Program-made: the position numbers and the translations under genes | Shown: positions 1 to 64,000 of the stretch, in pieces | How positions within the stretch are numbered: the first letter of the stretch is position 1 | Layout: each line of letters starts with the position of its first letter | Notes under the pieces: generated by a model | Told to the model about the DNA's origin: nothing | The model's database searches: none | What the model saw: the letters and a program-made list of their open reading frames with translations, nothing else | Source: Senegalia massiliensis | GTDB taxonomy: Bacteria; Bacillota; Clostridia; Tissierellales; SIT17 | Direction of reading: 5' to 3' | NCBI RefSeq assembly: GCF_900626135.1 | Contig: NZ_LR130786.1 | Location: 62,001-126,000, forward strand | Length of the DNA: 64,000 bases

Positions 1-244
1 CTTGGAAATAAAAACAATCAGGGAATTATACTTCTAATAATACTAAAATGACTAAAACAGGTAATAGATATCTTCGATATTATATGGTTGTATCGACTAA
101 TACTGCTAAAAACAATATTACAGTATACAGAAATTATTACTACAAAAAGTTTAATGGGTCAAGCACTTATAAAATAAAAGATCACTTGCACTTACATCAC
201 GTGAATTAGTACGCCTGATTTTTAGATTGTCGCCTAACTATTGA
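1..244 (+). pseudogene. Decayed C-terminal part of an IS110-family transposase
   Basis: The plus strand reads through the tail of an IS110-type transposase, but only if the frame is changed twice. One frame gives LGNKNNQG, a second gives NTKMTKTGNRYLRYYMVV and continues to YKIKDH. The conserved end, SLALTSRELVRLIFRLSPNY with stop TGA at 242-244, is in a third frame. GNKYLRYY and the final RKLVRLIF-like block are typical of the IS110 C-terminal (transposase_20) domain. The gene is therefore a frameshifted, inactive remnant, cut by the window edge. Its stop lies 10 bases from the end of the lysyl-tRNA synthetase gene and marks one edge of the gene cluster that follows. The family call comes from motif recognition only. 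Confidence 0.75.
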
Positions 245-254
245 CATTAAAGCT

Positions 255-1754
255 TCATTTATTTTGGGGTTTCATTAGAGGGAATATTACACATTCTCTA
301 ATTGGTTTATCCATCATCATAGAGAATAGTCTCTCTGAAAATCCGAAACCAAATGCAGGAGGCATTCCATACTTCAAAGCCTCAACAAAATCTTCATCAT
401 GATTATGTGCTTCTTCGTCTCCTGCTTCACTCATCATTCTTTGTTCATTAAATCTTTCATCTAAATCTAAAGGATCATTTAACTCGCTGTATCCATTACC
501 CATTTCTGATCCAGCAAGAATGATTTGCATCTGTGCAACCTTTCTAGGATCTTCTTTAAGTCTTTTTGGTAATGGATTAAGTTGAACCGGTTGTCCTACT
601 AAGAATCCAGGACCAGACAAGTCTTTTCTAACAACTTTCCATAGTAGATCAACAAGTCTCCAGTAACCTAGATCAGGATCAAATATGACATCAAAAGATT
701 CAAGTTTTTCTTTAATGTCCTCTAAACTCGTATTATAGATATCAACACCTACATTTTCTTTTATAACTTCTTGAAAATCATAAATTTCCCATTCTTTATC
801 CATATCTATCTCAAATCCACGTGATATGAATTTTGAGGTTCCCATTAATGCTTTAGTAATTTTCCTGTACAACTCTTTTGTTATCTCCATTCCATCGCTA
901 TAATCAGCATATGCCCAATAGAACTCCATTTGAGTATAATCCTGTAGATGTTCATTACTCATACCTTCATTCCGAAACTGTCTTCCAATTTCGAATGTCT
1001 TTTCAAATCCAGCAACCAATAGCTTTTTCTGCCATAATTCACCCATAGATATTCTTAAGAATACATCAATACCTAAAGCATTGTGGTGTGTCTTAAAAGG
1101 TTTTGATGCAGCTCCACCTGATGAAACTTCAAGTATTGGAGTTTCTACTTCTAAAAAGCCTTTTTCAAGTAAGAAGTTTCTGACTGTGCTCCAAAATATT
1201 TGCTTCTTTATAAAAAGCTCTTTAACATCTTTATTCATAATAATATCAAGATATCTTTTTCTAAACTTCATGTCTTCATCTGTAATGCCATGGAATTTAT
1301 CTGGTAATGGCTTAAGTGCTTTCGTCAAGTGTTTATATGTTTGAACTCTTACACTCAATTCATCTGTTTGAGTTTTGAATACTTTGCCTTCAATTCCAAT
1401 TATATCTCCAATATCTGTTTGATTGTATACTTCAAACTCCAACTGAGTTATCTGATCCGCTCTAACATATACTTGAATTTGACCTTCCACATCTTGAATA
1501 TGCATGAAACCTGCCTTACCTTTGCCTCGTTTTGTCATAACTCTTCCAGCTAGAGAGACAGTTATATTTTTTTCAAGTAGTGCTTTTCTTGAATATTGAG
1601 AATAATTATTGATCAATTCTTTTGAGTGAGTTGATGCTATGAATTTATCACCAAATGGGTCAATACCTAAATCTCTCAGCTTGTTCATTTTCTCAGTTCT
1701 AATTAATTCATGTTCACTAATTCTTTTTACATTTGAAAATTCTTGAGTATTCAT
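255..1754 (-). CDS. lysS: Divergent class II lysyl-tRNA synthetase
   Basis: Charges tRNA-Lys with lysine in the cytoplasm. About 499 residues if translation starts at the ATG at 1754, the usual length; an upstream AAGGAG is about 14 bases away, so the start is likely but not certain. An N-terminal OB fold (VSLAGRVMTKRGKGKAGF) is followed by the class II core: motif 2 around FEIGRQFRNEG and the ELND region. The sequence differs from the housekeeping bacterial type in several places: SMGELWQKKL where APELYLK is common, motif 3 reading GFGFSERLF rather than GIGIDRL, and a C-terminus ending IRECVIFPLMKP. It sits last in a minus-strand gene set with ATP-grasp ligases and nucleotide-enzyme homologues, next to an IS remnant. 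It could be a second, cluster-linked copy (resistance or lysine activation) or simply the only lysS of the genome; the window cannot decide. Confidence 0.9.
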   Translation of the reverse strand: MNTQEFSNVKRISEHELIRTEKMNKLRDLGIDPFGDKFIASTHSKELINNYSQYSRKALLEKNITVSLAGRVMTKRGKGKAGFMHIQDVEGQIQVYVRADQITQLEFEVYNQTDIGDIIGIEGKVFKTQTDELSVRVQTYKHLTKALKPLPDKFHGITDEDMKFRKRYLDIIMNKDVKELFIKKQIFWSTVRNFLLEKGFLEVETPILEVSSGGAASKPFKTHHNALGIDVFLRISMGELWQKKLLVAGFEKTFEIGRQFRNEGMSNEHLQDYTQMEFYWAYADYSDGMEITKELYRKITKALMGTSKFISRGFEIDMDKEWEIYDFQEVIKENVGVDIYNTSLEDIKEKLESFDVIFDPDLGYWRLVDLLWKVVRKDLSGPGFLVGQPVQLNPLPKRLKEDPRKVAQMQIILAGSEMGNGYSELNDPLDLDERFNEQRMMSEAGDEEAHNHDEDFVEALKYGMPPAFGFGFSERLFSMMMDKPIRECVIFPLMKPQNK

Positions 1755-2030
1755 AATTTTATCAAACTCTCCTTTTTTATAGTTCATGATTTTTAATATT
1801 AAGTCATATTTCTTAAACAAAAATATATGTGATAAGATTCCAGAAACAAATCAATAAAATTTTAAGTACTATAATCTTAATATCAGGCTCTTTTCACCTA
1901 TAAATTATATTCTTACCTTTTACAGTTAGCATGTCAGTGCAATGGTCAACTTACATGTAACTTAATTGTTAGCTTTTTCAATATAAAAGCCAATTATCCA
2001 ATATTATTAACTTAATAATTGTTAATTACT

Positions 2031-3218
2031 CTAAAGTCCTTTAAAATAATCTATAACTTCATTCAATTTATCAAAAGAATCTTCATCTTTTCTAATAGAT
2101 ACTTCAAAAATCCCAACTCTTCTCATGCTATTTTTCTTCATGTCTGGGATTTTATCGCCGATTTTCCAGTCATACTTCAAACCTTTAACAAACTGAAAAT
2201 GTTGTTTTAAGTCAGATAAAGAAGGGAGCTCTTTTATATCTTTCCTTAAGACTGGAATATATGAAAAACCATATGCTTCATCTGATAATGAAGGTTCTTC
2301 AATATTAAGTTTTAATTGTGTACTTGCAACCAACTCATTGAGATTTAACCCAAAAAGAGATTGATAACAATCTACAATCATTCCACCCCCAGGTCGGGCA
2401 CCACACTCACTGAATACATATTGCCCACTGCTACTAAAAAATTCTAAATGAAAAACGCCATTCTGGTAATCTAACGACTTTAAAGTTTTGGTCAAAAAGC
2501 TTTCTACTTCTGAGTATAAGGCTTTATTTGCTTCTGGATGTACTTGAATGGCTTTAACCACATGCCCTTGATTTATTTGTATAACCGGCTTTTCATATTT
2601 GCTGACGCAAAAAGTGCCTAACTTACCATCAACTATATAGCCATCAGCAAAATATTCTTGACCATTAACAAACTCCTCTATTAAATATTTCTTTCCTTTA
2701 TTCAATTTGTGTGACATTACTATTAAATTCTCAAATGTATCAATCACAAATGTTGAATTTGTTGCAAACCCATCAATAGGTTTTATAACAATAGGATAAG
2801 TTAAATAAATATCTTCATTTTTTAATTCATATAAATTTTCTAATATCTGTATTTTTGTTACAGGGACACATTCTTTTGCTTTTAATTTTTGAAGATACTT
2901 GTTTCTCATAATAAAAGATTGTTCATAGTTCTTAAATTTTTTATTTATTAGAAATTCAAGAAAACCTGCAGTTATCATACCTCCTTCATATGAAGTGATA
3001 ATTGCGTCATACTTTTCCGGTTTACCTATGAAAATTGCGGATACTTGATCTAGCTTTCTTACATCTTCTACATATAACCTTTTCCTTACTTCACTTAAAT
3101 TGTCTCTATCTTCTTCATAATCCCATTGATCTATTAAGTTATCTACTATTATGTTACTTCTTGTGCAGTGCTCTATTAGCTTTTTATTATGACCTACTAT
3201 TAGAACTTTCTTTTTCAA
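2031..3218 (-). CDS. ATP-grasp ligase, copy 1
   Basis: Predicted ATP-dependent carboxylate-amine (or thiol) ligase of about 395 residues. The fold is shown by the nucleotide-binding stretch PIVIKPIDGFATNS, the IEEFVNGQEYFADGY strand pair and the metal-binding end FHLEFF...FSECGARPGGG, in the order seen in L-amino-acid-ligase-type ATP-grasp proteins. The N-terminus MKKKVLIVGHNKKLIE resembles a pre-ATP-grasp Rossmann-like domain. The best start is a TTG at 3218 after GGTGG; this overlaps the end of the upstream ATP-grasp gene by 32 bases, so the two are probably translationally coupled. The two copies resemble each other throughout and look like an old tandem duplication. The substrate is unknown; by family the product would be an amide or peptide bond. 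Confidence 0.85.
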   Translation of the reverse strand: MKKKVLIVGHNKKLIEHCTRSNIIVDNLIDQWDYEEDRDNLSEVRKRLYVEDVRKLDQVSAIFIGKPEKYDAIITSYEGGMITAGFLEFLINKKFKNYEQSFIMRNKYLQKLKAKECVPVTKIQILENLYELKNEDIYLTYPIVIKPIDGFATNSTFVIDTFENLIVMSHKLNKGKKYLIEEFVNGQEYFADGYIVDGKLGTFCVSKYEKPVIQINQGHVVKAIQVHPEANKALYSEVESFLTKTLKSLDYQNGVFHLEFFSSSGQYVFSECGARPGGGMIVDCYQSLFGLNLNELVASTQLKLNIEEPSLSDEAYGFSYIPVLRKDIKELPSLSDLKQHFQFVKGLKYDWKIGDKIPDMKKNSMRRVGIFEVSIRKDEDSFDKLNEVIDYFKGL

Positions 3219-4431
3219 AACTTCCACCACTTTCAATAATAAATTTCTTGAAATCAGACACAACTTTTTCTAGATTAAAAAACGTTTCTTCTTCACTTTT
3301 TCCTTTAACAATAAATCTACCTATTCTAGATGAAGTTGACGCATTACTATCAGGTATTCCCATACCACATTCCCACTCATACTCAAATGCAATCAAATCC
3401 TTATTTTTTTCCTTTAGATAGTCTGCGGATGGCAATTCAATAATTACTGTCGGACTTGGCAAATAGCTAAATCCAGTATTAGTACTAATTTCTTTAAAGC
3501 TTCCTTTATATTTTTCGGGCTCTAATTGAACCAAATTCATGTCAATATCAAAATTGTACTTGAATTTTTCCTCGACTAATGTTCCACCTAATCTGGCGGC
3601 ACATTCGCTAAAAACTATCTCTCCATTTTCATTTAAAAAGAATTCTAAATGGAATACACTATTTCCTAAATCAAGAGTTGGCATTACTGAATTAAGTATA
3701 GTTTCCACCTCATTATATAAGTCTTCATGTTCACTCTTCTTTAATGAAATCCCTTGTGTAAGTTCTCCATTATAAATATTTAACAACGGCGTTACATATT
3801 TAGAAACAATAAATTGCTGAAGTTTATAATCTGAAAACCATCCATCAACATAATACTCAGTTCCACTAACAAATGACTCCACAATTATAGTATTAAATCT
3901 GTTATACATAGCATCCAGTTTCGGTTTCACTTCTAAAAAAGTTTTTTTATCAGTAATTTTATAAGTAAAAATTGTTCCTGTACCAGAGTTTGGCTTAATA
4001 ACAAATGGGGTTCCAACTAATTTTTTCAAATCATCAAAGCTAAACGCCTCATCATATTCTGTATACTTAGGCAATTTCACAGCACCCGCTAGTTTGGTTT
4101 TCTGGATGATCTTATCTCTAAAAGAAATTGCCACATTAGGCAAAATATAATCAACAGAAAGCAGCTTTGCCATTATAGATACATTCACTAGTGTATATTC
4201 ATAAGGTGAAATGACTAGATCTATATCCTCTGCCTGATTTCTCATTAGTGAAGATAACACAAAAAAATCATTAGTACTATCTTTCACTTTTATTCTCATT
4301 TCATGATTCTCAGGACTAGGTAAAAACTCTGGATCGTCCCAATCGTCTATTACTTGAATTAGTTTGATATTCTTATTTCTAGTAGATTCTACTAATGATT
4401 TTTTAAATCCATAACATAAAACATTCTTCAT
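3187..4431 (-). CDS. ATP-grasp ligase, copy 2
   Basis: Second predicted ATP-grasp ligase, about 414 residues from the ATG at 4431, which follows GAGGTG at good spacing; the open frame runs further upstream but without a ribosome site. Visible elements are an N-terminal MKNVLCYGFKKSLVE domain, the ATP-binding segment PFVIKPNSGTGTIF, the VESFVSGTEYYVDGWF pair and the C-terminal metal site FHLEFFLNENGEIVFSECAA. In both paralogues the Asn of the common E-x-N-x-R-x-GG motif is replaced (Ala here, Gly in copy 1), which is also seen in other amino-acid ligases of this superfamily. Two ligases in a row suggest two successive condensations, or a heteromeric enzyme. Substrates cannot be read from sequence. 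Confidence 0.85.
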   Translation of the reverse strand: MKNVLCYGFKKSLVESTRNKNIKLIQVIDDWDDPEFLPSPENHEMRIKVKDSTNDFFVLSSLMRNQAEDIDLVISPYEYTLVNVSIMAKLLSVDYILPNVAISFRDKIIQKTKLAGAVKLPKYTEYDEAFSFDDLKKLVGTPFVIKPNSGTGTIFTYKITDKKTFLEVKPKLDAMYNRFNTIIVESFVSGTEYYVDGWFSDYKLQQFIVSKYVTPLLNIYNGELTQGISLKKSEHEDLYNEVETILNSVMPTLDLGNSVFHLEFFLNENGEIVFSECAARLGGTLVEEKFKYNFDIDMNLVQLEPEKYKGSFKEISTNTGFSYLPSPTVIIELPSADYLKEKNKDLIAFEYEWECGMGIPDSNASTSSRIGRFIVKGKSEEETFFNLEKVVSDFKKFIIESGGSFEKESSNSRS

Positions 4432-5256
4432 TAAGAAACACCTCAATATCTTGAATTTTTTCTTTAAATTAGTTAGTTTATTATAATCCATAAATTCATA
4501 GTAAAAGCTCTTATCCTCAAGCATTTTAATGAGCTCCTCTATTATTTATATATTAATAACAATGTTGCTAACTAATCAATTAGTTTGCAGTGATCATCTG
4601 ATTTATCAATTATATTAAATAACGAAAGGTTGGTATAGGAACAACCGTATATTTTATATTCTTCAAATAAAATACTTCGAACCCGCACCTCAACACTTCT
4701 ACCAAAGCCTATACCCATCGGGTTTTCATTCTTATAAATTATAATAATTCCCAAAATAGAATCTGATTTGATTTACCTTCAATTTCTCTCGTTTCGCTTA
4801 ATCTATATATCTATTTCAAATAGTTAGTATCAATTATTTCGATTTTAACATTCTCATTGAACTTAATAAATTTATAATCGTTATAATGCTCTTTTGAAAC
4901 TTGTAATATAAATTTAAGATCTTCTCTAATGAATGAATTAAAAACTCCTAAAGTCATGAATCAAGTTATTATTTACTGCATTATATCTACTAAAAATCAT
5001 TATATTTGCAGTCCCTATATATCAAAATCATAAATTTATTTGTAAGTATTCATCTTAAACAAATCCGAATTACTGGGTAATCCTTAAATTCTCTGTTTTT
5101 AACAAAATTATTTTTTAATATTCACATATGGAATTATTGGAAATGATAGTCAGTTCCATACCGTTATATCTCAGTAGAATCTACAAGTTTAAAGTCTTCA
5201 CTAAAAATACTAAGACCTTATTTATCAATTTATTTCTAAGTCCACCAAAATTAACT
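4432..5256 (-). other. Long gap inside the gene cluster, with small open frames of unknown status
   Basis: About 825 bases between ATP-grasp copy 2 and the deaminase-like genes hold no recognisable gene. Two short minus-strand frames look protein-like: one of up to 60 codons (4572-4754, possible TTG start, contains NPMGIGFGRS) and one of 48 codons (4811-4957, starts MTLGVFNSFIRED). Neither has a convincing ribosome site or a family I know. They may be remnants of a lost gene, or small real proteins. The gap may also hold a promoter for the ATP-grasp and lysS genes; none was assigned. Confidence 0.35.
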
Positions 5257-5781
5257 TTAATCATTTTCATAGTCCAAATATGTTTTTGAAGTTGCTGGCC
5301 CTTTGCCATTTTGATATTTCCCATCGTATAAAGTGATTTCTCCAAGTGGCTGCCAAAAAGTCATTTGACCAATACTCATATTGGGGTAAACAACAACATC
5401 TTCCGTTGGCATAAACTGGAATGTGATCCTTCCTTTATAGCCAATATCTATAAGATCAGCGGTTACATGTACAAATAATCCTAGTCTTGCGATTCCAGAC
5501 TTTCCATGAATTATAGGTACGTAGAAATCACTTCCAATCACTTCCATACTTGCTCCTAAACAAAATTCACCCTTATTAAGTTTCAAGCCTTCTGGAGGTA
5601 TTTTAATTTTTTTATATGGATTATCTAGTTTTGGATCCAGTACATCTTGAGTATAGAATATTAATTCAGGAAAAAGAGATAAATCATATGAGTTTGTTGA
5701 TAAATTTTTTTTGTTAAAAGGGTTAATATCAATTTTCTTATTTAAATATTCTTCATAAATTTTATTTCTTGTCAATATCAT
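5257..5781 (-). CDS. dCTP-deaminase/dUTPase-superfamily protein A (catalytic Glu replaced)
   Basis: A 174-residue homologue of dCTP deaminase, the trimeric enzyme that turns dCTP into dUTP. The N-terminus MILTRNKIYEEY matches the family's MILSDR-type start, which fixes the start at 5781 although the frame is open upstream. The core block GKSGIARLGLFV corresponds to the family's GRSSLARLG segment with the active-site Ser and Arg kept, followed by DLIDIGYKG. In E. coli Dcd the catalytic Glu138 lies in a VLEFYN-like strand; the equivalent here reads ITFQFMP, with Gln in place of Glu. The protein may therefore not deaminate, or may act on another substrate or as a partner of copy B. The C-terminus keeps a YQNGKGPATSK-like tail typical of the nucleotide-closing lid. 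An overlapping 13-codon frame precedes the start. Confidence 0.8.
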   Translation of the reverse strand: MILTRNKIYEEYLNKKIDINPFNKKNLSTNSYDLSLFPELIFYTQDVLDPKLDNPYKKIKIPPEGLKLNKGEFCLGASMEVIGSDFYVPIIHGKSGIARLGLFVHVTADLIDIGYKGRITFQFMPTEDVVVYPNMSIGQMTFWQPLGEITLYDGKYQNGKGPATSKTYLDYEND

Positions 5782-5819
5782 AATATTAATTGTATGATCA
5801 ATACAGAAGCAAAAATCAT
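5778..5819 (-). other. Possible 13-codon leader cistron overlapping the deaminase-like A start
   Basis: After AAAGGAG on the minus strand an ATG at 5819 opens a 13-codon frame (MIFASVLIIQLIL). Its TGA stop overlaps the ATG of the deaminase-like gene A as ATGA. The ATG of gene A has no ribosome site of its own at normal distance, so the mini-cistron could deliver ribosomes by coupling. This is inferred from layout alone. Confidence 0.35.
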
Positions 5820-5975
5820 ACTCTCCTTTCATTTTATTAATTCTAGTTGATTGTAAAAATATAAGCTTACATTTACAAGACTATAATCGAGGAAAATATA
5901 AACTGCATACAATTGTCTTCAATGGCGTACTTATAATCTTAAGCAACCAACATCACACCTCAGTTTTCAAGGTAT

Positions 5976-6491
5976 CTAAACAAATGTTTGTTTCATTAAT
6001 ATGCTTTCTCTGGGATCACTAAAATTGTTGTAATAGTGTTGAGTTTTCTCTACTTTTCCATAGTTCGTCCAAAATGATACTTGTCCAATTACCATTTTAT
6101 AATTAAGTACGATATTATTGGGAGAATAGATTTCTAGTGTCCATTTATGGCTTGATCCTGTATGTCCTAGATTTGCCGATATTTGCAAAAATAATCCTAA
6201 TCTTCCAAGTGAACTTTTCCCAATCAATGACATTGCATATCTACTTGAACCTATTTCCTCATATGTTACACCTAAGTATAAGGTGTCTTTTTTTATAACG
6301 TAGCTTCCACGTTCCTTCAAATCTATTACATTGAATTTCAATCTGCTATCTTCATCATAATATGCTTCTTTTAAATATTGTCCTAACCTATAGTTGTAGC
6401 TATCGCGTTTTATTTGATCTAAAGAAAATGGTTCTAAAGAAATTTTACCAAGCTTATATTCTTCATGTATTTGTTTACCTGTTAATATCAT
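5976..6491 (-). CDS. dCTP-deaminase/dUTPase-superfamily protein B
   Basis: Second deaminase-like protein, 171 residues, paralogous to copy A (MILTGKQIHEEY against MILTRNKIYEEY). The core LIGKSSLGRLGLFL keeps the Ser and Arg of the dCTP deaminase active-site loop, and the strand WTLEIYSP keeps the Glu that copy A lacks. The usual RIDPGW segment, however, is replaced by NLGHTGSSHKW, and the C-terminal lid is short (DPRESILMKQ). Canonical dCTP deaminase activity is therefore uncertain. It begins four bases after the end of the methyltransferase-like gene and is surely in the same transcript. One possibility is an A/B mixed trimer in which only B supplies the catalytic Glu. Confidence 0.8.
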   Translation of the reverse strand: MILTGKQIHEEYKLGKISLEPFSLDQIKRDSYNYRLGQYLKEAYYDEDSRLKFNVIDLKERGSYVIKKDTLYLGVTYEEIGSSRYAMSLIGKSSLGRLGLFLQISANLGHTGSSHKWTLEIYSPNNIVLNYKMVIGQVSFWTNYGKVEKTQHYYNNFSDPRESILMKQTFV

Positions 6492-6494
6492 ATT

Positions 6495-7298
6495 CTAAAA
6501 CAACTCCACATATCTTTCCGGATAGATATTTTTTCTATATCTTAAAACTAAAACTGAATATTCTTGATACTTTCTTAATTCGTTAGTAACTTCTTTGATC
6601 TTATACAATCTATCATAGATGACTGGATAAAGATCTTCACAGTTTAAGTTTTTAACTGCTCGTCTTGTAATACAATCACAATAATATGAGATATCTTCTT
6701 CACTCTCAAATCTTAACTGATTTCGATCTTCATACAGTATCTCGAAATCTTTATATAGCTTCATAACCTCATCATATGGTTCATGCGTTACATCTATGCC
6801 AAACATCTGCTTACAAGAATCAAGAACTTCACTTGGAACTTCTTTTATTGCATAAAACGGAGAAGCGAGTAAGTAGCCATCATCATCAAAATAACTTATA
6901 ATGTTTTCAACCATTTTCCTAGGATTTGAAAAAAACTTCAGACCTCCACCAACTATAACATGTGTGAATTTTTCGTTAGTTTTAAAATTTAATCCATCTT
7001 GAACAAAGTACTCTATATTTGCACTTGGCGAATAGATTTTCTTATTTTTGATCGCACTCTCAATTGCATACCTTGATAAATCAAAAGCTTTACCACTACA
7101 CTTCGTTAAATGCGCTATTTCACGAACCTGAAATCCTGTAGTACATGCAATTTGAAGAATATTTGATGAAGAATCAATATAACTATGATTTATCCATTTA
7201 TTTAAGGTTGTGAATGCACCTGGTAAAACGTTCCATTGGTTTATTAAACCTACAAAGTCTGGGTATGGCATGTTTTCAATAATTAGTTTATTCAGCAT
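6495..7298 (-). CDS. Class I SAM methyltransferase-like protein
   Basis: A 267-residue protein with a Rossmann-type methyltransferase core. Motif I reads ILQIACTTGFQ at about residues 46-56, followed by the acidic strand end GKAFDLS, a VQDGLNF motif and FTHVIVGGGLKFF, where class I enzymes usually have the D-x-V-hydrophobic strand 4. Motif I lacks the full GxGxG, so SAM binding is likely but not certain. It lies between the radical SAM gene (12-base gap) and deaminase-like gene B (3-base gap), in one transcript. The substrate is unknown; it may modify an intermediate of the same pathway. Confidence 0.7.
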   Translation of the reverse strand: MLNKLIIENMPYPDFVGLINQWNVLPGAFTTLNKWINHSYIDSSSNILQIACTTGFQVREIAHLTKCSGKAFDLSRYAIESAIKNKKIYSPSANIEYFVQDGLNFKTNEKFTHVIVGGGLKFFSNPRKMVENIISYFDDDGYLLASPFYAIKEVPSEVLDSCKQMFGIDVTHEPYDEVMKLYKDFEILYEDRNQLRFESEEDISYYCDCITRRAVKNLNCEDLYPVIYDRLYKIKEVTNELRKYQEYSVLVLRYRKNIYPERYVELF

Positions 7299-7310
7299 TC
7301 TAACATCTCC

Positions 7311-8528
7311 TTAAAACATTTTACTTATTTCATTTTCAAGCTTTAAATATGATTTATTCAAAATTTCAAAATCCTTTTTAGTACCCCACCAATGATTATC
7401 ATTATCATATATTGTGTAAGATTCCCAAGTATCTGATAATCCATCTTTCAATTCATTATAAATTAGTGAGCCCGGTAATGGAACAAATCTGTACAAAGAA
7501 ATTCTATCAATATTTTCTCGATTCTTTCTTAGAAATTTTATAGTATCTTCTGTTGTAGATTCATCTTCACCAGGAAAACCATGCATCAAATATAGCTTAA
7601 CCGGAAGTAAATGTTTTTTACATAGTTCTAAAGTCTTTTCTGCCTTTATTATTTTTATGCCTTTTTTCATTTTATTAAGCAACTGTTGAGAACCTGTTTC
7701 CATTCCAAATCGAATTTCTTTACAATTGTTTTGCGCAAATGTTTTTATTATATCTTCATCTACAGTATTCAATCTACTATTACACTCCCAATCAATTTGA
7801 AAACTGCCTAGAATATTGGCTACACCAATAGCATGTGTTTTGTTGAAAGTGAAAGTCTCATCCATGACCGTAAAGCCATCGCATAGGGGGTACTGTTCCA
7901 ATAGTTGTTCTACTTCTTTTTTTATTGAATCTAATCTTCTAAATTTAACTTTTTTTCTATTTTGTATTCCGCAAAACATGCACTTATATGTACATCCTCT
8001 AGATGTCATTATACTCAAAACATGGTTTTGAGTACCTCCAACTCTTCCGTCTAGATACAATAATGTGGGAGGTAATAAATGCCTTGCTGGAAATGGAATA
8101 ATGTTTATATTTGTTTCTATCGATTCTATGATTCCTCTATCTACACAGCCATTCTTAAACCAGTACCTTAAACTTTCTTCTGATTCCCCACGGAAAACAA
8201 CATCTGCTTCTAATTTTTCCAGCACTTCATCTGAATTTGTAGTAGCATGAGTATTGCCTACAATTAAAATTTTAGATTTCAACTTAAAAATATTACGCCT
8301 CTCTAGAAACATTGGAAATGTAACTGCCGCCGTTATACTTAAACAGTAAATATCAGCCTTTGGAAAGTTGTCTTCTTTAAAGTGATTTTCCATTGGAATG
8401 ACTTCTACTTCATATCCATTTTCTTCAAATATTGAGCATATATAAAGCATTCCAAGGGGGGGGAATTCATTTCTATCTTTATAATGAATTTTATCAGTAT
8501 ATTTTGGGTATACAAAAACTACTTTCAT
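7311..8528 (-). CDS. B12-binding-domain radical SAM enzyme
   Basis: A 405-residue radical SAM enzyme with a cobalamin-binding-type N-terminal domain. Residues 1-120 have the family layout: FPPLGMLYICSIFEENGYEVEV near the N-terminus and the GNTHAT turn near residue 91. The iron-sulphur motif CxxxCxxC is at residues 179-186 (CTYKCMFC), followed by the barrel with GFTVMDETF and the KLYLMHGFPGED strand. The family includes methylases, ring-forming enzymes and oxidoreductases acting on unactivated carbons. The start ATG at 8528 overlaps the stop of the kinase-like gene (ATGA), after GAGGTG. Within this gene set it is the best candidate for a skeleton-forming or C-methylating step. Confidence 0.88.
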   Translation of the reverse strand: MKVVFVYPKYTDKIHYKDRNEFPPLGMLYICSIFEENGYEVEVIPMENHFKEDNFPKADIYCLSITAAVTFPMFLERRNIFKLKSKILIVGNTHATTNSDEVLEKLEADVVFRGESEESLRYWFKNGCVDRGIIESIETNINIIPFPARHLLPPTLLYLDGRVGGTQNHVLSIMTSRGCTYKCMFCGIQNRKKVKFRRLDSIKKEVEQLLEQYPLCDGFTVMDETFTFNKTHAIGVANILGSFQIDWECNSRLNTVDEDIIKTFAQNNCKEIRFGMETGSQQLLNKMKKGIKIIKAEKTLELCKKHLLPVKLYLMHGFPGEDESTTEDTIKFLRKNRENIDRISLYRFVPLPGSLIYNELKDGLSDTWESYTIYDNDNHWWGTKKDFEILNKSYLKLENEISKMF

Positions 8529-9148
8529 TTAACATCCACCTCTATCTTTTTGATGATGTGTTCAAATACTAACTCCTCATCTTTATTATTACAGTCAATA
8601 ACATACCCATAATTTTCTCTTGTAAGAAGTTCTTTATACATTGAGGAAACTTCGTACTTTATCTTTAATTCATCTTTCTTACCAAAATCTTTTGCCGTAT
8701 CTCCTCGACTTTTTTGTCTTAATTCAGATATCCTTGGATCTAAATCTAAATAAACATATAAATCTGGTTTTGGAAAAATCCCTGCAATATGATGTAATAA
8801 TTTTACATCCGAACCTAAACAATAAGAGTACGCTATTGAATCATAGTAATACCTATTCATAATCAAAAATTCGCTATTATTGTTATTTGATAATTCAATA
8901 GCATTATTTACATTAATCCATAAATCATGAATTAATAAGTTAGAAACTAAATTTGATGAATAATTGTCTTCGTAGCTAGTACCTATAGGAGAATTTTTTT
9001 GAAGTTCACCTATATAGTATCTCGGTTTATAACCATCACATATCTCGTATTTAATGTTATGGGACTTAAAATAATCTCCTAACTTATTAACTTGGGTAGT
9101 TTTCCCAGAGCCATCAAGCCCTGCAAATGCGATAATTTTTAAACGAAT
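8525..9148 (-). CDS. Thymidylate-kinase-like P-loop kinase with no normal start codon
   Basis: In one open frame this encodes about 207 residues of a thymidylate/nucleotide-kinase-type protein. The P-loop GLDGSGKTTQ is at residues 10-19, NRYYYDSIAYSY corresponds to the DRY(x)S substrate motif, and PDLYVYLDLDP precedes a lid-like basic segment. No ATG, GTG or TTG lies upstream of the P-loop in this frame. The only candidate is an ATT at 9148, correctly spaced from GAGGTGA. If the A6 run at 9150-9155 had five A, a GTG at 9158 would be in frame (VKNIRLKIIAFAG). So the gene uses a rare AUU start, is frameshifted in a homopolymer, or carries a sequencing error. A TTG start near 8866 would remove the P-loop. 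In this context the kinase could phosphorylate a modified (deoxy)nucleotide. Confidence 0.75.
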   Translation of the reverse strand: MRLKIIAFAGLDGSGKTTQVNKLGDYFKSHNIKYEICDGYKPRYYIGELQKNSPIGTSYEDNYSSNLVSNLLIHDLWINVNNAIELSNNNNSEFLIMNRYYYDSIAYSYCLGSDVKLLHHIAGIFPKPDLYVYLDLDPRISELRQKSRGDTAKDFGKKDELKIKYEVSSMYKELLTRENYGYVIDCNNKDEELVFEHIIKKIEVDVK

Positions 9149-9374
9149 ATTTTTTCACCTCACTATTGTAAATAAAATGACTTCTTTTAAATTTGTCTTG
9201 ATTGCAAATTAAAGCTATTGACTTGTAATTATCTAGACATACACTATATTCCAGTCCTTGAATAAGCATCTTATAAGCTTCAAATATCCCCGTTTTTTCT
9301 ATTTCTATGTTTTTACACATTTTGTACTTATCACTCTCCAAAATGGTGTAAGAGCTATCGAAGTAGGCTTGCAA
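9114..9374 (-). CDS. Small hypothetical protein overlapping the kinase-like gene
   Basis: An open frame of 86 codons with a TTG start at 9374 and no clear ribosome site. Its last 15 codons (VKKYSFKNYRICRA and stop) overlap the kinase-like gene in another frame, and its GAGGTGA doubles as the ribosome site of that gene. The body (EKTGIFEAYKMLIQG, ALICNQDKFKRSHF) has protein-like composition but matches no family I know. A 20-codon frame starting MNIKQGRRSIRD lies just upstream in another frame, so a longer ancestral gene broken by a frameshift is possible. Confidence 0.4.
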   Translation of the reverse strand: MQAYFDSSYTILESDKYKMCKNIEIEKTGIFEAYKMLIQGLEYSVCLDNYKSIALICNQDKFKRSHFIYNSEVKKYSFKNYRICRA

Positions 9375-9444
9375 ATTTTCTGTCCCTTATACTTCGCCTT
9401 CCTTGTTTAATATTCATTTATATTCACATTCAATTTTCTCACCC

Positions 9445-10617
9445 TTAAAACAATTTTAATTTTCCAGATAAAATTATTGTTATTGCCCCAGCTATATAAT
9501 AGAACATTCCGAGAGTTATTGCTCCATTATAACCAATACTTAAAAATAAAAAATTTAGAAAAAATGGGCTGAATATTGTTCCTATACTATTTAACAATGA
9601 AGTAATTGCGAACATATTAGAAACATTGCTCTCGTCACTATAAATATATATTCTTGCATTTAATAATGGTTGCAAAATACCAATAGATGAACCAACAAGA
9701 AAATATATAGCAGGATTTACAAAGTTGGGTTCTATCTTTAAACTGAAATAAAATATAGATAAAACTAAATAGCTAAAAAAAATTGAATATCCAAAGGGAA
9801 CTTTGATTTTGCTAAAAATAGCTTTTAAAAAACTACCTGTTAAAGTTCCTAATAAAAACATTGAGCTAAATTTTGCAATACTTTCTAAAGGTGTCACAGA
9901 AAAATACTCTGAATATACAGTCATTACAAAAGTCGAATTACCCATCAACAAATTCAAACAAAATGTTAGAATTACAGATTGAAAAATAATTTTATTCGAT
10001 AAAAATTCGCTAAATGCCAATCTTAAATTAATATTTCTAGTTTCAGTTATTTTAGAGTCGTTGAGAATTAATAATTCAATAAGTGGCACTAAAAATATAA
10101 TAGCATTCAAAAGGGCAATTAATTCCAATGATAACAGTTTATTAATACTTGGAGAAATTATATACGCAAGTGACATTCCAAGGGTTGAAGATAAGTATAT
10201 AAGATTTGATAACGAGTCAATTTTATTAATGGGAATTACATCCTTTTCTATTTTGTTTTGATTAAGATAGAAAACAGTACCAAACAAATCAGAAATAAAG
10301 TTCAAGATTACTATAACTATAATCCCAGCCATATTTTTGAAATCAAAGAATAAAAAACCACAAATAATTAAGTAGCATGAAAATCTTGTAAAACTCGAAA
10401 CTAATAATATATTTTTAATTGAATAGTTATTTATTTTCGTAGAAATAATTGGGCCAATAAGTCGCGGAAAATATTCTAGAACAGTTACAAGCGCAATCAT
10501 CCAACTTGAATATTTTGTTAAAACTAAATAGTTAATAAATATAGGATAGAATAATATATCTCCTATAGAAGACGTTAGATTTGCAATTAATAACGAAACT
10601 GTATTTCGTATTCTCAT
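9445..10617 (-). CDS. MFS-type exporter
   Basis: A hydrophobic protein of about 390 residues with 11-12 predicted membrane segments, in the manner of the macrolide-efflux-like branch of the major facilitator superfamily. The N-terminus MRIRNTVSLLIANLTSSIGD is followed by FPRLIGPIIS in the first loop, where MFS drug exporters have their conserved loop. The start at 10617 is chosen because AGGTGG lies seven bases ahead; the frame is open a little further. It is the first gene of the minus-strand set, behind a possible promoter about 350 bases upstream. An exporter in front of biosynthesis-type genes suggests that the product is secreted or toxic to the producer. Confidence 0.8.
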   Translation of the reverse strand: MRIRNTVSLLIANLTSSIGDILFYPIFINYLVLTKYSSWMIALVTVLEYFPRLIGPIISTKINNYSIKNILLVSSFTRFSCYLIICGFLFFDFKNMAGIIVIVILNFISDLFGTVFYLNQNKIEKDVIPINKIDSLSNLIYLSSTLGMSLAYIISPSINKLLSLELIALLNAIIFLVPLIELLILNDSKITETRNINLRLAFSEFLSNKIIFQSVILTFCLNLLMGNSTFVMTVYSEYFSVTPLESIAKFSSMFLLGTLTGSFLKAIFSKIKVPFGYSIFFSYLVLSIFYFSLKIEPNFVNPAIYFLVGSSIGILQPLLNARIYIYSDESNVSNMFAITSLLNSIGTIFSPFFLNFLFLSIGYNGAITLGMFYYIAGAITIILSGKLKLF

Positions 10618-11079
10618 AGTAGTCCACCTACATGTCAATATTTTTTATTGCCTTAATTGTTTTTTTGAAAAAGTTGATTTATTTTTAAATAAGACAAATA
10701 AAATTTACATAAACCATAAATGTATTAACTAGAATAAATATTTCTGTTTTTTTAACACCGGGAATGAATTATGAAATTTACTCGATTATAACTTCCATTA
10801 TTCAGTTCATAGATAAATTATTTAGTTTAACATGACAAGTCATTTTCAGCAACTTTATCAAAAATTCCTTAATTAGTAATGTCTATATTACTGATTACAG
10901 ATATTTGTTTTTCAAAGTCCAATTTATTTTCTAAAAAAATTGAATTTTACAAATCTTATTTAATACAGTTTAACAAAAAGTACATTTTTTGTCAATAATA
11001 AGTGCCTGGATTTTTCGCAAAATTCTGATTAACATATAATAATGTCCTCTTATAACATTTATGATGTAAGCGTAAAAAC
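10618..11079 (-). other. Long leader or spacer upstream of the exporter gene
   Basis: About 460 very AT-rich bases without a gene. They contain one good promoter candidate on the minus strand (10967-10995), which would give a leader of about 340 nucleotides before the exporter. One short stem (AGTAAT/ATTACT near 10880) is visible; no terminator or known riboswitch was recognised. Confidence 0.4.
10967..10995 (-). promoter_or_regulatory. Candidate sigma-A promoter for the exporter-led gene set
   Basis: On the minus strand TTGACA (10990-10995) is followed after 17 bases by TAAACT (10967-10972). The -35 box is perfect and the -10 box matches four of six. It points towards the MFS gene, whose start is about 350 bases away. 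Confidence 0.45.
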
Positions 11080-11295
11080 GGTTCTTTCCATAGTTAGTTG
11101 ATTAAATAACTATTCCATAATATAATATCTATATATAAAAATTTTGGAGAAATAAATATTGGAAGGTTTAGTTAAATTATTAGATAAAAATTTAGAATAT
11201 ATAAATCATGAAATAATAGAAGATACTATTTACATAAATGTAAAGTCAAGTAAAGAAGAATCTTTTCTAATAACCAACTATAATATACTCCTTCA
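11080..11295 (+). mobile_element. Truncated left end of an ISL3-like insertion sequence
   Basis: The stretch beginning GGTTCTTTCCATAGTTAG at 11080 looks like an ISL3-type terminal repeat. It is followed by GGAG and a TTG start at 11159 opening MEGLVKLLDKNLEYINHEII and DTIYINVKSSKEES, which resembles the N-terminus of ISL3-family transposases. Similarity stops after about 35-45 codons, before the expected zinc-finger cysteines, and the frame runs into unrelated sequence. The rest of the element is deleted. Its right end abuts a broken kinase gene in opposite orientation. Confidence 0.5.
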
Positions 11296-11300
11296 ATTAT

Positions 11301-11494
11301 CCAATCTTCTTTTTATAATATATTACTTAGTTCTTCTGTTCTCTTTTCTATAGGCATTTTTATTCCATAAGTTTTTACTGTGTTATCCAAAAAATATTGT
11401 CTAGATCAAAGTGTTGGATATTATACTTCTTTGATATTTGTTTCGCTATATAAGATTTTCCCGTTCCGCTACCACCTATAATATGTATTTTCAC
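11301..11494 (-). pseudogene. Broken P-loop kinase gene (FlaR/topology-modulation-like)
   Basis: From a GTG at 11494 the minus strand encodes MKIHIIGGSGTGKSYIAKQ, a P-loop start, then YNIQHFDLDNIFW. After that the frame ends at a TAA. The expected continuation (DNTVKTYGIKMPIEKRTEEL) is present in a neighbouring frame, followed by another stop and KEDW before similarity ends at about 11301. This is the pattern of small adenylate-kinase-like FlaR proteins. The gene has a frameshift, a nonsense codon and a missing 3' part at the junction with the IS remnant. Confidence 0.7.
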
Positions 11495-11610
11495 AATATA
11501 TCCCCCAAAACTTAATTTAACTTATCTACTATCTATATCTAAAACTTATTTTATCTAAATATTAATAAATTAGTTTTCATGCTTATTACATCATATAGAT
11601 AATTAAAATT

Positions 11611-11850
11611 TTATTCATATATTTCATTAAGCAATGTAAAATCTATAGTTTCATCAATAATTTCATAGTTATATATAAAGTGATTATTTTCAAATTTAGT
11701 AATTTTATTATCTTCATCATATTTTTCTTCTAAAGTTGTTACAATGATTTGAAAGTGATTTTTATTAAAAAAATATATATCTATCTCATCATATCCACTA
11801 CTACCACTAACCATTATTCTTTTAATAGGAAGTTTATTTTCTATTTTCAT
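11611..11850 (-). CDS. Small hypothetical protein
   Basis: A 79-residue acidic protein without a signal peptide or membrane segment; it starts MKIENKLPIKRIMVSGSSG. The start overlaps the stop of the upstream lipoprotein gene by four bases (ATGA), so the two are translated together. No family recognised. The alternation of short strands (DEIDIYFFNKNHFQIIV) suggests a small beta-rich fold that may bind the partner lipoprotein. Confidence 0.6.
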   Translation of the reverse strand: MKIENKLPIKRIMVSGSSGYDEIDIYFFNKNHFQIIVTTLEEKYDEDNKITKFENNHFIYNYEIIDETIDFTLLNEIYE

Positions 11851-12107
11851 TTTTTATTTGTTTCTACAACTTTTAAGCTATTAAAATATTTTAATAATCT
11901 ATCTATATCATTCCTATCTAATTTAGAAGTATGTTGTATATTTCCATTGGGAGGTTTAATAATAGTACCTGTATCAAATTCTGTTTGTATTGAATACTCA
12001 TGTTTTAAATGATTTATTATTTCTTTTTGATATTTTTGATTTCCAGTACAACCTAATAAATTAAATAAAATGATAAAGATTATAAAATAATATAATATCT
12101 TATTCAT
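11847..12107 (-). CDS. Small lipoprotein
   Basis: An 86-residue predicted lipoprotein. A hydrophobic signal (ILYYFIIFIILFNLLGC) ends in an LLGC lipobox near residue 20, so the mature protein should be anchored outside the membrane by its Cys. The rest is about 65 polar residues with no recognised domain. It overlaps the following 79-residue gene by four bases and lies 11 bases after the 51-residue membrane protein; the three probably form one transcript. Confidence 0.7.
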   Translation of the reverse strand: MNKILYYFIIFIILFNLLGCTGNQKYQKEIINHLKHEYSIQTEFDTGTIIKPPNGNIQHTSKLDRNDIDRLLKYFNSLKVVETNKK

Positions 12108-12118
12108 AAAAATCTCCT

Positions 12119-12274
12119 TTAAGGCTTATTTTCTGTTTTCTTAAATAGATTTACAAAAAATTTTCCTATGCCTAATGTCTCTCCAATATATCCTGAAATT
12201 TTTATAAATATCTTTGTAATTACTATCCATATAAATAATAAGGCTAATAAACGTCCAATTACTTGAAAATCCAT
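12119..12274 (-). CDS. 51-residue membrane protein
   Basis: A short gene starting at the ATG at 12274, eight bases after GAGGAG. It encodes 51 residues with one membrane segment (IGRLLALLFIWIVITKIFI) and a basic tail ending KKTENKP. The ribosome site, the spacing to the next gene and the regular codon pattern support it. Function unknown. Confidence 0.6.
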   Translation of the reverse strand: MDFQVIGRLLALLFIWIVITKIFIKISGYIGETLGIGKFFVNLFKKTENKP

Positions 12275-12334
12275 AGTTTTCTCCTCTTTATTATTTTAAA
12301 AATTAATTAATCTCATATCTAAACTAAATTTATT

Positions 12335-13327
12335 CTACAAATATTCACTAATTAAATTAATTGACTTATCTGTAGCATCTAATTCAATTATTGATCCTAT
12401 TGGCATTGTAAACATTGGATGTGTATGACTACAATCTACTTCAGCTAAAAAAGGAAAGTTATATCTGCCTATTACTTCTTCTAATATTTCATATGGCTTC
12501 CTTTTGCTTCCTCTATCTTCAAAAAGTTCATGCTTTCCTAGTATCAATCCACCTATCTTATCAAATATATTATTGGCTTTTAGCATAGCAAATGAACGCT
12601 CTATAGTTTCAGCACCTTTTAAAGAATCTTCTATAAACAATATGTCTCCTTTTTTAATTTCAGGCATGTATTCACTTCCCCATATACCTGCCATTGTATT
12701 CAAGTTCCCTATTATTAATCTACCTTTAATCTTTCCTTCATTTATAGTTATCCACTCATTTTTATTCGATTTTTTGCTTCTATTTTGACTTTCCCAATCT
12801 ATATATTCCTCAGTCCACATTTTTGGCATTTTATAATTATAAGGTATATTAATTTCTTTAACTAAAATATCTTCAAAATATTTAAAATTCAGTTCATTAA
12901 AAGGTTCTATTTCTCCAAATGAAGCTACTAATGCTGGCCCATAAAAAGTAGTTATTCCAGTTTTAGCATAAATAGCAAATAATATTGCTGTCATATCAGA
13001 ATATCCTATAATTATTTTAGGATCTTTTTTTAAAGATTCATAATCTATATATGGTACTATTGAATTTGAATTCATTCCACCTATTGTAGAAATAATGCAT
13101 CTTACTTCTGGGTCTCTTATTAACTGATTTAATTCTTCTGCTCTATCTTTTATACTACCAGACCTATAAAAGTCTTTTTTATCTGTTAAATTTCCAGCTT
13201 TTAATTTAAATCCTTTATTTTCAAGAAATTTTTTACTTCTGTTAAATCTATTAGGGCACAATGCAGTAATAGGTGTTGATGGTGAGAAAAATCCAATTGT
13301 ATCTCCTCTTTTTAGTTTTTTTATCAT
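12335..13327 (-). CDS. LD-carboxypeptidase / MccF-like serine peptidase (S66 family)
   Basis: A 330-residue cytoplasmic serine peptidase. The N-terminal KRGDTIGFFSPSTPI and the nucleophile turn GYSDMT (Ser about residue 110) are family signatures, and the catalytic His lies in DCSHTHPMF near the C-terminus. S66 members trim murein tetrapeptides (LdcA) or cleave peptide-nucleotide antibiotics such as microcin C (MccF); the WESQNRSKK-type insertion makes the MccF-like branch plausible. The gene has its own GGGGG ribosome site and lies about 1.7 kb from the nucleotide/ATP-grasp cluster, beyond the IS remnant. A functional link is speculative. Confidence 0.88.
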   Translation of the reverse strand: MIKKLKRGDTIGFFSPSTPITALCPNRFNRSKKFLENKGFKLKAGNLTDKKDFYRSGSIKDRAEELNQLIRDPEVRCIISTIGGMNSNSIVPYIDYESLKKDPKIIIGYSDMTAILFAIYAKTGITTFYGPALVASFGEIEPFNELNFKYFEDILVKEINIPYNYKMPKMWTEEYIDWESQNRSKKSNKNEWITINEGKIKGRLIIGNLNTMAGIWGSEYMPEIKKGDILFIEDSLKGAETIERSFAMLKANNIFDKIGGLILGKHELFEDRGSKRKPYEILEEVIGRYNFPFLAEVDCSHTHPMFTMPIGSIIELDATDKSINLISEYL

Positions 13328-13447
13328 TTATTTTACCCCCGTTACTTAATATCTATTTGTATAAAAACTTTATTTTACTATTAAATATTCAATTAACCTT
13401 TATCATAATTTATTCTATATATCTTTACAAAATCCTTTTTTATTACA

Positions 13448-13492
13448 AAAGGACCAGAGATAGTTTATTATTTATAATATCTCTGGTCCTTT
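13448..13492 (-). terminator. Terminator after the DegV gene
   Basis: A 15-base perfect stem (AAAGGACCAGAGATA and its complement) with a loop of about 15 bases, T-rich on both sides. It lies just beyond the DegV stop and may also serve in the other direction. Confidence 0.75.
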
Positions 13493-13535
13493 ACACATAT
13501 ATCTTTACTAATCTATTTTCTATTTTTATATAAAC

Positions 13536-14465
13536 TTATTTTTGCAATCTTTTTTCTTTTATAGTTCTTATTTTATTTTTTAGCAATCCATCTTTCATTT
13601 TTTCTTTTTCTACAAAAAACATAGATAATCCTCCAGATCCTACATGAGTTCCTACCGCTGCCCCCATTTGCATTATATAAATTTCTCCATCAAAATCTGT
13701 TTCCTTCTTAATTTTTTCTTGTAAATTACTAGCTATATTTATATCTGTAGTATAACCAATAATAATGAAATCTGTAATATCTTTATCTACTCTTCTTGTA
13801 AACTCATCTATATAATAATTTAATGCTTTATTTTTTCCTCTTACTTTAGATACTATTGCTCCTTTACCATTTTTCATGGACATTATAGGTTTAACTCTTA
13901 AGACTTTACCAATTAATGCACTGACATTAGTTAATCTACCACTTTTTATTAAATTATCTAAGTCATCTACACAAAGAAAGTGCTTAACTCGGGTTTTATG
14001 ATTTTCATTGAACTCTATTATTTGGTCAAAACTATAACCTTCTTCAAGTAATTTAGCAGATTTTACTATTAACCAACCACTTCCATGACTCATAGATAAA
14101 GAGTCTACTACGTGTATTTTAATATTAGAATCTTTATTATTTTCATAATAATAATCTTTTGCTATAACAGCAGACTGATATGAGCCACTTGTTCCACTAG
14201 ACATACAAATACATAATATTTCAGTATATCCATCTTTAACTGCTCTATCTATAATTTTTAAATATTCTTCTGGGCTAGGCATTGATGTAGTTGGATTTTT
14301 ATCTAGAGATCTTTGTACTTTATAAAATTCATCTGGCTGAATATCTATCTTATCTTTATAACTCTTTCCTTTAATAATAATATTAAGAGGCGCAACTCCT
14401 ATATTATAATTATCAATTATCTCTTTAGATAGATCACATGTGGAATCTGCCATAATCTTAATCAT
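13536..14465 (-). CDS. DegV family fatty-acid-binding protein
   Basis: A 309-residue DegV-family protein. Members bind a fatty acid and, as FakB, present it to the FakA kinase for phospholipid synthesis. The family start MADSTCDLSKEI is close to the N-terminus, and the lipid head-group contact motif SSGTSGSYQSA is near residue 90. HVVDSLSMSHGSG and the RLTNVSALIGKVL segment follow in the expected order. It has its own GGTGGG ribosome site and terminator, so it is a single-gene unit. No fakA gene is nearby. Confidence 0.92.
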   Translation of the reverse strand: MIKIMADSTCDLSKEIIDNYNIGVAPLNIIIKGKSYKDKIDIQPDEFYKVQRSLDKNPTTSMPSPEEYLKIIDRAVKDGYTEILCICMSSGTSGSYQSAVIAKDYYYENNKDSNIKIHVVDSLSMSHGSGWLIVKSAKLLEEGYSFDQIIEFNENHKTRVKHFLCVDDLDNLIKSGRLTNVSALIGKVLRVKPIMSMKNGKGAIVSKVRGKNKALNYYIDEFTRRVDKDITDFIIIGYTTDINIASNLQEKIKKETDFDGEIYIMQMGAAVGTHVGSGGLSMFFVEKEKMKDGLLKNKIRTIKEKRLQK

Positions 14466-14577
14466 ATTTATCCCACCTTATATTTTAATATTTTATCATT
14501 CGTCAAATTTCTACAATATATTTGTTTTTACTAGTATAGCACATATTTAATCAATTAGGTATATACTATATATAAAA

Positions 14578-14607
14578 AATCTCTTAAATAATTATTTAAG
14601 AGATTTT
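14578..14607. terminator. Perfect 30-base palindrome, likely bidirectional terminator
   Basis: AAATCTCTTAAATAA followed directly by its complement, with A and T runs outside. It stands between the methyltransferase gene and the DegV gene. Confidence 0.6.
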
Positions 14608-14639
14608 ATGTAACAATATAAGTTACTATTACTATGTTT

Positions 14640-15395
14640 TTATTGTTTTTTTGCAACTATCATAAACCTATGTTCTGTTCCAACAATATAACCTTTTTCA
14701 TCTAACTCTTTTTTTAGTTTACATAAGTTCTCAAAGCAAGAATCAACTGAAAAATTAGGAAACTCCCACTCAATAATCTTAGCAAAATAAACTAGTGCTC
14801 CTATATCATAGAACTTACTTTTTGGAAAATATTCATGAGAGAATAATATTTCAAAACCAGCATCTTTTAATATTTTAATATTATTTTCTAAGTCATGATT
14901 TAAGTATTGATGCTCTAAACCATCAATTAATTTATATGCTAAATCATTATTATTTTTCCCTCCAACCTGCTGTGTTATAAAAAAACCATCTTTTTTTAAT
15001 ATTCTTTTTACTTCATTCATATCAAAAGCCTCATGTTTATTAATAACAATATCAAAATTATTATCCACATAAGGAATATTACTATCTTCTATTATCTGTT
15101 TTACTTCTATTCCTAATGAAGATAATTTCTTTTTACATAGTTCTACATTTGGTGGATATGCTTCTGTAACACTTGTTAATTCATAAGGGTGATTTAAAGT
15201 TAATAAAAATTCTCCACCACCAGTACCCATATCTAATAATCTATGAGAAGGATTAACATACTTTAATATAATTTCTTTATAATTCCAAGGAAGTTTCTCT
15301 TCTTCATATCTTGCATCAATATGGGAAAAGTCCCAGCCCTTAAATGTATATTGTTCTTCTTTTTTCCATTCTTCTTTCAAATTGTTATAGTTCAT
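14640..15395 (-). CDS. Class I SAM-dependent methyltransferase
   Basis: A 251-residue methyltransferase of the methyltransf_11/25 type. Motif I is LLDMGTGGGEFL, followed by a post-I acidic region and the strand FDIVINKHEAFD with DEGFFITQQ-like features (KKDGFFITQQVGG). The ATG at 15395 is preferred over an upstream GTG, because that GTG is itself part of the GGGAGTG ribosome site. Single-gene unit with a palindromic terminator. The substrate is unknown; similar clostridial proteins are annotated only as methyltransferases. Confidence 0.85.
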   Translation of the reverse strand: MNYNNLKEEWKKEEQYTFKGWDFSHIDARYEEEKLPWNYKEIILKYVNPSHRLLDMGTGGGEFLLTLNHPYELTSVTEAYPPNVELCKKKLSSLGIEVKQIIEDSNIPYVDNNFDIVINKHEAFDMNEVKRILKKDGFFITQQVGGKNNNDLAYKLIDGLEHQYLNHDLENNIKILKDAGFEILFSHEYFPKSKFYDIGALVYFAKIIEWEFPNFSVDSCFENLCKLKKELDEKGYIVGTEHRFMIVAKKQ

Positions 15396-15524
15396 TATAA
15401 TCACTCCCTTGACCCTTTTGAAAAAATTACTAAGAATACTAAATCAAATTTCTAGTAAATTAACACTATGTACATATAAATCTTCCTCTAATTATTCCAA
15501 CTTTACTCTTTAAATCAATAAATC

Positions 15525-16292
15525 TTAATATATATATTTACTATACCACTTACAAGTAATATCAATAACTTTATCCCAATCTTTTCTCATACCATGTTTT
15601 GCTCCCTTAACAATTTCAAGTTTTGAGTTATCTATTATTGTATTTATTGCTTTTTGTGACCTTTCTAACAACTGTAACTCTTCTTGATCCTTGATATTGT
15701 CTCCATGAATAATTAATATAGGACAGTCAACATTTCTAAATAAATCCTTTTGATTGATTTGCTCAAAATCCATCAAAGTCTGATTAGTAATTTTATGTTT
15801 TCTATTTGTGCAAAAATAAAAGAAACCTTGTTTATGTAAATTATCTAACTGTTTTTTGGAAAAATAATCATTCCAATCATATTGCATACTATCTGTTAAT
15901 GCTCCAACTAAAACCATTGTTATTACTTCTTTTCTATAGTTTTTTAAACATGCCAAAGTTCCAAAGCTATTTCCAAACAATCCTATTTTTTTATATCCTT
16001 TCCCTAAAGCAAATTGAATAGCAGAATTTAAGTCATCCACTTTATTTGTTAAAGTTATAGAATTGTCGTCACTTTCTCCACATCCACTAAAATCTATTGC
16101 TAAAACATCGTACCCAACTTTGTTTAAAGCTTCTGCCAAATCATCAAATCTACCATTTGATGATTTATCATTAGTAAATCCATGAGCCATTATGATTATA
16201 ATATTTGAATCAGCTCTATATAAATTTGCAACAATTTTCAATCCTCTAGAGTTTTTAAAATTTATCTTTTTGCCATCCATAGTTTGAGACAT
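15525..16292 (-). CDS. Alpha/beta hydrolase
   Basis: A cytoplasmic hydrolase of about 255 residues. The oxyanion turn MAHGFTNDKSS, the nucleophile elbow GLFGNSFGTL (Ser), the acidic residue in LIIHGDNIKDQ and the C-terminal His in GAKHGMRKD follow the serine hydrolase order, close to the acyl-peptidase/feruloyl-esterase-like group. The start is set at the ATG at 16292 (MSQTMDGKK) after GGGAGG. It overlaps the end of the NUDIX gene by 38 bases, so the two are probably co-translated. Substrate unknown. Confidence 0.85.
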   Translation of the reverse strand: MSQTMDGKKINFKNSRGLKIVANLYRADSNIIIIMAHGFTNDKSSNGRFDDLAEALNKVGYDVLAIDFSGCGESDDNSITLTNKVDDLNSAIQFALGKGYKKIGLFGNSFGTLACLKNYRKEVITMVLVGALTDSMQYDWNDYFSKKQLDNLHKQGFFYFCTNRKHKITNQTLMDFEQINQKDLFRNVDCPILIIHGDNIKDQEELQLLERSQKAINTIIDNSKLEIVKGAKHGMRKDWDKVIDITCKWYSKYIY

Positions 16293-16725
16293 TATACTCC
16301 TCCCTTGATATAAAAAATTCATTAATTTTTTGATATAAATAAGGCTGAATTAATGGATAAGTTAATGTTTTGGGTATAGTATCAAAAGGTTTGACTTCTC
16401 CAATTTCAGAATTTGGTAATTTACCAAGAGATTCTACATTTGAGTAAAATAATTGCCCAAAAGATTCAACTTCCTTTCTAGATACTGAATATATACAAAC
16501 TGGAATAAGATTAAAATCTTTTGCTCCTGTTTCTTCAATCAATTCTCTTGAAGCTGTGTAATTGATATTTTCATTTTCTTCTCTATGACCACCTGGAATT
16601 TCCCAACTTAATCTTTCCTTATGTCTTACAAATATCCATTTATCTTTATATCTTGACATAATAACTGCAAATTTAAGTTTGCTATCTTCAACTGTATTTA
16701 ATTCATAAAAGTTTACCTTTAACAC
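16255..16725 (-). CDS. NUDIX hydrolase
   Basis: A 156-residue NUDIX protein. The box G-x5-E-x7-REUxEExGU is complete at about residues 45-67 (from GGHREENE to RELIEETGA), so pyrophosphohydrolase activity on a nucleoside diphosphate-linked substrate is likely. WEIPGG just before the box is typical of MutT-like members. The 3' end overlaps the alpha/beta hydrolase gene. The specific substrate cannot be assigned. Confidence 0.9.
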   Translation of the reverse strand: MLKVNFYELNTVEDSKLKFAVIMSRYKDKWIFVRHKERLSWEIPGGHREENENINYTASRELIEETGAKDFNLIPVCIYSVSRKEVESFGQLFYSNVESLGKLPNSEIGEVKPFDTIPKTLTYPLIQPYLYQKINEFFISREEYNVSNYGWQKDKF

Positions 16726-16862
16726 TTTAATTATTCCTTCTTCCTTTTAATTTTTATATAATATAATTTCAAAAAAATTTATTTTCTATATTTCATTATT
16801 TTCAGAAAAATACTCTATATTATATTTCTACAAATTTATCTAAATTCCTTCTTTTAGATATT

Positions 16863-16900
16863 TTAAAGAGGATACCCTAATACTAGGATATCCTCTTTAA
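16863..16900. terminator. Hairpin between the chemoreceptor and NUDIX genes
   Basis: TTAAAGAGGATA and its complement TATCCTCTTTAA form a stem, with T-rich flanks. It lies immediately downstream of the chemoreceptor stop on the minus strand and fits its terminator. Confidence 0.7.
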
Positions 16901-16913
16901 AATTTTATTTATT

Positions 16914-18923
16914 CTATATTTTAAACTTTAAAATATTTTCTTGCATTTCTGTTGCTAATTTTGCTAAAGACTGACTAGCTGTTGCTATTTCCTCTATAGA
17001 TGCTGTTTGCTCTTCTATTGATGCAGAAGCCTCTTCAGTACCTGCTGCATTTTCCTGTGATATAGCTGATAAATTCTCTATCATTCCTATAATCTCTACT
17101 TTCTTTTCTTCCATTTCTCTTCCTGAATAATTAATATTTTTTATTACATATTCCATTCTTTCAATTGCCTCATTAATTCCTTCAAATTTTAAATTAGTAA
17201 TTTTTACACTTTCTGATTGAGCATTCATTATTTCTCCAGATTCCTTCATTTTACCGACTGCATCTGATGTTTTTCCAATTAATTCCTCAATGATACTAGT
17301 GATTTCTTCTGTAAATACAGTTGATTCCTCTGCTAACTTTCTTATTTCATCTGCTACCACTGCAAAACCTCTCCCTGCTTCTCCCGCTCTAGCTGCTTCT
17401 ATTGCTGCATTAAGGGCTAAAAGATTAGTCTGGTTAGCTATATTTTTAATCATTTGGCTAGCATTTTCTATTTTACTTGCACTTTCATTAGTTTTTACAA
17501 TAACTTGATTTACTTCTTTAGATAATAAATTACTTTGTTCTGTCTTCTTCGTAAGGTCCTTTAGACTTTCAATTCCTTCATTTTTTAATGTATGTACTTC
17601 CTTAGTAGAATCATTTAAATCACTTATATATACCTGATTCTGTTCTATCAAGTGTCCTAATTTATTAATATTTCCTGCTCCATTATCTGTATTTTTTGCT
17701 TGTTCATTAGCTCCATTAGCTATTTCTTCTATAGTTTTCGCCACTTCTTCAGCTGCTACTGATGATTGCTGACTTGTTGCTGTTAATTCTTCAGATGATG
17801 ATGCAACTTGCTGAGACATATCAGATATATTTCTAATTAAAGTAATAAAATTTCTCTGCATTGTTCCAAGAGCTTTAGATATTGTACCTATCTCATCTTT
17901 TCTATTTAAATATTTCTCAGTTTTGCTATCTTTAATAAATGTTAAATCATATTTAGATAATCTTTCAATCATTTCTGATAACTTTGTAATTGGATTTGCA
18001 ATATTTTTTGCTACTAATAGTGCAATTAAAATAACAATACCAGTTACTATTGAAATTAATATAAGACTATTTAATAATAAACTATTCAGTTCGGAAAAAG
18101 CTTGTTGATGTGGTTGTTCTGTAACAACTCCCCATGAAGTTTTTTCTATAAAATTTGTTGAACTAAACATATCCACATTACTTTCATTAGTGTATACTTT
18201 TGTATCGTTAATGCCCTTTAATGCATCCTTAACTGCTGGATTTTCTGCTCCACTTTCCCCATTTAAAACTTTTTCTTCAAAATCAGGATGTGCAATATAT
18301 GTTCCTGATGCATCCACTAGATATCCATATCCTTCATTTCCAATTTTAATACTTGATACAATTTCTTGTAATCCATTTAGATTGATATCTCCTCCAAGTA
18401 CACCTATAGTTTCACCATTTCTTATAATAGGTACTGCAACCGTTATGCAAGGATTATTAGTTAAACTAGATATGTATGTAGATTCTGAAATATGATTTTC
18501 TCCATTTTTTGCATCTATGTACCATTCTCCGTCGCTATAGTCATACTCACTATAATCTTCTACAGATACATCACTAGTACTTGCTTTTAACATACCATCT
18601 GCATCTGTTACATATATAAATTCATAAGATGGATAATTCTTCTGAAATTCGCCAAAAATTTTCTTAAGTTCTAAAGGATTCATTTCATGAACGCGTTCAT
18701 CACTAGCTAAGTATTCTAAAAGTTTTGTATTTTCGTTTAAAAAATAATCTATTCTTTCTTTTAGATTTTCATTCACATTTTTACTGTTTTCTGTAATGTT
18801 TCCATTAATCATATTTCTTTGCTCATAGTAATTAATCCCCGTTAAAACTAAAGTAGGTATAAGAGCTACTAATACTAACATAATTACTAATCTGCTCTTT
18901 AGTTTTAAATTTAATTTCTTCAT
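16914..18923 (-). CDS. Methyl-accepting chemotaxis protein with dCache sensor
   Basis: A membrane chemoreceptor of about 669 residues. It has a membrane segment at residues 10-30 ([16 protein letters not shown]) and an extracellular sensor of about 240 residues with the double-Cache pattern ([37 protein letters not shown]). A second membrane segment follows near 285-305, then a HAMP linker and a long coiled-coil signalling domain with the conserved tip [19 protein letters not shown]. Dicarboxylates or amino acids are common dCache ligands, but the ligand is not predictable here. The ATG at 18923 is preferred because the upstream GTG overlaps the GGGGGAG ribosome site. Single-gene unit. Confidence 0.93.
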
Positions 18924-19012
18924 CTTTTGATACACTCCCCCATATACATATTAATTTATTTTATATAAGCATCTTATTATCTTTTTCATCACCCCCTTAA
19001 ATAAATTTAAAA

Positions 19013-19044
19013 GGAGAAGAAGTTAATCAAGTAACTTCTTCTCC
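19013..19044 (-). terminator. Terminator after deoD
   Basis: GGAGAAGAAGTTA, loop ATCAAG, and its perfect complement, followed on the minus strand by T-rich sequence. It lies 10 bases past the deoD stop. Confidence 0.8.
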
Positions 19045-19054
19045 CATGTTTTTT

Positions 19055-19768
19055 CTATTCTGCCATTTCTAAAGCAATTTTCATCATATTAGTGAATGCA
19101 TTTTGCCTTTCTTCAGAAGTTGTTTCTTCTTTAGTTACTAAATTGTCAGATACAGTAAGTAAACATGCTGCTTTTTTTCCAAGTACTTTTGCATTATGGA
19201 AAAGAGCAAAAGCTTCCATCTCTACAGCTACACAGCCATACTTATTATAAATCTCTTTATATTCTTCAAAATTTTGTCTGTAAAATACATCAGAAGAATG
19301 GATTCTTTCTATACTCACTGGAATTTCTAACTCCTTTGCGTACTTTTCAAGACGCTGGTTTAATTCTGGAGTACCTTCAATGACATCACTTTCATAACCA
19401 CCTTGTACTTTTGCATAACTAGATTCACTCCAAGCATCCTTAGCTAATATTACATCATATAGTTTTGCATCTGGAGTATAAGCTCCACAAGATCCAATTC
19501 TAATAATATTTTCTACATCATAAAATCTGTAAAGCTCATAAGAATAAATTCCTATACTAGGCATTCCCATGCCACTTGCCATAACAGAAATTCTTCTTCC
19601 TTTGTAAGTACCAGTATATCCTAAAACATTTCGAACTCCATTAAACTGTTTTACATCTTCTAAAAATGTATCTGCTATAAATTTTGCTCGCAAGGGATCC
19701 CCTGGCATTAAAACAGTCTTTGCAATTTCATTCTTATTTTTTGCTTCAATATGTGGTGTTGGTATCAT
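19055..19768 (-). CDS. deoD: Purine-nucleoside phosphorylase, DeoD type
   Basis: A 237-residue hexameric-type phosphorylase that splits purine (deoxy)nucleosides to base and (deoxy)ribose-1-phosphate for salvage. The family start TPHIEAKNKNEIAKTVLMPG is clear, with phosphate contacts in GDPLRAKFIA, ASGMGMPSIGIYSYEL and GSCGAY, and the ribose/base site VEMEAFALF near the C-terminus. The length is normal. The start follows AAAGGAG. Transcribed alone, with its own terminator. Confidence 0.96.
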   Translation of the reverse strand: MIPTPHIEAKNKNEIAKTVLMPGDPLRAKFIADTFLEDVKQFNGVRNVLGYTGTYKGRRISVMASGMGMPSIGIYSYELYRFYDVENIIRIGSCGAYTPDAKLYDVILAKDAWSESSYAKVQGGYESDVIEGTPELNQRLEKYAKELEIPVSIERIHSSDVFYRQNFEEYKEIYNKYGCVAVEMEAFALFHNAKVLGKKAACLLTVSDNLVTKEETTSEERQNAFTNMMKIALEMAE

Positions 19769-20039
19769 AATATTTTCTCCTTTATAATTTAATATATAAC
19801 CCCTACCATTAAAATTAACTCTAGGGTTAGAAGATTTAGTAATAGTACTTAAATTCTTCTTATAACTAGAATTGTATCTAACTTTGTTTATATTTTCAAG
19901 ATTTATCTATTTAATAATTTAAAATTTACTATTTTTGTAATAATTTCATCCATTTTTACAATGATTATTTAAATTTTAACATACAGCTTATATCTTTGCA
20001 ATATAATACTAATGTTATTAACATGAGATGATAATTGAT

Positions 20040-21113
20040 TTATAGTTTGCTTTTTATAATCATGTCATGAATCTCCCATCCCAAATCCCCTGAACACCAC
20101 CCTTGATTTCCTAGTATAACAACATCAATATTAAAGGATGGATAATAATATAATCTACAACTAACTCCATACTCTTCTCCAGTATGTCCACAACGAATTA
20201 CATTGTTGTCTTTATCCAAAATAAACCAATTCCCATATCCATATTTCCATACATAATCTCTAAATCCATTTGATCCTTCATCTAATACATATGGCATAAG
20301 AATTTTATTAGCCATATCTTCTCCTAGTATTTTTGTAGCTCTTAAGGATTGTACAAAACTTATAAGGTCATATGCAGTTGATGTTGCACCACCATCAGAA
20401 GCTGGAACAGGAGTAGCTGTGTAAATGTTTTTCTTCCAAAGAACCATATTATCTTCTTCACTTTCTATAGGCTCATAACCTTCTGCCACATTATTATATA
20501 CTTCATCTAAGCTTATAAAATCTGTATTATTCATATTTAATTTAGAAAATATATTCTTTCTTACATAATCAAAATACGATACTCCTGATACTTTTTCTAT
20601 AATAAGCCCTAACAAAATATATCCAGCCCCATTATATTGAAACTTTTCTCCAACGTTATATATAGGTTCATCATAAGCAAATAATTGAAGATAATCACAT
20701 AACTTTTTAAAACTATAAATAGGTTTTTTAGACCAAAGTTCCTCCCATTCATAATCACTTCCATTTTCATCGAAGTAGTCAGCTATACCCGATGTATGTG
20801 TTAATAAATTATGTATAGTTACTTCTTCAGGTATTTTTGTATTATCTAGTTCCAAATATTTAACAACACTTGTATCAAAATTAATTTTTTCATTTTCTAT
20901 TAGTTGTATAATTGCTACTGCTGTAAACATCTTTGATATAGAACCTATTCTAAACTTTGTTTCTATTGAATTTTTAATACACCAGCTTCTATTTGCATAT
21001 CCATATGATCCAGAATATATTTCTTTATCTGATTTTTTTATTAAAACAACTCCACTAAATTCATTATTATTACTTTTTTCATTAAGTAATCTAACAAGTT
21101 CTTCTTTAAACAT
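20040..21113 (-). CDS. Serine hydrolase of the class C beta-lactamase family
   Basis: A 357-residue protein of the S12 beta-lactamase/D-alanyl-carboxypeptidase group, with no signal peptide visible. The nucleophile motif SxxK is at about residues 58-61 (GSISKMF). The Tyr of the second motif is present, but the site reads QYNGAGY rather than the usual YSNAGY. The third motif is HTGEEYG near the C-terminus. Cytoplasmic members are often esterases or peptidases rather than true beta-lactamases, so resistance should not be assumed. It follows AAAGGAG and stands alone. Confidence 0.87.
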   Translation of the reverse strand: MFKEELVRLLNEKSNNNEFSGVVLIKKSDKEIYSGSYGYANRSWCIKNSIETKFRIGSISKMFTAVAIIQLIENEKINFDTSVVKYLELDNTKIPEEVTIHNLLTHTSGIADYFDENGSDYEWEELWSKKPIYSFKKLCDYLQLFAYDEPIYNVGEKFQYNGAGYILLGLIIEKVSGVSYFDYVRKNIFSKLNMNNTDFISLDEVYNNVAEGYEPIESEEDNMVLWKKNIYTATPVPASDGGATSTAYDLISFVQSLRATKILGEDMANKILMPYVLDEGSNGFRDYVWKYGYGNWFILDKDNNVIRCGHTGEEYGVSCRLYYYPSFNIDVVILGNQGWCSGDLGWEIHDMIIKSKL

Positions 21114-21377
21114 ATTTGCTTACTCCTTTTTATTCTTAAAATTTAGTATAACATCACTACAGTTTATTATATTCTACAAATTTTTCTTTCTTAATAAATT
21201 TGATGTCATTAATTTCTTCATCTTCAGTATTAAAATTATATCTACCTACTATATATTTAATTAAAAACTTAGTTGTTTATTATTCTTTGTAACTAATCTA
21301 TTCTCTTATACTTTCAATAAAAGAAAAACTAATTTATTATCAGCTATTTTCAAAATCTTATATTTACAAAATATAAC

Positions 21378-22436
21378 CTATATAATTAAATCTGTTCTAC
21401 CTATTTCTTTTAAAGCTTTATTAAACTCCTTTGGAAATTCCTTAGGATTTTCAAGGATTTCAAATACTTTTTCTTTTCCGTATGTGTCATGTATTAAACC
21501 CCAAATTTCGTTTCCAAAATAATAGTTTTTAGAATGTTTTAATTTAGGGACCTCTTCTTTTTCCTGTAGTTTAGTACATGAATTTAACCAATATTCAGAT
21601 ATTATTTCTTTAAGATCATCTAAATCTTTTATTTTACCTATTCGAATTAACTGTATCTGAGAATTAAATTCATTAAAAATATCATAAAACTCATCTCTCA
21701 GATAATTCCATGTAAAAGTATCCATCCCAACATTTTGTTCCAGATCATTATATATCTTCTTTGTTAAAATTCCTTGTCCATTATTACAATACTTAACAGC
21801 AAGTCCTTCAAATGCTAAAAAATAATAAAGATACTCTTCAGGATTGAATTTACTTATATTTATTTCTTGTGAAAATTTATTATAACCTATATGATGTACT
21901 TCATGTCCAATAAACGATTTAAAACTATTTAAGTCGTTTATATTGCATACTTTAAAAAACGATAAAACATCAAAATGAATACAGTTTTTATATGGCCAAC
22001 CAAAGCTATTGCCTATACTTATAGTAAATATAACATCTAAGCTATCAAAGTTTATATATGAAGGTAATCCATTGATAGTATATTTAAGTCCTTCCTTAAC
22101 GATAGATTCATCAATTAATAATAATTTTTTTATTTCTTTTTCATAAAAATCTAAATTATTAAAAAAACATTTATACTGAATATGATGAATTCTAAGTCTT
22201 TCATTTTGAATATCTTTAGTGTCAAGTTGTTGTAAATTAATAAAATAATCTACAAACTCTTCTTTTGTAATATTTGTAATTGGAAGTCCTTTAGTATTGT
22301 ATCTTTCAAATTCAACTTTATAATCATCATGTTCTAATAAATCCTCCAATTCTTCTCTATATAATTTTCCTTCTTTATGTCTTTTACATAATTCAAGCAT
22401 CTTAAATACAGTCTTATTTCTAATATTTATATTCAA
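21378..22436 (-). CDS. Putative zinc-dependent peptidase (DUF5700-like)
   Basis: A 352-residue protein with a zinc-protease motif HEVHH at residues 178-182 and a downstream Glu in AFEGLAVKY that may be the third ligand, the pattern of gluzincin-like DUF5700/DUF2268 proteins. No signal peptide is seen, so it is probably cytoplasmic. The start is a TTG at 22436, nine bases after AAAGGAG. The C-terminal part (WGLIHDTYGKEKVFEIL) is helical. The substrate is unknown. It is flanked by a methyltransferase pseudogene and a beta-lactamase-like gene, a loose accessory region. Confidence 0.7.
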   Translation of the reverse strand: MNINIRNKTVFKMLELCKRHKEGKLYREELEDLLEHDDYKVEFERYNTKGLPITNITKEEFVDYFINLQQLDTKDIQNERLRIHHIQYKCFFNNLDFYEKEIKKLLLIDESIVKEGLKYTINGLPSYINFDSLDVIFTISIGNSFGWPYKNCIHFDVLSFFKVCNINDLNSFKSFIGHEVHHIGYNKFSQEINISKFNPEEYLYYFLAFEGLAVKYCNNGQGILTKKIYNDLEQNVGMDTFTWNYLRDEFYDIFNEFNSQIQLIRIGKIKDLDDLKEIISEYWLNSCTKLQEKEEVPKLKHSKNYYFGNEIWGLIHDTYGKEKVFEILENPKEFPKEFNKALKEIGRTDLII

Positions 22437-22507
22437 TAATATACTCCTTTCTGACTCTTAAAAATTAAATATTATTTTTAACCATTTTTATTTTTTCATG
22501 TATTTCA

Positions 22508-22792
22508 CTAAATACAACATAGAGGAATATTATATTCAGTAAGTTTCCAATGCTTATCTTCTCTTTCAACCATAGATGGATATTTTTTATCTGTTGAATA
22601 AGGATATTCGTTAAAACTTTCAAGGATCAGTTCATTATTAAAATTACCAATCTCATTGAGTTAAATTTCTTTAAGTGTAGAATTACCATTTATGAACCCT
22701 TCAACATCATAATATTGTGACTTAATATGACTATCAACTCATTCGTTCCAATTCTTTTTATTCATTTCAAAATAATTTTTCATAATTTTCAT
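22508..22792 (-). pseudogene. Methyltransferase pseudogene lacking its core
   Basis: One minus-strand frame reads MNKKNWNE, a TGA, VDSHIKSQYYDVEGFINGNS, TLKEI, a TAA, then LNEIGNFNNE joined to LILESFNEYPYSTDKKYP and HWKLTEYNIPL. The first part resembles the N-terminus and the second the C-terminus of a common SAM methyltransferase; the central SAM-binding domain is missing. Two nonsense codons and an in-frame internal deletion make it dead. Family assignment is from memory of the end motifs. Confidence 0.65.
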
Positions 22793-22833
22793 ACTACTCG
22801 TATAATAAAATTGAAAAATAAAATAAATGTATT

Positions 22834-23709
22834 CTAATCTTTTGTTATCTTTTTAAAAGCTCTTTCTAATTCTCCGTTAAAAACTGCGTTTAAAGATTTC
22901 TTAGCCCATTCAGGAAATTTAGATCTTTTATATGCAAATATTAAAGTAATAAGAATTGAAAGACCATCATCCATTACTTTTTCAGTTTCATTAATATTAC
23001 CATATTCTTTTATAAATGCTTTTCCAGCCTCTTCTGATAATGATGAGCATACATTCCTAATGTCACTATACCTATAACCTATTCCTAATAAATTATAGTC
23101 AAACATTATTGCCTTTTTTCTATGATTACTCACTGCAAGATTAGTACAATAAAAATCATTATATGTTAGAGTTTTTTCAAGGTCTTCAATTTTATTAAAA
23201 ATTAAATCATAATTATCTAATATTATGCTCCATACTTTGTAACCACTAGTATTAGATCTATATTTTACAAGTTCAAGATTTTCTTTTGTAATAATATCAA
23301 TTTCTCTATAGAAATTATCACACTTATCAACTATATATTTTTGCCCTTTATTATGTAAGTCTAGATACCATTCTGCTAATAACCTTGCTACTTCAATATC
23401 TGATAAATCAGACTTTACTCCTAATCTATAATTTTCACTTCTTTCTAAGTCTTCTAGTAAAATACTTCTATCTGTATGGGCAAACACTTTAATCGTTGAT
23501 ATATTTAGATCTTTAAGAATAGAGTAATTTTTTATTTCTCTTTTATATTCTTTTTTGAAAAAATACTTAATTATATAATATTTATTTTTATAATTAACTC
23601 TAAATAGATAAATTCCATCTTTATCTCGTATTTTTTGTAAATCAATATGATTGGTTTCAGATAAGCCAAGTTTAAATAGTTCTTTGTATATATTTTCAAT
23701 AATATTCAT
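22834..23709 (-). CDS. Aminoglycoside-phosphotransferase-fold kinase
   Basis: A 291-residue protein of the APH/choline-kinase fold. The ATP-binding Lys region (NKYYIIKYF) is followed by a helical core. The catalytic loop reads TYNDFYCTNLAV, where HGDLHxxN is canonical: the Asp is kept but His and Gly are not. AIMFDYNLLGIG supplies the metal-binding Asp. Most such proteins phosphorylate small molecules other than aminoglycosides, so resistance is not implied. The start follows AAAGGA. Substrate unknown. Confidence 0.75.
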   Translation of the reverse strand: MNIIENIYKELFKLGLSETNHIDLQKIRDKDGIYLFRVNYKNKYYIIKYFFKKEYKREIKNYSILKDLNISTIKVFAHTDRSILLEDLERSENYRLGVKSDLSDIEVARLLAEWYLDLHNKGQKYIVDKCDNFYREIDIITKENLELVKYRSNTSGYKVWSIILDNYDLIFNKIEDLEKTLTYNDFYCTNLAVSNHRKKAIMFDYNLLGIGYRYSDIRNVCSSLSEEAGKAFIKEYGNINETEKVMDDGLSILITLIFAYKRSKFPEWAKKSLNAVFNGELERAFKKITKD

Positions 23710-23760
23710 ATATTTTTCCTTTCTTTGACTTACATTTATGATGAATATATTCTAATTGCT

Positions 23761-24363
23761 TTAATCAGTAAAAGTCAATGTAACTGCTTGAACTAAGTCC
23801 ATTTCTTTAAACCTTGAAGGTGAAAAGAAATTTTCTAGAGAATACGCTCTCATCATAGTACCACTGTCATAAATCATAATAGCAATAGGTATTTCTTTAT
23901 TAATTTCAATCCTTTGAAAATCCCTCAAAAAACTTTTCGAAGATGCTGAAATTTCATTCTCCATTTTTAATGAATCAGTTTGGTATGAAGCTCTTCCCAT
24001 TGTATTAATATTAAAATTTATTGCATGGTTATCTTTAAGTATCATTGCAAATGTCCCTTCTAATCTAGAATCCGGCTCAGCATATACCTGGCCCCCTCCT
24101 ATAACATCCCAATTATTGTTACTATTTAAGACATAAACATTTAATTTAAGACTTTTTGCATCTTTAGGAGCTTTAAAAGATATTATATTTACATCATCTT
24201 GAATTTCTAATGTCTGAAGAAGATAAGTATCACTTTCTGACAATTCATAAGGTTTAATACCTTCCTTACTGAGTAATTTAGATATACCTGTGTTGTTTGA
24301 ACAACCAGAAAAAAACACTATTGTAATAGTTACTACAAATATTGTAAAATTTTTTTTAATCAT
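23761..24363 (-). CDS. Putative lipoprotein of unknown function
   Basis: A 200-residue protein with a lipoprotein signal (FTIFVVTITIVFFSGC, Cys near residue 21). The mature part is beta-rich (LKLNVYVLNSNNNWDVIGGG, LEGTFAMIL) and ends with a FSPSRFKEMDLVQA segment. No domain recognised. It has a strong GAGGGGG ribosome site and lies close to, but separate from, the membrane-protein gene upstream. Confidence 0.7.
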   Translation of the reverse strand: MIKKNFTIFVVTITIVFFSGCSNNTGISKLLSKEGIKPYELSESDTYLLQTLEIQDDVNIISFKAPKDAKSLKLNVYVLNSNNNWDVIGGGQVYAEPDSRLEGTFAMILKDNHAINFNINTMGRASYQTDSLKMENEISASSKSFLRDFQRIEINKEIPIAIMIYDSGTMMRAYSLENFFSPSRFKEMDLVQAVTLTFTD

Positions 24364-24443
24364 GATTTCCCCCTCATAATATAAACTTTTCTTGTAACTG
24401 TCTAAAGATTGCTAACATCCCTCATGTATTAATTTTATATTTA

Positions 24444-24950
24444 CTAGATAAAAACAAACCATTCTATAGCGACAAACACTATTCCTACTATAACTAAACT
24501 AAGTAAAATAGACCAAATTATATATTCTTTATTATATTTACTTTTTTTAAGAATATAACTATCTGTAAAATATACTATAATCCCAATGATTAACATGATT
24601 CCAGCTACAATGATAAAATCTCTTATTGTTAATAAATATTCGTTAGGTAAATTACTCTCTATTCCGATTGTTCCATTTATAAACATTATAATCGATAAAA
24701 TATAAAAACTTATGATACTTGTTAATCTATGTTTCTTTCTGAATCTTTCATGCTTTTCATAAATAATTTTATGTTGTTTAGGATTAATAAACATGAAATA
24801 CTTATCATAATATTGTTTATTATAAGAAAACAAAGTTGCCATAATAAAAAAAGTAGCTGATAATATAAACATTACCTTAGTTACCCCTAATAAATAACTT
24901 AATCCTAAGTATAGTATGGTAAGAAAAGCCATAGATATAATAGTTCTCAT
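24444..24950 (-). CDS. Small integral membrane protein
   Basis: A 168-residue protein with about five membrane segments, including LTILYLGLSYLLGV, VMFILSATFFIMATLF and LLSLVIVGIVFVAIEW. A basic loop (YEKHERFRKKHR) separates segments two and three. No known family. The start ATG follows GGAGG. Topology and function are inferred from hydrophobicity only. Confidence 0.65.
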   Translation of the reverse strand: MRTIISMAFLTILYLGLSYLLGVTKVMFILSATFFIMATLFSYNKQYYDKYFMFINPKQHKIIYEKHERFRKKHRLTSIISFYILSIIMFINGTIGIESNLPNEYLLTIRDFIIVAGIMLIIGIIVYFTDSYILKKSKYNKEYIIWSILLSLVIVGIVFVAIEWFVFI

Positions 24951-25008
24951 ACTAAACCTCCATTAATTAATATTTTATAAGATAAATTATCTTATATATC
25001 TATATTAA

Positions 25009-25833
25009 TTATATAGTAATAAAGTCCAACCTCACTTCATTAAAATTAACTGATGGTATGCCTAATGTCCTGTTATTGAATTCCCCATGACAATCTGACC
25101 CTGCTGAAACTAACATGTTATTATCTCTACAAAAATCTAAATAAGAACCTGAATCTTCTAAATTTCTTAAATATGGAGAAAAACACTCAATTCCATCAAT
25201 TCCGTAATCTCTCCATTCTTCTAATAACTTTAAAGATAACTTCTCTCCATTTTCATATGCACTTGGATGAGCTAAAAATGAATATCCTCCTGCATTTTTA
25301 ATTGTTTTTATTACTTCCTTAGGACTTTTAAAAAGTAATTTTTCTTTACTTAATTCTACCAATTTAAAATATTCATCTAAATTTTTTATTATTCTCTTAT
25401 CAAGTAAATAATTTAAAGAATCCCATCCACCTCTTTTATTATCATATTCATATGAATAATAATCTTCAATATTTTCTATTTTATTTATGGTTTTTATATA
25501 TTGAACTATTTTATAATTATATTTTTTTCGCTGAAACTGATTAAATTCTAATAACTCATTTAATTTAAAGTTTTTATAGTCAAAATCATATGCAGTTATA
25601 TGATACTCTTTCCCTTTATACGTAGTTGAAATTTCTACACCAACAGTATAATAAATATCATTAGGTATAATATCCATCATTCGTATACTATTATTAATAG
25701 TGTCATGATCAGTAATAGAAAAAACTTTAATATTTCTATCTATTAAATGTTTCAATAATTCATCTATATCCCATGTTCCGTCTGATTCATTTGTATGAAT
25801 ATGCATATCAACTTTATATTCAATATTTTTCAC
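25009..25833 (-). CDS. PHP-domain phosphoesterase
   Basis: A 274-residue PHP-domain protein of the YciV/trpH type, which hydrolyses 3',5'-bisphosphonucleotides or oligonucleotide 5' ends in studied members. Metal ligands are visible in order: DMHIHTNESDG near the N-terminus, ITDHDT, GVEIS, LAHPSAY and AGSDCHG near the C-terminus. The start is GTG after GAGGTGA. Single gene; the exact substrate is open. Confidence 0.88.
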   Translation of the reverse strand: MKNIEYKVDMHIHTNESDGTWDIDELLKHLIDRNIKVFSITDHDTINNSIRMMDIIPNDIYYTVGVEISTTYKGKEYHITAYDFDYKNFKLNELLEFNQFQRKKYNYKIVQYIKTINKIENIEDYYSYEYDNKRGGWDSLNYLLDKRIIKNLDEYFKLVELSKEKLLFKSPKEVIKTIKNAGGYSFLAHPSAYENGEKLSLKLLEEWRDYGIDGIECFSPYLRNLEDSGSYLDFCRDNNMLVSAGSDCHGEFNNRTLGIPSVNFNEVRLDFITI

Positions 25834-25924
25834 TTAGTCACCTCAATTTTTATTTGTTTGAAAATTCTAAATCAATACTTTGACATGTAAGTTAGAAGTC
25901 ATAAAATATCTATGAATATTCTAA

Positions 25925-26743
25925 TTACAGTTTATTTCTATTTAGTACTCGAATTATTACATCTATTAGCTCTTTGTTTTCACCTGTATTTAATAATCTA
26001 AAGTATAAGCTACGCATAAAATTCTTTATATTTAAATCTTTACAATAGTTTTTCATGGAATCATCAAGCTCTTCCAATTCTAAAAATGATTCTATCCATT
26101 TTGTTAATTCATCTTCTAGAATAATCTTTCTTGAAATAATACTCATTATAGCTGTTACTAACCTCTCATCTTCTTCATGAACATATACATAAGTTCCTAT
26201 GCTTACTTTATATTTAATATTTTCAAGCATATTCTTAAGTTCATCAATTCCAATTTCTTCACACATTGCTAATTCATCAAGTGCATCAGCTGTATGAGCT
26301 ACGGAATGCGCCCATCCATACCCTGCTACGTATCCACGCAAATCATTTTCATCTTTAAAGTACTGTGTAACTTTTCTATATATATATCTAGATTCTTGTT
26401 TATTAAATAATTTTTCTTTACGATGAGAATAGATAATTAGTGCTACTATCAATATGGAAAAAGACCTTGTAAATACTGCTGTCTCATCCTTTGAATCAAT
26501 TTTATAAAACAAATGCTTGTTATCAAGAGCTACATTTATGATTTTCTTTAACATTTCTTTTTCAATCTTTTGATTTCCTATCCACCTCGCTAATGTAGAA
26601 TATATTAGATTATCCCTTAGTTCAGAATCTAAACTTCCTATGTTCTCTAGCATTAATTCAATTAGTTTTTCTAAATTTATTTCATCAGGTATAGCATATT
26701 CATTCTTTGCTATTATTTGTAATTTTTCTTTTAAATACTCCAT
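25925..26743 (-). CDS. DUF2785 family protein
   Basis: An all-helical cytoplasmic protein of about 272 residues that I match to DUF2785. The GYGWAHSVAHTADALDELA segment near the middle is the family's most conserved block. The start is placed at the ATG at 26743 because the upstream ATG lies before the AAAGGAG ribosome site. Molecular function unknown. It ends near the PHP-domain gene but has a gap of about 90 bases to it. Confidence 0.8.
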   Translation of the reverse strand: MEYLKEKLQIIAKNEYAIPDEINLEKLIELMLENIGSLDSELRDNLIYSTLARWIGNQKIEKEMLKKIINVALDNKHLFYKIDSKDETAVFTRSFSILIVALIIYSHRKEKLFNKQESRYIYRKVTQYFKDENDLRGYVAGYGWAHSVAHTADALDELAMCEEIGIDELKNMLENIKYKVSIGTYVYVHEEDERLVTAIMSIISRKIILEDELTKWIESFLELEELDDSMKNYCKDLNIKNFMRSLYFRLLNTGENKELIDVIIRVLNRNKL

Positions 26744-26820
26744 GTGTTTTGTTTCTCCTTTCAATTAACTTCTTCTTTCTTTTATTCTACATATATTACC
26801 AAACTCCTTTTTTCTTATAA

Positions 26821-26860
26821 AAAAATCAGAAATATTCCAAATGGAATATTTCTGATTTTT
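26821..26860. terminator. Strong hairpin shared by the glyoxalase-fold gene and its neighbour
   Basis: A perfect 19-base stem (AAAAATCAGAAATATTCCA) with a two-base loop and T runs at both ends. It overlaps the stop region of the glyoxalase-fold gene. Confidence 0.85.
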
Positions 26861-27713
26861 ATACTTCTAATTTTATTGAATTTCCTGAAGTATCTTTTGT
26901 ATATACTTTTTTACCTTTTTCAATAATTTTATAATTAAGTTTTTTCAATCTATTAATAGTTTCTTTCCTCATATCTTTATTAGGAAGTTTAATTGTATAA
27001 TACTCCATACCAACTGAATTTTGTGGTAAAGGACCTACATCAGTTCCATTCCAAATATTTAAACCTACATGATGATGGTAACCACCAGAAGATAAAAATA
27101 ATGCTGATTTTCCCATCTCCATAACCACATCAAAACCTAAGCCATTAACATAGAAATCCTTAGCTTTTTCTAAATTATCTACATGAAGATGAATATGTCC
27201 TATTATAGCATCTTCAGGCATCCCAATCCATCTACTATTTTCTGATTGTGATAATAAATCTTCATAATCTAAAAGTCTGTTAGACATTTGTACTTTTTTA
27301 TCTTCCCATATCCATTTACTACTATCAATGTCCGAATATATTTCAATTCCATTATCATCTGGATCTTGTAAATATATTGCCTCACTAACTTCATGATTTG
27401 CTCCTCCAAGAATAGGATAATTTTTTTCTTTGATATTTTTTAAAAACGATCCTAATTGTAATCTATTAGGTAATAATATTGCAAAATGATATAACCCTGT
27501 TCTCTTTGGTATCTTTTTTATAACATCTTTAGGTTGTCTTAAATTTATTATAGGTGTTGAACCATCAATAGTTAATATTAACTCTTTTTCTTTTTCCTCT
27601 AAAACTTTAAATCCCATTATATTTTTATAAAAATCTAAGGACCTCTTCAAATCCTCTACCTTTAATTCTATTTGAGTTACATATATATTTGATTTGTTAT
27701 GAAACTTTCTCAT
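26859..27713 (-). CDS. Two-domain VOC (glyoxalase/dioxygenase-fold) protein, CatE-like
   Basis: A 284-residue protein made of two vicinal-oxygen-chelate domains, as in B. subtilis CatE. Domain 1 (residues 5-125) starts YVTQIELKVEDLKRSLDFY and contains GLYHFAILLPN. Domain 2 (about 165-284) starts GHIHLHVDNLEKAKDFY and contains the metal-site candidates HHVGLNIW and MEYYTIKLP. His/Glu ligands are present in domain 2, so a metal enzyme is plausible. The family includes catechol 2,3-dioxygenases and resistance proteins; the substrate here is unknown. Divergent from the YdaT-like gene. Confidence 0.85.
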   Translation of the reverse strand: MRKFHNKSNIYVTQIELKVEDLKRSLDFYKNIMGFKVLEEKEKELILTIDGSTPIINLRQPKDVIKKIPKRTGLYHFAILLPNRLQLGSFLKNIKEKNYPILGGANHEVSEAIYLQDPDDNGIEIYSDIDSSKWIWEDKKVQMSNRLLDYEDLLSQSENSRWIGMPEDAIIGHIHLHVDNLEKAKDFYVNGLGFDVVMEMGKSALFLSSGGYHHHVGLNIWNGTDVGPLPQNSVGMEYYTIKLPNKDMRKETINRLKKLNYKIIEKGKKVYTKDTSGNSIKLEV

Positions 27714-27884
27714 TTACATCACCTTTCATTAAACTTAATATTTATATAATTTTATTATACCCTTATAATTCACTTTAAAATAATTACATGAAGCTCAGTA
27801 ATAAAGTTATTTAATAAATTACAGTTTATATAATTTTTAATCGGGTACTCATTTTATATAGAGGTTTAAAGGAGGTATATAATT

Positions 27885-28250
27885 ATGACATGGAATAAAA
27901 ATGATTATCCTGAATCCATGAAAGATTTAGATGACAAAGTGAGAAATAAAGCCATAGAAATAGCAAATGAACTTTTAGATGAAAATTACTCAGAAGATAA
28001 AGCAATTCCTATTGCAATAAATAAGGCAAAAGAATGGGCTGAAAATCATGTTTCTGGTTCAAAAATCCATCATATAGTTCCTAATGGAGATAATTGGGAA
28101 ATCAAAAAAGAAAATAGCAAAAACGCTAGTTATAAATTTGATACAAAAAAGCAAGCTCTGGATAAAGCAAGAGAAATGTTAAAAAATGAAACAAAGAGTG
28201 TTATAGTACACAAAAAAGATGGTACTATAGAAGATGCCCTAACAAATTAG
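27885..28250 (+). CDS. YdaT-like DUF2188 protein
   Basis: A 121-residue soluble protein like B. subtilis YdaT, a general-stress protein. The N-terminal half (MTWNKNDYPESMKDL through AIPIAINKAKEWAENH) is the family's helical part. The C-terminal half, HHIVPNGDNWEIKKE to VIVHKKDGTIEDA, is a DUF2188 domain, a small beta-alpha fold. It follows AAAGGAGG and ends in a terminator, so it is monocistronic. No biochemical role is established. Confidence 0.85.
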   Translation: MTWNKNDYPESMKDLDDKVRNKAIEIANELLDENYSEDKAIPIAINKAKEWAENHVSGSKIHHIVPNGDNWEIKKENSKNASYKFDTKKQALDKAREMLKNETKSVIVHKKDGTIEDALTN

Positions 28251-28280
28251 AAGTAGGTTTTTATCCTACTTCTTTTTTTG
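28249..28280 (+). terminator. Terminator after the YdaT-like gene
   Basis: AGAAGTAGG, a short T-rich loop and CCTACTTCT, followed by a run of seven T. Confidence 0.88.
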
Positions 28281-28342
28281 ATCTAATTATTATATAATGA
28301 ATTTAAGTTATGCTATTGAATTTACTTTCTAGGAGGTAAAAA

Positions 28343-31300
28343 ATGAAGAGCTATCATATGTCAAATATATACAAAAAAATATCTAATAAAATATTAAATA
28401 ATGAAGATATAAAAAAAGATGATTATTATAAAGAAATAAAAGAATATTTTAAAAGCGATATATTCTTGAAAAAATTAGATAGTATTATGAAAAGCAAAGA
28501 TTTTAGTGCTAATAATATTTTTGAATTATTATCTGAGATATTTAAAAAATACGATAATAAAGATAAAAATTTTTGGTTGAATTATTTATATAATTATATA
28601 TTATATAAATCTTTTCCTCATGCAATAACCGTTGAATTGAAAAAACAATATAATACTCCTGCTCTAATTTTTACAATTATCTTTAAAGTATTTACTGATT
28701 ACGAAAGAAACAATGAAAATTTACCAGAAGGAAGATATCCTCTTAAGTTAATTTCTAATTCAAATATTAAAAAATTTAATATATTAAACGAATATAAACA
28801 GTTTAAAAAATCATTTGAAAATAATTATGTATATGAATTAATGAAATTACACCAAGAGATAACAGGACACACTACTCTAAATCACGTTACAGGTGTTCAT
28901 TATGTAGCTATGCATATTTCTTATCAATTATATCATCTAAATTTACCAGTAGACTTAGGAGTAATTTCAGGGGCTGCTGCAGGACATGATATAGGTAAAT
29001 TTGGATGTAAAGGTAAAGAGCTGAAACGTGTTCCATATTTACATTATTATTATACAGAATTATGGTTCAAAAATAATAATATCGATTATATAGGTCATAT
29101 TGCTACTAACCATTCCACTTGGGATCTAGAGTTAGAAAATTTACCTATAGAATCTCTAATTCTTATATATTCTGACTTCAGAGTGAAAAATAAAAAGATA
29201 AATGGACAAAATAAAATGCATATATATTCCCTTAAAGACTCTTTCGATATTATTCTTCAAAAGTTAGATAATGTTGACGTACATAAAGAAAATAGATATA
29301 AAAAAGTCTATGCAAAATTAAAAGATTTTGAAGATTACATGTTAAATTTAGGAGTTAGTCTAGAACCTGAAGTTATTAACTCAGAATCTCCTCCTAGTAA
29401 ACGTTTTTTACTGATGGAAAATGAAGAAATTGTAAATCATTTAAAGTATAGAGCTATAGAACATAATATATTTCTTATGAACAGATTAGAAAGTGAATCT
29501 TCTTTAAGCTCAATATTAGAAATTGCTCGTAGTGAGAATGATTGGAAAAAATTAAGAGGATATTTAAATATATTTGAAGAATACTCAACATATTTTACTC
29601 AAAGACAAAAAGAAATTACTCTTGATTTTCTATATGACCTCTTAATGCACAAAGAAGAAGATATAAGAAAACAAAGTGCTGAATTAATTGGTATTTTAAT
29701 TGCACATTATGACGAAGAATATAGAAAAGAAGTTCCAGAAAATATGGAAGTAGAAAATGAAAAAAATACTAGTTATGATTTACTAGATAAATATATTAAT
29801 TTAGTAATTTCTCCAGATCACAAGATACTAGATACACATAAAAGATGGATGGGATTAAGTCTTAAAACAATAATATCCTCTATTTTGTCTAATTGTAATA
29901 AGTCTCAAAGAAAAGAATTTAGAAATGTAATATTAAATTATTATTCTAAAAGTGATTTAAAAACTGTAGATACACAGTTCTTCTTGTTACAAACAAGTAG
30001 TCATATCCCTTTTAATTCTGATGAAGAAAAAATTATTGGTGATATGCTATCTTTTATAATCGATACATTATCAAGTGAAAATGAAATAATTAAGCTTACA
30101 TCATTACAACAAGTATATAATATAATTTTTAGAATTGATAAAGATAGTGTTTTCATCAATAATGTGAAGAATTATCTAAGATATAATTTAGTTTATTCAA
30201 ATATACCTTCAGAAAATTATATCAAACTTAAAATTTCAAAGAAAATAAAAATGGATAAAAATATCACTAATATATTTTATTCATATTATAAGAAAGATTT
30301 TTCTAAAACACCTGATATATTCTTAATGAATTTAAAAACTGCTACCCATTGGGCTATTAAGAAAAATAATATTGAATTACTCTTAGATTATATTATTGAT
30401 AATCATGATAAAAATATAATTCATACTGCTATGCATTTCACTAACCTAATAAAAGTAAGTGCAAATGAAAATGTGAGGAATCATGCCGGTGATGCATTAC
30501 TTAAAATATTTCCATTTCTTTCATTAGATAAAAGAAATGATGTTACTGTTGAACTATTAAGAGCACTTGAAATTCAAGGATATCATTTTACAAAATATAT
30601 TCCCAATTATTTGGGTCAATTAATACTATATCTTCAGCCAACAGAATTAGATGAATTAATTGATGACTTTATTGATAAAATAAAATCTAATAACAGACAA
30701 ATTCAATTTTTAATATTAAAAACTGTTGGTATAGCTATACAAAACTATTCAAACTATAATGATCTTTTTTCAGAAAGTGAATCATTTTCTAATAAAAGAT
30801 TTACAAAGCTATTAGGTATATTACTAAATGGTCTAGTTAATTATGATATTCAAGTTAGTCAAGAAAGTTTTAGAATAATAGGTTCTGAGATTTTTGGAAG
30901 TAATATATTAGATTTAAAAGAAAAAAATATTATATTTAAGCATATAGCAAAAAAAATATTGAATTTGCTCCCTACTAAAGAAGAAAGTGAATTATGGTTT
31001 CTAAATAATTCTGCTTCATTAAATAACATATATAGATTTATTTCTGATTATATCTTTATAAATGGAAATATAGATATAAAACATACAAAAAAAGTAGCTT
31101 TTTTTCCAGGTACCTTTGACCCGTTTTCATTGAGTCATAAAATGATTACCCAGGAAATACGAGATTTAGGCTTTGAAGTGTATTTACAAGTGGATGAATT
31201 TTCATGGTCTAAAAGAACACAACCCCATGAAATAAGAAGAGAAATAATTAATATGAGTATAGCTGACCAATTAGATATTTACTTATATCCAGAAGATTTA

Positions 31301-33217
31301 CCTGTTAATATCGCAAATGACAGCGATTTAAAAAAGCTTAAGGAGAATTTCAAAGATAAAGATATATATATTGTAGTTGGCAGCGATGTATTATTAAATG
31401 CTTCTTCTTATAAAAAGAATAAAACTGCAAATTCAATTCATAATTTTCCTCACATAATATTTGATAGAAAAGGTGGAGGTTATAATGAAAATAACCTTAA
31501 TGATATTGAACAAGTATTAAAAAATATAACAGGTGACATTATACAACTTAAATTACCTTCAAAATACCAAAAAATCAGTTCAACAAGAATAAGAGACTAT
31601 ATAGATGAAAATAGAGATATATCTCAATTAATAGATCCATTAGCTCAAAATTTCATTTATAAAACAGGTGTATATAAAAGAGAGCCTCAATATAAGATTT
31701 TACTTCAAACTCAATCAATTAGTATAGAGATAATAGATAATATAACCGATACATTAATTCAACATCTATCTTCTACTATACTTAAAAAATATGATAGCTC
31801 TTATGATATGTTGAAATTAATACAAAGTAAATTAAATCCTAGAATTATATTATTGAGAGATATTAAAAAAGATACTATTATAGGTTTTTCAATATTTCAT
31901 TGGATTAGATCTAGTAATCTATTTGAACAATTTAATAATAATCGCATATCTGAATACATTAGAGAAAATTCTGTAGGACGAATAATATCTATCGATGGGA
32001 TATATATTAATGATAATTCTAGATTTAATAATTTGGATCAAATTTTACTTACAGAAACATTATCATTTTGTTTATCTAAAGATTATACTTATGGAGTATT
32101 TAGAAATATTATAAAAGACTATCCTACAAAAACATTAAACGAAGTTTTAATACTACAAGGATTTACTAAAATAAATTTTAGTAATGAAAAAAATCCAATA
32201 TATGCTGTTAAAATGACAAATCCTTGTACTTTAAATTTAGACTTAGAATCAATTCTTAAACCTGAGTTTTCAAATAATAAAAATATAAGAAGAGCAATTG
32301 TAAGGACAAGAAAAAGAATGCAGAGAGTACTTACATCTCTATACCCTGGTCAACTTATTCTTTCCTTTGATAGAAATATACTACATGAAAAAATGATTAA
32401 AAAGATTTGTGAACTAAATAATGTTTCTACACAACAAACTACTCCTAAAAAAAATGGAGAAAAAATGTGTGTACCTTTTGGTAGCATTTTAAATGGCAAT
32501 ATTGTTCCAAATACTGTGACTAAATCACTTCATACAGAAAAAATGTATTCTCCTGATATTAGTGATTTTGACATTGAACCATTCCCCTATTATATGAGTT
32601 TAGATAATCAAATAAAGATGATTAATTCATTTAATAGACCTGTAATTTTAGTAGATGATTTACTTAATAAAGGGTATAGGATAAAAGCAATTGATCCTTT
32701 ACTTAAAAAAGAAGATATAAATGTAGAAAAAATAATAGTTGGTATATTATCTGGAAGAGGAAAAGAGCTTATGGATATACAGAATAGAAAAGTTGATTCT
32801 GCATATTTCATACCAAATCTAAGAGTATGGTTTAATGAAAGTGCTTTCTATCCTTTTATTGGTGGAGATACAGTATGGAGAGGAAATAACCCACTAAGAA
32901 ATATATTACCTTCTGTAAACTTTATACTTCCTTATACTTCTCCTATTTTTATAAAAGGAACAGAAAATAAGACTCTTTATGAATTATCAAAAGTATCACT
33001 ATATAATGCTATAGATTTACTTTCTACATTAGAAAATGAATATCAAAAAAAACATGGAAGAAATTTAACTATAAAACAATTATCTGAAGTATTTTTATCA
33101 TCAAGATATCCTGATAAAGGTAGCGATATTGAATACGATATAAATTTAAAGGCTTCTCATTATTTGAAAAATGATTTAGAACAACTTAAACGCTTAGAAG
33201 ACATAATAAAAAGATAA
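28343..33217 (+). CDS. Giant fusion: HD domain, helical region, NadD-like nucleotidyltransferase, phosphoribosyltransferase-like domain
   Basis: A single 1,624-residue frame after AGGAGG. Residues 180-285 carry an HD-phosphohydrolase pattern (HVTGVHYVAMH, AGHDIGKFG, then TNHSTWD). Residues about 360-900 are helical, possibly HEAT-like. Residues 914-1110 are a nucleotidyltransferase of the NadD/CoaD type: VAFFPGTFDPFSLSH is the HxGH-like site with SLSH in place of the usual HxGH ending, and SSTRIRDYI is the second motif. About 1115-1290 could be a GNAT-like fold. Residues 1325-1530 resemble a type I phosphoribosyltransferase, with the PRPP-type loop RPVILVDDLLNKGYR near 1431. No signal or membrane segment is seen. 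The domain set suggests making and breaking of a nucleotide (NAD-like or sugar-nucleotide) product. The following two genes are co-transcribed. I do not know a characterised protein with this architecture. Confidence 0.85.
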   Translation: MKSYHMSNIYKKISNKILNNEDIKKDDYYKEIKEYFKSDIFLKKLDSIMKSKDFSANNIFELLSEIFKKYDNKDKNFWLNYLYNYILYKSFPHAITVELKKQYNTPALIFTIIFKVFTDYERNNENLPEGRYPLKLISNSNIKKFNILNEYKQFKKSFENNYVYELMKLHQEITGHTTLNHVTGVHYVAMHISYQLYHLNLPVDLGVISGAAAGHDIGKFGCKGKELKRVPYLHYYYTELWFKNNNIDYIGHIATNHSTWDLELENLPIESLILIYSDFRVKNKKINGQNKMHIYSLKDSFDIILQKLDNVDVHKENRYKKVYAKLKDFEDYMLNLGVSLEPEVINSESPPSKRFLLMENEEIVNHLKYRAIEHNIFLMNRLESESSLSSILEIARSENDWKKLRGYLNIFEEYSTYFTQRQKEITLDFLYDLLMHKEEDIRKQSAELIGILIAHYDEEYRKEVPENMEVENEKNTSYDLLDKYINLVISPDHKILDTHKRWMGLSLKTIISSILSNCNKSQRKEFRNVILNYYSKSDLKTVDTQFFLLQTSSHIPFNSDEEKIIGDMLSFIIDTLSSENEIIKLTSLQQVYNIIFRIDKDSVFINNVKNYLRYNLVYSNIPSENYIKLKISKKIKMDKNITNIFYSYYKKDFSKTPDIFLMNLKTATHWAIKKNNIELLLDYIIDNHDKNIIHTAMHFTNLIKVSANENVRNHAGDALLKIFPFLSLDKRNDVTVELLRALEIQGYHFTKYIPNYLGQLILYLQPTELDELIDDFIDKIKSNNRQIQFLILKTVGIAIQNYSNYNDLFSESESFSNKRFTKLLGILLNGLVNYDIQVSQESFRIIGSEIFGSNILDLKEKNIIFKHIAKKILNLLPTKEESELWFLNNSASLNNIYRFISDYIFINGNIDIKHTKKVAFFPGTFDPFSLSHKMITQEIRDLGFEVYLQVDEFSWSKRTQPHEIRREIINMSIADQLDIYLYPEDLPVNIANDSDLKKLKENFKDKDIYIVVGSDVLLNASSYKKNKTANSIHNFPHIIFDRKGGGYNENNLNDIEQVLKNITGDIIQLKLPSKYQKISSTRIRDYIDENRDISQLIDPLAQNFIYKTGVYKREPQYKILLQTQSISIEIIDNITDTLIQHLSSTILKKYDSSYDMLKLIQSKLNPRIILLRDIKKDTIIGFSIFHWIRSSNLFEQFNNNRISEYIRENSVGRIISIDGIYINDNSRFNNLDQILLTETLSFCLSKDYTYGVFRNIIKDYPTKTLNEVLILQGFTKINFSNEKNPIYAVKMTNPCTLNLDLESILKPEFSNNKNIRRAIVRTRKRMQRVLTSLYPGQLILSFDRNILHEKMIKKICELNNVSTQQTTPKKNGEKMCVPFGSILNGNIVPNTVTKSLHTEKMYSPDISDFDIEPFPYYMSLDNQIKMINSFNRPVILVDDLLNKGYRIKAIDPLLKKEDINVEKIIVGILSGRGKELMDIQNRKVDSAYFIPNLRVWFNESAFYPFIGGDTVWRGNNPLRNILPSVNFILPYTSPIFIKGTENKTLYELSKVSLYNAIDLLSTLENEYQKKHGRNLTIKQLSEVFLSSRYPDKGSDIEYDINLKASHYLKNDLEQLKRLEDIIKR

Positions 33218-33227
33218 GAGGTGTATT

Positions 33228-34460
33228 ATGAACTTATACCAAATAGATAAAAATATTTATGGATTTTCATTTCAAAAATATAATTTTAAAACAGCTAAAA
33301 AAGAAGATTTAATCGATTCTGATAAAATTTATTATTTATTTAAAAATGACCCATTAAAAAGCAGGCGAAGCTACATTGTCTCTTCTCCTTCTCTATTATC
33401 TTTAGAAAAGGAAGATATAAATATTTTAAATAATAAAGATAATATAGTCGTAGATGAATGGATTAAGGAAAAAATAGATTCCAAAAAAGTTATTGCTCTA
33501 AATATAAGTTATCCAAATTGGAAAGATGTTTTACATCAAAAATCAAGAAAAAATTGGAATATAAATATTTTGGCTCTAGGAGATGTAGGTACAACTTTAC
33601 TTACTGGATTAAAGCTTTTAGGTGGAAATAAAATCTCAAAAATAGGTATATACGATAGAACATTAGAAAAACAACAAAGATGGGAAATGGAGATGAACCA
33701 AGTATATTCTGCATTTAATTACAACTCTCCTGAAGTGAAAATAATAAATAGAGATGAAATATTTGATTGTGATATGTTTGTATTTTGTGCTTCTAAATCA
33801 GTTCCAAAAGTAGGTAGCAATATAAAAGATGTAAGAATGGCTCAATTTGAAAGTAATTCTAAGATTATAAAAGAATATGCTATCCAATCTAGAAAAGAAA
33901 ATTTTAAAGGAATATTTGCAGTAGTATCTGACCCAGTAGATTTACTTTCTAAAGTAGTTTTTTTAGAAAGTAATAAAGATGAAAATAATAATATGGATTT
34001 CTTAGGATTAGCTCCTGAACAAATTAGAGGATATGGACTAGGAGTAATGAATGCTCGTGCAGTATATTATTCAAAAAAAGATTCTAAATTAAATCATTTT
34101 CTAAAAGAAGGTAGAGCTTTTGGTCCTCACGGAAAAGGTCTAATAATAGCAGATAGTATAAATAATTATAATGATGACTTATCATTGTATTTAACTGATA
34201 AAGCTAAAAATGCAAACTTAGAAATGAGAGATATTGGTTTTAAACCTTTTATAGCACCAGCTTTATCATCAGGAGCACTTTCTATTATGGATACTATAAA
34301 TGGAAATTGGCATTATAGTGCTACTTTTATTGGTGGAGTCTTTATGGGATCAAAAAATAAACTTAAATATAATACTATAGAATTGGAACAATTGAATTTA
34401 CATGACAATCTATTTAGTCGAATAAAAGAAACATATGAGACTTTAGGAGAAATTATATGA
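33228..34460 (+). CDS. Malate/lactate-dehydrogenase-like NAD(P)-binding protein
   Basis: A 410-residue protein with an N-terminal extension of about 110 residues, followed by an LDH/MDH-type Rossmann domain. ILALGDVGTTLLTGLKLLG is the dinucleotide-binding turn, DMFVFCASKSVPKVG the strand-loop before the active site, and VVSDPVDLLSKV replaces the usual NPVD segment. The C-terminal domain contains GLGVMNARAVYYS and FGPHGKGLI, where GxHG keeps the catalytic His position. Catalysis on a 2-hydroxy/2-oxo acid is therefore possible, but the extension and altered motifs suggest a different substrate. It lies 10 bases after the giant gene and overlaps the next by four. Confidence 0.75.
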   Translation: MNLYQIDKNIYGFSFQKYNFKTAKKEDLIDSDKIYYLFKNDPLKSRRSYIVSSPSLLSLEKEDINILNNKDNIVVDEWIKEKIDSKKVIALNISYPNWKDVLHQKSRKNWNINILALGDVGTTLLTGLKLLGGNKISKIGIYDRTLEKQQRWEMEMNQVYSAFNYNSPEVKIINRDEIFDCDMFVFCASKSVPKVGSNIKDVRMAQFESNSKIIKEYAIQSRKENFKGIFAVVSDPVDLLSKVVFLESNKDENNNMDFLGLAPEQIRGYGLGVMNARAVYYSKKDSKLNHFLKEGRAFGPHGKGLIIADSINNYNDDLSLYLTDKAKNANLEMRDIGFKPFIAPALSSGALSIMDTINGNWHYSATFIGGVFMGSKNKLKYNTIELEQLNLHDNLFSRIKETYETLGEII

Positions 34461-35509
34461 AAAAAGTTTATTTAATAATGTCTAAAAATCCTTCAAAGTT
34501 TTTATTAAAAATGGTAAAGCATACTTTAAATAATAAAGATTATATATTGATTGATGACTATAAAAATATACCTAATTTAAAGAACAAAAAAATACTATTT
34601 GCAGTAGAATTAGATGATTTTGGTGGAAATATATTCATACAAAAGATTTTTAATCAATTATTCATTTTAGGAAAAGATTCTCTTAAAAACTCTATAGGAT
34701 CAGTTTTAATATATAACAGTAAAAATGATTTATATACTAAAACAATGGCTCAAAATATTATATTTAATGCAAATATATTAGGTTGCACTTTTCCAGGCAG
34801 ACCTTTAGTAGAAGCTACAAAAAGTCTGCTAAATATGAAAACATTAGCCAATGCTAAAAATATGACTTTAAAAGAGGCACTTTTTTGTTCTTGTGATACT
34901 CTTGGTAATAATTTAGAAAATTTTAATCATAAAAAATTAGAAAAACCAAAGCTATTAGTACTTCATTCTAGCAATTATGAAACATCAAATACATTAAGAC
35001 TTTGGTCTATGGTTAAAGAAAATTTAAATAATATGGATATAAAAGAAATTCATATTGCAAATGGTACAGTCAGAGATTGCATAGGTTGTCCATATACCAC
35101 TTGTAAGCATTATGGAGAGAATACAAGTTGTTTTTATGGAGGTATAATGGTAGAAGAAGTTTACCCTGCTATTTTAGAAGCTGATTCTATTGTTTGGATT
35201 TGTCCTAATTATAATGATTCTATAGCAGCTAATTTAAAAGCAGTTATAAATAGACTTACAGCACTTTTCAGAAAAACAAAATTCTATGATAAATCCATTT
35301 TCTCTATTATAGTATCTGGTAACTCTGGAAGTGATGCTATAACAAAGGAACTTATAAGTGCATTAAATATCAATAAAACCTTTAAACTTCCTCCTAATTT
35401 TGCTATTATGGAAACTGCTAATGATAAAGATGCTATTTTAGAAGTTGAAAATATTGAAAAAAAAGCATATGAATTTAGTGAAAATATAACTGATTTTTTA
35501 CAAAAATAG
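34457..35509 (+). CDS. Flavodoxin-fold NAD(P)H-dependent FMN reductase-like protein
   Basis: A 350-residue protein. Residues 1-155 form an unassigned N-terminal domain. From about 165 it follows the NADPH-dependent FMN reductase pattern: LLVLHSSNYETSNTLRLW at the phosphate loop, then a Cys-rich segment DCIGCPYTTCKHYG seen in iron-sulphur flavoproteins, and WICPNYNDSIAANLKAVI near the isoalloxazine site. It is likely to bind FMN and reduce an electron acceptor or the product of its operon. The start overlaps the preceding stop (ATGA); the 3' end runs into a palindromic terminator that contains the stop codon. Confidence 0.78.
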   Translation: MKKVYLIMSKNPSKFLLKMVKHTLNNKDYILIDDYKNIPNLKNKKILFAVELDDFGGNIFIQKIFNQLFILGKDSLKNSIGSVLIYNSKNDLYTKTMAQNIIFNANILGCTFPGRPLVEATKSLLNMKTLANAKNMTLKEALFCSCDTLGNNLENFNHKKLEKPKLLVLHSSNYETSNTLRLWSMVKENLNNMDIKEIHIANGTVRDCIGCPYTTCKHYGENTSCFYGGIMVEEVYPAILEADSIVWICPNYNDSIAANLKAVINRLTALFRKTKFYDKSIFSIIVSGNSGSDAITKELISALNINKTFKLPPNFAIMETANDKDAILEVENIEKKAYEFSENITDFLQK

Positions 35510-35535
35510 GTACTCCATTTGGAGTACCTATTTTT
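35499..35535. repeat. 37-bp palindromic terminator, copy 1
   Basis: The sequence reads TACAAAAATAGG, then TACTCCATTTGGAGTACC, then TATTTTT. It includes the TAG stop of the flavodoxin-fold gene and a TAGGTACTCCA stem with a T run. The exact reverse complement recurs at 39050-39086. It can end transcription from both sides, including from the ABC transporter operon that reaches it on the minus strand. Confidence 0.9.
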
Positions 35536-35615
35536 TAAAATAATTTTTCTTTAATAAACTTTATACTTCTAATTTCTTCGACAATGAACTTGAATTACCA
35601 TAATCCTCACATCAT

Positions 35616-36308
35616 TTAATTAGCCACCACTTTATCTTTTACAATAATCCCATCATATAATTCTATTAATCTATTTCCATATAAACTTTTGCTTTTATCA
35701 TGAGTAACTTGAATAATTGTAATACCATATTCATTATTAATATATCTAAATAATTCCATAATTCTTTCACCAGATTTACTATCTAAATTACCTATTGGTT
35801 CATCGGCAAGTATAATACTAGGATTAGTAATAACTGCCCGTGCTATAGCAACACGCTGCTGTTGTCCCCCTGATAAATGACTTGGAATATATTTACGTTT
35901 ATCCTTAAGACCTACTATCTCTAAAATCTCATCTAATTTTTTATGATATTTTTTTACACGTTGACCACTCATTGATATAGGTAAAAGTATATTTTCTTCC
36001 ACGGACAAATTATGTACTAAGTTATAAAATTGAAACACAAACCCAATATCAGATCTTTGTATTCTACTGATTTCTCTATCCTTTAATTTTTGAATGTCTC
36101 TATCCTTTATTAAAATTTTACCTGATGTTGGAGCATCTAAACCTCCCATTAAATACAACAATGTACTTTTACCACACCCAGAAGGTCCCATAATAGATAG
36201 AAATTGACCGTCCTCTACGTCAAAAGTTATATCATTTAAAACTTTTGTAATATTATTTCCAGACCCAAAATTTTTGCATATATTCTTTACTTCAATAACT
36301 TTTTTCAT
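35616..36308 (-). CDS. ABC transporter ATP-binding protein (MacB/LolD type)
   Basis: A 230-residue ATPase with complete motifs: Walker [12 protein letters not shown] at about residues 41-51, Q-loop in [12 protein letters not shown], signature [14 protein letters not shown], Walker [13 protein letters not shown] and the H-loop His in VTHDKSK. The sequence is of the type that pairs with FtsX-like permeases for lipoprotein or peptide handling. The gene lies 70 bases after the large permease gene and must work with it. The function may be antimicrobial peptide resistance or lipid/lipoprotein extrusion; the cargo is not predictable. Confidence 0.93.
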
Positions 36309-36379
36309 TTTTGCCCCCCAATATTTCTAATTGTTATTACTTTTAATTTTAAATTTAGATTAATAATTTAATATATAAA

Positions 36380-38854
36380 CTATTCATATTTTATTTCTTC
36401 AATTACATTCATTTTTAAGATTTTAAATATTGGAATTATTGCTGTTAACATAAGAATTACAAAAATCGATGCTACAACTATAAAAATATCTCCCCATTGA
36501 AAATTAAATTCCAAATAAATACCTATAGAACTCAATAATACCCCTAATAATTTACTCATCCAAATACTTAATGCTAAACTAAATATACATCCAATTAAAA
36601 AAGAGGTTACTATTTCAAAAAATATCATTATATTTAACTGGGCTTTACTCATAGATACGGAATATAAGACGGCATATTCTCGCTTCCTCTGTATAAATCC
36701 TATAACTTGATTATTTACTAATCCAATGGCTGAGAGTAAAATAGAGAGTATTAAAAATACCCATACAGTTGATAATAAACCACTTACTTGTTGTTCTTGA
36801 TTTTCAATAAATTCATTAAATGTTTCTGCAGTAATATTTTCTCCAGATAATTCTTTATATAAAGTTTTTTTCATCTGTTTTAGATTCTTATCGGTACCTA
36901 CATATATATTGCTAGGTATATCTAATATGTCTTTTTTAAATTGATTCTCAGAAAATACTAGTGTATTCCTAGATATAGTAAATATAGATGAATCTATAGT
37001 TCCCGCTATATTTACTTTAATTTTTTTGCTTTTGAAATCATCTGATTTAATTTCTAATTTATCTCCTATTTCAAATCCATTCTTTATAGCATAAAACTCA
37101 TCTATCATAACCTCACCATTTTTAAGATTTTCTATTTTTCCATCTTTGTTTTTAACTCCAAGTCTTTCACCTTCAAGCCCAGATAAAATAAGATTCATTT
37201 CCTTTCCATTGATCGTCGGATTATTCATATAAGTATAAAGAAACTGAAGGTCTTTTACTCCTTGGACTTTCTTTAATTTTAAATAATCATCTTCCTTTTT
37301 TTCCATTCCATATAACTGAATATCTAATTCAAAAACATCTCTTGCTTTTATAAATAGATTTTCAAGAGATAAAGATGTTATAAATATCATTAAAATCATT
37401 GAAAGTGAAATGACTACAAGCTTAATATTAGAATTAATAATTTTACTAGTTGAAATATTTTTTGCTCCTAAAGAAGCAGCTTCTCCAAATATCATTTTAT
37501 TTATCTTAGTCATGAACAAAGATAAATATTTAGTTATAAAAGGTAATATTAATATTCCTCCAACCATAGCTAATACTAAAGCTAATATGGTAAAAATAAT
37601 ATTGTATAAATTGTTCATCTTATACAATATATAAGAAAACCCTTGGAATACAAAACCTAATACAGTAAGAACAATAGAAACTTTTTGAATAGAACTTAAT
37701 TCTTCAAATATTAAATTCTTTATAGAGTAATTTCCAATCTGATAAATAACATGTATAACACTTATCAATTGAATTATTATAGCAAATATTAATGAAAATA
37801 TTATGTATGCATAATTAATTGGTGCTGATGTTTCTCCTAATGGAACATTAGATACACTCTGAGCTATTGTCCCTAATATTGTTTCTCTAAAATAAAGTCC
37901 ACAAACAACACCTAAAGTTCCTCCCAACATACCATATACTAAATTCTCCAAAACAAGTATTACATTAACTTTAATTTTACTTGCTCCTAAGCTTCTAAAA
38001 GTCCCTACTACAGGAATTCTTGATAATAAAATAACCTTAGCATTAGAAGAAATAACATAATAATTCATCAATAAAGCTAATATCAAAATTATTAACAATA
38101 CTTGACTAATCATATCAATATTAGAGTCCATTGTCTCCTTATCAACTAAAGATTCTATTATAAAATCATCATTATTTTCTTGAAGTGCTTTAATACTATT
38201 TTTTATGTTAGATTTATCAGTAAGACTAATCATTAATACGTTACTTTTATTTTCTTGTTCTGTTATTTTTTCTACTTCAGAGTTGGTCATAACTACAAGA
38301 TTTTCATTGTCCACACCAAAAAATAAACCTGTATCTTTAGCAATAGCTCCTATTTCATACTCCTTTACTCCTATTTGAGTTTGAATTAAAATTCTATCGC
38401 CTAATTCGTATCCATAATTTTTAGCTAATTGAGGACTAATTAAAATCTGATCATCTTTACTAATACCAAAATTATCCTCTTCTGAAATCACAAATAAACT
38501 CTCATCTAAATAACTTTTTCTATTACAGCCATATAATTGAAGAGTCAATAAATCATTATTATCAACTACTCCAAACGTAGTTATAGCTGATAATTTATTA
38601 CTAACATCAATATTATTAGTTTTAAATTCATTCTCATTAAAAAAAGGATCCTCCGTATTTTCATGATTAACGATCATATCGTAACCATGATATGATTCTT
38701 CATGTAACTTTTCATACTTATGAATAATATCATCACGAGCTACAAGGTTTAAAAATACAATAAATGTAGAAATCATAAGAGAAAATAAAATCAAGAAACC
38801 TCTTAATTTATTTTCCCAAATATTTTTTATAATGTACTTCATAAAAATACCCAT
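36380..38854 (-). CDS. FtsX-like ABC transporter permease
   Basis: A permease of about 824 residues with the two-FtsX-domain layout. It has an N-terminal membrane segment (LRGFLILFSLMISTFIVFL), a large extracellular domain of about 200 residues, three segments (from LLIILILALLMNYY), a linking block, a second extracellular domain and three C-terminal segments ending with FIVVASIFVILMLTAIIP. The ATG at 38854 is chosen for its AAAGGGGAAAG ribosome site. Transcribed before the ATPase gene. The operon has no regulator nearby and is enclosed by two inverted copies of a palindromic repeat. Confidence 0.9.
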   Translation of the reverse strand: MGIFMKYIIKNIWENKLRGFLILFSLMISTFIVFLNLVARDDIIHKYEKLHEESYHGYDMIVNHENTEDPFFNENEFKTNNIDVSNKLSAITTFGVVDNNDLLTLQLYGCNRKSYLDESLFVISEEDNFGISKDDQILISPQLAKNYGYELGDRILIQTQIGVKEYEIGAIAKDTGLFFGVDNENLVVMTNSEVEKITEQENKSNVLMISLTDKSNIKNSIKALQENNDDFIIESLVDKETMDSNIDMISQVLLIILILALLMNYYVISSNAKVILLSRIPVVGTFRSLGASKIKVNVILVLENLVYGMLGGTLGVVCGLYFRETILGTIAQSVSNVPLGETSAPINYAYIIFSLIFAIIIQLISVIHVIYQIGNYSIKNLIFEELSSIQKVSIVLTVLGFVFQGFSYILYKMNNLYNIIFTILALVLAMVGGILILPFITKYLSLFMTKINKMIFGEAASLGAKNISTSKIINSNIKLVVISLSMILMIFITSLSLENLFIKARDVFELDIQLYGMEKKEDDYLKLKKVQGVKDLQFLYTYMNNPTINGKEMNLILSGLEGERLGVKNKDGKIENLKNGEVMIDEFYAIKNGFEIGDKLEIKSDDFKSKKIKVNIAGTIDSSIFTISRNTLVFSENQFKKDILDIPSNIYVGTDKNLKQMKKTLYKELSGENITAETFNEFIENQEQQVSGLLSTVWVFLILSILLSAIGLVNNQVIGFIQRKREYAVLYSVSMSKAQLNIMIFFEIVTSFLIGCIFSLALSIWMSKLLGVLLSSIGIYLEFNFQWGDIFIVVASIFVILMLTAIIPIFKILKMNVIEEIKYE

Positions 38855-39049
38855 ATCTTTCCCCTTTATTATAATATTTTTAAAATATATTAACAATATA
38901 GCAAAATAAAAACAATTAGAAAAAATTTTTTTATCCTATTAAACATTTTATATTTATTAAGTTAGATAATTATGTACTTACTATTTCTAGTATATATTAT
39001 TTTTTTCAAAAAAATTGTCATTTATTGTTGAAATAAAATAAAATACTAC

Positions 39050-39086
39050 AAAAATAGGTACTCCAAATGGAGTACCTATTTTTGTA
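39050..39086. repeat. 37-bp palindromic terminator, copy 2 (inverted)
   Basis: Exact reverse complement of the copy at 35499-35535. Here it carries the TAG stop of the alarmone synthetase gene. The palindrome extends further, to 39041-39092, giving a stem of about 25 bases with a two-base loop. Confidence 0.9.
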
Positions 39087-39885
39087 GTATTTGTATATTA
39101 TATTTTTCTGCTAACTTATCTAATTTCTTTTTGAAATATCTTAACTCATAGAAGTTTCCTCGTTCTTGAATATCAAAGAATTCTTCTCTATAATCATCTA
39201 TTTCTTTTACCTTTCCTGAGAAATAAAGGGTTTGTATTTTATTTAGTATCTCTGCTACTAAACTACTTTTCACTTGAAACATTTCTTGAGCTTCAACTAT
39301 TTCTTCTCTAATTTCAGACATTTGTTCATCTAGATTAGATGCTGAATCTGCTGCATTTTTTAATTTAATTTTTATATGTTCTGGCATATTACCTTCAAAT
39401 TTATAATTAAGAGAATGTTCAATAGTTGCCCAAAAATTCATAGCAAGTGTTCTTATTTGTATTTCTGCTAATATATCTCTTTGACCAAAGGCAGTATGAA
39501 CAGGATATCTAATTATTATATGATACGATTTATATCCACTTTCTTTTTGATTTTTTATATAATCTTTTTCATATTCAATTTTTAAATCCTTTCCATCTCT
39601 TTCTTTTATCAAATTTACTACTTTGTCAATATCCTCAACCATTTGGCACATTATTCTTATACCAGCTATATCTTCCATTTTCTCAGTTATATCATCTAAT
39701 GGAATATTAAGACGTTTAGATTTATCTAATATGCTTGATATTTTTTTGACTCTACCTGTAACAAATTCAATTGGAGAGTATTCATCCATTTTTCTATATT
39801 CATTTCTTATGCTTTTAAATTTTATTTTTAATTCTTCAACTGCTTGATCATAAGGTATAAGCACTTGATTCCAATTTTGTATCAT
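39076..39885 (-). CDS. Small alarmone synthetase (GTP pyrophosphokinase)
   Basis: A 269-residue RelA/SpoT-domain protein without the HD hydrolase or regulatory domains, like B. subtilis YjbM/YwaC. It transfers pyrophosphate from ATP to GDP or GTP to give (p)ppGpp. Motifs visible are FVTGRVKKISSI, the metal-binding DIAGIRIMC, ESGYKSYHIII and AEIQIRTLAMNFWATIEHSL. The C-terminal helices (EEIVEAQEMFQVKSSLV) fit the oligomerisation region. Its last codons lie in the palindromic terminator. Single gene with a GGGGAGG ribosome site. Confidence 0.92.
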   Translation of the reverse strand: MIQNWNQVLIPYDQAVEELKIKFKSIRNEYRKMDEYSPIEFVTGRVKKISSILDKSKRLNIPLDDITEKMEDIAGIRIMCQMVEDIDKVVNLIKERDGKDLKIEYEKDYIKNQKESGYKSYHIIIRYPVHTAFGQRDILAEIQIRTLAMNFWATIEHSLNYKFEGNMPEHIKIKLKNAADSASNLDEQMSEIREEIVEAQEMFQVKSSLVAEILNKIQTLYFSGKVKEIDDYREEFFDIQERGNFYELRYFKKKLDKLAEKYNIQILQK

Positions 39886-39961
39886 AAAACCTTAACCTCC
39901 CCTGAATAGCATATGATACTAAATAATATTCTACATATAATAATTAAATTACTTTTCTATT

Positions 39962-41353
39962 CTAAAACTCTGCAGATTTTGTCGTTCTAGGGAAAGAGAT
40001 TACATCTCTAATATTACTCATTCCTGTAAGATACATTATAATTCTTTCAAATCCAAGTCCAAATCCTGCATGTTTTGTAGTACCATATTTTCTTAAATCT
40101 AAATACCACCAATAATCTTCTTTTTCAAGTCCAAATTCTTTTATTCTCTCTTCTAATTTCTCAAGGCGTTCTTCTCTTTGACTTCCTCCAATTATTTCTC
40201 CTACACCTGGAACTAATAGATCCATAGCTGCAACAGTTTTATCATCATCATTTAATCTCATATAAAATGCCTTTATATCTTTTGGATAATCTGTTACAAA
40301 CACTGGTTTATCAAATACTTTTTCCGTAAGATATCTTTCATGTTCCGTTTGAAGATCCATACCCCATTTAACTTCATATTCAAATTTTTCATTTGATTTT
40401 TCAAGTATGTCTATTGCTTTTGTGTAAGTTATTCTTTCAAAATCAGAACTTGCTACATTTGTAAGTCTTTCTAAAAGACCTTTATCTATAAATTTATTAA
40501 AGAAATCTAATTCTTCTTTTGCATGTTCCATGATATATTTTATTATATATTTCATCATATCTTCAGCTAAATCCATATCATCATTTAAGTCTGCAAAAGA
40601 TATTTCTGGTTCTACCATCCAGAATTCTGCAGCATGTCTTGCAGTATTAGACTTTTCTGCCCTAAAAGTTGGTCCAAAAGTATATACATTTCTAAATGCT
40701 TGAGCATAAGTCTCAGCTGCTAACTGTCCACTTACGGTAAGTGATGTTTCTCTCCCAAAAAAATCTAAAGTAGAATCTATTTTTCCTTCTTCAGTTTTTT
40801 GAATATTTTCAAGATCTAATGTTGTAACTCTAAACATTTCTCCTGCACCTTCTGCATCACTTGAAGTAATTATAGGTGTATGAGTATATACAAAATCTCT
40901 TTCTTGGAAAAATTTATGAATAGCATAACTTGCTAAAGATCTCACTCTAAATACTGCTGAAAAAGTATTACTACGAGGGCGAAGATGTGCTATTGTTCTT
41001 AAGTACTCAAAAGTATGTCTCTTTTTCTGAAGTGGATAGTCACTAGGTGCCTCTCCTTCTATAGTTATTTCACTAGCCTGTATTTCAAAGGGTTGTTTTG
41101 CATCTGGTGTTAATACTAGTTTCCCTCTTACTATTATAGCACTACTTACTGAAAGTTTTGTAACTTCCTTAAAATTATCTAATTCATTACCTATTACTAT
41201 TTGAATTCCCTTGAAAAAAGTTCCATCATTTAATTCTATAAACCCAAATTTTTTAGAACTTCTAGATGTTCTAATCCAACCTGAAACTTTTATTTCCTTG
41301 TCTTTAAATTGTTCTTTGTCTTTATAAATTTCTCTTACTAAAATATTTTTCAT
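39962..41353 (-). CDS. asnS: Asparaginyl-tRNA synthetase
   Basis: A 463-residue class IIb synthetase charging tRNA-Asn. The N-terminal OB fold is [21 protein letters not shown]. Catalytic core: [17 protein letters not shown], motif 2 [20 protein letters not shown], and motif 3 [13 protein letters not shown] near the C-terminus. Asn- rather than Asp-specificity is suggested by the whole pattern and the lack of a GAD insertion. The start follows AAGGAGG. Expression is controlled by an upstream T-box leader. Confidence 0.96.
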
Positions 41354-41382
41354 TTTTTTACCTCCTTATTTTTTTGCAAAAT

Positions 41383-41625
41383 AAAAAATCTTCTCTCCCT
41401 AAAAAGGGACGAAAAGATTCCGCGGTACCACCCTAGTTGTCTTATGACCAACTCTAATCAAAATAACGGTTTGTATCCGTCTAATCCTACTCTCAAAAGA
41501 TTTCAGTTAGAAACTCAAGGATGTTCTTCAATATAGTATACATGTTGAACTTTCACCATAATCAACTCGCTAAAATGTTTTTCTATATCTACTCTTCCTA
41601 TCATAGTCTATTGAATATATTGTAA
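41383..41625 (-). promoter_or_regulatory. T-box leader of asnS
   Basis: On the minus strand the conserved T-box CAACTAGGGTGGTACCGCGG is at 41420-41439. It is followed by a terminator stem (AATCTTTTCGTCCCT against AGGGAGAGAAGATT, 41387-41419) with a T run before asnS. Upstream are stem I features (AGCGAGTTGA and the distal loop region). A candidate specifier AAC, the asparagine codon, is at 41506-41508. Uncharged tRNA-Asn should favour the antiterminator and raise asnS expression. Confidence 0.92.
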
Positions 41626-41702
41626 CCTTATTGTATTATAGTTATTATAATATATAAAAAAAAATAAGTAAAGTATATATTAATTTAAAAGGAGTGTGAA
41701 AT

Positions 41703-42695
41703 ATGATTTATATAGAAAATAACAATTTTGACCCTCATTATAATCTAGCATTAGAGGAATATGCAGTAAAGGGATTAGACTTAGATGAAGATATACTTAT
41801 ATTGTGGCAGAATGAACCTTCAGTAATCATTGGAAGAAACCAAAATACTATTGAAGAAATTAATAAAAATTATATTGAAGAAAAAGATATTAATGTAGTT
41901 AGAAGGCTATCTGGTGGTGGAGCTGTCTATCATGACTTTGGAAATTTAAATTTTACTTTTATAACTAAAAACTTTAAATCTAATGTAAATAATTTTAAAA
42001 CGTTTACACAACCTGTAATAGATGCATTACAAAAACTAGGTGTTAATGCTGTTTTCCATGGAAGAAATGATATTGTAGTAGATGGAAAAAAAGTTTCAGG
42101 TAATGCACAATATTTCTTTAAAAATAAAATGCTTCATCATGGGACAATCCTTTTTGATTCTACATTAGAAGATATTGTAGAAGTTTTAAATGTAGGTGAT
42201 GAAAAAATCAAATCTAAAGGTATAAAATCTATTAGAAGTAGAGTGACTAATATATTACCTCATTTAGAAAAAAAGGTGTCTATGGATGAATTTAAAGACA
42301 TTCTTTTAAAATTTATACTGGATACTGATAATATAGAAGAAAAAGAATATAAGTTAAGTGATCAACAGTTAAAAGAAATTGAAGAACTTAAGAACTCTAG
42401 ATATGATAAATGGGAATGGAATTTTGGTGAAAGTCCTGAATTTGAAATTCAAAAACAAAAGAGATTTGAAGGTGGCTCTTTAGATATAAGATTTACAGTT
42501 AAAGATGGCAAAATTAAAGATTTAAAAATCTATGGAGACTTCTTTGGAGACAAGGATGTTAACTCTTTAGAGAATAAATTAATAAGTGAGAAATACAAAA
42601 TAGAAGACATAAAAAATATACTTGATGATATAGATATTGAAAAGTATTTTTATAATATAAATAAAGATGATATTTTAGAATGTCTCTTTAGTTAA
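41703..42695 (+). CDS. lplA: Lipoate-protein ligase A
   Basis: A 330-residue enzyme that activates free lipoate with ATP and attaches it to lipoyl domains. The N-terminal NNNFDPHYNLALEEYAV, the core VRRLSGGGAVYHDFGNLNFTF and the lipoyl-AMP lysine region (DGKKVSGNAQYF) are typical, and the C-terminal accessory domain is present. It faces the pyruvate-dehydrogenase-type operon across a shared terminator, and the E2 lipoyl domain there is its obvious substrate. Confidence 0.95.
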   Translation: MIYIENNNFDPHYNLALEEYAVKGLDLDEDILILWQNEPSVIIGRNQNTIEEINKNYIEEKDINVVRRLSGGGAVYHDFGNLNFTFITKNFKSNVNNFKTFTQPVIDALQKLGVNAVFHGRNDIVVDGKKVSGNAQYFFKNKMLHHGTILFDSTLEDIVEVLNVGDEKIKSKGIKSIRSRVTNILPHLEKKVSMDEFKDILLKFILDTDNIEEKEYKLSDQQLKEIEELKNSRYDKWEWNFGESPEFEIQKQKRFEGGSLDIRFTVKDGKIKDLKIYGDFFGDKDVNSLENKLISEKYKIEDIKNILDDIDIEKYFYNINKDDILECLFS

Positions 42696-42701
42696 TAATC
42701 T

Positions 42702-42739
42702 AAATAAAAAATAGCAGCCTTAGCTGCTATTTTTTATTT
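42702..42739. terminator. Bidirectional terminator between lplA and lpdA
   Basis: AAATAAAAAATAGCAGC and its perfect complement around a CTTA loop. A/T runs on both sides suit the two converging genes. Confidence 0.9.
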
Positions 42740-44116
42740 GAATATGTGAATTGGTTTATCTATTATTCCATGAGCTGCTTCCATTACTGTTTCTGATAAT
42801 GTAGGATGTGGATGTATAGCCTTAGCAAGCTCATAGGCTGTTCCTTCAAGCTCCATAGTAGTTACAGCTTCTGCAATCATATCTGTAGCTGTTGGAGCTA
42901 AAATGTGAACTCCTAATATCTCTTTGTATTTATCATCTGAAACTATCTTTATAAATCCATCAGTTTCACCTTCTGCAAGTGCTTTTCCATTTGCAGCTAA
43001 TGGGAATGTGCTAGTTATTACATCATATCCCTTTTCTTTTGCTTGTTGTTCAGTTAAACCTGCTACACCAATTTCAGGGAAACTATATATACAAGATGGA
43101 ACTGTATTATAGTTTATAGTAGATTTTTCTCCTAATATATTTTCAACTGCTGAAATTCCTTCAGCACTTGCTACATGAGCTAACATATATTTTCCATTTA
43201 CATCACCTATAGCATATATATTATCAATATTTGTTCTCATATGCTCATCTGTAACAATACCTTTTTTATATTTTTTAATATCAATATTTTCAAGGCCTTT
43301 TAGATTTGGTACTCTACCTATACTAGTAAGTATTTTGTCACCTTCAAATACTTTTTCTTTCCCTTTAACTATAGTAGTAATTTTGTTATCTTCTATTTTT
43401 TGTATATCACAATTATATACTATTTTCACACCATCTTTTTTCAATATTCTATTCATTTTTTTACTTATATCATCATCCAGACTTCTTAGTATTTTTTCAG
43501 AACGATGTAGGATTGTAACTTCAGTTCCTAAGGCATTATATAGTGTAGCAAATTCTACTGATATTACTCCACCACCTAATATTAGTAACTTTTTAGGTAA
43601 ATTATCTAAATCTATAACACCTTTACTTGTTACAATATATCCTTTTTCCATTGACTCTTTAAAACCAGGTATATTAGGTAATCTAGGAGAAGATCCTGTA
43701 GCTATAATTATATTCTTAGTATTGATTTTTTCATTATTTATTTCTATAGTATTTTTATCAACTATATTACCAAATCCATTATATATATCAACACCATTTT
43801 TCTTTAATAATGTCTCTACTCCTCCTGTTAATTGGCTAACCACTTTATTTTTTCTATCTTTCATATTTTCCCAATTTATTTTTACATTTGATTTATCTTC
43901 TAAATCTATACCATATTTTTCTGAGTTCATCATATATTTATATATTTTTGCACTTTTAAGCAATGTTTTAGTAGGTATACAACCCCAATTCAAGCACACA
44001 CCACCAATATTTCCATCTTCTATAATAGCAGTTTTTGCACCCATTTGAGCTGCTTTTATAGCAGCTACATAACCACCAGGACCTCCACCTATAACTGTAA
44101 TATCATAATTAGTCAT
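42734..44116 (-). CDS. lpdA: Dihydrolipoyl dehydrogenase (E3)
   Basis: A 460-residue flavoprotein that reoxidises the lipoyl arm of the E2 core with NAD. The FAD site VIGGGPGGYVAAIKAAQMGA, the redox disulphide GGVCLNWGCIPTKTLL (Cys 41 and 46), the NAD-binding LILGGGVISVEFA, the second FAD motif YAIGDVNGKYMLAH and the catalytic HPHPTLSE at the dimer interface are all present. It lies 11 bases after the E2 gene with a GGAGG site and is the last gene of the operon. Confidence 0.96.
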   Translation of the reverse strand: MTNYDITVIGGGPGGYVAAIKAAQMGAKTAIIEDGNIGGVCLNWGCIPTKTLLKSAKIYKYMMNSEKYGIDLEDKSNVKINWENMKDRKNKVVSQLTGGVETLLKKNGVDIYNGFGNIVDKNTIEINNEKINTKNIIIATGSSPRLPNIPGFKESMEKGYIVTSKGVIDLDNLPKKLLILGGGVISVEFATLYNALGTEVTILHRSEKILRSLDDDISKKMNRILKKDGVKIVYNCDIQKIEDNKITTIVKGKEKVFEGDKILTSIGRVPNLKGLENIDIKKYKKGIVTDEHMRTNIDNIYAIGDVNGKYMLAHVASAEGISAVENILGEKSTINYNTVPSCIYSFPEIGVAGLTEQQAKEKGYDVITSTFPLAANGKALAEGETDGFIKIVSDDKYKEILGVHILAPTATDMIAEAVTTMELEGTAYELAKAIHPHPTLSETVMEAAHGIIDKPIHIFK

Positions 44117-44127
44117 TTGTATGCCTC

Positions 44128-45447
44128 CTAACTTAATAACAATAACATAGGGTCTTGTAAATATTCTTTTACTTTATTTAAGAACCTACCTGCATCTGCA
44201 CCATCTATTATTCTGTGATCTATACTTAAAGAAATAGGAACAATATCTCTTATAACTATTTCTCCATCTTTTACTACAGGTTTTTTAGTTATTCTACCTA
44301 TGCCTAATATTGCTGCTTCTGGATATTTTATAACAGGCACTCCATAAGTAGAACCTACTGCTCCATAATTAGTTATAGAGAATGTTCCACCACGAAGATC
44401 TTCTAAGCCTATTGTTCTATTTTGTGATCTTTCTATTAAATCATTCATTTCTTTTGATATTTCTAAAATACCCTTTCTATCAGCATTCTTAACAACAGGT
44501 ACCATAAGTCCTTCTGGGGTATCTACTGCTATACCAATATTATAATACTTCTTCAATATTATTTCTTCATTTTCCATATCATAACTTGAGTTTAATATTG
44601 GATATTCTTTTAAAGCAAGAGTTATTGCTTTAATTATAAATGGCATATACGTTAGTTTTATACCTTGTTTATCAGCAATTTCTTTTTGTTCTTTTCTAAA
44701 TTCAACTAATTCTGATACATCAAAATCATCCATAGATGAAGCATGCGGTATTACTGATTTTGACAATACCATATTTTCTGCAATAGTTTTTCTCATTTTA
44801 GATACTTTAACTCTTTCTACTTCTCCATCTATTTTGATTTCAGGAATATCTATATCTTTACTATAGGATTTTTTGTTATTACCTTTAGAATCATTTTTTT
44901 GGTCAGATTTTTCTTTCATTTCACTAGCTTTATATATATCTTCTTTCATTACTCTCCCATTTGCACCGCTGCCATTTATACTATTAATATCTATTCCTAA
45001 ATCTTTTGCAAGTTTTCTAGCTACTGGTGTTGCTAGTGATTTCTTTTTAGAAGTAGTTTCTTCTTTTCCTTCATTTTCGTCACTACTTTCTAATACATCT
45101 TCTCCCACTTCTAATTCTCCTACAACTCCAGCCATATCTTTTCCTTCATCTATTGTTTCTTTTCTTGTTTCTCCTTTTTTTTCACTTTTCTCTTCTACAT
45201 TTTCACTTTCTTCACCATCATCTATTTCTACAACCACATCACCTACATGAATAGTATCTCCTTCTTCAGCAAGTAATTTTGTTATTACTCCATCAACTGG
45301 TGAAGGAATTTCTGCATTTACTTTATCAGTTTCTACTAAAAATAATGTATCTCCATCTTTTACTTCATCTCCTACATCAAACATCCACTTTAGAAGTTTT
45401 CCTTCATGTATTCCTTCTCCTATATCTGCAAATTTAAATTTATACAT
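44128..45447 (-). CDS. Dihydrolipoamide acyltransferase (E2) of a 2-oxoacid dehydrogenase complex
   Basis: A 439-residue core protein. A single lipoyl domain (residues 1-75; lipoylated Lys about 42 in ETDKVNAE) is followed by a charged Glu/Lys-rich linker of about 65 residues. Next come an E1/E3-binding domain (ATPVARKLAKDLGID and GSGANGRVMKEDI) and the catalytic domain from about 205, with the active-site SIDHRIIDGADAGRF. One lipoyl domain fits Gram-positive pyruvate or branched-chain complexes. Context with a PdhA/PdhB-like pair favours acetyl transfer from pyruvate. Confidence 0.93.
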   Translation of the reverse strand: MYKFKFADIGEGIHEGKLLKWMFDVGDEVKDGDTLFLVETDKVNAEIPSPVDGVITKLLAEEGDTIHVGDVVVEIDDGEESENVEEKSEKKGETRKETIDEGKDMAGVVGELEVGEDVLESSDENEGKEETTSKKKSLATPVARKLAKDLGIDINSINGSGANGRVMKEDIYKASEMKEKSDQKNDSKGNNKKSYSKDIDIPEIKIDGEVERVKVSKMRKTIAENMVLSKSVIPHASSMDDFDVSELVEFRKEQKEIADKQGIKLTYMPFIIKAITLALKEYPILNSSYDMENEEIILKKYYNIGIAVDTPEGLMVPVVKNADRKGILEISKEMNDLIERSQNRTIGLEDLRGGTFSITNYGAVGSTYGVPVIKYPEAAILGIGRITKKPVVKDGEIVIRDIVPISLSIDHRIIDGADAGRFLNKVKEYLQDPMLLLLS

Positions 45448-45461
45448 TTTTTATCACCTCT

Positions 45462-46442
45462 CTAATACTTTACTAATTCTTTTATTTTATCCATTATTCT
45501 TCTTTCATCTACCATAAAGAAATGTTCAGATTTAGGTAGAGGTACTGTAACATCAAGTCCTGTAACTCTAGATGGTGGTGCTTCTAAATAAAGAAACGCT
45601 CCTTCATTTACTATAGATATTAATTCTGCACCAGGACCAAATGATTTAACTGCTTCATGAACTACTAAAAATCTACCTGTTTTTTTCACTGATTCTATTA
45701 TTGTTTCTTTATCTATAGGTGATATTGTGCGTAAATCTATTAGTTCTACGGATATCCCTTCTTTTTCTTCTAATGTTTTAATAGCTTTACTTGCTTCTCT
45801 AACTAATGCTCCCCAAGCTACAACTGTAATATCTTCTCCTTTTTTTACTACCTTTGCTTTTCCAATAGGTATAGTATAATCTTCTTCAGGCACTTCTTGT
45901 TTAAATGCTCTGTATATCCTCTTAGGCTCCATAAATATTACAGGATCTTCTTCTCTTATTGCTGAAAGCATTAATCCTTTTGTATCATATGGTGTTGAGG
46001 GTATAACTACTTTAAGTCCCGGGATATGTGCAAATAATGTCTCTGGACTCTCTGAATGGTGTTCAGGTGATCTTACTCCTCCACCATAAGGCATTCTAAT
46101 AACCATAGGTAGTTTATATCTAGAGCGAGATCTATTTCTCATTCTTGCAACATGGGCTACTATCTGATTATATGCAGGTAACATAAATCCTGAGAATTGT
46201 ATTTCTACTACAGGCTTAAGTCCATTTATTGCCATACCTACAGCTGAACCTACAATTCCAGCTTCAGCTAATGGTGTATCAAACACCCTTTTTTCACCGA
46301 ATTTTTCTTGTAATCCTTTAGTGGCTCTAAAAACACCACCTTCAAGTCCTGCATCTTCTCCATATACTACTACTGATTTATCCTTTTCAATTTCTTGTTC
46401 AAGTGCATAAGTGAGTGCTCCTATATTATTTAATAATGGCAT
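45462..46442 (-). CDS. pdhB: Pyruvate dehydrogenase E1 component, beta subunit
   Basis: A 326-residue E1 beta subunit that forms the thiamine diphosphate site with E1 alpha. Recognisable segments are VYGEDAGLEGGVFRATKGL near the N-terminus, FDTPLAEAGIVGSAVGMAI, the R-x-PYGGGVRSPEHHSES segment and the C-terminal LLVVHEAVKSFG-like stretch (FLVVHEAVKSFGPGAEL). The start overlaps the E1 alpha stop by one base. The choice of pyruvate over branched-chain oxoacids is by similarity to Bacillus PdhB and is not certain. Confidence 0.92.
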   Translation of the reverse strand: MPLLNNIGALTYALEQEIEKDKSVVVYGEDAGLEGGVFRATKGLQEKFGEKRVFDTPLAEAGIVGSAVGMAINGLKPVVEIQFSGFMLPAYNQIVAHVARMRNRSRSRYKLPMVIRMPYGGGVRSPEHHSESPETLFAHIPGLKVVIPSTPYDTKGLMLSAIREEDPVIFMEPKRIYRAFKQEVPEEDYTIPIGKAKVVKKGEDITVVAWGALVREASKAIKTLEEKEGISVELIDLRTISPIDKETIIESVKKTGRFLVVHEAVKSFGPGAELISIVNEGAFLYLEAPPSRVTGLDVTVPLPKSEHFFMVDERRIMDKIKELVKY

Positions 46443-47530
46443 TATTTTTCGCCCCCTTCAAAATATTTCTTTTGACTTTCATATTGTTCTTCTAAGTTTG
46501 GTGTCATTTTGCTATAAGTGTGTTGGAATATATCTTTCAGTTCAGTATCTGTACCTATCTTTTCTACTTTTTTAAATGTTTTTGTTACTATATCAGAATA
46601 CTCTTCTCTTAGTTTTTCGTCTTTTTCTGTTGACCATAGTCCTTTATCTATTAAATATTTTTGGAAACGAGTTAATGGATCTTTAAGTGCCCATTCTTCC
46701 ACTTCCTCATCTTTTCTATATATAGTTGGATCATCTGATGTAGTATGAGCACCAAGTCTATATGTTACAGCTTCAATAAGTGTCGGTCCTTCACCATTTC
46801 TTGCTCTTTCCACCGCTTCTTTAGTTACTGCATACATTGCTAAAATATCATTTCCATCAACTTGAATACCAGGAATTCCATAACTAATAGCTTTTTGTGC
46901 TAAAGTTTCAGAAGCTGTTTGCTTTTGCCTAGGTAATGATATGGCCCAACCATTGTTTTGTATTACAAATACATTTGGTGTTTTAAATACACCAGAGAAG
47001 TTTAATGCTTCATGAAATTCTCCTTCACTTGTTCCACCGTCTCCTACATAAGCAAGTGTTACATCTTTTTCACCTTTTATATTTGAAGCCATACCAATTC
47101 CTACAGCATGAGGTAATTGGGAAGCTATAGGTACAACCATTGGTAAAACCTTTTCATTTTCACTGAATTCACTTCCTCTTTCATTTCCGTACCAATAAAG
47201 ATAAAATTTTTCAAGTGAAACACCTTTATACAACCAAGCACCTAATTCTCTAAATGCTGGTACAAGCCAATCTTCTTTTTCTATAGCTGCAGCTGAACCT
47301 ATTTGAGCTGCTTCTTGACCTTTGTTTGGCGCATAGGTAAGCATTCTTCCTTGTCTTTGATATTGAAGTGCTTTTGAATCTGCAATTCTTGAAAGTAACA
47401 TGGTTTTATACATTTCTATTAATTTATCATCTGATATTTCAGGCAAAATATCTTCTCTTACTATTTCACCTTCTTTATTTAATATACTAATCATTTCGTC
47501 CTCTAAAGGATTAAATTTATCTATTATCAT
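46442..47530 (-). CDS. pdhA: Pyruvate dehydrogenase E1 component, alpha subunit
   Basis: A 362-residue E1 alpha subunit, first gene of the four-gene complex operon. The N-terminal pattern (DDKLIEMYKTMLLSRIADSKALQYQRQGR) and the thiamine diphosphate motif GDGGTSEGEFHEALNFSG with the terminal NN in VIQNNGWAIS are clear. RLGAHTTSDDPTIYR is the phosphorylation-loop region. The length and N-terminus fit Bacillus PdhA. A complete lipoyl-dependent pyruvate dehydrogenase is less common in strict anaerobes, which mostly use ferredoxin oxidoreductases. Confidence 0.93.
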   Translation of the reverse strand: MIIDKFNPLEDEMISILNKEGEIVREDILPEISDDKLIEMYKTMLLSRIADSKALQYQRQGRMLTYAPNKGQEAAQIGSAAAIEKEDWLVPAFRELGAWLYKGVSLEKFYLYWYGNERGSEFSENEKVLPMVVPIASQLPHAVGIGMASNIKGEKDVTLAYVGDGGTSEGEFHEALNFSGVFKTPNVFVIQNNGWAISLPRQKQTASETLAQKAISYGIPGIQVDGNDILAMYAVTKEAVERARNGEGPTLIEAVTYRLGAHTTSDDPTIYRKDEEVEEWALKDPLTRFQKYLIDKGLWSTEKDEKLREEYSDIVTKTFKKVEKIGTDTELKDIFQHTYSKMTPNLEEQYESQKKYFEGGEK

Positions 47531-47644
47531 GGATTTTGAAACCTCCTTTATATATTCTATTTTTTAAATACCCCAATCCTTATAAATTTAACAGTATATT
47601 TCATTACATTAATTTATTATATGCAATTATTCATATAAAAAAAC

Positions 47645-47670
47645 AGAGTAAACCTAAAAAGGTTTACTCT
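47645..47670 (-). terminator. Terminator after the phosphoglucomutase gene
   Basis: AGAGTAAACC, loop TAAAAA, and its complement, followed on the minus strand by a T run. It overlaps the gene's last codons. Confidence 0.85.
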
Positions 47671-49388
47671 ATACTATTTAATTTATTTAATACATTTTCT
47701 TTTATATTATTTACTTTTATTTCAGCATCTTTTTTATCTTTACCTTTAGCATAAATATATATCTTTATTTTAGGTTCTGTTCCTGATGGTCTTATGGCAT
47801 ACCAAGACTCATTATCCATTTCATATTTTAAGGCATTTGTTTTATTTATCTCTATTTTTTCTTCTTTATTATTTAATAAATCTTTTCTTATAGAGTTTTC
47901 ATAATCTGTAATATTAATTAATTTTGCCCCTTCTATATCTGTTAAATATTCATCTTCATAAGTCTTCATCATTCTTGATATTCTTTCTTGACCTTCAATT
48001 CCTTCTAAAACAAGTGAAAATAAATCTTCACTATAATACCCATATTCTCTATAAATTTCATCTAAAACTTCCAATAAATTTTTACCATTTTGTTTATAAT
48101 ATGCCGCTGCCTCTGCTATTAACATTGAAGCTATTACACCATCTTTATCTCTTACAAAAGTATCATATACATAACCTATACTTTCTTCATATCCAAATAT
48201 AAAAGTTTTTTCTCCTGTTTTTTCAAATTCATTTGCTTTTGCACAAATGTTTTTAAAACCTGTAAGTGTATTTATAGTTTCTATTCCAAAAGCTTTAGCT
48301 ATATTTTTGCCTAAATCACCTGTAACTATGGATTTAACTATAACTCCATTCTCTGGCAATTCATCTTTATCTTTTAATCCTTCTAATATATAATTTATAA
48401 GAATTGCTCCTGTTTGATTTCCATTTATAGATACATATTCATTGTTATTATCTTTTACCATACAAGCCATACGATCACAATCTGGATCATTAGCTATAAG
48501 TATATCTGCATCCTTTTCTTTTCCTAAATTAATTGCATATTTAAAAGCTTTAGTATCTTCAGGATTTGGATAACCTACTGTAGCAAATGTAGGATCTGGT
48601 TCAGATTGTTCTTCCACTACATATACATTTTTGAAACCACTTTCATCTAATACACGAGTAACCGGTATGTGCCCTGTACCATTGAGTGGTGTATATACTA
48701 TTTTTATATCTTTATTAACATTACTTCTTATAGATGACTTTTTAACTTTTGAAAGATATTCATCATCAATATCTTTTCCGATTATTTCTAATAATCCTTT
48801 TTCTTTTGCTTCTTTTTCATCCATAGCTTTGATTCCAGCAATATCCTCAATTCCAGATATTTTTTCTGTAACCCTTTCAGCTATATCAAACAATATTTGA
48901 CTGCCCTCTTTCCAATATACTTTATAGCCATTATATTCTTTAGGGTTATGGCTTGCTGTTACAACTATACCAGCTTGTGTTTTAAATCTTCTTACTGCAT
49001 AAGAAAGTTCAGGAGTAGGTCTTATATCCTCAAATAAATATACTTTAATACCATTATTTGCAAGAACAAGTGATGCTATTTTTGCAAATTCATCAGATTT
49101 ATGTCTTACGTCATAAGCTATAGCTACTCCTTTATTACATGCTTCTTCTCCTTCTTCTTTTATTACTTCTGCAAGAGCTTGAGTTGTAAGGGATATAACA
49201 TACTTATTCATTCTATTAGTTCCTGCACCCATTTTACCTCTTAATCCTGCCGTTCCAAAAGCTAGGTCTGTATAAAATCTTTCTTCTATTTCTTCTTTAT
49301 TATTTTCTATACTTCTTAATTCTTTTTTAGTTTTTTCATCAATATTTTCATTTTCTAACCAATGATTATATTTTTCTAACCATTTCAT
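47664..49388 (-). CDS. pgcA: Phosphoglucomutase/phosphomannomutase
   Basis: A 574-residue alpha-D-phosphohexomutase interconverting glucose-1- and glucose-6-phosphate, feeding cell-wall and teichoic acid sugars. The phosphoserine loop is VTASHNPKEYNGYK near residue 145, the metal loop NDPDCDRMA, the sugar loop GYEESIGY and the phosphate-binding loop RPSGTEPKIK near the C-terminus. The size and pattern match the Gram-positive PgcA/YhxB type. The ATG at 49388 is preferred to a GTG three codons upstream that overlaps the GAAGGTG ribosome site. Confidence 0.94.
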   Translation of the reverse strand: MKWLEKYNHWLENENIDEKTKKELRSIENNKEEIEERFYTDLAFGTAGLRGKMGAGTNRMNKYVISLTTQALAEVIKEEGEEACNKGVAIAYDVRHKSDEFAKIASLVLANNGIKVYLFEDIRPTPELSYAVRRFKTQAGIVVTASHNPKEYNGYKVYWKEGSQILFDIAERVTEKISGIEDIAGIKAMDEKEAKEKGLLEIIGKDIDDEYLSKVKKSSIRSNVNKDIKIVYTPLNGTGHIPVTRVLDESGFKNVYVVEEQSEPDPTFATVGYPNPEDTKAFKYAINLGKEKDADILIANDPDCDRMACMVKDNNNEYVSINGNQTGAILINYILEGLKDKDELPENGVIVKSIVTGDLGKNIAKAFGIETINTLTGFKNICAKANEFEKTGEKTFIFGYEESIGYVYDTFVRDKDGVIASMLIAEAAAYYKQNGKNLLEVLDEIYREYGYYSEDLFSLVLEGIEGQERISRMMKTYEDEYLTDIEGAKLINITDYENSIRKDLLNNKEEKIEINKTNALKYEMDNESWYAIRPSGTEPKIKIYIYAKGKDKKDAEIKVNNIKENVLNKLNSIE

Positions 49389-49451
49389 ATTAGTCACCTT
49401 CCTATATGTAATATAGTTTAATTTTACCCTATTTTTAATAATTAATCAAAA

Positions 49452-49479
49452 AAATAACTACAATTTCTTGTAGTTATTT
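49452..49479 (-). terminator. Terminator after the DUF2179 gene
   Basis: AAATAACTACAA, loop TTTC, TTGTAGTTATTT with a T-rich tail on the minus strand. It covers the stop codon. Confidence 0.82.
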
Positions 49480-49980
49480 CCTTATTCCATATCCCCCATA
49501 TATTACTTTAGTATCATTAACTGATATAACAGTAGGTATATTTGTATCATCAATAAGTTTTAATATTTCACCTTTTCTTCTTCTCTTTGCATGAATTATA
49601 AGTAAATTTCTTGACTTTTCAATACCTTCTGCATCTACCACAGTAACTCCAATTTTTTTATTTCTTAAAATATTTGCAAGTTTTTTACCATTCTCTTCTG
49701 TAGCAATTATATTTATAGTCATAAGACCTACAGCCAATTTCTCTTCTATAAATGAACCGACATAATTTCCACATGCAAATCCTAATGAGTAAACTATCAT
49801 TCTTAATGGGTCATCTTGAATCCCATCAAGTACACTTCCAATAAGCCCTAGCCAAATTGCTACTTCAAAAAAACCTATAATTGAACCGTATACCTTTTCT
49901 CCTTTAGTTATAAACACTACTCTTAAAGTCATAAATGATACTTCAATTATCTTTGCGAAAAAAATAAATAAATAAATCAT
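49474..49980 (-). CDS. DUF2179 membrane protein (UPF0316, YebE-like)
   Basis: A 168-residue protein with three N-terminal membrane segments (IYLFIFFAKIIEVSFMTLRV, VAIWLGLIGSVLDGI, VYSLGFACGNYVGSFI) and a soluble C-terminal DUF2179 domain of about 80 residues, which often binds nucleotides or forms oligomers. Length and order fit the UPF0316 family. No function is established. The ribosome site AAGGGG is close to the start. Confidence 0.88.
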   Translation of the reverse strand: MIYLFIFFAKIIEVSFMTLRVVFITKGEKVYGSIIGFFEVAIWLGLIGSVLDGIQDDPLRMIVYSLGFACGNYVGSFIEEKLAVGLMTINIIATEENGKKLANILRNKKIGVTVVDAEGIEKSRNLLIIHAKRRRKGEILKLIDDTNIPTVISVNDTKVIYGGYGIRK

Positions 49981-50001
49981 TAATATCCCCTTAATTTTAT
50001 A

Positions 50002-50250
50002 TTATTTAAAAATCAAATCAATTAGAGTGTCAACCTCATCTTTTGTCATATCTTTTAAATCAGCATCACAATATACTGCATATTCTTCTTTTAAAAATGC
50101 TAAGATATTTTTAATTTTTGCCTCTGTCAAACTTTTGTTAAATCTGTTTAAATTTATTTTAAAAGTATAAAAATCATACTCATTTTTAAAATCTACACCT
50201 TTAAATAAATCCTTTGATGAAATTTTCTTGTTTACTAATTGAACGTTCAC
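50002..50250 (-). CDS. Small hypothetical protein
   Basis: An 82-residue soluble protein with a GTG start after AAGGAG. The sequence is strand-helix mixed (YDFYTFKINLNRFNKS, AKIKNILAFLKEEYAVY) and acidic at the end. No family known. It lies 21 bases before the DUF2179 gene, so they may share a transcript. Confidence 0.6.
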   Translation of the reverse strand: MNVQLVNKKISSKDLFKGVDFKNEYDFYTFKINLNRFNKSLTEAKIKNILAFLKEEYAVYCDADLKDMTKDEVDTLIDLIFK

Positions 50251-50357
50251 TTTTTCTTCTCCTTATTTACATAAATATTTAATAAAATGTATTATGAAAT
50301 AAATTATAACTATTTAGTTTTAATAAATCAATATAAAAAATATATATTTATAAAAAA

Positions 50358-50939
50358 TTATTTAGTTTTTTTATTAAAATCTGAAATTATTTCATTAGAT
50401 AACTTTTCCATATTAATGCCTCTATCCATACTTTGTTTTCTGATTCTATTATAGGCTTCATCTTCAGAAATTTTATATTTTTCTATTAATATTATTTTAG
50501 CTTTATTAATAATTTTTCTTGATTCTAATTTTAAGTTTAAATCTTCAATTTTTTTTTCTAAATCTTTGATTCTATTAGAATTAATAAGTGCAAATTCTAC
50601 CATTTGGTATAAATTTTCATTTATTATAGGTTTTTTAATATAACTATATATTTTCATAGTTTCTATTTGCTTTAGAAATGTAGAGCTTAAGTTATTAGTC
50701 ATATAAAGTACAGTAGAGATATTATCTTCTTCTATTATATTACCTACCTTAAAACTATTCATACCCCATAAATTCACATCTAAAATCACAATATCAGGAT
50801 ATATTGTTCTAGCAAGTCTTAAAGTTTCTAATCCATTTGTAGCTTCATAAACTTTATATCCTCTTTTATATAAGAGATTTTTTATGTTTTTCCGAATATA
50901 TTCACTACTATCACAGATTAAAATTTGTCCTTTAGACAT
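50358..50939 (-). CDS. Response regulator with ANTAR RNA-binding domain
   Basis: A 193-residue protein. Residues 1-120 are a receiver domain with the phosphoacceptor Asp in DIVILDVNLWG and the conserved Lys in YIKKPI. A coiled coil (IKDLEKKIEDLNLKLESR) leads to an ANTAR domain (residues 135-190, KAKIILIEKYKISEDEAYNRIRKQ). ANTAR proteins bind paired RNA hairpins and prevent transcription termination. It is the gene after glnA, whose leader holds a terminator with an adjacent motif, so it probably regulates glutamine synthetase. Confidence 0.92.
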   Translation of the reverse strand: MSKGQILICDSSEYIRKNIKNLLYKRGYKVYEATNGLETLRLARTIYPDIVILDVNLWGMNSFKVGNIIEEDNISTVLYMTNNLSSTFLKQIETMKIYSYIKKPIINENLYQMVEFALINSNRIKDLEKKIEDLNLKLESRKIINKAKIILIEKYKISEDEAYNRIRKQSMDRGINMEKLSNEIISDFNKKTK

Positions 50940-51001
50940 ATATAATCACTCCAGAAATTCAAATATATATTTATTATATTTATATATATTAAATTATACA
51001 A

Positions 51002-52333
51002 CTAAAACTTCATTAAATATCTATCAATTTCCCACTCTGTTACAAATTTAGAATATTTATTCCATTCATAAAGTGCAGCATCAATAGTTCTTTCATATAA
51101 ATGATTTCCAAGTGCTTTTTTCATAAATTCATCTTTAGAAAATTCTATAAGTGCTTCTTTTAAATTTGTAGGTAATCTATCAATACCTTGATCTCTTAAA
51201 TCTTGTTCTTCCATATCATATAAGTTGTTCTTTACACCATTTGTTGGTCTAATATTATTTTTAATTCCATCAACACCTGACTTTAACGTTACAGCAAGGG
51301 CCAAATATGGATTAGCTGATGGATCTGGACTTCTAAGTTCTATTCTAGTTGAAGCTCCTTTTTTAGAAGGTATTCTTATAAGTGGGCTTCTATTTCCTTC
51401 AGCCCATGCTATCATAACAGGTGCCTCATATCCAGCTACCAATCTTTTATATGAGTTTATAGTAGGATTTGTTATAGCTGTAAAAGCTTTTGCATGTGTT
51501 AATAAACCACCTAAAAAATTATATGCTACATCTGTAAATTGCATTTTATCATTCTCATCATAAAAAGCATTTGTTCCATCTAAATGAGCAAGTGAAATAT
51601 TTAAATGCATTCCAGATCCAGCCATGTTGTTCTTCGGCTTAGGCATGAATGTAGCGTGTAATCCATGTCTTTGGGCTACTATTCTTACTACCATTTTAAA
51701 AGTCATTATATTATCAGCTGTAGTTACTGCATCTGCATATTCAAAGTCTATTTCATGTTGTCCAGGAGCATTTTCATGGTGGGAAGCCTCTATATTAAAT
51801 CCCATTTTTTTAAGTGTTATAATCATATCTTTCCTGGCACTTCCACCTAAATCTGCAGGAGCTAAATCAAAATATCCAGCATTATCATGTGTATTTAAGG
51901 AAGGTTCGCCTTTTTCGTCAGTATGGAATAAAAAGAATTCACATTCAGGTCCTACATTCATAGTATATCCCATTTCTTTTGCCTCATTTACAGTTCTTTT
52001 CAAGGCATTCCTAGGACAACCTTCAAATGGAGTTCCATCTGAATTATATACATCACATATCAATCTTGCCTCTTTATATTCTCCTGACCATGGAAATATT
52101 CTAAAAGTATCTAAATCAGGTCTCAAATACATATCAGACTCATCGATTCTAACAAATCCATCTATTGATGAACCATCAAACATTATTTCATTATCAAGAG
52201 CTTTCTCAAATTGTTCACAAGTTATAGAAATATTCTTCATAACCCCCATAATATCTGTAAATTGAAGGTGTATAAACTCCACATTTTCTTTTTTCACTAA
52301 TTCCATTAAGTGTTCTTTAGTATATTTTTTCAT
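51002..52333 (-). CDS. glnA: Glutamine synthetase type I
   Basis: A 443-residue type I-alpha (Gram-positive) enzyme making glutamine from glutamate, ammonia and ATP. Landmarks in order are FTDIMGVMKN, MFDGSSIDGF, the GPECEFFLF metal site, NAPGQHEIDFEYADA, MPKPKNNMAGSGMHLN, NPTINSYKRL and RIELRSPDPSANPYLA. The size excludes the longer GSIII. No adenylylation insert is evident. The AGGAGG site is strong. Downstream of a leader with a terminator, and followed by the ANTAR regulator gene. Confidence 0.96.
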   Translation of the reverse strand: MKKYTKEHLMELVKKENVEFIHLQFTDIMGVMKNISITCEQFEKALDNEIMFDGSSIDGFVRIDESDMYLRPDLDTFRIFPWSGEYKEARLICDVYNSDGTPFEGCPRNALKRTVNEAKEMGYTMNVGPECEFFLFHTDEKGEPSLNTHDNAGYFDLAPADLGGSARKDMIITLKKMGFNIEASHHENAPGQHEIDFEYADAVTTADNIMTFKMVVRIVAQRHGLHATFMPKPKNNMAGSGMHLNISLAHLDGTNAFYDENDKMQFTDVAYNFLGGLLTHAKAFTAITNPTINSYKRLVAGYEAPVMIAWAEGNRSPLIRIPSKKGASTRIELRSPDPSANPYLALAVTLKSGVDGIKNNIRPTNGVKNNLYDMEEQDLRDQGIDRLPTNLKEALIEFSKDEFMKKALGNHLYERTIDAALYEWNKYSKFVTEWEIDRYLMKF

Positions 52334-52363
52334 ATTCTCCTCCTATTATAGACAATAAAAAAG

Positions 52364-52466
52364 GTCCAAAACAAAAGGGTTTATATACCCCTTTATTTTG
52401 GACGCCATTGCCCTAAAATTATTTTTTTATAGTATATATTATAAAACTATATAATATATTTTGCAA
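52364..52466 (-). promoter_or_regulatory. glnA promoter and leader with intrinsic terminator and candidate ANTAR target
   Basis: On the minus strand TTGCAA (52461-52466) and TATAAT (52438-52443) are 17 bases apart. About 25 bases later comes AGGGCAATGGCG (near 52404-52416), overlapping the foot of a long hairpin that begins GTCCAAAATAAAGGGG and closes with CCCTTTTGTTTTGGAC (52364-52403), followed by a T run. This is a terminator ahead of glnA that an ANTAR protein could disable. The hexaloop details were not folded. Confidence 0.78.
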
Positions 52467-52499
52467 TAGTTTATATACTTTTTTTTCATTTAATATATT

Positions 52500-53258
52500 T
52501 TACTGCTCTATTAGGTTATCTATATTTAATTCCATCTCTGTAGTATAATTTTTAGCTATTGCATATTCTCTTAATACTTTATATAGTTCTGCATAAGTAG
52601 CATTCACATAAGGAAATACAAAAAATATACCCACTATAAATAATAGTACTCCTAATAAATACCAACCTATAAATGAAAGATCTAAAATAAACATATCAAA
52701 TTTATGTCCTCTAGTCATATCTTGACTAAGTTCTATTGCTCTTTTAGCTCCTATATTAGGATTGTCACTTAATATATATGGTACCATGCTATAAGAATAT
52801 CCTTTGATTATTCCAGGTATTATTAATAACAAATACCACAAGAAATTATATACTCCTCTTAAAAGCATAGTTTTAATTGTATCTAAATATATTCCTTTTT
52901 CAAATATGTATCCTAAATAATTCATATTAAATTCGTATTCAGTAGAACTTACAAAGTATCTTTTACCTCCTACTTCAAGTGGATATCCAAGAAATATTCT
53001 AAAAATCATAACAACAGCAATAACTGATAAAGCTACAAATAATATAATAAATATTATTTCTGGAAAAATTTCACTAGGAATTGAATTTGTATTATTGCTA
53101 AATTCATTGCTACCACTAGTAGCTCCTCCAGATCCTCCTCCAGAAAACCAATTGTTTCCTCCAGCTAAAGCAATTACTATACTTACAATAAATGCTTTCC
53201 AATAAGATTTTTTAAGTACAGCTTTTGCATTTAACTTTAATTCACTTCTAGACCACAT
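52500..53258 (-). CDS. DUF975 family membrane protein
   Basis: A 252-residue protein with the DUF975 layout: N-terminal MWSRSELKLNAKAVLKKSYWKAF followed by five or six membrane segments, for example EIIFIILFVALSVIAVVMIF and LLFIVGIFFVFPYV. The middle motif YDLRFLEDVSFIGWYLL-like region (DMFILDLSFIGWYLLG) is characteristic. Function unknown. The start follows AAAAGGGGTG. Upstream a shared hairpin separates it from the symporter gene. Confidence 0.85.
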   Translation of the reverse strand: MWSRSELKLNAKAVLKKSYWKAFIVSIVIALAGGNNWFSGGGSGGATSGSNEFSNNTNSIPSEIFPEIIFIILFVALSVIAVVMIFRIFLGYPLEVGGKRYFVSSTEYEFNMNYLGYIFEKGIYLDTIKTMLLRGVYNFLWYLLLIIPGIIKGYSYSMVPYILSDNPNIGAKRAIELSQDMTRGHKFDMFILDLSFIGWYLLGVLLFIVGIFFVFPYVNATYAELYKVLREYAIAKNYTTEMELNIDNLIEQ

Positions 53259-53334
53259 ACTATCACCCCTTTTTTACTATTATATTAATATATATCCATA
53301 AATAACTATTATACTAAATATTTTATTAAATTAA

Positions 53335-53370
53335 AAAAGATTTGTCATATCAAGATATGACAAATCTTTT
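53335..53370. terminator. Bidirectional hairpin between the symporter and DUF975 genes
   Basis: AAAAGATTTGTCATATC and its complement around an AA loop, A/T-rich on both sides, at the end of the symporter gene. Confidence 0.85.
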
Positions 53371-53374
53371 TATA

Positions 53375-54550
53375 TCATACTTTTTCTTTTTTGGTCATTT
53401 TTGCAAATTTGTTTATAATTATTGCAATAGCCCCATCACCTGTTACATTTGTTGCAGTACCAAAACTATCTTGCGCAAAATGAAGTGCTATCATAAGAGC
53501 TTGTTTTTGAGCACCAAATCCAAGCATTGTTTCTAATAATCCTAATGCAGCAACTACTCCTCCTCCTGGTATTCCTGGAGCTGCAACCATAGTTACACCG
53601 AGCATAAGTATAAATGGGAACATTGTAGCAAAGGTAGGAGTAGTTCCATTCATTAACATTACACCCATAGAAGCAAGCACTAGAGTAATAGTATCTCCTG
53701 CAAGATGAATTGTAGCACCAAGAGGAATTACAAAGTCAATTATATCTTCATCTAAATCATTCTTCTTTGCAGATTGTATAGTTACAGGTATAGTAGCCGC
53801 TGATGATTGAGTTCCTAAAGCTGTAAAATACGCTGGTAACATATTCTTTATACTCTTTACAGGGCTTTTTCCAGTATAGAAAAAAGCTATAGAATATTGA
53901 ACAATAATATATATAATTTGAAGTGTTATTAATAATATAAATACTGATGAAAAAGTTTTTATTGTATTAAATATTTCACCAGTAGCTGTTATTTTAGAAA
54001 ATATACTTGCTATATATGGTGGAATAAGAGGGATTAATACATAGTTTATTACGCCTTGAATAATAGATTGAAAATCTTGCATAACTTCTAATAATTTTTG
54101 TCTTTTAATATAAGCCATCCCAAGACCTAATACAAAAGCTGTTACAAGTGCAGTCATAACTCCCATCATGGGATCTATCGTTATTTCAAAATATGGAGAT
54201 ACATTTACTTCACTAGTTGATGCCAAATCACCACTTGTTATTACATTTGGAAGTATTGCAGAACCTATAAAAAATGCCATTACACCTGCTACAACGGCTG
54301 ATACATATGCAAATAAAGCTGTTATACCAAGTAATTTCCCTGCTCCTCTACCAAGTTCAGCAATACCTGGAGCTACAAATCCAATTATTACTAAAGGAAT
54401 AATAAAGTTTAAAAAATTACTAAATATGTTTCCAAAAGTACTAAGAAATCTAACTACAATAAAGTTTCCTAATTGCTTTGAAATAAGACCAATAATAATA
54501 CCTAAAATGATTCCTATGATTAGTTTAGGCAGCAATCCAATTTTTTTCAT
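53375..54550 (-). CDS. Dicarboxylate/amino acid:cation symporter (DAACS family)
   Basis: A transporter of about 391 residues and eight membrane segments with two re-entrant loops. Family marks are IIPLVIIGFVAPGI, the serine-rich loop ALGTQSSAATIPVTIQ, PLGATIHLAGDTITLVL and the C-terminal AQDSFGTATNVTGDGAIAII. It takes up glutamate, aspartate, serine or dicarboxylates with sodium or protons. The start is set at the ATG at 54550 (MKKIGLLPKL), since GGAAGTG lies close ahead. Substrate cannot be fixed. Confidence 0.92.
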   Translation of the reverse strand: MKKIGLLPKLIIGIILGIIIGLISKQLGNFIVVRFLSTFGNIFSNFLNFIIPLVIIGFVAPGIAELGRGAGKLLGITALFAYVSAVVAGVMAFFIGSAILPNVITSGDLASTSEVNVSPYFEITIDPMMGVMTALVTAFVLGLGMAYIKRQKLLEVMQDFQSIIQGVINYVLIPLIPPYIASIFSKITATGEIFNTIKTFSSVFILLITLQIIYIIVQYSIAFFYTGKSPVKSIKNMLPAYFTALGTQSSAATIPVTIQSAKKNDLDEDIIDFVIPLGATIHLAGDTITLVLASMGVMLMNGTTPTFATMFPFILMLGVTMVAAPGIPGGGVVAALGLLETMLGFGAQKQALMIALHFAQDSFGTATNVTGDGAIAIIINKFAKMTKKEKV

Positions 54551-54704
54551 CTTTTCACTTCCTTTTCTATATTTTTTGAAAATTCTTATAAACATTATAA
54601 TTTATTTTCCAGTTATATGCAAGAAATTTTTAAAATAATATTGATTGGGTATACTCTATTGTAACTGAAAATTAATATTTTTTTATTTAAAAGAGGTGAA
54701 AATA

Positions 54705-55355
54705 ATGGAAAGAAAATTTATGTTAAAGATAAAATTAATTGCTGTCATATTAATATTTATTCTATCTCCAAATTTTATGTTTGCTGAAAAATTTAATTCA
54801 TATCCAAATATTAAAAACAATTTAATTACAATGCCTAAATATTTTCATAATAAGTCAATACTTTATAAAAATAATGATTTTAATATGAAATATAAAATTA
54901 GTGATGGAAAAATATATCCTATAGGAGTTTTAGGAGTTAATACTGATAATTATAATAAAAATAATTTAAATGAATATAAAATTTATTCTTACGATGACTT
55001 TTATTGGCTATCTAGAATAATACATGCTGAATCTAAAGGTGAATCTTATGATGGGAAAGTAGCTGTAGGGAGCGTTGTTATGAATAGAGTAAATTCAAAT
55101 AAATTTCCTGACACTATTAAAGAAGTAATATTTGAACAAAATAAAAACACATCACAATTCACTCCAGTTTCAACTGGTTCTATTATTAATACTCCATCAG
55201 AAGATAGTATGAAAGCAGCTCTAGATGCTTTAGAAGGTAAAAAACCAGTAGGTAATTCATTATTTTTTCTAAATCCAGATACTGCAAATTCAAATTGGAT
55301 AATTAATAATAGAGAATTCATATTAGAAATTGATAATCATATGTTCTACAAATAA
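54705..55355 (+). CDS. SleB-like cortex/cell wall hydrolase with signal peptide
   Basis: A 216-residue exported protein. A signal peptide (LKIKLIAVILIFILSPNFMFA) precedes a variable region of about 80 residues and a C-terminal hydrolase-2 domain of the SleB/CwlJ type. The catalytic Glu is in SRIIHAESKGESYDGKVAV, with GSVVMNRVNSNKFPDTI and FLNPDTANSNWI following. Such enzymes cut spore cortex during germination or peptidoglycan during sporulation, supporting a spore-forming host. The ATG at 54705 follows AGAGGTG. Confidence 0.9.
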   Translation: MERKFMLKIKLIAVILIFILSPNFMFAEKFNSYPNIKNNLITMPKYFHNKSILYKNNDFNMKYKISDGKIYPIGVLGVNTDNYNKNNLNEYKIYSYDDFYWLSRIIHAESKGESYDGKVAVGSVVMNRVNSNKFPDTIKEVIFEQNKNTSQFTPVSTGSIINTPSEDSMKAALDALEGKKPVGNSLFFLNPDTANSNWIINNREFILEIDNHMFYK

Positions 55356-55356
55356 T

Positions 55357-55392
55357 TAAAATACTGCACAAATTCATGTGCAGCATTTTAAT
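55357..55392. terminator. Hairpin between the converging SleB-like and hydrogenase genes
   Basis: TTAAAATACTGCAC and GTGCAGCATTTTAA form a stem with one A-C mismatch, A/T-rich outside; serves both converging genes. Confidence 0.75.
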
Positions 55393-56856
55393 CTATGTTG
55401 TTTTTCTGTGTAAATCTATATTTTCTTTATTAAAAATTCTAACTGAATCTTTAACTTTTGTTTCAAGTGCTAATTTAGCATAATTATCAACTTCTCGTCT
55501 ATCTTTAGGACCATGTGTGATAGATGCTGCTCCTCCTATACATCCACCTTTGCAAGCCATACCTTCAATAAATGTTTTATCCGTTTTTTTAAATTTTGCT
55601 AATTTTAAAGCTTTATCACATTCTTCTATGCCATCACAGCTAATAGGATTAAATCTAACTTCTAAATTTTCCTCTTCAATGATATGCTCTATAGATTCAG
55701 CTAAACCACCTGTACGAGCAAATATTCTTCCATAGAAAGATGCATTATTAAGTAATCCTTTTTCACATTCTTCCAATTTGATATTTGCTGCATCAAGCAT
55801 TGCGGTAAGTTCTTCAAAAGTTATTACATAGTCTGTACTTCCTACTACATCTGCTCTTTTCATCTCCATCTTTTTAGCAGTACATGGACCAATGAATACT
55901 ATTTTTGCTTTATCATCTATTTTTTTTATTAGTCTAGATACAGCTATCATTGGAGATACAGTACTCGATACTTTATCTTTTAATTCAGGATAATTTATAT
56001 CTATATAAGATACAAAAGCTGGGCAACAAGAGCTTGTCATTACTCCATTATTATCTATGGTTTTTAAATATTCATCTGTTTCATGTAATGATACAATATC
56101 AGCACCTAAGGCTACTTCTACCACATCATGAAATCCAATTTTTTTGATTCCTGTAATAACTTGTGATATATCTACATAGGTGAATTGACTAGATATGGCA
56201 GGTGCTATTATTGCATATACATGTAAATTTTCATCTGTTCTTGACTGTTTCAATAATTCTAATGTTTCTACAATATATGATTTATCCATTATAGCACCAA
56301 AAGGACATTGATATACACATGCTCCACATTGTATACACTTTTCATTATCTATAACTGCTTTTTTATTTGAATTTATAGATAATGCATTTGCATTACAAGC
56401 TCTTCTGCATGGCCTCATTACATCAGAAATAGCATTATATGGACAAGCAGATTTACATTTCCCACATTCTATACATTTATTTTGGTCTATATATGCTCTA
56501 TGATTTATAAAATGTATTGCACCTTTTGGACATACACCAGTACATCTATGTGCTAGGCAACCTCTACATGCTTCAGTCACCACAAATCTATCTATTGGAC
56601 ATTCATCACAAGCTTCATCTAATACTTCTATTATATTATCATTTTCTTTATTTCCCCCTAGAGCTAACTTTACCCTCTCAACTGTTATTGCTCTTTCCTT
56701 GTGTATACAACACCTTGTTCTTGGTTCAGGACCAGGATCAATAACATTAGGAATTCCATTTATTTTATCATTTAACTCTCCAGAAAGAGTAAGCTTTGAT
56801 ACCTCTCTTAATACTTCATATTTTATTTCTTGAACATAGTTTTCAAACTTTCGCAT
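55393..56856 (-). CDS. [FeFe] hydrogenase-like protein (group B type)
   Basis: A 487-residue iron-sulphur protein, fourth gene of the sensory-hydrogenase operon. After an N-terminal region with RCCIHKERA and CDECPIDR come ferredoxin motifs (CRGCLAHRCTGVCP, CIECGKCKSACP, CIQCGACVYQCP). Then follows the H-cluster domain with all three motifs: TSSCCPAFVSY, GPCTAKKMEMK and EGMACKGGCIGGA. The Cys-Cys pair of the first motif is intact, so a catalytic H-cluster is possible. The ATG at 56856 after GGGGTG is preferred over one eight codons upstream. Role: hydrogen turnover or sensing, not established. Confidence 0.88.
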   Translation of the reverse strand: MRKFENYVQEIKYEVLREVSKLTLSGELNDKINGIPNVIDPGPEPRTRCCIHKERAITVERVKLALGGNKENDNIIEVLDEACDECPIDRFVVTEACRGCLAHRCTGVCPKGAIHFINHRAYIDQNKCIECGKCKSACPYNAISDVMRPCRRACNANALSINSNKKAVIDNEKCIQCGACVYQCPFGAIMDKSYIVETLELLKQSRTDENLHVYAIIAPAISSQFTYVDISQVITGIKKIGFHDVVEVALGADIVSLHETDEYLKTIDNNGVMTSSCCPAFVSYIDINYPELKDKVSSTVSPMIAVSRLIKKIDDKAKIVFIGPCTAKKMEMKRADVVGSTDYVITFEELTAMLDAANIKLEECEKGLLNNASFYGRIFARTGGLAESIEHIIEEENLEVRFNPISCDGIEECDKALKLAKFKKTDKTFIEGMACKGGCIGGAASITHGPKDRREVDNYAKLALETKVKDSVRIFNKENIDLHRKTT

Positions 56857-56872
56857 TTTTTTCACCCCATAT

Positions 56873-58045
56873 TTAAACATGATTTATAATAACTTTTTTG
56901 CCTAATTTTTTCATTAACATTATTAATTCATCTACAACTTTTAATTTTATACTCAGATCAATTGGTAAATTAGGATTTTGATGAGCAGGGTTTATTGCTT
57001 TTCCTACCCATAAGTTTAAATGCGTGCAATTATTTATTAAATTATTTGCTAACATTGAAGCTCCATCTTTATTATTAAATAACCTATTTTGATTTACATT
57101 GGTATTTGGATCTATGAAGTTTCTTATTTTTTCTACAGTTTTACTTAATGTAAGAACACCTTCAGTAGCTAAATCTATTCCTTTTATTTCTGCAATTGGA
57201 GGTACATCTATTGACATAGTATCAAGCTTAACATTTAAGTCAGATTTTATTTCTCTAGCAACAATCTTAGATGCAGTTCCTCCGCATACAATTTTTTTAC
57301 CTTTTGATTGCATGAATTTTATAACGGTATTTGAATCATCATATTTATTTTCAGGAGGCCCTGTAAATAAAGAAATATATTCTGGTTCTTTAACCTTTAT
57401 AGCAATAGCAGTAGTGTCATCTCCTGGACGATTAGCATATAAATTATCACATACACATATAAGTTCTTTGCTTATGCTTTTAGCAGTTTTTTTAATTTTA
57501 GACATACTTTGAATATAATCAGCTACATTCTCCCATTGCCATCCTAAATTTAAAGTTTTACCTACACCAGCATGTATCACTCCATCTGATACAATTGTAA
57601 GTAAATCATCTTTTTCTAATTTGAATTTACTTTCTTTAATTACTTTATTATCTATAATAATATCTCTTTTAGAATTATGGATAATTTTTTTATTTTTAAC
57701 AAAAAAATACGGAGGATTATCATACTCTGCAATATATACAAACCCATCCTCTGTAATTTTAACTATAGTAAAAGTAGAATATGCAAGTTTTCTAACACTA
57801 CATACTGGTAAAGTATTACTTATTGTTTTAATTGTTTCTATAAGACTTGATCCTTCTTTAAGCATAGTCACAGCTATTTTACTTGTTAATGTTGATAGTA
57901 TATTTGCCTTTACTCCACTTCCTAACCCATCTGATAAAACTATTATTATATTTTTTTCGTCTTTTACTATCTCTACTTTATCACCACATAATTCTTCATC
58001 TTTTTTATTTAAATTATCGTATGCTACATCAATGAAGTAACTCAT
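56873..58045 (-). CDS. SpoIIE-type PP2C phosphatase of the hydrogenase operon
   Basis: A 390-residue protein. Residues 1-220 form a PP2C/SpoIIE phosphatase domain: metal-binding DGLGSGVKA near the N-terminus, LLTIVSDGVIHAG and RPGDDTTAIAIKV. The C-terminal 160 residues (SLFTGPPENKYDD, VCGGTASKIVARE) are a separate domain common to phosphatases found beside sensory hydrogenases. It shares one base with the HydS stop/start junction. It probably converts the hydrogenase signal into a dephosphorylation output; the target is unknown. Confidence 0.88.
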   Translation of the reverse strand: MSYFIDVAYDNLNKKDEELCGDKVEIVKDEKNIIIVLSDGLGSGVKANILSTLTSKIAVTMLKEGSSLIETIKTISNTLPVCSVRKLAYSTFTIVKITEDGFVYIAEYDNPPYFFVKNKKIIHNSKRDIIIDNKVIKESKFKLEKDDLLTIVSDGVIHAGVGKTLNLGWQWENVADYIQSMSKIKKTAKSISKELICVCDNLYANRPGDDTTAIAIKVKEPEYISLFTGPPENKYDDSNTVIKFMQSKGKKIVCGGTASKIVAREIKSDLNVKLDTMSIDVPPIAEIKGIDLATEGVLTLSKTVEKIRNFIDPNTNVNQNRLFNNKDGASMLANNLINNCTHLNLWVGKAINPAHQNPNLPIDLSIKLKVVDELIMLMKKLGKKVIINHV

Positions 58046-59781
58046 TAAAGCTCCCCCATTTCTCCATTAGATATATTTTTTAACTTAGTGAGAATAACTT
58101 TAGTTTCAGCTGTAGTTTCTCCTAATAAACTAGCTATTTCTTGGGCCACTCTCATTTGTTTTTCTATTACAGATTGAGCTGCATCAATTGTTTGCTCTTT
58201 TACCCTGTTTAATTCTTTTTTATTTGATTCTTCGTTTGTTGCATCTACCATTATAGACAAGACAACATTTTGTTTTTCTAAATAAAGTATATTTTGAAGC
58301 ACGACTTTATTGTATTTATCATAATATACCTTTTGTCTATATATATTTTTTTTATCCATTTTCACCCTATAAAATATTTCATCATCTAATAATTTTGATA
58401 TTGGCTTGAATTTTATTTCATTACTTTCAACACCAAAAAAATTTTCAGCAGATGGATTGAACTCAATTATATTTAGTTCACTATCCATTAAAATTATTGC
58501 ATTAGGGCTATTTTCAAATATAATATTTTTTAAACTCTCAGCTTTGCTTCTCATATAAGGAAGGCACATATTTTTTTCTGCCATACCTTCTATTATTGCA
58601 ATAGCTTTTTTCCTGCAACTGTCATATCCACAAGCACCACAATTCAACTCATCTAATTTTGTATATTTGCCCATTTCATTTAATACTTTTGTTATTTTCT
58701 CTTCTGATACTTTTCCTTTAAAATATGATCTATCATACATGTTTTTAATAAAATCTTTTATTTCATAGTCATTTTTTATATTTATTTCTGTATTTTCTTC
58801 TATTGATGAATTTTTATCTGAAATATATTTTGATACACGTAGTTTTTTCTTATAAAAGTCATTTTGTTCCTTTGGCATAGCAGCCCCACCTATACAACTC
58901 CCTGTACAAACATGTGCTTCAACTACTACATTTTCTAAAGTATTGTTTTGTAATGATTCAAACACTTGCATACATTCTTCAATTCCATCAACTGTTATAA
59001 GACTATATTTTTCTTTAAATTCATCTTGTAATAAGTTACCTATTACTCCACCTTTTAATGGATATTTTAAACTATTAATATCTGAAGTGTTATCAAATTC
59101 TTTTGGAGTTAAATTATTTAAATATATTTTTTCCTCTTCAAACCATTCTAATATTTCTTCAAAATTTAATACGGCATCTATAACACCTTTATGTTGGAAA
59201 TTATCTGATTCTATTTTTTTGGCAGTACATGGTCCAATAAAAACTACAAAAGAATCCATACCATATTTTTTCTTTATTAACTTACCATGAGCAAGCATAG
59301 GAGATACTACAGGAATAGTATAATCAATAAGATTTGGAAAGTATTTTTCAATTAAATAACATGAGGATGGGCAACTAGTTGTTATTATATTTTTAAGATT
59401 ATTCTCTTTTATAAAATCTCTATATAATTCAGTCACAACTTGAGCTCCTATTGCTGTTTCTTCAATGTTATTAAAACCTAATAATTCAAGTCCTCTTATA
59501 ATTTTCAAGGGATTATCTACATTAAAAGCAGCACTAAAAGATGGGGCAATACTTACTACAACTTTTCTATTAGCATTTAATACTCTTTTAACATTTTTAA
59601 TATCACTTTTTACCTTCCTTGCATCTTGAGGACATATTCTCATACATTGGCCACAACCTATACATCTTTCTTCTATAATTGTAGCCTGTTCATTTTTTAT
59701 TTGTATAGCTTTAACTGGACAATATCTCAAGCATTTATAACAATTTTTACAATTTGCTTTAGAGAAATTAAGAAAATTCAT
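58045..59781 (-). CDS. PAS-containing sensory [FeFe] hydrogenase homologue (HydS-like)
   Basis: A 578-residue protein. It has two N-terminal 4Fe-4S motifs (residues 11-54), an H-cluster-type domain (75-310), a four-Cys cluster segment (GACGYDSCRKKA, about 382-405) and a PAS domain from about 420 (SPNAIILMDSELNIIEFNPS). A C-terminal helix follows. Cluster-ligating Cys are kept at 137, 185, 292 and 296. The first motif reads TSCPSSC instead of TSCCP, so the Cys used for proton transfer in catalytic enzymes is missing; the last motif, HVCTGSCIGG, is also altered. This suggests slow turnover and a sensor role, as proposed for such proteins in clostridia. The next gene is a phosphatase. Confidence 0.9.
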   Translation of the reverse strand: MNFLNFSKANCKNCYKCLRYCPVKAIQIKNEQATIIEERCIGCGQCMRICPQDARKVKSDIKNVKRVLNANRKVVVSIAPSFSAAFNVDNPLKIIRGLELLGFNNIEETAIGAQVVTELYRDFIKENNLKNIITTSCPSSCYLIEKYFPNLIDYTIPVVSPMLAHGKLIKKKYGMDSFVVFIGPCTAKKIESDNFQHKGVIDAVLNFEEILEWFEEEKIYLNNLTPKEFDNTSDINSLKYPLKGGVIGNLLQDEFKEKYSLITVDGIEECMQVFESLQNNTLENVVVEAHVCTGSCIGGAAMPKEQNDFYKKKLRVSKYISDKNSSIEENTEINIKNDYEIKDFIKNMYDRSYFKGKVSEEKITKVLNEMGKYTKLDELNCGACGYDSCRKKAIAIIEGMAEKNMCLPYMRSKAESLKNIIFENSPNAIILMDSELNIIEFNPSAENFFGVESNEIKFKPISKLLDDEIFYRVKMDKKNIYRQKVYYDKYNKVVLQNILYLEKQNVVLSIMVDATNEESNKKELNRVKEQTIDAAQSVIEKQMRVAQEIASLLGETTAETKVILTKLKNISNGEMGEL

Positions 59782-59783
59782 TT

Positions 59784-60029
59784 TTATTTCCTCCCTAAAA
59801 CATTTCTCTCAAAATATTCTTCTATATTTTTATCATCCACTGAAATAACTGGACCATTATCTATCCTAGTAGAAACTGCTTTTGTACATTCACCTAAACA
59901 AAAAGCTGCTTTTACAATAATTTCATCTTTTAAATTTTTTTCATCAACTAATTTTTGTAATCCATTAACTATGTTATAAGCTCCCTTTAGATGACATGCA
60001 CTTCCAATACAAACCTCTATAGTTTTCAT
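59784..60029 (-). CDS. Thioredoxin-like [2Fe-2S] ferredoxin (NuoE/HydC-like)
   Basis: An 81-residue protein with the four Cys of a thioredoxin-fold 2Fe-2S site: Cys 7 and 12 in EVCIGSACHLKG and Cys 44 and 48 in AFCLGECTKA. It is equivalent to the C-terminal half of NuoE or HydC and likely passes electrons to the hydrogenase-like proteins. It is the first gene of the operon, two bases before HydS, behind a near-consensus promoter. The ATG at 60029 is preferred to a GTG three codons earlier that lies in the ribosome site. Confidence 0.9.
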   Translation of the reverse strand: MKTIEVCIGSACHLKGAYNIVNGLQKLVDEKNLKDEIIVKAAFCLGECTKAVSTRIDNGPVISVDDKNIEEYFERNVLGRK

Positions 60030-60089
60030 ATAATCCACCCCTTAAAATATTTTAAAGCTATATAATGCTTCTTTATATTCTATGATTAA

Positions 60090-60118
60090 AGTATAGTTTA
60101 TTGTGATTTTTTTGTCAA
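60090..60118 (-). promoter_or_regulatory. Promoter of the sensory-hydrogenase operon
   Basis: TTGACA (60113-60118) and TATACT (60090-60095) on the minus strand, exactly 17 bases apart, about 60 bases before the ferredoxin gene. Confidence 0.75.
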
Positions 60119-60185
60119 TATGAATTATAAGTATTCTTGTTAAGGTTTTGTAATTTATTTAACAATCATTTCCGCCTTCGGATTT

Positions 60186-60215
60186 TTAACAAATAAAGTT
60201 AATTTATGATATAAT
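60186..60215 (+). promoter_or_regulatory. Promoter of the metalloprotease-like gene
   Basis: TTAACA (60186-60191) and TATAAT (60210-60215), 18 bases apart, about 50 bases ahead of the GTG start at 60268. Confidence 0.6.
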
Positions 60216-60267
60216 AAGGCTATAATTCCAAATATTTTTACAAATTATATTAGAAAGGATTTTTAAA

Positions 60268-61737
60268 GTGAAGAAAAATATTAAAATATTTTATTTATTA
60301 CCAATTATATTTTTATTAATAATCTTTACAGTTTTCTCGTTTAATAAAGGCTTATTGAATAATAATAAAAAAACAAATTCAGCTTTATCATCTAATAACT
60401 ATTCCAACAAAAGAAATCTTAGTGTAATTAATCAAATGGGGCATAAAGCTACACTAAATGATTTTGATAATATCACTTTATATCATAATCAAAAAGATTT
60501 TGATACAGAAAAAGAATCTATCATTAATTGGATAAAAAAAGGTGAAGATGAATCCTACAGTATATTAGGAGAAACTAAGAATTATCCACTAGATATTATA
60601 ATATTTAGTTCTAAAAAAGAGTTTGATAATTCTATAAAACAACATTTAAATTTACCAATAATGGGTTCTGGCATGTATTATGAACAAGCAATATACATAA
60701 ATTTAGAAGATATTACACCTGCAGTATTTATACATGAATATATTCACTTTAAAACACATTCATTTTGCAACCAAAATGATGTGGACTTTTTAAGTTTACC
60801 TACATGGTTTATAGAGGGGATATCAGACTATAGTGTTAGGACACACGGCAGACATTATAATGGTGCATCATTAGATGAAATAATGGATTTTAAAGATATG
60901 GATAAGTTTTCAGGTAAAGTTGATAATAAGTTTTATTTGCAGAGTTATTATGCTGTAGAAAAGATAATTGAAATATCAGGTGAAAAAGCTATACAAGATA
61001 TTCTTATAAAAACAAAAGAGTTAGAATTTTATGATGCCTTTGAAAATGTTGTAGGCATGAGTATTGAACAATTTGAAACTGAACTTAGAAAACAAATAAA
61101 AGACTATGAAAATAGTAAAGTTAATAGTAATGATTTGAATGATGAAATTAGTAACCTTGAAAAGTATGTTGAAAAATATCCTAATGATACTAAATCAATT
61201 AAAAAGTTAGCATATTTATATTATAGAAATAATGATTTTAAAAAAGCTGAAAATCATTATAAATCTTATTTCGATAAAGTACCTAATGATGAAATAGCAA
61301 TACATCAATTAGCTTTAGTTTATGAAAAACAATTAAAAATTAATGAAGCTATTACTTTGAGAGAATTACAACAATCCCAAGATAAAAGTTTTGTTAACTT
61401 AGATATACTTCTAATAGATTATTTATTTGTAAACCCCCAGAAAGCTGTTGAAACTAGTGAATTATTACTTGAACTTTCACAAAAAGAAAATTACCAGGTT
61501 GAATATTACAAGAAAAAAAACAAAGTAATAAATGAGTATTATAAGAATATTGAAAATGAAAAAATACTGAAAGCTTATTATGAATTATTAAATAGTGGAA
61601 TATTTATAATCAAACACGATGAAGAGCTAATTTCATCATTAATATACAAAAATATAAAAGGACATAAAAGTTCAGATGAACTATATAATAAAATAATAGA
61701 AAAAATACATGAAATACAAAATAAATATAAATTTTAA
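60268..61737 (+). CDS. Membrane-anchored metalloprotease-like protein with TPR repeats
   Basis: A 489-residue protein with an N-terminal membrane anchor (YLLPIIFLLIIFTVFSF), then a gluzincin-like domain. HEYIH is the zinc motif near residue 157, and WFIEGISDYSV supplies the distal Glu, the pattern of peptidase MA-like proteins. From about residue 300 there are two TPR-like repeats (SIKKLAYLYYRNNDFKKAENHY and the following one). It probably acts outside the membrane. GTG start after GAAAGGA. Substrate unknown. Confidence 0.78.
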   Translation: MKKNIKIFYLLPIIFLLIIFTVFSFNKGLLNNNKKTNSALSSNNYSNKRNLSVINQMGHKATLNDFDNITLYHNQKDFDTEKESIINWIKKGEDESYSILGETKNYPLDIIIFSSKKEFDNSIKQHLNLPIMGSGMYYEQAIYINLEDITPAVFIHEYIHFKTHSFCNQNDVDFLSLPTWFIEGISDYSVRTHGRHYNGASLDEIMDFKDMDKFSGKVDNKFYLQSYYAVEKIIEISGEKAIQDILIKTKELEFYDAFENVVGMSIEQFETELRKQIKDYENSKVNSNDLNDEISNLEKYVEKYPNDTKSIKKLAYLYYRNNDFKKAENHYKSYFDKVPNDEIAIHQLALVYEKQLKINEAITLRELQQSQDKSFVNLDILLIDYLFVNPQKAVETSELLLELSQKENYQVEYYKKKNKVINEYYKNIENEKILKAYYELLNSGIFIIKHDEELISSLIYKNIKGHKSSDELYNKIIEKIHEIQNKYKF

Positions 61738-61753
61738 ACTATAAATAAATGAA

Positions 61754-61796
61754 AAGGAAAGAATACTATAGGTTAATATAGTATTCTTTTCTTTTT
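61754..61796. terminator. Hairpin after the metalloprotease-like gene
   Basis: AAAGGAAAGAATACTATA and a near-perfect complement around GGTTAA, followed by T runs. Confidence 0.8.
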
Positions 61797-61826
61797 ATCT
61801 CTCTATTAATATTATCAGTTAATCTA

Positions 61827-62204
61827 TTATAACAAAAATTTTACTATAATGAACCCTATGCCATTAAATAAAATATATCCGTACCAAATATATTCCACAA
61901 AAGATGTGCCTTCAATTACTCTACTTTGATTATCTGTTTTTTTGTCCTCTTTTGTAGCAACTGATTCTCCCATTTTCTTTCCATACATTCTATCTATGTA
62001 AGAGCTAGAATTAACTGTTGTTCTACCTACTAATCCCCCATCTCCTAAACTTAATTTTTTTCCATCTTTTAGATAAGGCATAAGCATAAATATAGATAGA
62101 ATAGCCCATAAAATAAATGTAAACTGTATATCATTCTTACCTATTATTATAAAGTATAATATTTCAGCAATGCCAAATATAATTACTCTTCTATATTTTT
62201 TCAT
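61827..62204 (-). CDS. Small membrane protein of unknown function
   Basis: A 125-residue protein with two N-terminal membrane segments (VIIFGIAEILYFIIIG, FTFILWAILSIFMLM), a polar central loop of about 50 residues and one C-terminal segment (YIWYGYILFNGIGFIIV). No family recognised. The start follows AAGGGGGG, one of the strongest ribosome sites in the window. Confidence 0.65.
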   Translation of the reverse strand: MKKYRRVIIFGIAEILYFIIIGKNDIQFTFILWAILSIFMLMPYLKDGKKLSLGDGGLVGRTTVNSSSYIDRMYGKKMGESVATKEDKKTDNQSRVIEGTSFVEYIWYGYILFNGIGFIIVKFLL

Positions 62205-62413
62205 AGTAATCCCCCCTTATAGTTTTAAACTCATATTATATAATAATAGTTGAATATTTAGAATATTTTGTTGTGTTATATTATACCATATACTAGCAAA
62301 TATAACTATAATAATATTAGATTATTACACTACATTAACTCTTAAGTTTATCTTTTATTATAATCTTATCTAGTAACATATCTAGTAACACTTTTCTACT
62401 TATCATTAACCTA

Positions 62414-63397
62414 TTATTCTCCTGAATCACAATACTTTATTTCCCCATATTCTCTCATGAAATTCAATTTAACTTCAATAAAATATATCAAGTCATTAAA
62501 ATATTGATATAAAATAGCTCTATTTTCAAACTCTTTTCTCGTTCTAGGCAGTTGACTATTCTTATAATAATCCTTTAGTTTATCTGCTTGTTTTAAGAGA
62601 TCCTCCCCTGTATTACATTCATCTAACTCTTTAGCTAGCCTTTCAGTAAAATCACTTAATGGTTTTGCCTTTTCAACAGTTATAAAATCTTCCTTAATAT
62701 GGTTTTGCATATTTAACAGGATCTGATACTGTTGTCTTCTCATATTAAAGTATTTTATAAAATAACTATTATCTTTTAATATGAAGTCATTATTAAAATT
62801 AATAGCATAATCCATACCTTCTGTTAAAGTTTCATCTAGACTTTCCAAACTATTCTCTTGTAATTCTATTGAACATTGATTTAATAATTCTAATTTCATA
62901 TTATATAGTACAGTCCTTATTAGACTTTCTACTTCAAATTGTTTGTTTCTTATTTCCTTTTCCCTATTAGGCATATGAATGTTCATAGCCCATGCTACTA
63001 AAATTCCAATTAGTAATATTCCGATTTCATTGGTCATGATATCCCAACTCAATGTATTAATATCGTAAATATGGGTTACCAAAACTGTACTAACTGCCAT
63101 TCCCTCTGTACTTTTTAAAATAGTTAGTATAGGTATAAATATCATTAAAAACACACCTAACACAAACAGATTATGTCCACCTACTCTAAATAGAATAGTA
63201 GCTAAGACTATTGCTATTAATGATGTCATAAGTCTTTTAATCCCTACAATATAGGTCTGAGTTCTTGTATCCAAAATACTAAGCATACATATTACTCCTG
63301 CTGTTGCAGCATATTTTAAACCAATAATATTTGCTATAAAAATAGATAATATAACACCTATGGCTATCTTTGCTGCTTTATATAATAAGTTTTTCAT
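62414..63397 (-). CDS. Aromatic acid exporter family protein (ArAE/DUF939 type)
   Basis: A 327-residue protein with four to six N-terminal membrane segments (KIAIGVILSIFIANIIGLKYA, ATAGVICMLSILDTRTQTYI, IGILLIGILVAWAMNI) and a cytoplasmic helical half of about 190 residues, the layout of Gram-positive ArAE exporters. IANIIGLKYAATAGVICML is the most conserved block. The cargo is unknown. Single gene after GAAAGGA. Confidence 0.82.
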   Translation of the reverse strand: MKNLLYKAAKIAIGVILSIFIANIIGLKYAATAGVICMLSILDTRTQTYIVGIKRLMTSLIAIVLATILFRVGGHNLFVLGVFLMIFIPILTILKSTEGMAVSTVLVTHIYDINTLSWDIMTNEIGILLIGILVAWAMNIHMPNREKEIRNKQFEVESLIRTVLYNMKLELLNQCSIELQENSLESLDETLTEGMDYAINFNNDFILKDNSYFIKYFNMRRQQYQILLNMQNHIKEDFITVEKAKPLSDFTERLAKELDECNTGEDLLKQADKLKDYYKNSQLPRTRKEFENRAILYQYFNDLIYFIEVKLNFMREYGEIKYCDSGE

Positions 63398-63476
63398 ATA
63401 TATTCATCCTTTCTTTAACGTATATATATTATCCATTTATTTTTATTTAAATCAAAAGTTTCAAATGTTTATAAAT

Positions 63477-63665
63477 TCATTCTGATACCATAATTCTATA
63501 CCAATTTCCCATAGCAATTTTAAATTTTTCTTGTTCTTTTGTATTAGTTTCTATATTAAACTTAGCTTTTGATTTCACTATCCTTAATATGTCTTCAGAT
63601 TTGGTATTTCTAGGAGCTATAACCATAATATTGTCTGGAGGCTCTATACCTATATTCTATTTCAA
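63477..63665 (-). pseudogene. Fragment of a YgjP-like M48 metallopeptidase gene
   Basis: After AAGGAGG a TTG at 63665 opens a frame broken by TAG at the third codon. It then reads NIGIEPPDNIMVIAPRNTK and SEDILRIVKSKAKF, which resembles the N-terminal beta domain of YgjP-like (DUF45) peptidases. Similarity is lost afterwards and the frame stops at 63477, far short of the HExxH region. Probably a decayed remnant; the family call is tentative. Confidence 0.45.
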
Positions 63666-63875
63666 AGCCTTAACCTCCTTTTTACTCCTACTTATATTAT
63701 ACTTTATATTTATAATTAATTAACCCTCTGCTTTTTGCAGAGGGCAATTTTTAGGCTCATCTTCTATAAGAGCATCTATAGTATCTTCATCCATAGCTTA
63801 ATTCTTGTATTCTTCTATTAATCTTTTTCTTTCTAAGTCAAATTAGTCTTTCATTCCTCCAATAAACTTGTATTA
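63666..63875. other. Decayed stretch with a short frame and a hairpin
   Basis: A minus-strand frame at 63720-63794 (MDEDTIDALIEDEPKN, stop in a hairpin) is preceded in frame by a stop and a basic stretch (KRLIEEYKN), suggesting a broken gene. CCCTCTGC and GCAGAGGG (63724-63744) form a hairpin with a T run on the plus side. No product can be named. Confidence 0.35.
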
Positions 63876-64000
63876 TTAAAAATCTCCTGTCCATATATTG
63901 CCATAATATTCTATGCTATAGTTTTTATTTACTATATCTATGTTTTCATCTTTTATTAAATGTTCAGTATAGTTCTCCCAACTAGTTATAGGATATATCA
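63876..64000 (-). CDS. C-terminal end of an unknown gene, cut by the window edge
   Basis: The last 40 codons of a minus-strand frame (including ITSWENYTEHLIKDENIDIV and YYGNIWTGDF, then TAA at 63876). The rest lies outside the window. No family can be given from this piece. Confidence 0.45.
   Translation of the reverse strand, partial: IYPITSWENYTEHLIKDENIDIVNKNYSIEYYGNIWTGDF

Follow-up and report, generated by a model that had tools for sequence, protein, structure and literature searches.

A strain-specific island in Senegalia massiliensis that may encode a lysine-based aminoacyl-nucleotide antibiotic related to microcin C and agrocin 84

The textbook examples of Trojan-horse aminoacyl-nucleotide antibiotics are microcin C, which acts on aspartyl-tRNA synthetase (AspRS), and agrocin 84, which acts on leucyl-tRNA synthetase (LeuRS). 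Microcin C is encoded by the mcc operon (MccA-F), which includes the heptapeptide precursor MccA ending in Asn, the ThiF-type nucleotidyltransferase MccB, the MFS exporter MccC, the MccE decarboxylase and a GNAT protein, and the S66 self-immunity peptidase MccF. Agrocin 84 is a leucyl-AMP mimic, and its plasmid, pAgK84, carries an AsnA-like ligase (PF00152) together with a LeuRS. To our knowledge, the open-licence literature holds no bacterial nucleotide antibiotic directed against lysyl-tRNA synthetase (LysRS), and a lysine-based product of the microcin C or agrocin 84 kind aimed at this enzyme has no match among the antibiotics described there. A natural LysRS inhibitor does exist in fungi: cladosporin, an ATP mimic, is active on the malaria enzyme (PMC7916415). 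In microcin C, MccD is the enzyme that transfers the 3-amino-3-carboxypropyl (ACP) group (PMC10491745), and self-immunity to agrocin 84 is conferred by a resistant LeuRS, AgnB2 (PMC5059758).

Here we describe a gene cluster of S. massiliensis that shares components with both systems. The cluster is cut by the left edge of the window (the whole 64,000-nucleotide stretch of DNA analysed) and extends 7.1 kb beyond it. Within the window, the features are as follows.

9445..10617, minus strand: MFS exporter (PF07690, E 6e-13)
9114..9374, minus strand: 86-aa ORF overlapping the TMK-like gene; without family, possibly not a gene
8525..9148, minus strand: thymidylate-kinase-like (TMK-like) nucleotide/nucleoside kinase, full length with an ATT start (PF02223, E 2e-17)
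7311..8528, minus strand: B12-binding radical SAM enzyme (PF04055 and PF02310, CxxxCxxC present)
6495..7298, minus strand: MT, MccD-like, putatively a SAM-dependent 3-amino-3-carboxypropyl transferase (MccD identity, PDB match, tree)
5976..6491, minus strand: DCD2, dCTP deaminase-like (PF22769, E 5e-22)
5257..5832, minus strand: DCD1, dCTP deaminase-like (PF22769, E 1e-31)
3187..4524, minus strand: AGA, ATP-grasp amino-acid ligase-like (PF13535)
2031..3263, minus strand: AGB, ATP-grasp amino-acid ligase-like (profile match to L-amino acid ligase 4wd3, E 3e-25)
255..1820, minus strand: LysA, LysRS paralogue (43% to the housekeeping LysRS, L002)
1..11265, no strand: window part of the strain-specific island (whole island about 21 kb, G000:C2:52044-73265)
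12335..13327, minus strand: MccF-like S66 peptidase, adjoining the island but outside it (54% identical to E. coli MccF over 328 aa)

The original prediction had described a closely packed run of these genes on one strand. ORF and family searches place all of the named genes on the minus strand and in the families given. The packing is indeed tight: MT and DCD2 are 3 bp apart, the radical SAM gene and MT 12 bp, the TMK-like and radical SAM genes overlap by 4 bp, and the 86-aa ORF overlaps the TMK-like gene by about 35 bp. A 0.7-kb non-coding gap (4525-5256) separates DCD1 from the ATP-grasp genes, so the run is no single unbroken operon. The part outside the window (G000:C2:54900-60907 of the source genome; L023 4900-10907) lies on the same strand and encodes a LysRS-like protein (LysC), a 715-aa C'-A NRPS protein and a second LysRS-like protein (LysB), with decayed transposase remnants between them. 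IS110-like and other transposase remnants as well as non-coding gaps separate LysA, LysB and the NRPS protein, and an RNA element search found no such elements within the cluster. The grouping is more than chance would produce, since the ORFs are intact and backed by a family assignment throughout, save for the 86-aa ORF, which has no match in Pfam, NCBIfam, PADLOC or PHROGs.

This block is an island specific to the strain. In a sister genome that is 97% identical (G003), the whole block of about 21 kb is absent at the same site; the flanks are 97-98% identical to G003:C1 and the interior is replaced. When 84,980 genomes were scanned for patterns from the radical SAM protein and from the ATP-grasp pair, and viral contigs for those from the pair, nothing was confirmed, although such absence is weak evidence because the scans depend on short exact peptide stretches. 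Searches with MT across the order (249 genomes) and with the radical SAM protein across the phylum (398 genomes) gave only distant, generic matches, and no close relative of the radical SAM protein. With an ATP-grasp profile, a single further member came to light in the 398 phylum genomes (G475); it has an MFS gene beside it and lacks the remaining cluster genes. The MccD-like profile matched none of 390 other genomes of the class. In the phylum it matched eight other genomes, but with generic methyltransferases that fall outside the MccD clade. Co-occurrence of homologues in other genomes had been set as a test of the prediction, and the outcome is divided. A sub-module consisting of ATP-grasp, MccD-like and class II aminoacyl-tRNA synthetase relatives, an MFS protein and an S66 peptidase recurs elsewhere, with a TMK-like kinase added in Exiguobacterium, but neither the genome scans nor the order, class and phylum searches found a second genome with the full gene set. 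A phage origin was also considered and rejected, as no phage record matches the ATP-grasp.

The clearest link to the known antibiotics comes from MT, to which a methyltransferase-like role had been assigned originally. That role has to be revised. The only PDB match of MT is microcin C MccD (5fcd, E 2e-23), with 27.7% identity to MccD over 267 aa. In the tree MT groups with MccD (support 0.992) within a clade of proteins from microcin C, agrocin 84 and comparable synthetase-linked clusters, and this clade is split from 27 generic methyltransferases (support 0.989), which rules out a generic methyltransferase. Judged by sequence and phylogeny, MT is thus an MccD homologue, and it is likely to be an aminocarboxypropyl-transferase rather than a methyltransferase. 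Among 72,556 plasmid records 38 contain a match to MT: 27 from Escherichia, two from Salmonella, six from Agrobacterium/Rhizobium and one each from Peribacillus, Exiguobacterium and Xenorhabdus. The records inspected are those of an mcc operon, of pAgK84 and of three clusters linked to synthetases; the other Escherichia and Salmonella matches listed are nearly all pairs of MT and GNAT genes.

AGA and AGB are 31% identical to each other, and the closest relatives of both belong to the Peribacillus and Exiguobacterium clusters (AGA is 34% identical to the ATP-grasp of Peribacillus and 33% and 31% identical to the two of Exiguobacterium). Both carry a C-terminal HLEFF...FSECxARxGG, which fits the E...ECxARxGG region of L-amino acid ligases. 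They share the fold and overall profile of these ligases (PDB 4wd3, 3vot) but are distant from them in sequence. The adenylation pocket of the C'-A NRPS protein, read by eye, is D-I-E-S-I-G-T-V-C-K. It carries Glu239, which is usual for basic amino acids.

The cluster encodes three LysRS paralogues, and an intact housekeeping LysRS is located elsewhere in the genome. The catalytic Arg/Glu and the lysine contacts are retained in all three. LysA has the features that define a bacterial class II LysRS, namely the motif 2 and 3 arginines, the lysine side-chain contacts and an anticodon OB fold with residues F85, Q96 and E135, and scores 471 bits against an equivalog cut-off of 427.6 bits. It also has a one-residue insertion beside E241, a changed motif 3 and altered pocket residues. 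LysB and LysC have lost some OB-fold or pocket residues. The likeness of LysC to AsnA-like PF00152 proteins is at superfamily level only (best E about 3e-6). We propose that LysA is either a product-resistant LysRS that would provide self-immunity or a ligase; it is probably the resistant copy.

The remaining enzymes are less easily read from their family names. The dCTP deaminase GRSS motif has Lys in place of Arg in both DCD1 and DCD2, and neither protein has the intact motif together with the catalytic Glu. In DCD1 the Glu is replaced by Gln (TFQF, as against TLE[IL] in 13 relatives); DCD2 keeps the Glu and is changed at two otherwise conserved sites (GKSS for GRSS, HTG for DxG). If translation is allowed to begin at an ATT codon that follows an AGGTG ribosome site, the TMK-like protein is full length (207 aa) and contains the P-loop GLDGSGKTT; the 113-aa ORF is a truncated form of it. 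The MFS protein belongs to MFS_1 and is not specifically similar to either MccC or the MFS proteins of related clusters. The original prediction did not include the kinship with microcin C and agrocin 84, the MccF-like neighbour, the extension of the cluster beyond the window or the missing catalytic Glu of DCD1.

How does the cluster compare with its relatives? With microcin C it shares the MccD-like putative ACP transferase and, presumably, aminoacyl-adenylate mimicry against a class II synthetase, which here would be LysRS instead of AspRS; the MFS protein and the neighbouring MccF-like S66 peptidase are candidate counterparts of MccC and MccF. MccB, MccE and the GNAT protein have no counterpart in the cluster, which instead has LysRS paralogues, ATP-grasps, an adenylation protein, a kinase, deaminase-fold proteins and a B12 radical SAM enzyme. 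With agrocin 84 it shares the MccD-family MT, a divergent aminoacyl-tRNA synthetase copy and class II synthetase-fold ligases, the difference being its three LysRS paralogues, its adenylation protein and its ATP-grasps. The closest ATP-grasps belong to uncharacterised clusters on plasmids of Peribacillus psychrosaccharolyticus (NZ_CP068052) and Exiguobacterium sp. Helios (NZ_CP053558). These clusters also have an MccD-like MT, class II synthetase-fold proteins, an MFS protein, an MccF-type S66 peptidase and, in Exiguobacterium, the TMK-like kinase. However, their synthetases are of the AlaRS type and accompanied by an AsnA-like ligase (PF00152), and they lack the LysRS trio and the dCTP-deaminase-like and B12 radical SAM genes.

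We consider it rather likely that the island makes and exports an antibiotic resembling microcin C and agrocin 84 in kind, an aminoacyl- (or short peptidyl-) nucleotide with lysine or a similar basic amino acid at its core. Support for this product class is good; the nucleoside and the identity of the product we infer, and the target is probably LysRS. The kinase and deaminase-fold proteins would provide or tailor a nucleoside 5'-phosphate, and lysine would be activated by LysB or LysC as a ligase derived from LysRS, by the adenylation protein or by both, with a non-hydrolysable lysyl-AMP mimic being made. The MccD-like enzyme would put a 3-amino-3-carboxypropyl group on the phosphate, the ATP-grasps would attach amino acids as an uptake vehicle, and the MFS protein would export the product. 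In the target cell the vehicle would be removed and the payload would inhibit LysRS. LysA could protect the producer as a resistant LysRS, and stray product might be cleaved by the adjoining MccF-like peptidase. Ligation would be the work of LysRS-type and ATP-grasp ligases, without MccB. A secreted compound derived from a nucleotide or an amino acid, perhaps acting on LysRS, had been the core of the original prediction; this core draws support from the homology of MT to MccD, from ATP-grasps whose closest relatives belong to synthetase-linked clusters, from three LysRS paralogues besides the housekeeping one and from the strain-specific nature of the island, whereas LysRS as the target is still an inference.

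One could also argue that an aminoacyl-nucleotide or lysine-rich peptide is made with all three LysRS paralogues acting as biosynthetic ligases (forming amides or esters with lysine or beta-lysine); there would then be no resistance copy among them, and the target would be something other than LysRS. The paralogues are far more divergent than the housekeeping LysRS (branch lengths 0.80, 0.85 and 1.97 versus a canonical median of 0.055) and cluster together, albeit with support of only 0.87-0.88. Each is changed at site 239, mostly Ala otherwise (to S, G and T), and at E415 (to Q, Q and W), and PF00152 proteins serve as apparent ligases in agrocin-type clusters. However, a tRNA-independent ligase would not need the OB fold and anticodon contacts that LysA retains, or a score above the LysRS equivalog cut-off. 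Related clusters also carry a second full-length synthetase (LeuRS in pAgK84 and Xenorhabdus, an annotated AlaRS in Peribacillus and Exiguobacterium), and the LeuRS of pAgK84 is a proven self-immunity enzyme (PMC5059758). We therefore regard the ligase explanation as unlikely, if deserving of some weight. Less likely again is a relic, formerly functional and now IS-interrupted and non-producing. Transposase remnants and non-coding gaps do lie among LysA, LysB and the NRPS protein, the DCD1-AGA gap is a further one, and the island is known from one strain only. Yet all 12 family-assigned ORFs are open, conserved residues are kept where inspected (ATP-grasp motifs, LysRS motifs, CxxxCxxC), and decay is confined to the remnants and has spared the biosynthetic genes.

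In PADLOC the radical SAM and the adjacent TMK-like protein match PDC-M51A (3e-15) and PDC-M51B (6e-13), two parts of one candidate system. Hence, the deaminase-like, kinase and radical SAM genes might form an anti-phage nucleotide-depletion or antiviral-nucleotide system beside which the other genes are incidental. We think this very improbable: the deaminase-like proteins, ATP-grasps, LysRS and MT have no PADLOC match, DCD1 lacks its catalytic Glu, and a defence role leaves MccD, the ligases, the exporter and the synthetases unexplained. Hardly any credence is due to housekeeping genes of nucleotide salvage or translation that are adjacent by accident, for which nothing speaks but the names of the families (dCTP deaminase, thymidylate kinase, LysRS). 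The housekeeping LysRS is encoded elsewhere, the sister strain is viable without the block, the deaminases are changed at conserved sites and MT is MccD-like. A nucleotide-salvage operon, named beforehand as the refuting alternative, is accordingly not what the cluster is.

Returning to the antibiotic, a more specific proposal can be made only tentatively, and we hold it possible rather than probable. Ligases that evolved from LysRS would make a lysyl-adenylate mimic against LysRS, using neither a ribosomal peptide nor ThiF chemistry, and the resistance enzyme would likewise derive from LysRS; the mimic would be tailored by an MccD-type ACP transferase and a B12 radical SAM enzyme, and its nucleoside would come from repurposed dCTP-deaminase and thymidylate-kinase homologues. 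This would be a new branch of nucleotide antibiotics. If the antibiotic reading is right, the shared MccD-type step would connect microcin C with agrocin 84, a poorly mined bacterial group would yield a LysRS-targeting compound, and the three LysRS paralogues would offer ligase and resistance roles that assays can separate.

Several observations count against the main reading. The scans and searches above found no second genome with the full set, and IS remnants lie between its genes. MccB/ThiF is missing from the cluster (the rest of the genome has only generic ThiF-type matches, 31-34% over 76-102 aa), as are an MccE-type decarboxylase/GNAT (generic decarboxylase and GNAT proteins occur elsewhere in the genome) and the AsnA-like PF00152 ligase that agrocin-type clusters typically carry. 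The MFS protein is not specifically MccC-like, and the MccF-like gene is resident, since it is also found in the sister genome, which has no cluster. This gene lies 1.7 kb upstream of the cluster. The best PDB matches of its product are MccF (E 5e-133), and the Ser and His of the S66 site are kept. The peptidase is a possible second immunity factor.

The original prediction described ten minus-strand genes, all of which were recovered by open reading frame (ORF) and family searches of the window. A lysyl-tRNA synthetase (LysRS) search of the whole genome extended the cluster past the window's left edge, where two further LysRS-like genes lie within 1–7 kb, together with a protein of the nonribosomal peptide synthetase (NRPS) type. 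The housekeeping LysRS is distant from the cluster (C2:701931-703466). The additional or revised features are as follows; the window itself is G000:C2:62001-126000, L023 is the contig stretch around its left edge (C2:50001-66000), and L023 coordinates equal window coordinates plus 12000.

L023 4900-6315, same strand as cluster: LysRS paralogue LysC, 471 aa
L023 6334-8481, same strand as cluster: NRPS-type protein, 715 aa
L023 9432-10907, same strand as cluster: LysRS paralogue LysB, 491 aa
L023 10907-12254, opposite strand: decayed transposase, by eye IS110-like, between LysB and LysA, the paralogue in the window
Window 8525-9148, minus strand: thymidylate-kinase-like (TMK-like) gene, extending beyond the ORF called from ATG/GTG/TTG starts
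Window 9114-9374, minus strand: 86-aa ORF without a family
Window 12335-13327, minus strand: S66 peptidase, outside the island block

The TMK-like gene encodes 207 aa from an ATT start behind an AGGTG ribosome site, and its P-loop is intact. The 86-aa ORF had zero matches in family searches and may not be a true gene. Decayed transposase remnants lie between these added genes; one of them, on the plus strand, we take to be IS110-like from reading its translation by eye.

The methyltransferase-like protein (MT) ties the cluster to a named chemistry. Its sole PDB match is MccD (5fcd, E 2e-23). In a tree that took in 27 generic methyltransferases and another methyltransferase from the window, MT and MccD group together (support 0.992) within a microcin C/agrocin-type clade (0.989). 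Judged by its sequence, MT is an MccD. MccD moves a 3-amino-3-carboxypropyl group from SAM to the phosphate of a peptidyl nucleotide (PMC10491745), and homology at 28% identity suggests that MT would share this transfer. MT matches 38 of 72,556 plasmid records: 27 from Escherichia, 2 from Salmonella, 6 from Agrobacterium/Rhizobium and one each from Peribacillus, Exiguobacterium and Xenorhabdus. One Escherichia record that we inspected is an mcc operon (ThiF, MFS, MT, decarboxylase-GNAT, S66); among the matches listed, the remaining Escherichia and Salmonella records hold MT+GNAT pairs or a lone MT.

Could the cluster then simply be one of the known operons? The absence of MccB and MccE rules out an mcc operon, and the absence of an AsnA-like ligase rules out an agrocin 84 operon. 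What both systems and the window cluster have in common by tested homology is the MccD step, and the cluster would presumably work as they do.

The two ATP-grasp proteins match the L-amino acid ligases 4wd3 and 3vot by profile. Among plasmid records, the top relatives (E 1e-59 and 6e-48) come from two clusters, one in Peribacillus psychrosaccharolyticus and one in Exiguobacterium sp. Helios, neither of them characterised. Both clusters encode an MccD-like MT, PF00152 (AsnA-like) and AlaRS-type proteins, an MFS protein and an S66 peptidase; a PF02223 kinase is additionally found in Exiguobacterium. Homologues of their MT and AsnA-like protein lie side by side on pAgK84, adjoining a LeuRS, and homologues of both are also present in a Xenorhabdus cluster with a LeuRS and an LD-carboxypeptidase. 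The LeuRS of pAgK84, AgnB2, is the proven self-immunity enzyme for agrocin 84 (PMC5059758). Together these clusters outline a wider set in which an MccD-like enzyme is accompanied by ligases of the class II synthetase fold, a spare synthetase and, in many cases, an S66 peptidase. The spare synthetase varies between LeuRS and AlaRS; in the window cluster, LysRS paralogues take that position. That the cluster belongs to this wider kind of MccD-containing, synthetase-linked nucleotide antibiotic cluster is well supported. The earlier reading, a secreted nucleotide- or amino-acid-derived compound perhaps aimed at LysRS, was right in direction; product, nucleoside, target (LysRS included) and uptake route are all putative.

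Several related loci deserve mention. The Peribacillus (L083 6943-16200) and Exiguobacterium (L084 6487-23595) clusters, with an AlaRS copy, AsnA-like ligase, MccD-like MT, ATP-grasp, S66 and MFS, are apparent AlaRS-directed relatives of the agrocin 84 and microcin C clusters. On a Xenorhabdus bovienii megaplasmid (L091 13935-26117), an agrocin-84-like cluster (AsnA-like ligase, MccD-like MT, LD-carboxypeptidase, nucleoside phosphorylase, LeuRS, MFS) lies near a XyeA/XyeB RiPP cluster. The 33-kb plasmid OX335326 of the honeybee symbiont Apilactobacillus kunkeei carries ATP-grasp relatives (L085 19854-26192) that adjoin a 2'-deoxynucleoside-5'-phosphate N-hydrolase and a thymidylate synthase homologue, likely another nucleotide-amino acid cluster. 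A minimal relative, with a same-family ATP-grasp and an MFS neighbour and without synthetase or MccD-like gene, is found in another genome (G475:C28:27668-28879, L126).

We compared the three paralogues with 31 canonical LysRS (E. coli LysU numbering, Met1 counted). Of 184 near-invariant columns, LysA keeps 120, LysB 114 and LysC 80, and their branch lengths are 0.80, 0.85 and 1.97 versus a median of 0.055. The arginines of motifs 2 and 3 (R263, R481) are conserved in every paralogue, as are E265 and the residues that contact lysine (E241, E279, Y281 and E429). A239 is replaced by S, G and T, and E415 by Q, Q and W, in LysA, LysB and LysC respectively. The anticodon residues F85, Q96 and E135 are kept in LysA; F85 and Q96 are lost in LysC. 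LysA also differs in part of motif 3 and carries one extra residue directly before E241. The lysine, ATP and anticodon roles of these residues are assigned by reference to the LysU structures. LysA is likely the resistant LysRS and LysB and LysC are likely ligases, a division of roles that an assay could reverse.

The NRPS-type protein has an adenylation domain and a vestigial condensation domain but lacks a carrier domain. Its adenylation pocket, compared by eye with the positions of GrsA, reads D-I-E-S-I-G-T-V-C-K. Published codes for Lys, Orn and Arg repeatedly contain Glu239 and Gly301 (PMC12283262), which makes a basic amino acid the likely, though not proven, substrate. The two dCTP-deaminase-like proteins are unlikely to be ordinary dCTP deaminases: the catalytic Glu seen in 13 relatives is Gln in DCD1, DCD2 retains this Glu with a changed Asp-x-Gly stretch, and in both proteins the GRSS motif carries Lys instead of Arg. 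A mixed active site built from the two is a speculative possibility. A B12-binding domain is present in the radical SAM protein, whose closest PDB entries are 9ccb and AprD4. The neighbouring radical SAM and TMK-like proteins (window 7311-9148) match PDC-M51A (3e-15) and PDC-M51B (6e-13), respectively, which together make up a single candidate defence system in PADLOC. This suggests that the two genes form a reusable module, or else that PDC-M51 is a small-molecule module in its own right.

The sister genome G003 shares 97–98% nucleotide identity and the same flanks. In place of the block G000:C2:52044-73265 (to window position 11265) it carries small genes unrelated to the cluster over about 5.7 kb, so the cluster is dispensable and strain-specific. 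The full gene set was found in one genome, in scans of genome contigs with short exact peptide patterns and whole-genome searches of samples of a few hundred genomes each. Genome size, GC content and kinship tables point to a low-GC anaerobe of the Bacillota as the host.

The neighbouring S66 peptidase shares 54% identity with E. coli MccF over 328 aa, and MccF proteins are its best PDB matches. MccF cuts the amide that joins a peptide or amino acid to the nucleotide, and it has been argued that standalone immunity genes of the core genome can be drawn into mcc operons (PMC9239234). Since G003 carries the same gene (99% identical), the peptidase was probably in the genome already when the island was acquired, and it may still have a protective role. 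Elsewhere in the window, and unrelated to the cluster, lies a T-box leader (41402-41613, minus strand, 125 bits).

Follow-up and report, generated by a model that had tools for sequence, protein, structure and literature searches.

The window analysed here, a stretch of 64,000 nucleotides of Senegalia massiliensis, carries three adjoining genes, which we call P1, P2 and P3, and we put at about 40% the probability that they constitute a dedicated nucleotide-cofactor module in which P1 would act as a multistep enzyme. P1 fuses, in this order, an HD domain, a HEAT solenoid, a NadD-like nucleotidylyltransferase, a GNAT fold and a phosphoribosyltransferase-like (PRTase-like) domain. Its folds contain invariant sites, the three genes have an operon structure and are almost always inherited together, and where P2 and P3 have been lost the HD and NadD-like domains of P1 have decayed as well.

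Organisation of the operon

P1 (28343..33217, + strand, stop codon included) is one intact multidomain frame of 1,624 residues, characterised with the ORF list, Pfam and AlphaFold. It is followed on the same strand by P2 (33228..34460, 410 residues) and P3 (34457..35509, 350 residues). A Shine-Dalgarno-like site precedes each gene, the start of P2 lies 10 nt after the stop of P1, and the stop of P2 and the ATG of P3 overlap by 4 nt. The gene downstream of P3 is on the opposite strand. Judged by this gene structure, 28343-35509 (+) is a compact three-gene operon, as the earlier note had described it around an intact 1,624-residue frame; the ORFs, the Shine-Dalgarno-like sites and the recurring gene order all agree with that description. 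A terminator-like stem-loop (28249..28273, +) stands between the upstream DUF2188 gene and the operon, but three such sites were found in the region against 1.3 expected by shuffles, and therefore this stem is weak evidence alone. The identical three-gene order across genera and phyla argues that the operon is not due to chance. Furthermore, an assembly artefact or a chance ORF was rejected as the origin of P1, because it has full-length homologues (34-95% identity) in which the sites are conserved.

Domain architecture of P1

Pfam and NCBIfam name only fragments of P1. Its structure was predicted with AlphaFold in two halves, residues 1-912 and 905-1624, from 73 sequences each, with a mean pLDDT of 89.4 and 89.2 respectively, and residue conservation was scored in 80 rows (the P1 of the window and 79 loci). 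The modelled N-terminal half is all-helical except for one hairpin. The long helical middle announced by the earlier note turned out to be an alpha solenoid of the HEAT/ARM type at residues ~376-905 (29468..31057, +), with structure matches over ~376-912. The best Z against HEAT/ARM structures was 15.3, a value that repeats reach easily, and weak Pfam HEAT matches were found in P1 homologues.

The HD domain occupies residues 145-345 (28775..29377, +) and was recognised by Pfam in a homologue, L106, and by residue conservation. PF01966 passes its cut-off in L106 (24.5 vs 22), and no Pfam HD match was obtained at E 1 in the P1 of the window itself. The six ligands H181, H215, D216, H234, H257 and D278 are invariant in 80/80 rows, so the HD domain proposed earlier is retained. 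To judge from the sequence, their arrangement, H..HD..H..H..D, is the YqeK-type dinuclear motif; according to excerpts of a review of HD proteins, this extended motif is the mark of a dinuclear site, YqeK being an example (PMC8177086). The same excerpts describe an arginine about 3 residues before the first His (PMC8177086). P1 has no conserved arginine at that place, position 178 being mostly Thr. In structure searches with the N-terminal half the HD fold was absent from both match lists because solenoid matches filled them. Regarding profiles, the HD domain showed weak similarity to seven YqeK rows (hhalign 14%, E 0.0019), and TIGR00488 was absent from the NCBIfam matches of P1 at E 1.

The NadD-like nucleotidylyltransferase (residues 916-1115; 31088..31687, +) carries GTFDPFSLSH, VGSDV and ISSTRIR and was identified by Pfam, Foldseek and structure comparison. 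The nucleotidyltransferase of the earlier note is well founded: CTP_transf_like passes its cut-off (30.1 vs 21 bits), and residues 12-208 of the AlphaFold model align with Mycobacterium tuberculosis NadD (4rpi_B) with a Z of 18.1 and an rmsd of 2.7 over 186 aligned residues. The best structural matches were all small-molecule NMN/NaMN adenylyltransferases. Comparison with nine NadDs of the order gave an hhalign probability of 98.8% over 187 columns, and the NadD family model TIGR00482 scored 45.5 bits, not reaching its cut-off of 112.45. Conserved in 80/80 rows are G923, D926, H932, D951, W955, K957, G1013, D1015, Y1023, S1080 and R1084. When the nine NadDs were aligned, P1 was found to keep the canonical fold, GTFDP, the second His and ISSTxIR. 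Unlike canonical NadD, however, it lacks PPHK and SYT, has Tyr in place of Trp and reads SxSH instead of HxGH, the first His being Ser/Thr. The nine canonical NadDs of the alignment have PPHK and SYT, varied slightly in places, and we take these two motifs and the Trp to be the acceptor-side motifs of NadD. The loss of PPHK and SYT therefore points to another acceptor. Furthermore, a canonical NadD is encoded in 100/100 relatives, P1 or not, and the genome that the window comes from has adjacent NadD and YqeK genes at another place, which argues that P1 is an addition and not a replacement. The role of a housekeeping NadD replacement was rejected on the strength of this universal presence.

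A GNAT fold follows at residues ~1124-1292 (31712..32218, +). It rests on a structure match, since residues 220-387 of the model align with the GNAT 5yag_B (Z 14.5, rmsd 3.0, 158 aligned), and the possible GNAT suggested before is thus correct as a fold. No Pfam GNAT match was found in the P1 of the window. The acetyl-CoA loop, which we assume to be R/Q-x-x-G-x-G/A, was not found in this domain when the site was placed by eye; near it the P1 of the window reads RFNNLDQI, with NLEQI as the consensus.

The PRTase-like domain (residues 1305-1535; 32255..32947, +) was recognised by Foldseek and by weak Pfam matches in homologues, and contains the PRPP-type loop VILVDDLLNKGYR (32642-32680, +). Here the earlier assignment held as regards the fold, Foldseek giving a moderate match to the uracil PRTase 6wn8 (E 1.9e-4, TM to target 0.42), but not as regards the family score, since Pribosyltran (PF00156) reached only 13.0 against a cut-off of 26.3 in the P1 of the window. 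Weak Pribosyltran matches (E up to 1) occur in 28 of 44 P1 homologues, with a best E of 3.8e-4. Structure prediction, proposed by the earlier note as a check, thus supports both the nucleotidyltransferase and the PRTase folds. D1438, G1444 and R1446 are conserved in 80/80 rows and D1439 in 70/80. The domain shares with the type I PRTases (uracil / hypoxanthine) the match to 6wn8 and the DD of the PRPP loop, and differs from them in reading KGYR (DDLLNKGYR), where type I enzymes presumably have TGxT, and in having further conserved stretches after the loop. Given so atypical a loop, the domain may have no activity or may catalyse the reverse reaction. In a phylum sample of 398 genomes no stand-alone form of the domain was found; it was present in 8 of them, always inside the P1 fusion.

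The partner proteins P2 and P3

P2 belongs to the LDH/MDH superfamily, residues 1-104 being an extension and residues 105-410 the LDH-like part, in line with the MDH/LDH-like protein with a long extension that had been noticed before. Pfam Ldh_1_N passes its cut-off in P2 (29.9 vs 27) and in 4 of the 5 P2 homologues scanned, L105 falling below it (25.3). The NAD-binding half (PF00056) is kept, and the last 300 residues match a relative's L-lactate dehydrogenase with an hhalign probability of 98.2%. In what we take to be the LDH numbering (R109, N140, D168, R171, H195), R203, R277 and H301 of P2 are the counterparts of R109, R171 and H195. Unlike L-lactate and malate dehydrogenases, P2 has an invariant M274 at D168 and an invariant D235 at N140, besides its 104-residue N-terminal extension. 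The Asp168-His195 dyad is therefore incomplete, with the His kept and the catalytic Asp replaced by Met, and P2 may not be a dehydrogenase.

P3 has an FMN-reductase/flavodoxin-fold region at residues 164-320, and FMN_red (PF03358) is far above its cut-off (74.1 vs 24) and passes it in 6/6 P3 proteins scanned. It differs from the NADPH-dependent FMN reductase family in a 160-residue N-terminal part and in a C-x2-C-x4-C-x8-C motif, whose four cysteines (C208, C211, C216 and C225) are invariant in 21 rows. The flavodoxin fold and the Cys-rich segment read from the sequence earlier are both recovered here. A search of the P3 profile against solved structures gave no match at E 0.1.

Distribution and linkage

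P1 is found both in Clostridia, within and outside the window's order, and in Atribacterota. A scan of genome contigs gave 501 stretches encoding a P1 relative; 80 loci were retained, from Bacillota apart from nine of Atribacterota and one Calditrichales record. Of the 249 genomes of the window's order, 88 have P1 at E 1e-40 and the other 161 have no strong match.

Co-inheritance of the three genes is near-obligate. Among 100 relatives, P1 was present in 61 (strong matches), P2 in 59 and P3 in 58. P2 was never found without P1; P3 accompanied P1 in 57 of the 61 genomes and appeared without it only as one fragment (G063). P1 lacked P2 only in G021, whose contig ends inside P1, and in G082, and lacked P3 in these two and in G070 and G092. 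Regarding the gene order, P1 and P2 follow each other on one strand in 59/61, 71/80 and 22/27 loci of three partly overlapping sets, and the complete order P1-P2-P3 was seen in 56, 64 and 19 loci of the same sets respectively, many of the misses being contig ends. The co-occurrence survey suggested by the earlier note therefore finds the three genes linked in other genomes. P2 and P3 not adjoining P1 are often elsewhere in the genome: in G423 they form a pair on another contig, and likewise a pair off the P1 contig in the genomes of L139, L156 and L133 (the contig of L133 ends after P1). In the genomes of L123, L142 and L157, P1 is accompanied by P2 and by no close P3. P1 is split in L232 and L233; these splits were disregarded as probable sequence errors, because P2 and P3 of L232 are also broken.

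When a tree was built from 79 P1 proteins, the nine sequences from Atribacterota formed one clade (support 100), which midpoint rooting placed inside Bacillota and beside Tepidibacter and Alkalithermobacter. P2 adjoins P1 in 8 of these nine loci and is then followed by P3 in 7 of the nine. Such a nested clade is what transfer of the intact module from one phylum to another would produce.

Joint decay of domains and partners

G082 (one contig, 98% complete) is the only complete genome with P1 and without P2 and P3. Its P1, locus L102, is an open frame of 1,597 residues in which none of the six HD ligands remains; its NadD-like domain has lost G923, D926, G1013, Y1023, S1079, S1080 and R1084 and keeps H932. 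Among the first 61 rows a single one, L102, departs from the others at H181, H215, D216, H257 and D278. In 27 further loci, 22 of them with HD-region sequence at the sites, the readable residues were as expected except in the split-frame L251. We also measured the identity of each domain of L102 to ten P1s of its family: it was 29% for HD, 38% for NadD-like, 38% for HEAT, 53% for PRTase and 59% for GNAT, against 76, 77, 65, 76 and 69% respectively among the ten. These values indicate that constraint on HD, solenoid and NadD-like domain was relaxed along with the loss of P2 and P3, whereas on GNAT it persisted. HD, NadD-like domain, P2 and P3 thus seem to function as a unit, and G082 shows which parts of P1 belong together with P2 and P3 in an assay.

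G068, a draft assembly, is a weaker second case. Its P1 (L109) misses ~1007-1126 in frame, that is, the second half of the NadD-like domain, and its P3 misses ~199-305; HD and P2 are intact. With one clear and one weaker case, the co-decay could be chance. Moreover, since G082 keeps the PRTase and above all the GNAT while HD and NadD-like domain decay, the domains need not form one pathway, and GNAT may serve another purpose.

Functional interpretation

The nearest known kind to P1 is the NadD-YqeK fusion. According to excerpts of one paper, NadD and YqeK form a single protein in mycoplasmas (JCVISYN3A_0380), in which the YqeK part breaks down faulty analogues of NaAD and proofreads NAD synthesis (PMC9426524). 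P1 likewise joins a NadD-fold nucleotidylyltransferase and an HD hydrolase with the YqeK motif (excerpts of PMC8177086) in one polypeptide, and the nadD-yqeK neighbours of Gram-positives are the same pairing. The analogy with NadD and YqeK drawn by the earlier note was therefore a good one. In contrast to the fusion, P1 has HD first and a 530-residue solenoid between the two domains, adds GNAT, PRTase and two redox partners, lacks the acceptor motifs PPHK/SYT and coexists with canonical NadD/YqeK; its architecture, the lost acceptor motifs and the coupling to P2 and P3 set it apart. No description of this architecture was found in the open-licence PMC literature searched.

Since a canonical NadD is present and the mycoplasma protein proofreads, we read P1 as builder and proofreader of a non-nicotinate NAD-like nucleotide. 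We infer every catalytic step, their order and the product. The PRTase-like domain would transfer a phosphoribosyl group onto (or off) a base other than nicotinate, and the NadD-like domain would join the mononucleotide with AMP (or another NMP) into a NAD-like dinucleotide. The HD domain, held apart from the C-terminal enzymes by the solenoid, would hydrolyse wrong or surplus dinucleotide, as YqeK does for NadD. P2, dehydrogenase-like but altered in its active site, and P3, which has a flavoprotein fold and a Cys cluster, may act on the same compound, making a precursor, reducing the cofactor or using it. The earlier proposal of synthesis or turnover of a NAD-like or other nucleotide is thus still the best reading, except for housekeeping NAD synthesis, which the ubiquitous NadD and the changed acceptor motifs speak against. 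A bolder version, tentative at best, is that Clostridia and Atribacterota have an undescribed NAD-like dinucleotide cofactor that P1 assembles from a non-nicotinate base, PRPP and ATP and proofreads with its HD domain, and that P2 and P3 reduce or use as dehydrogenase and flavoprotein. With its nearly invariant catalytic sites in the HD, nucleotidylyltransferase and PRTase-like domains, a PRTase part confined to the fusion in the genomes searched and its evolutionary tie to two redox proteins, P1 marks a step in the metabolism of anaerobes that is overlooked by present annotation. Should its task be to make or protect a nucleotide cofactor, a further cofactor pathway would be gained, and if a new cofactor is found the system would be categorically new.

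The components would also suit damage control or salvage of NAD(P), with HD as the main activity of a P1 acting on ordinary miscoupled or damaged NAD-type dinucleotides, the NadD-like and PRTase domains rebuilding the nucleotide or taking it apart, and P2 and P3 repairing oxidised or mis-reduced forms. The YqeK precedent on faulty NaAD analogues (excerpts of PMC9426524), the PF00056 half of P2, the FMN_red fold of P3 and the constant canonical NadD all suit this explanation. We consider it unlikely because, without SYT and PPHK, P1 is unlikely to recognise nicotinate nucleotides, and because most genomes of the order (161/249) have no strong P1 match. If P1 does act on ordinary NAD, it would still amount to an elaborate system of proofreading. 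Proteins and nucleic acids are common ligands of solenoids, and HEAT/ARM matches fill the N-terminal structure lists of P1; therefore the solenoid might hold a macromolecule that the NadD-like domain adenylylates, GNAT acylates and HD restores, with P2 and P3 providing redox steps. The preservation of GNAT in G082 fits such RNA or protein modification, which is nevertheless improbable, given that the NadD-like matches handle small molecules and that no nucleic-acid-binding domain passed the Pfam cut-off in P1-P3 or the scanned homologues.

It is more improbable still that P1 makes and breaks a signal such as Ap4A-like dinucleoside polyphosphates or alarmones, with P2 and P3 reporting the redox state. 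The HD motif is of YqeK type (excerpts of PMC8177086) and a RelA_SpoT-domain gene lies nearby (39076-39885), with related ORFs at 16 of 61 loci, but this gene is on the other strand and not a constant neighbour, and the window's genome already has a canonical YqeK. A mainly structural role for P1, as a scaffold of degenerate domains with little catalysis, is very improbable: GNAT without its usual loop and the altered PRPP loop and HxGH agree with it, whereas catalytic residues are near-totally conserved in the 80 rows and the sole P1 with a decayed HD site is the one without P2 and P3.

Neighbouring genes and mobile elements

No constant fourth gene was found across the P1 loci; serine dehydratase, cis-prenyltransferase and amine oxidase genes are neighbours in subsets only. 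Riboswitch searches gave no useful clue at 19 loci (one tRNA and one cobalamin riboswitch, at single loci each), and a further search found only a T-box far from the operon. PADLOC profiles gave 0 families for P1, P2 and P3 at E 0.01, and an anti-phage defence role was therefore rejected. Phage cargo was rejected as well, as P1 and P2 had no phage matches and no viral-contig relatives were found. So was plasmid cargo, the sole match in the plasmid collection being a 2.6-Mb Acetoanaerobium noterae record labelled plasmid. At two loci, L114 and L117, P1 and P2 are separated by an ammonium-transporter-like gene and glutamate-synthase genes (the Pfam check covered L114 only, and there the insert genes other than the transporter).

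Altered copies of P1 in relatives

The relative of P1 (the 1,624-residue multidomain protein of the window) at locus L102 in genome G082 was still an open frame of 1,597 residues, despite the loss of its HD and NadD-like sites. The GNAT part was the best-conserved part of this protein. This suggests that the GNAT domain may have a separate function.

Regarding locus L109 (genome G068), around 120 residues of P1 were deleted in frame within the NadD-like domain, and P3, the FMN-reductase-fold protein of the same operon, had an internal deletion. In Marinisporobacter, two P1 copies (L139 and L156) had no adjoining P3 or P2 (the LDH/MDH-like protein), and H252 was replaced by N in both of these lone copies. 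The genome of Marinisporobacter McD2.5 had an additional P1 (L148), which was accompanied by P2 and P3.

Neighbouring genes

Glutamate synthase genes (GATase, Glu_synthase and GXGXG) were found between P1 and P2 in L114 and L117, where an ammonium-transporter-like gene was likewise inside this interval of the module. Several close relatives (L052-L055 and L057), two from the genus of the window among them, had a gene of 552-574 aa on the same strand, 87-227 nt upstream of P1. Pfam identified it as a flavin amine oxidase in L053, the one member checked; in the window, this place is held by a DUF2188 gene.

Close to the P1-P2-P3 operon, the window has a RelA_SpoT-domain gene, small alarmone synthetase-like, at 39076-39885 on the minus strand. 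Of 61 loci, 16 had ORFs related to it, at distances of 2.3-7.3 kb downstream from P1.

Also on the minus strand, a T-box leader (41402-41613) stands upstream of a gene at 39962-41353 for a putative aminoacyl-tRNA synthetase, judging by its sequence. The same strand encodes a two-domain glyoxalase/VOC protein (26859-27713) and a PHP-domain protein (25009-25833) resembling RNase RNM / nucleoside bisphosphate phosphatase, under the NCBIfam cut-offs.
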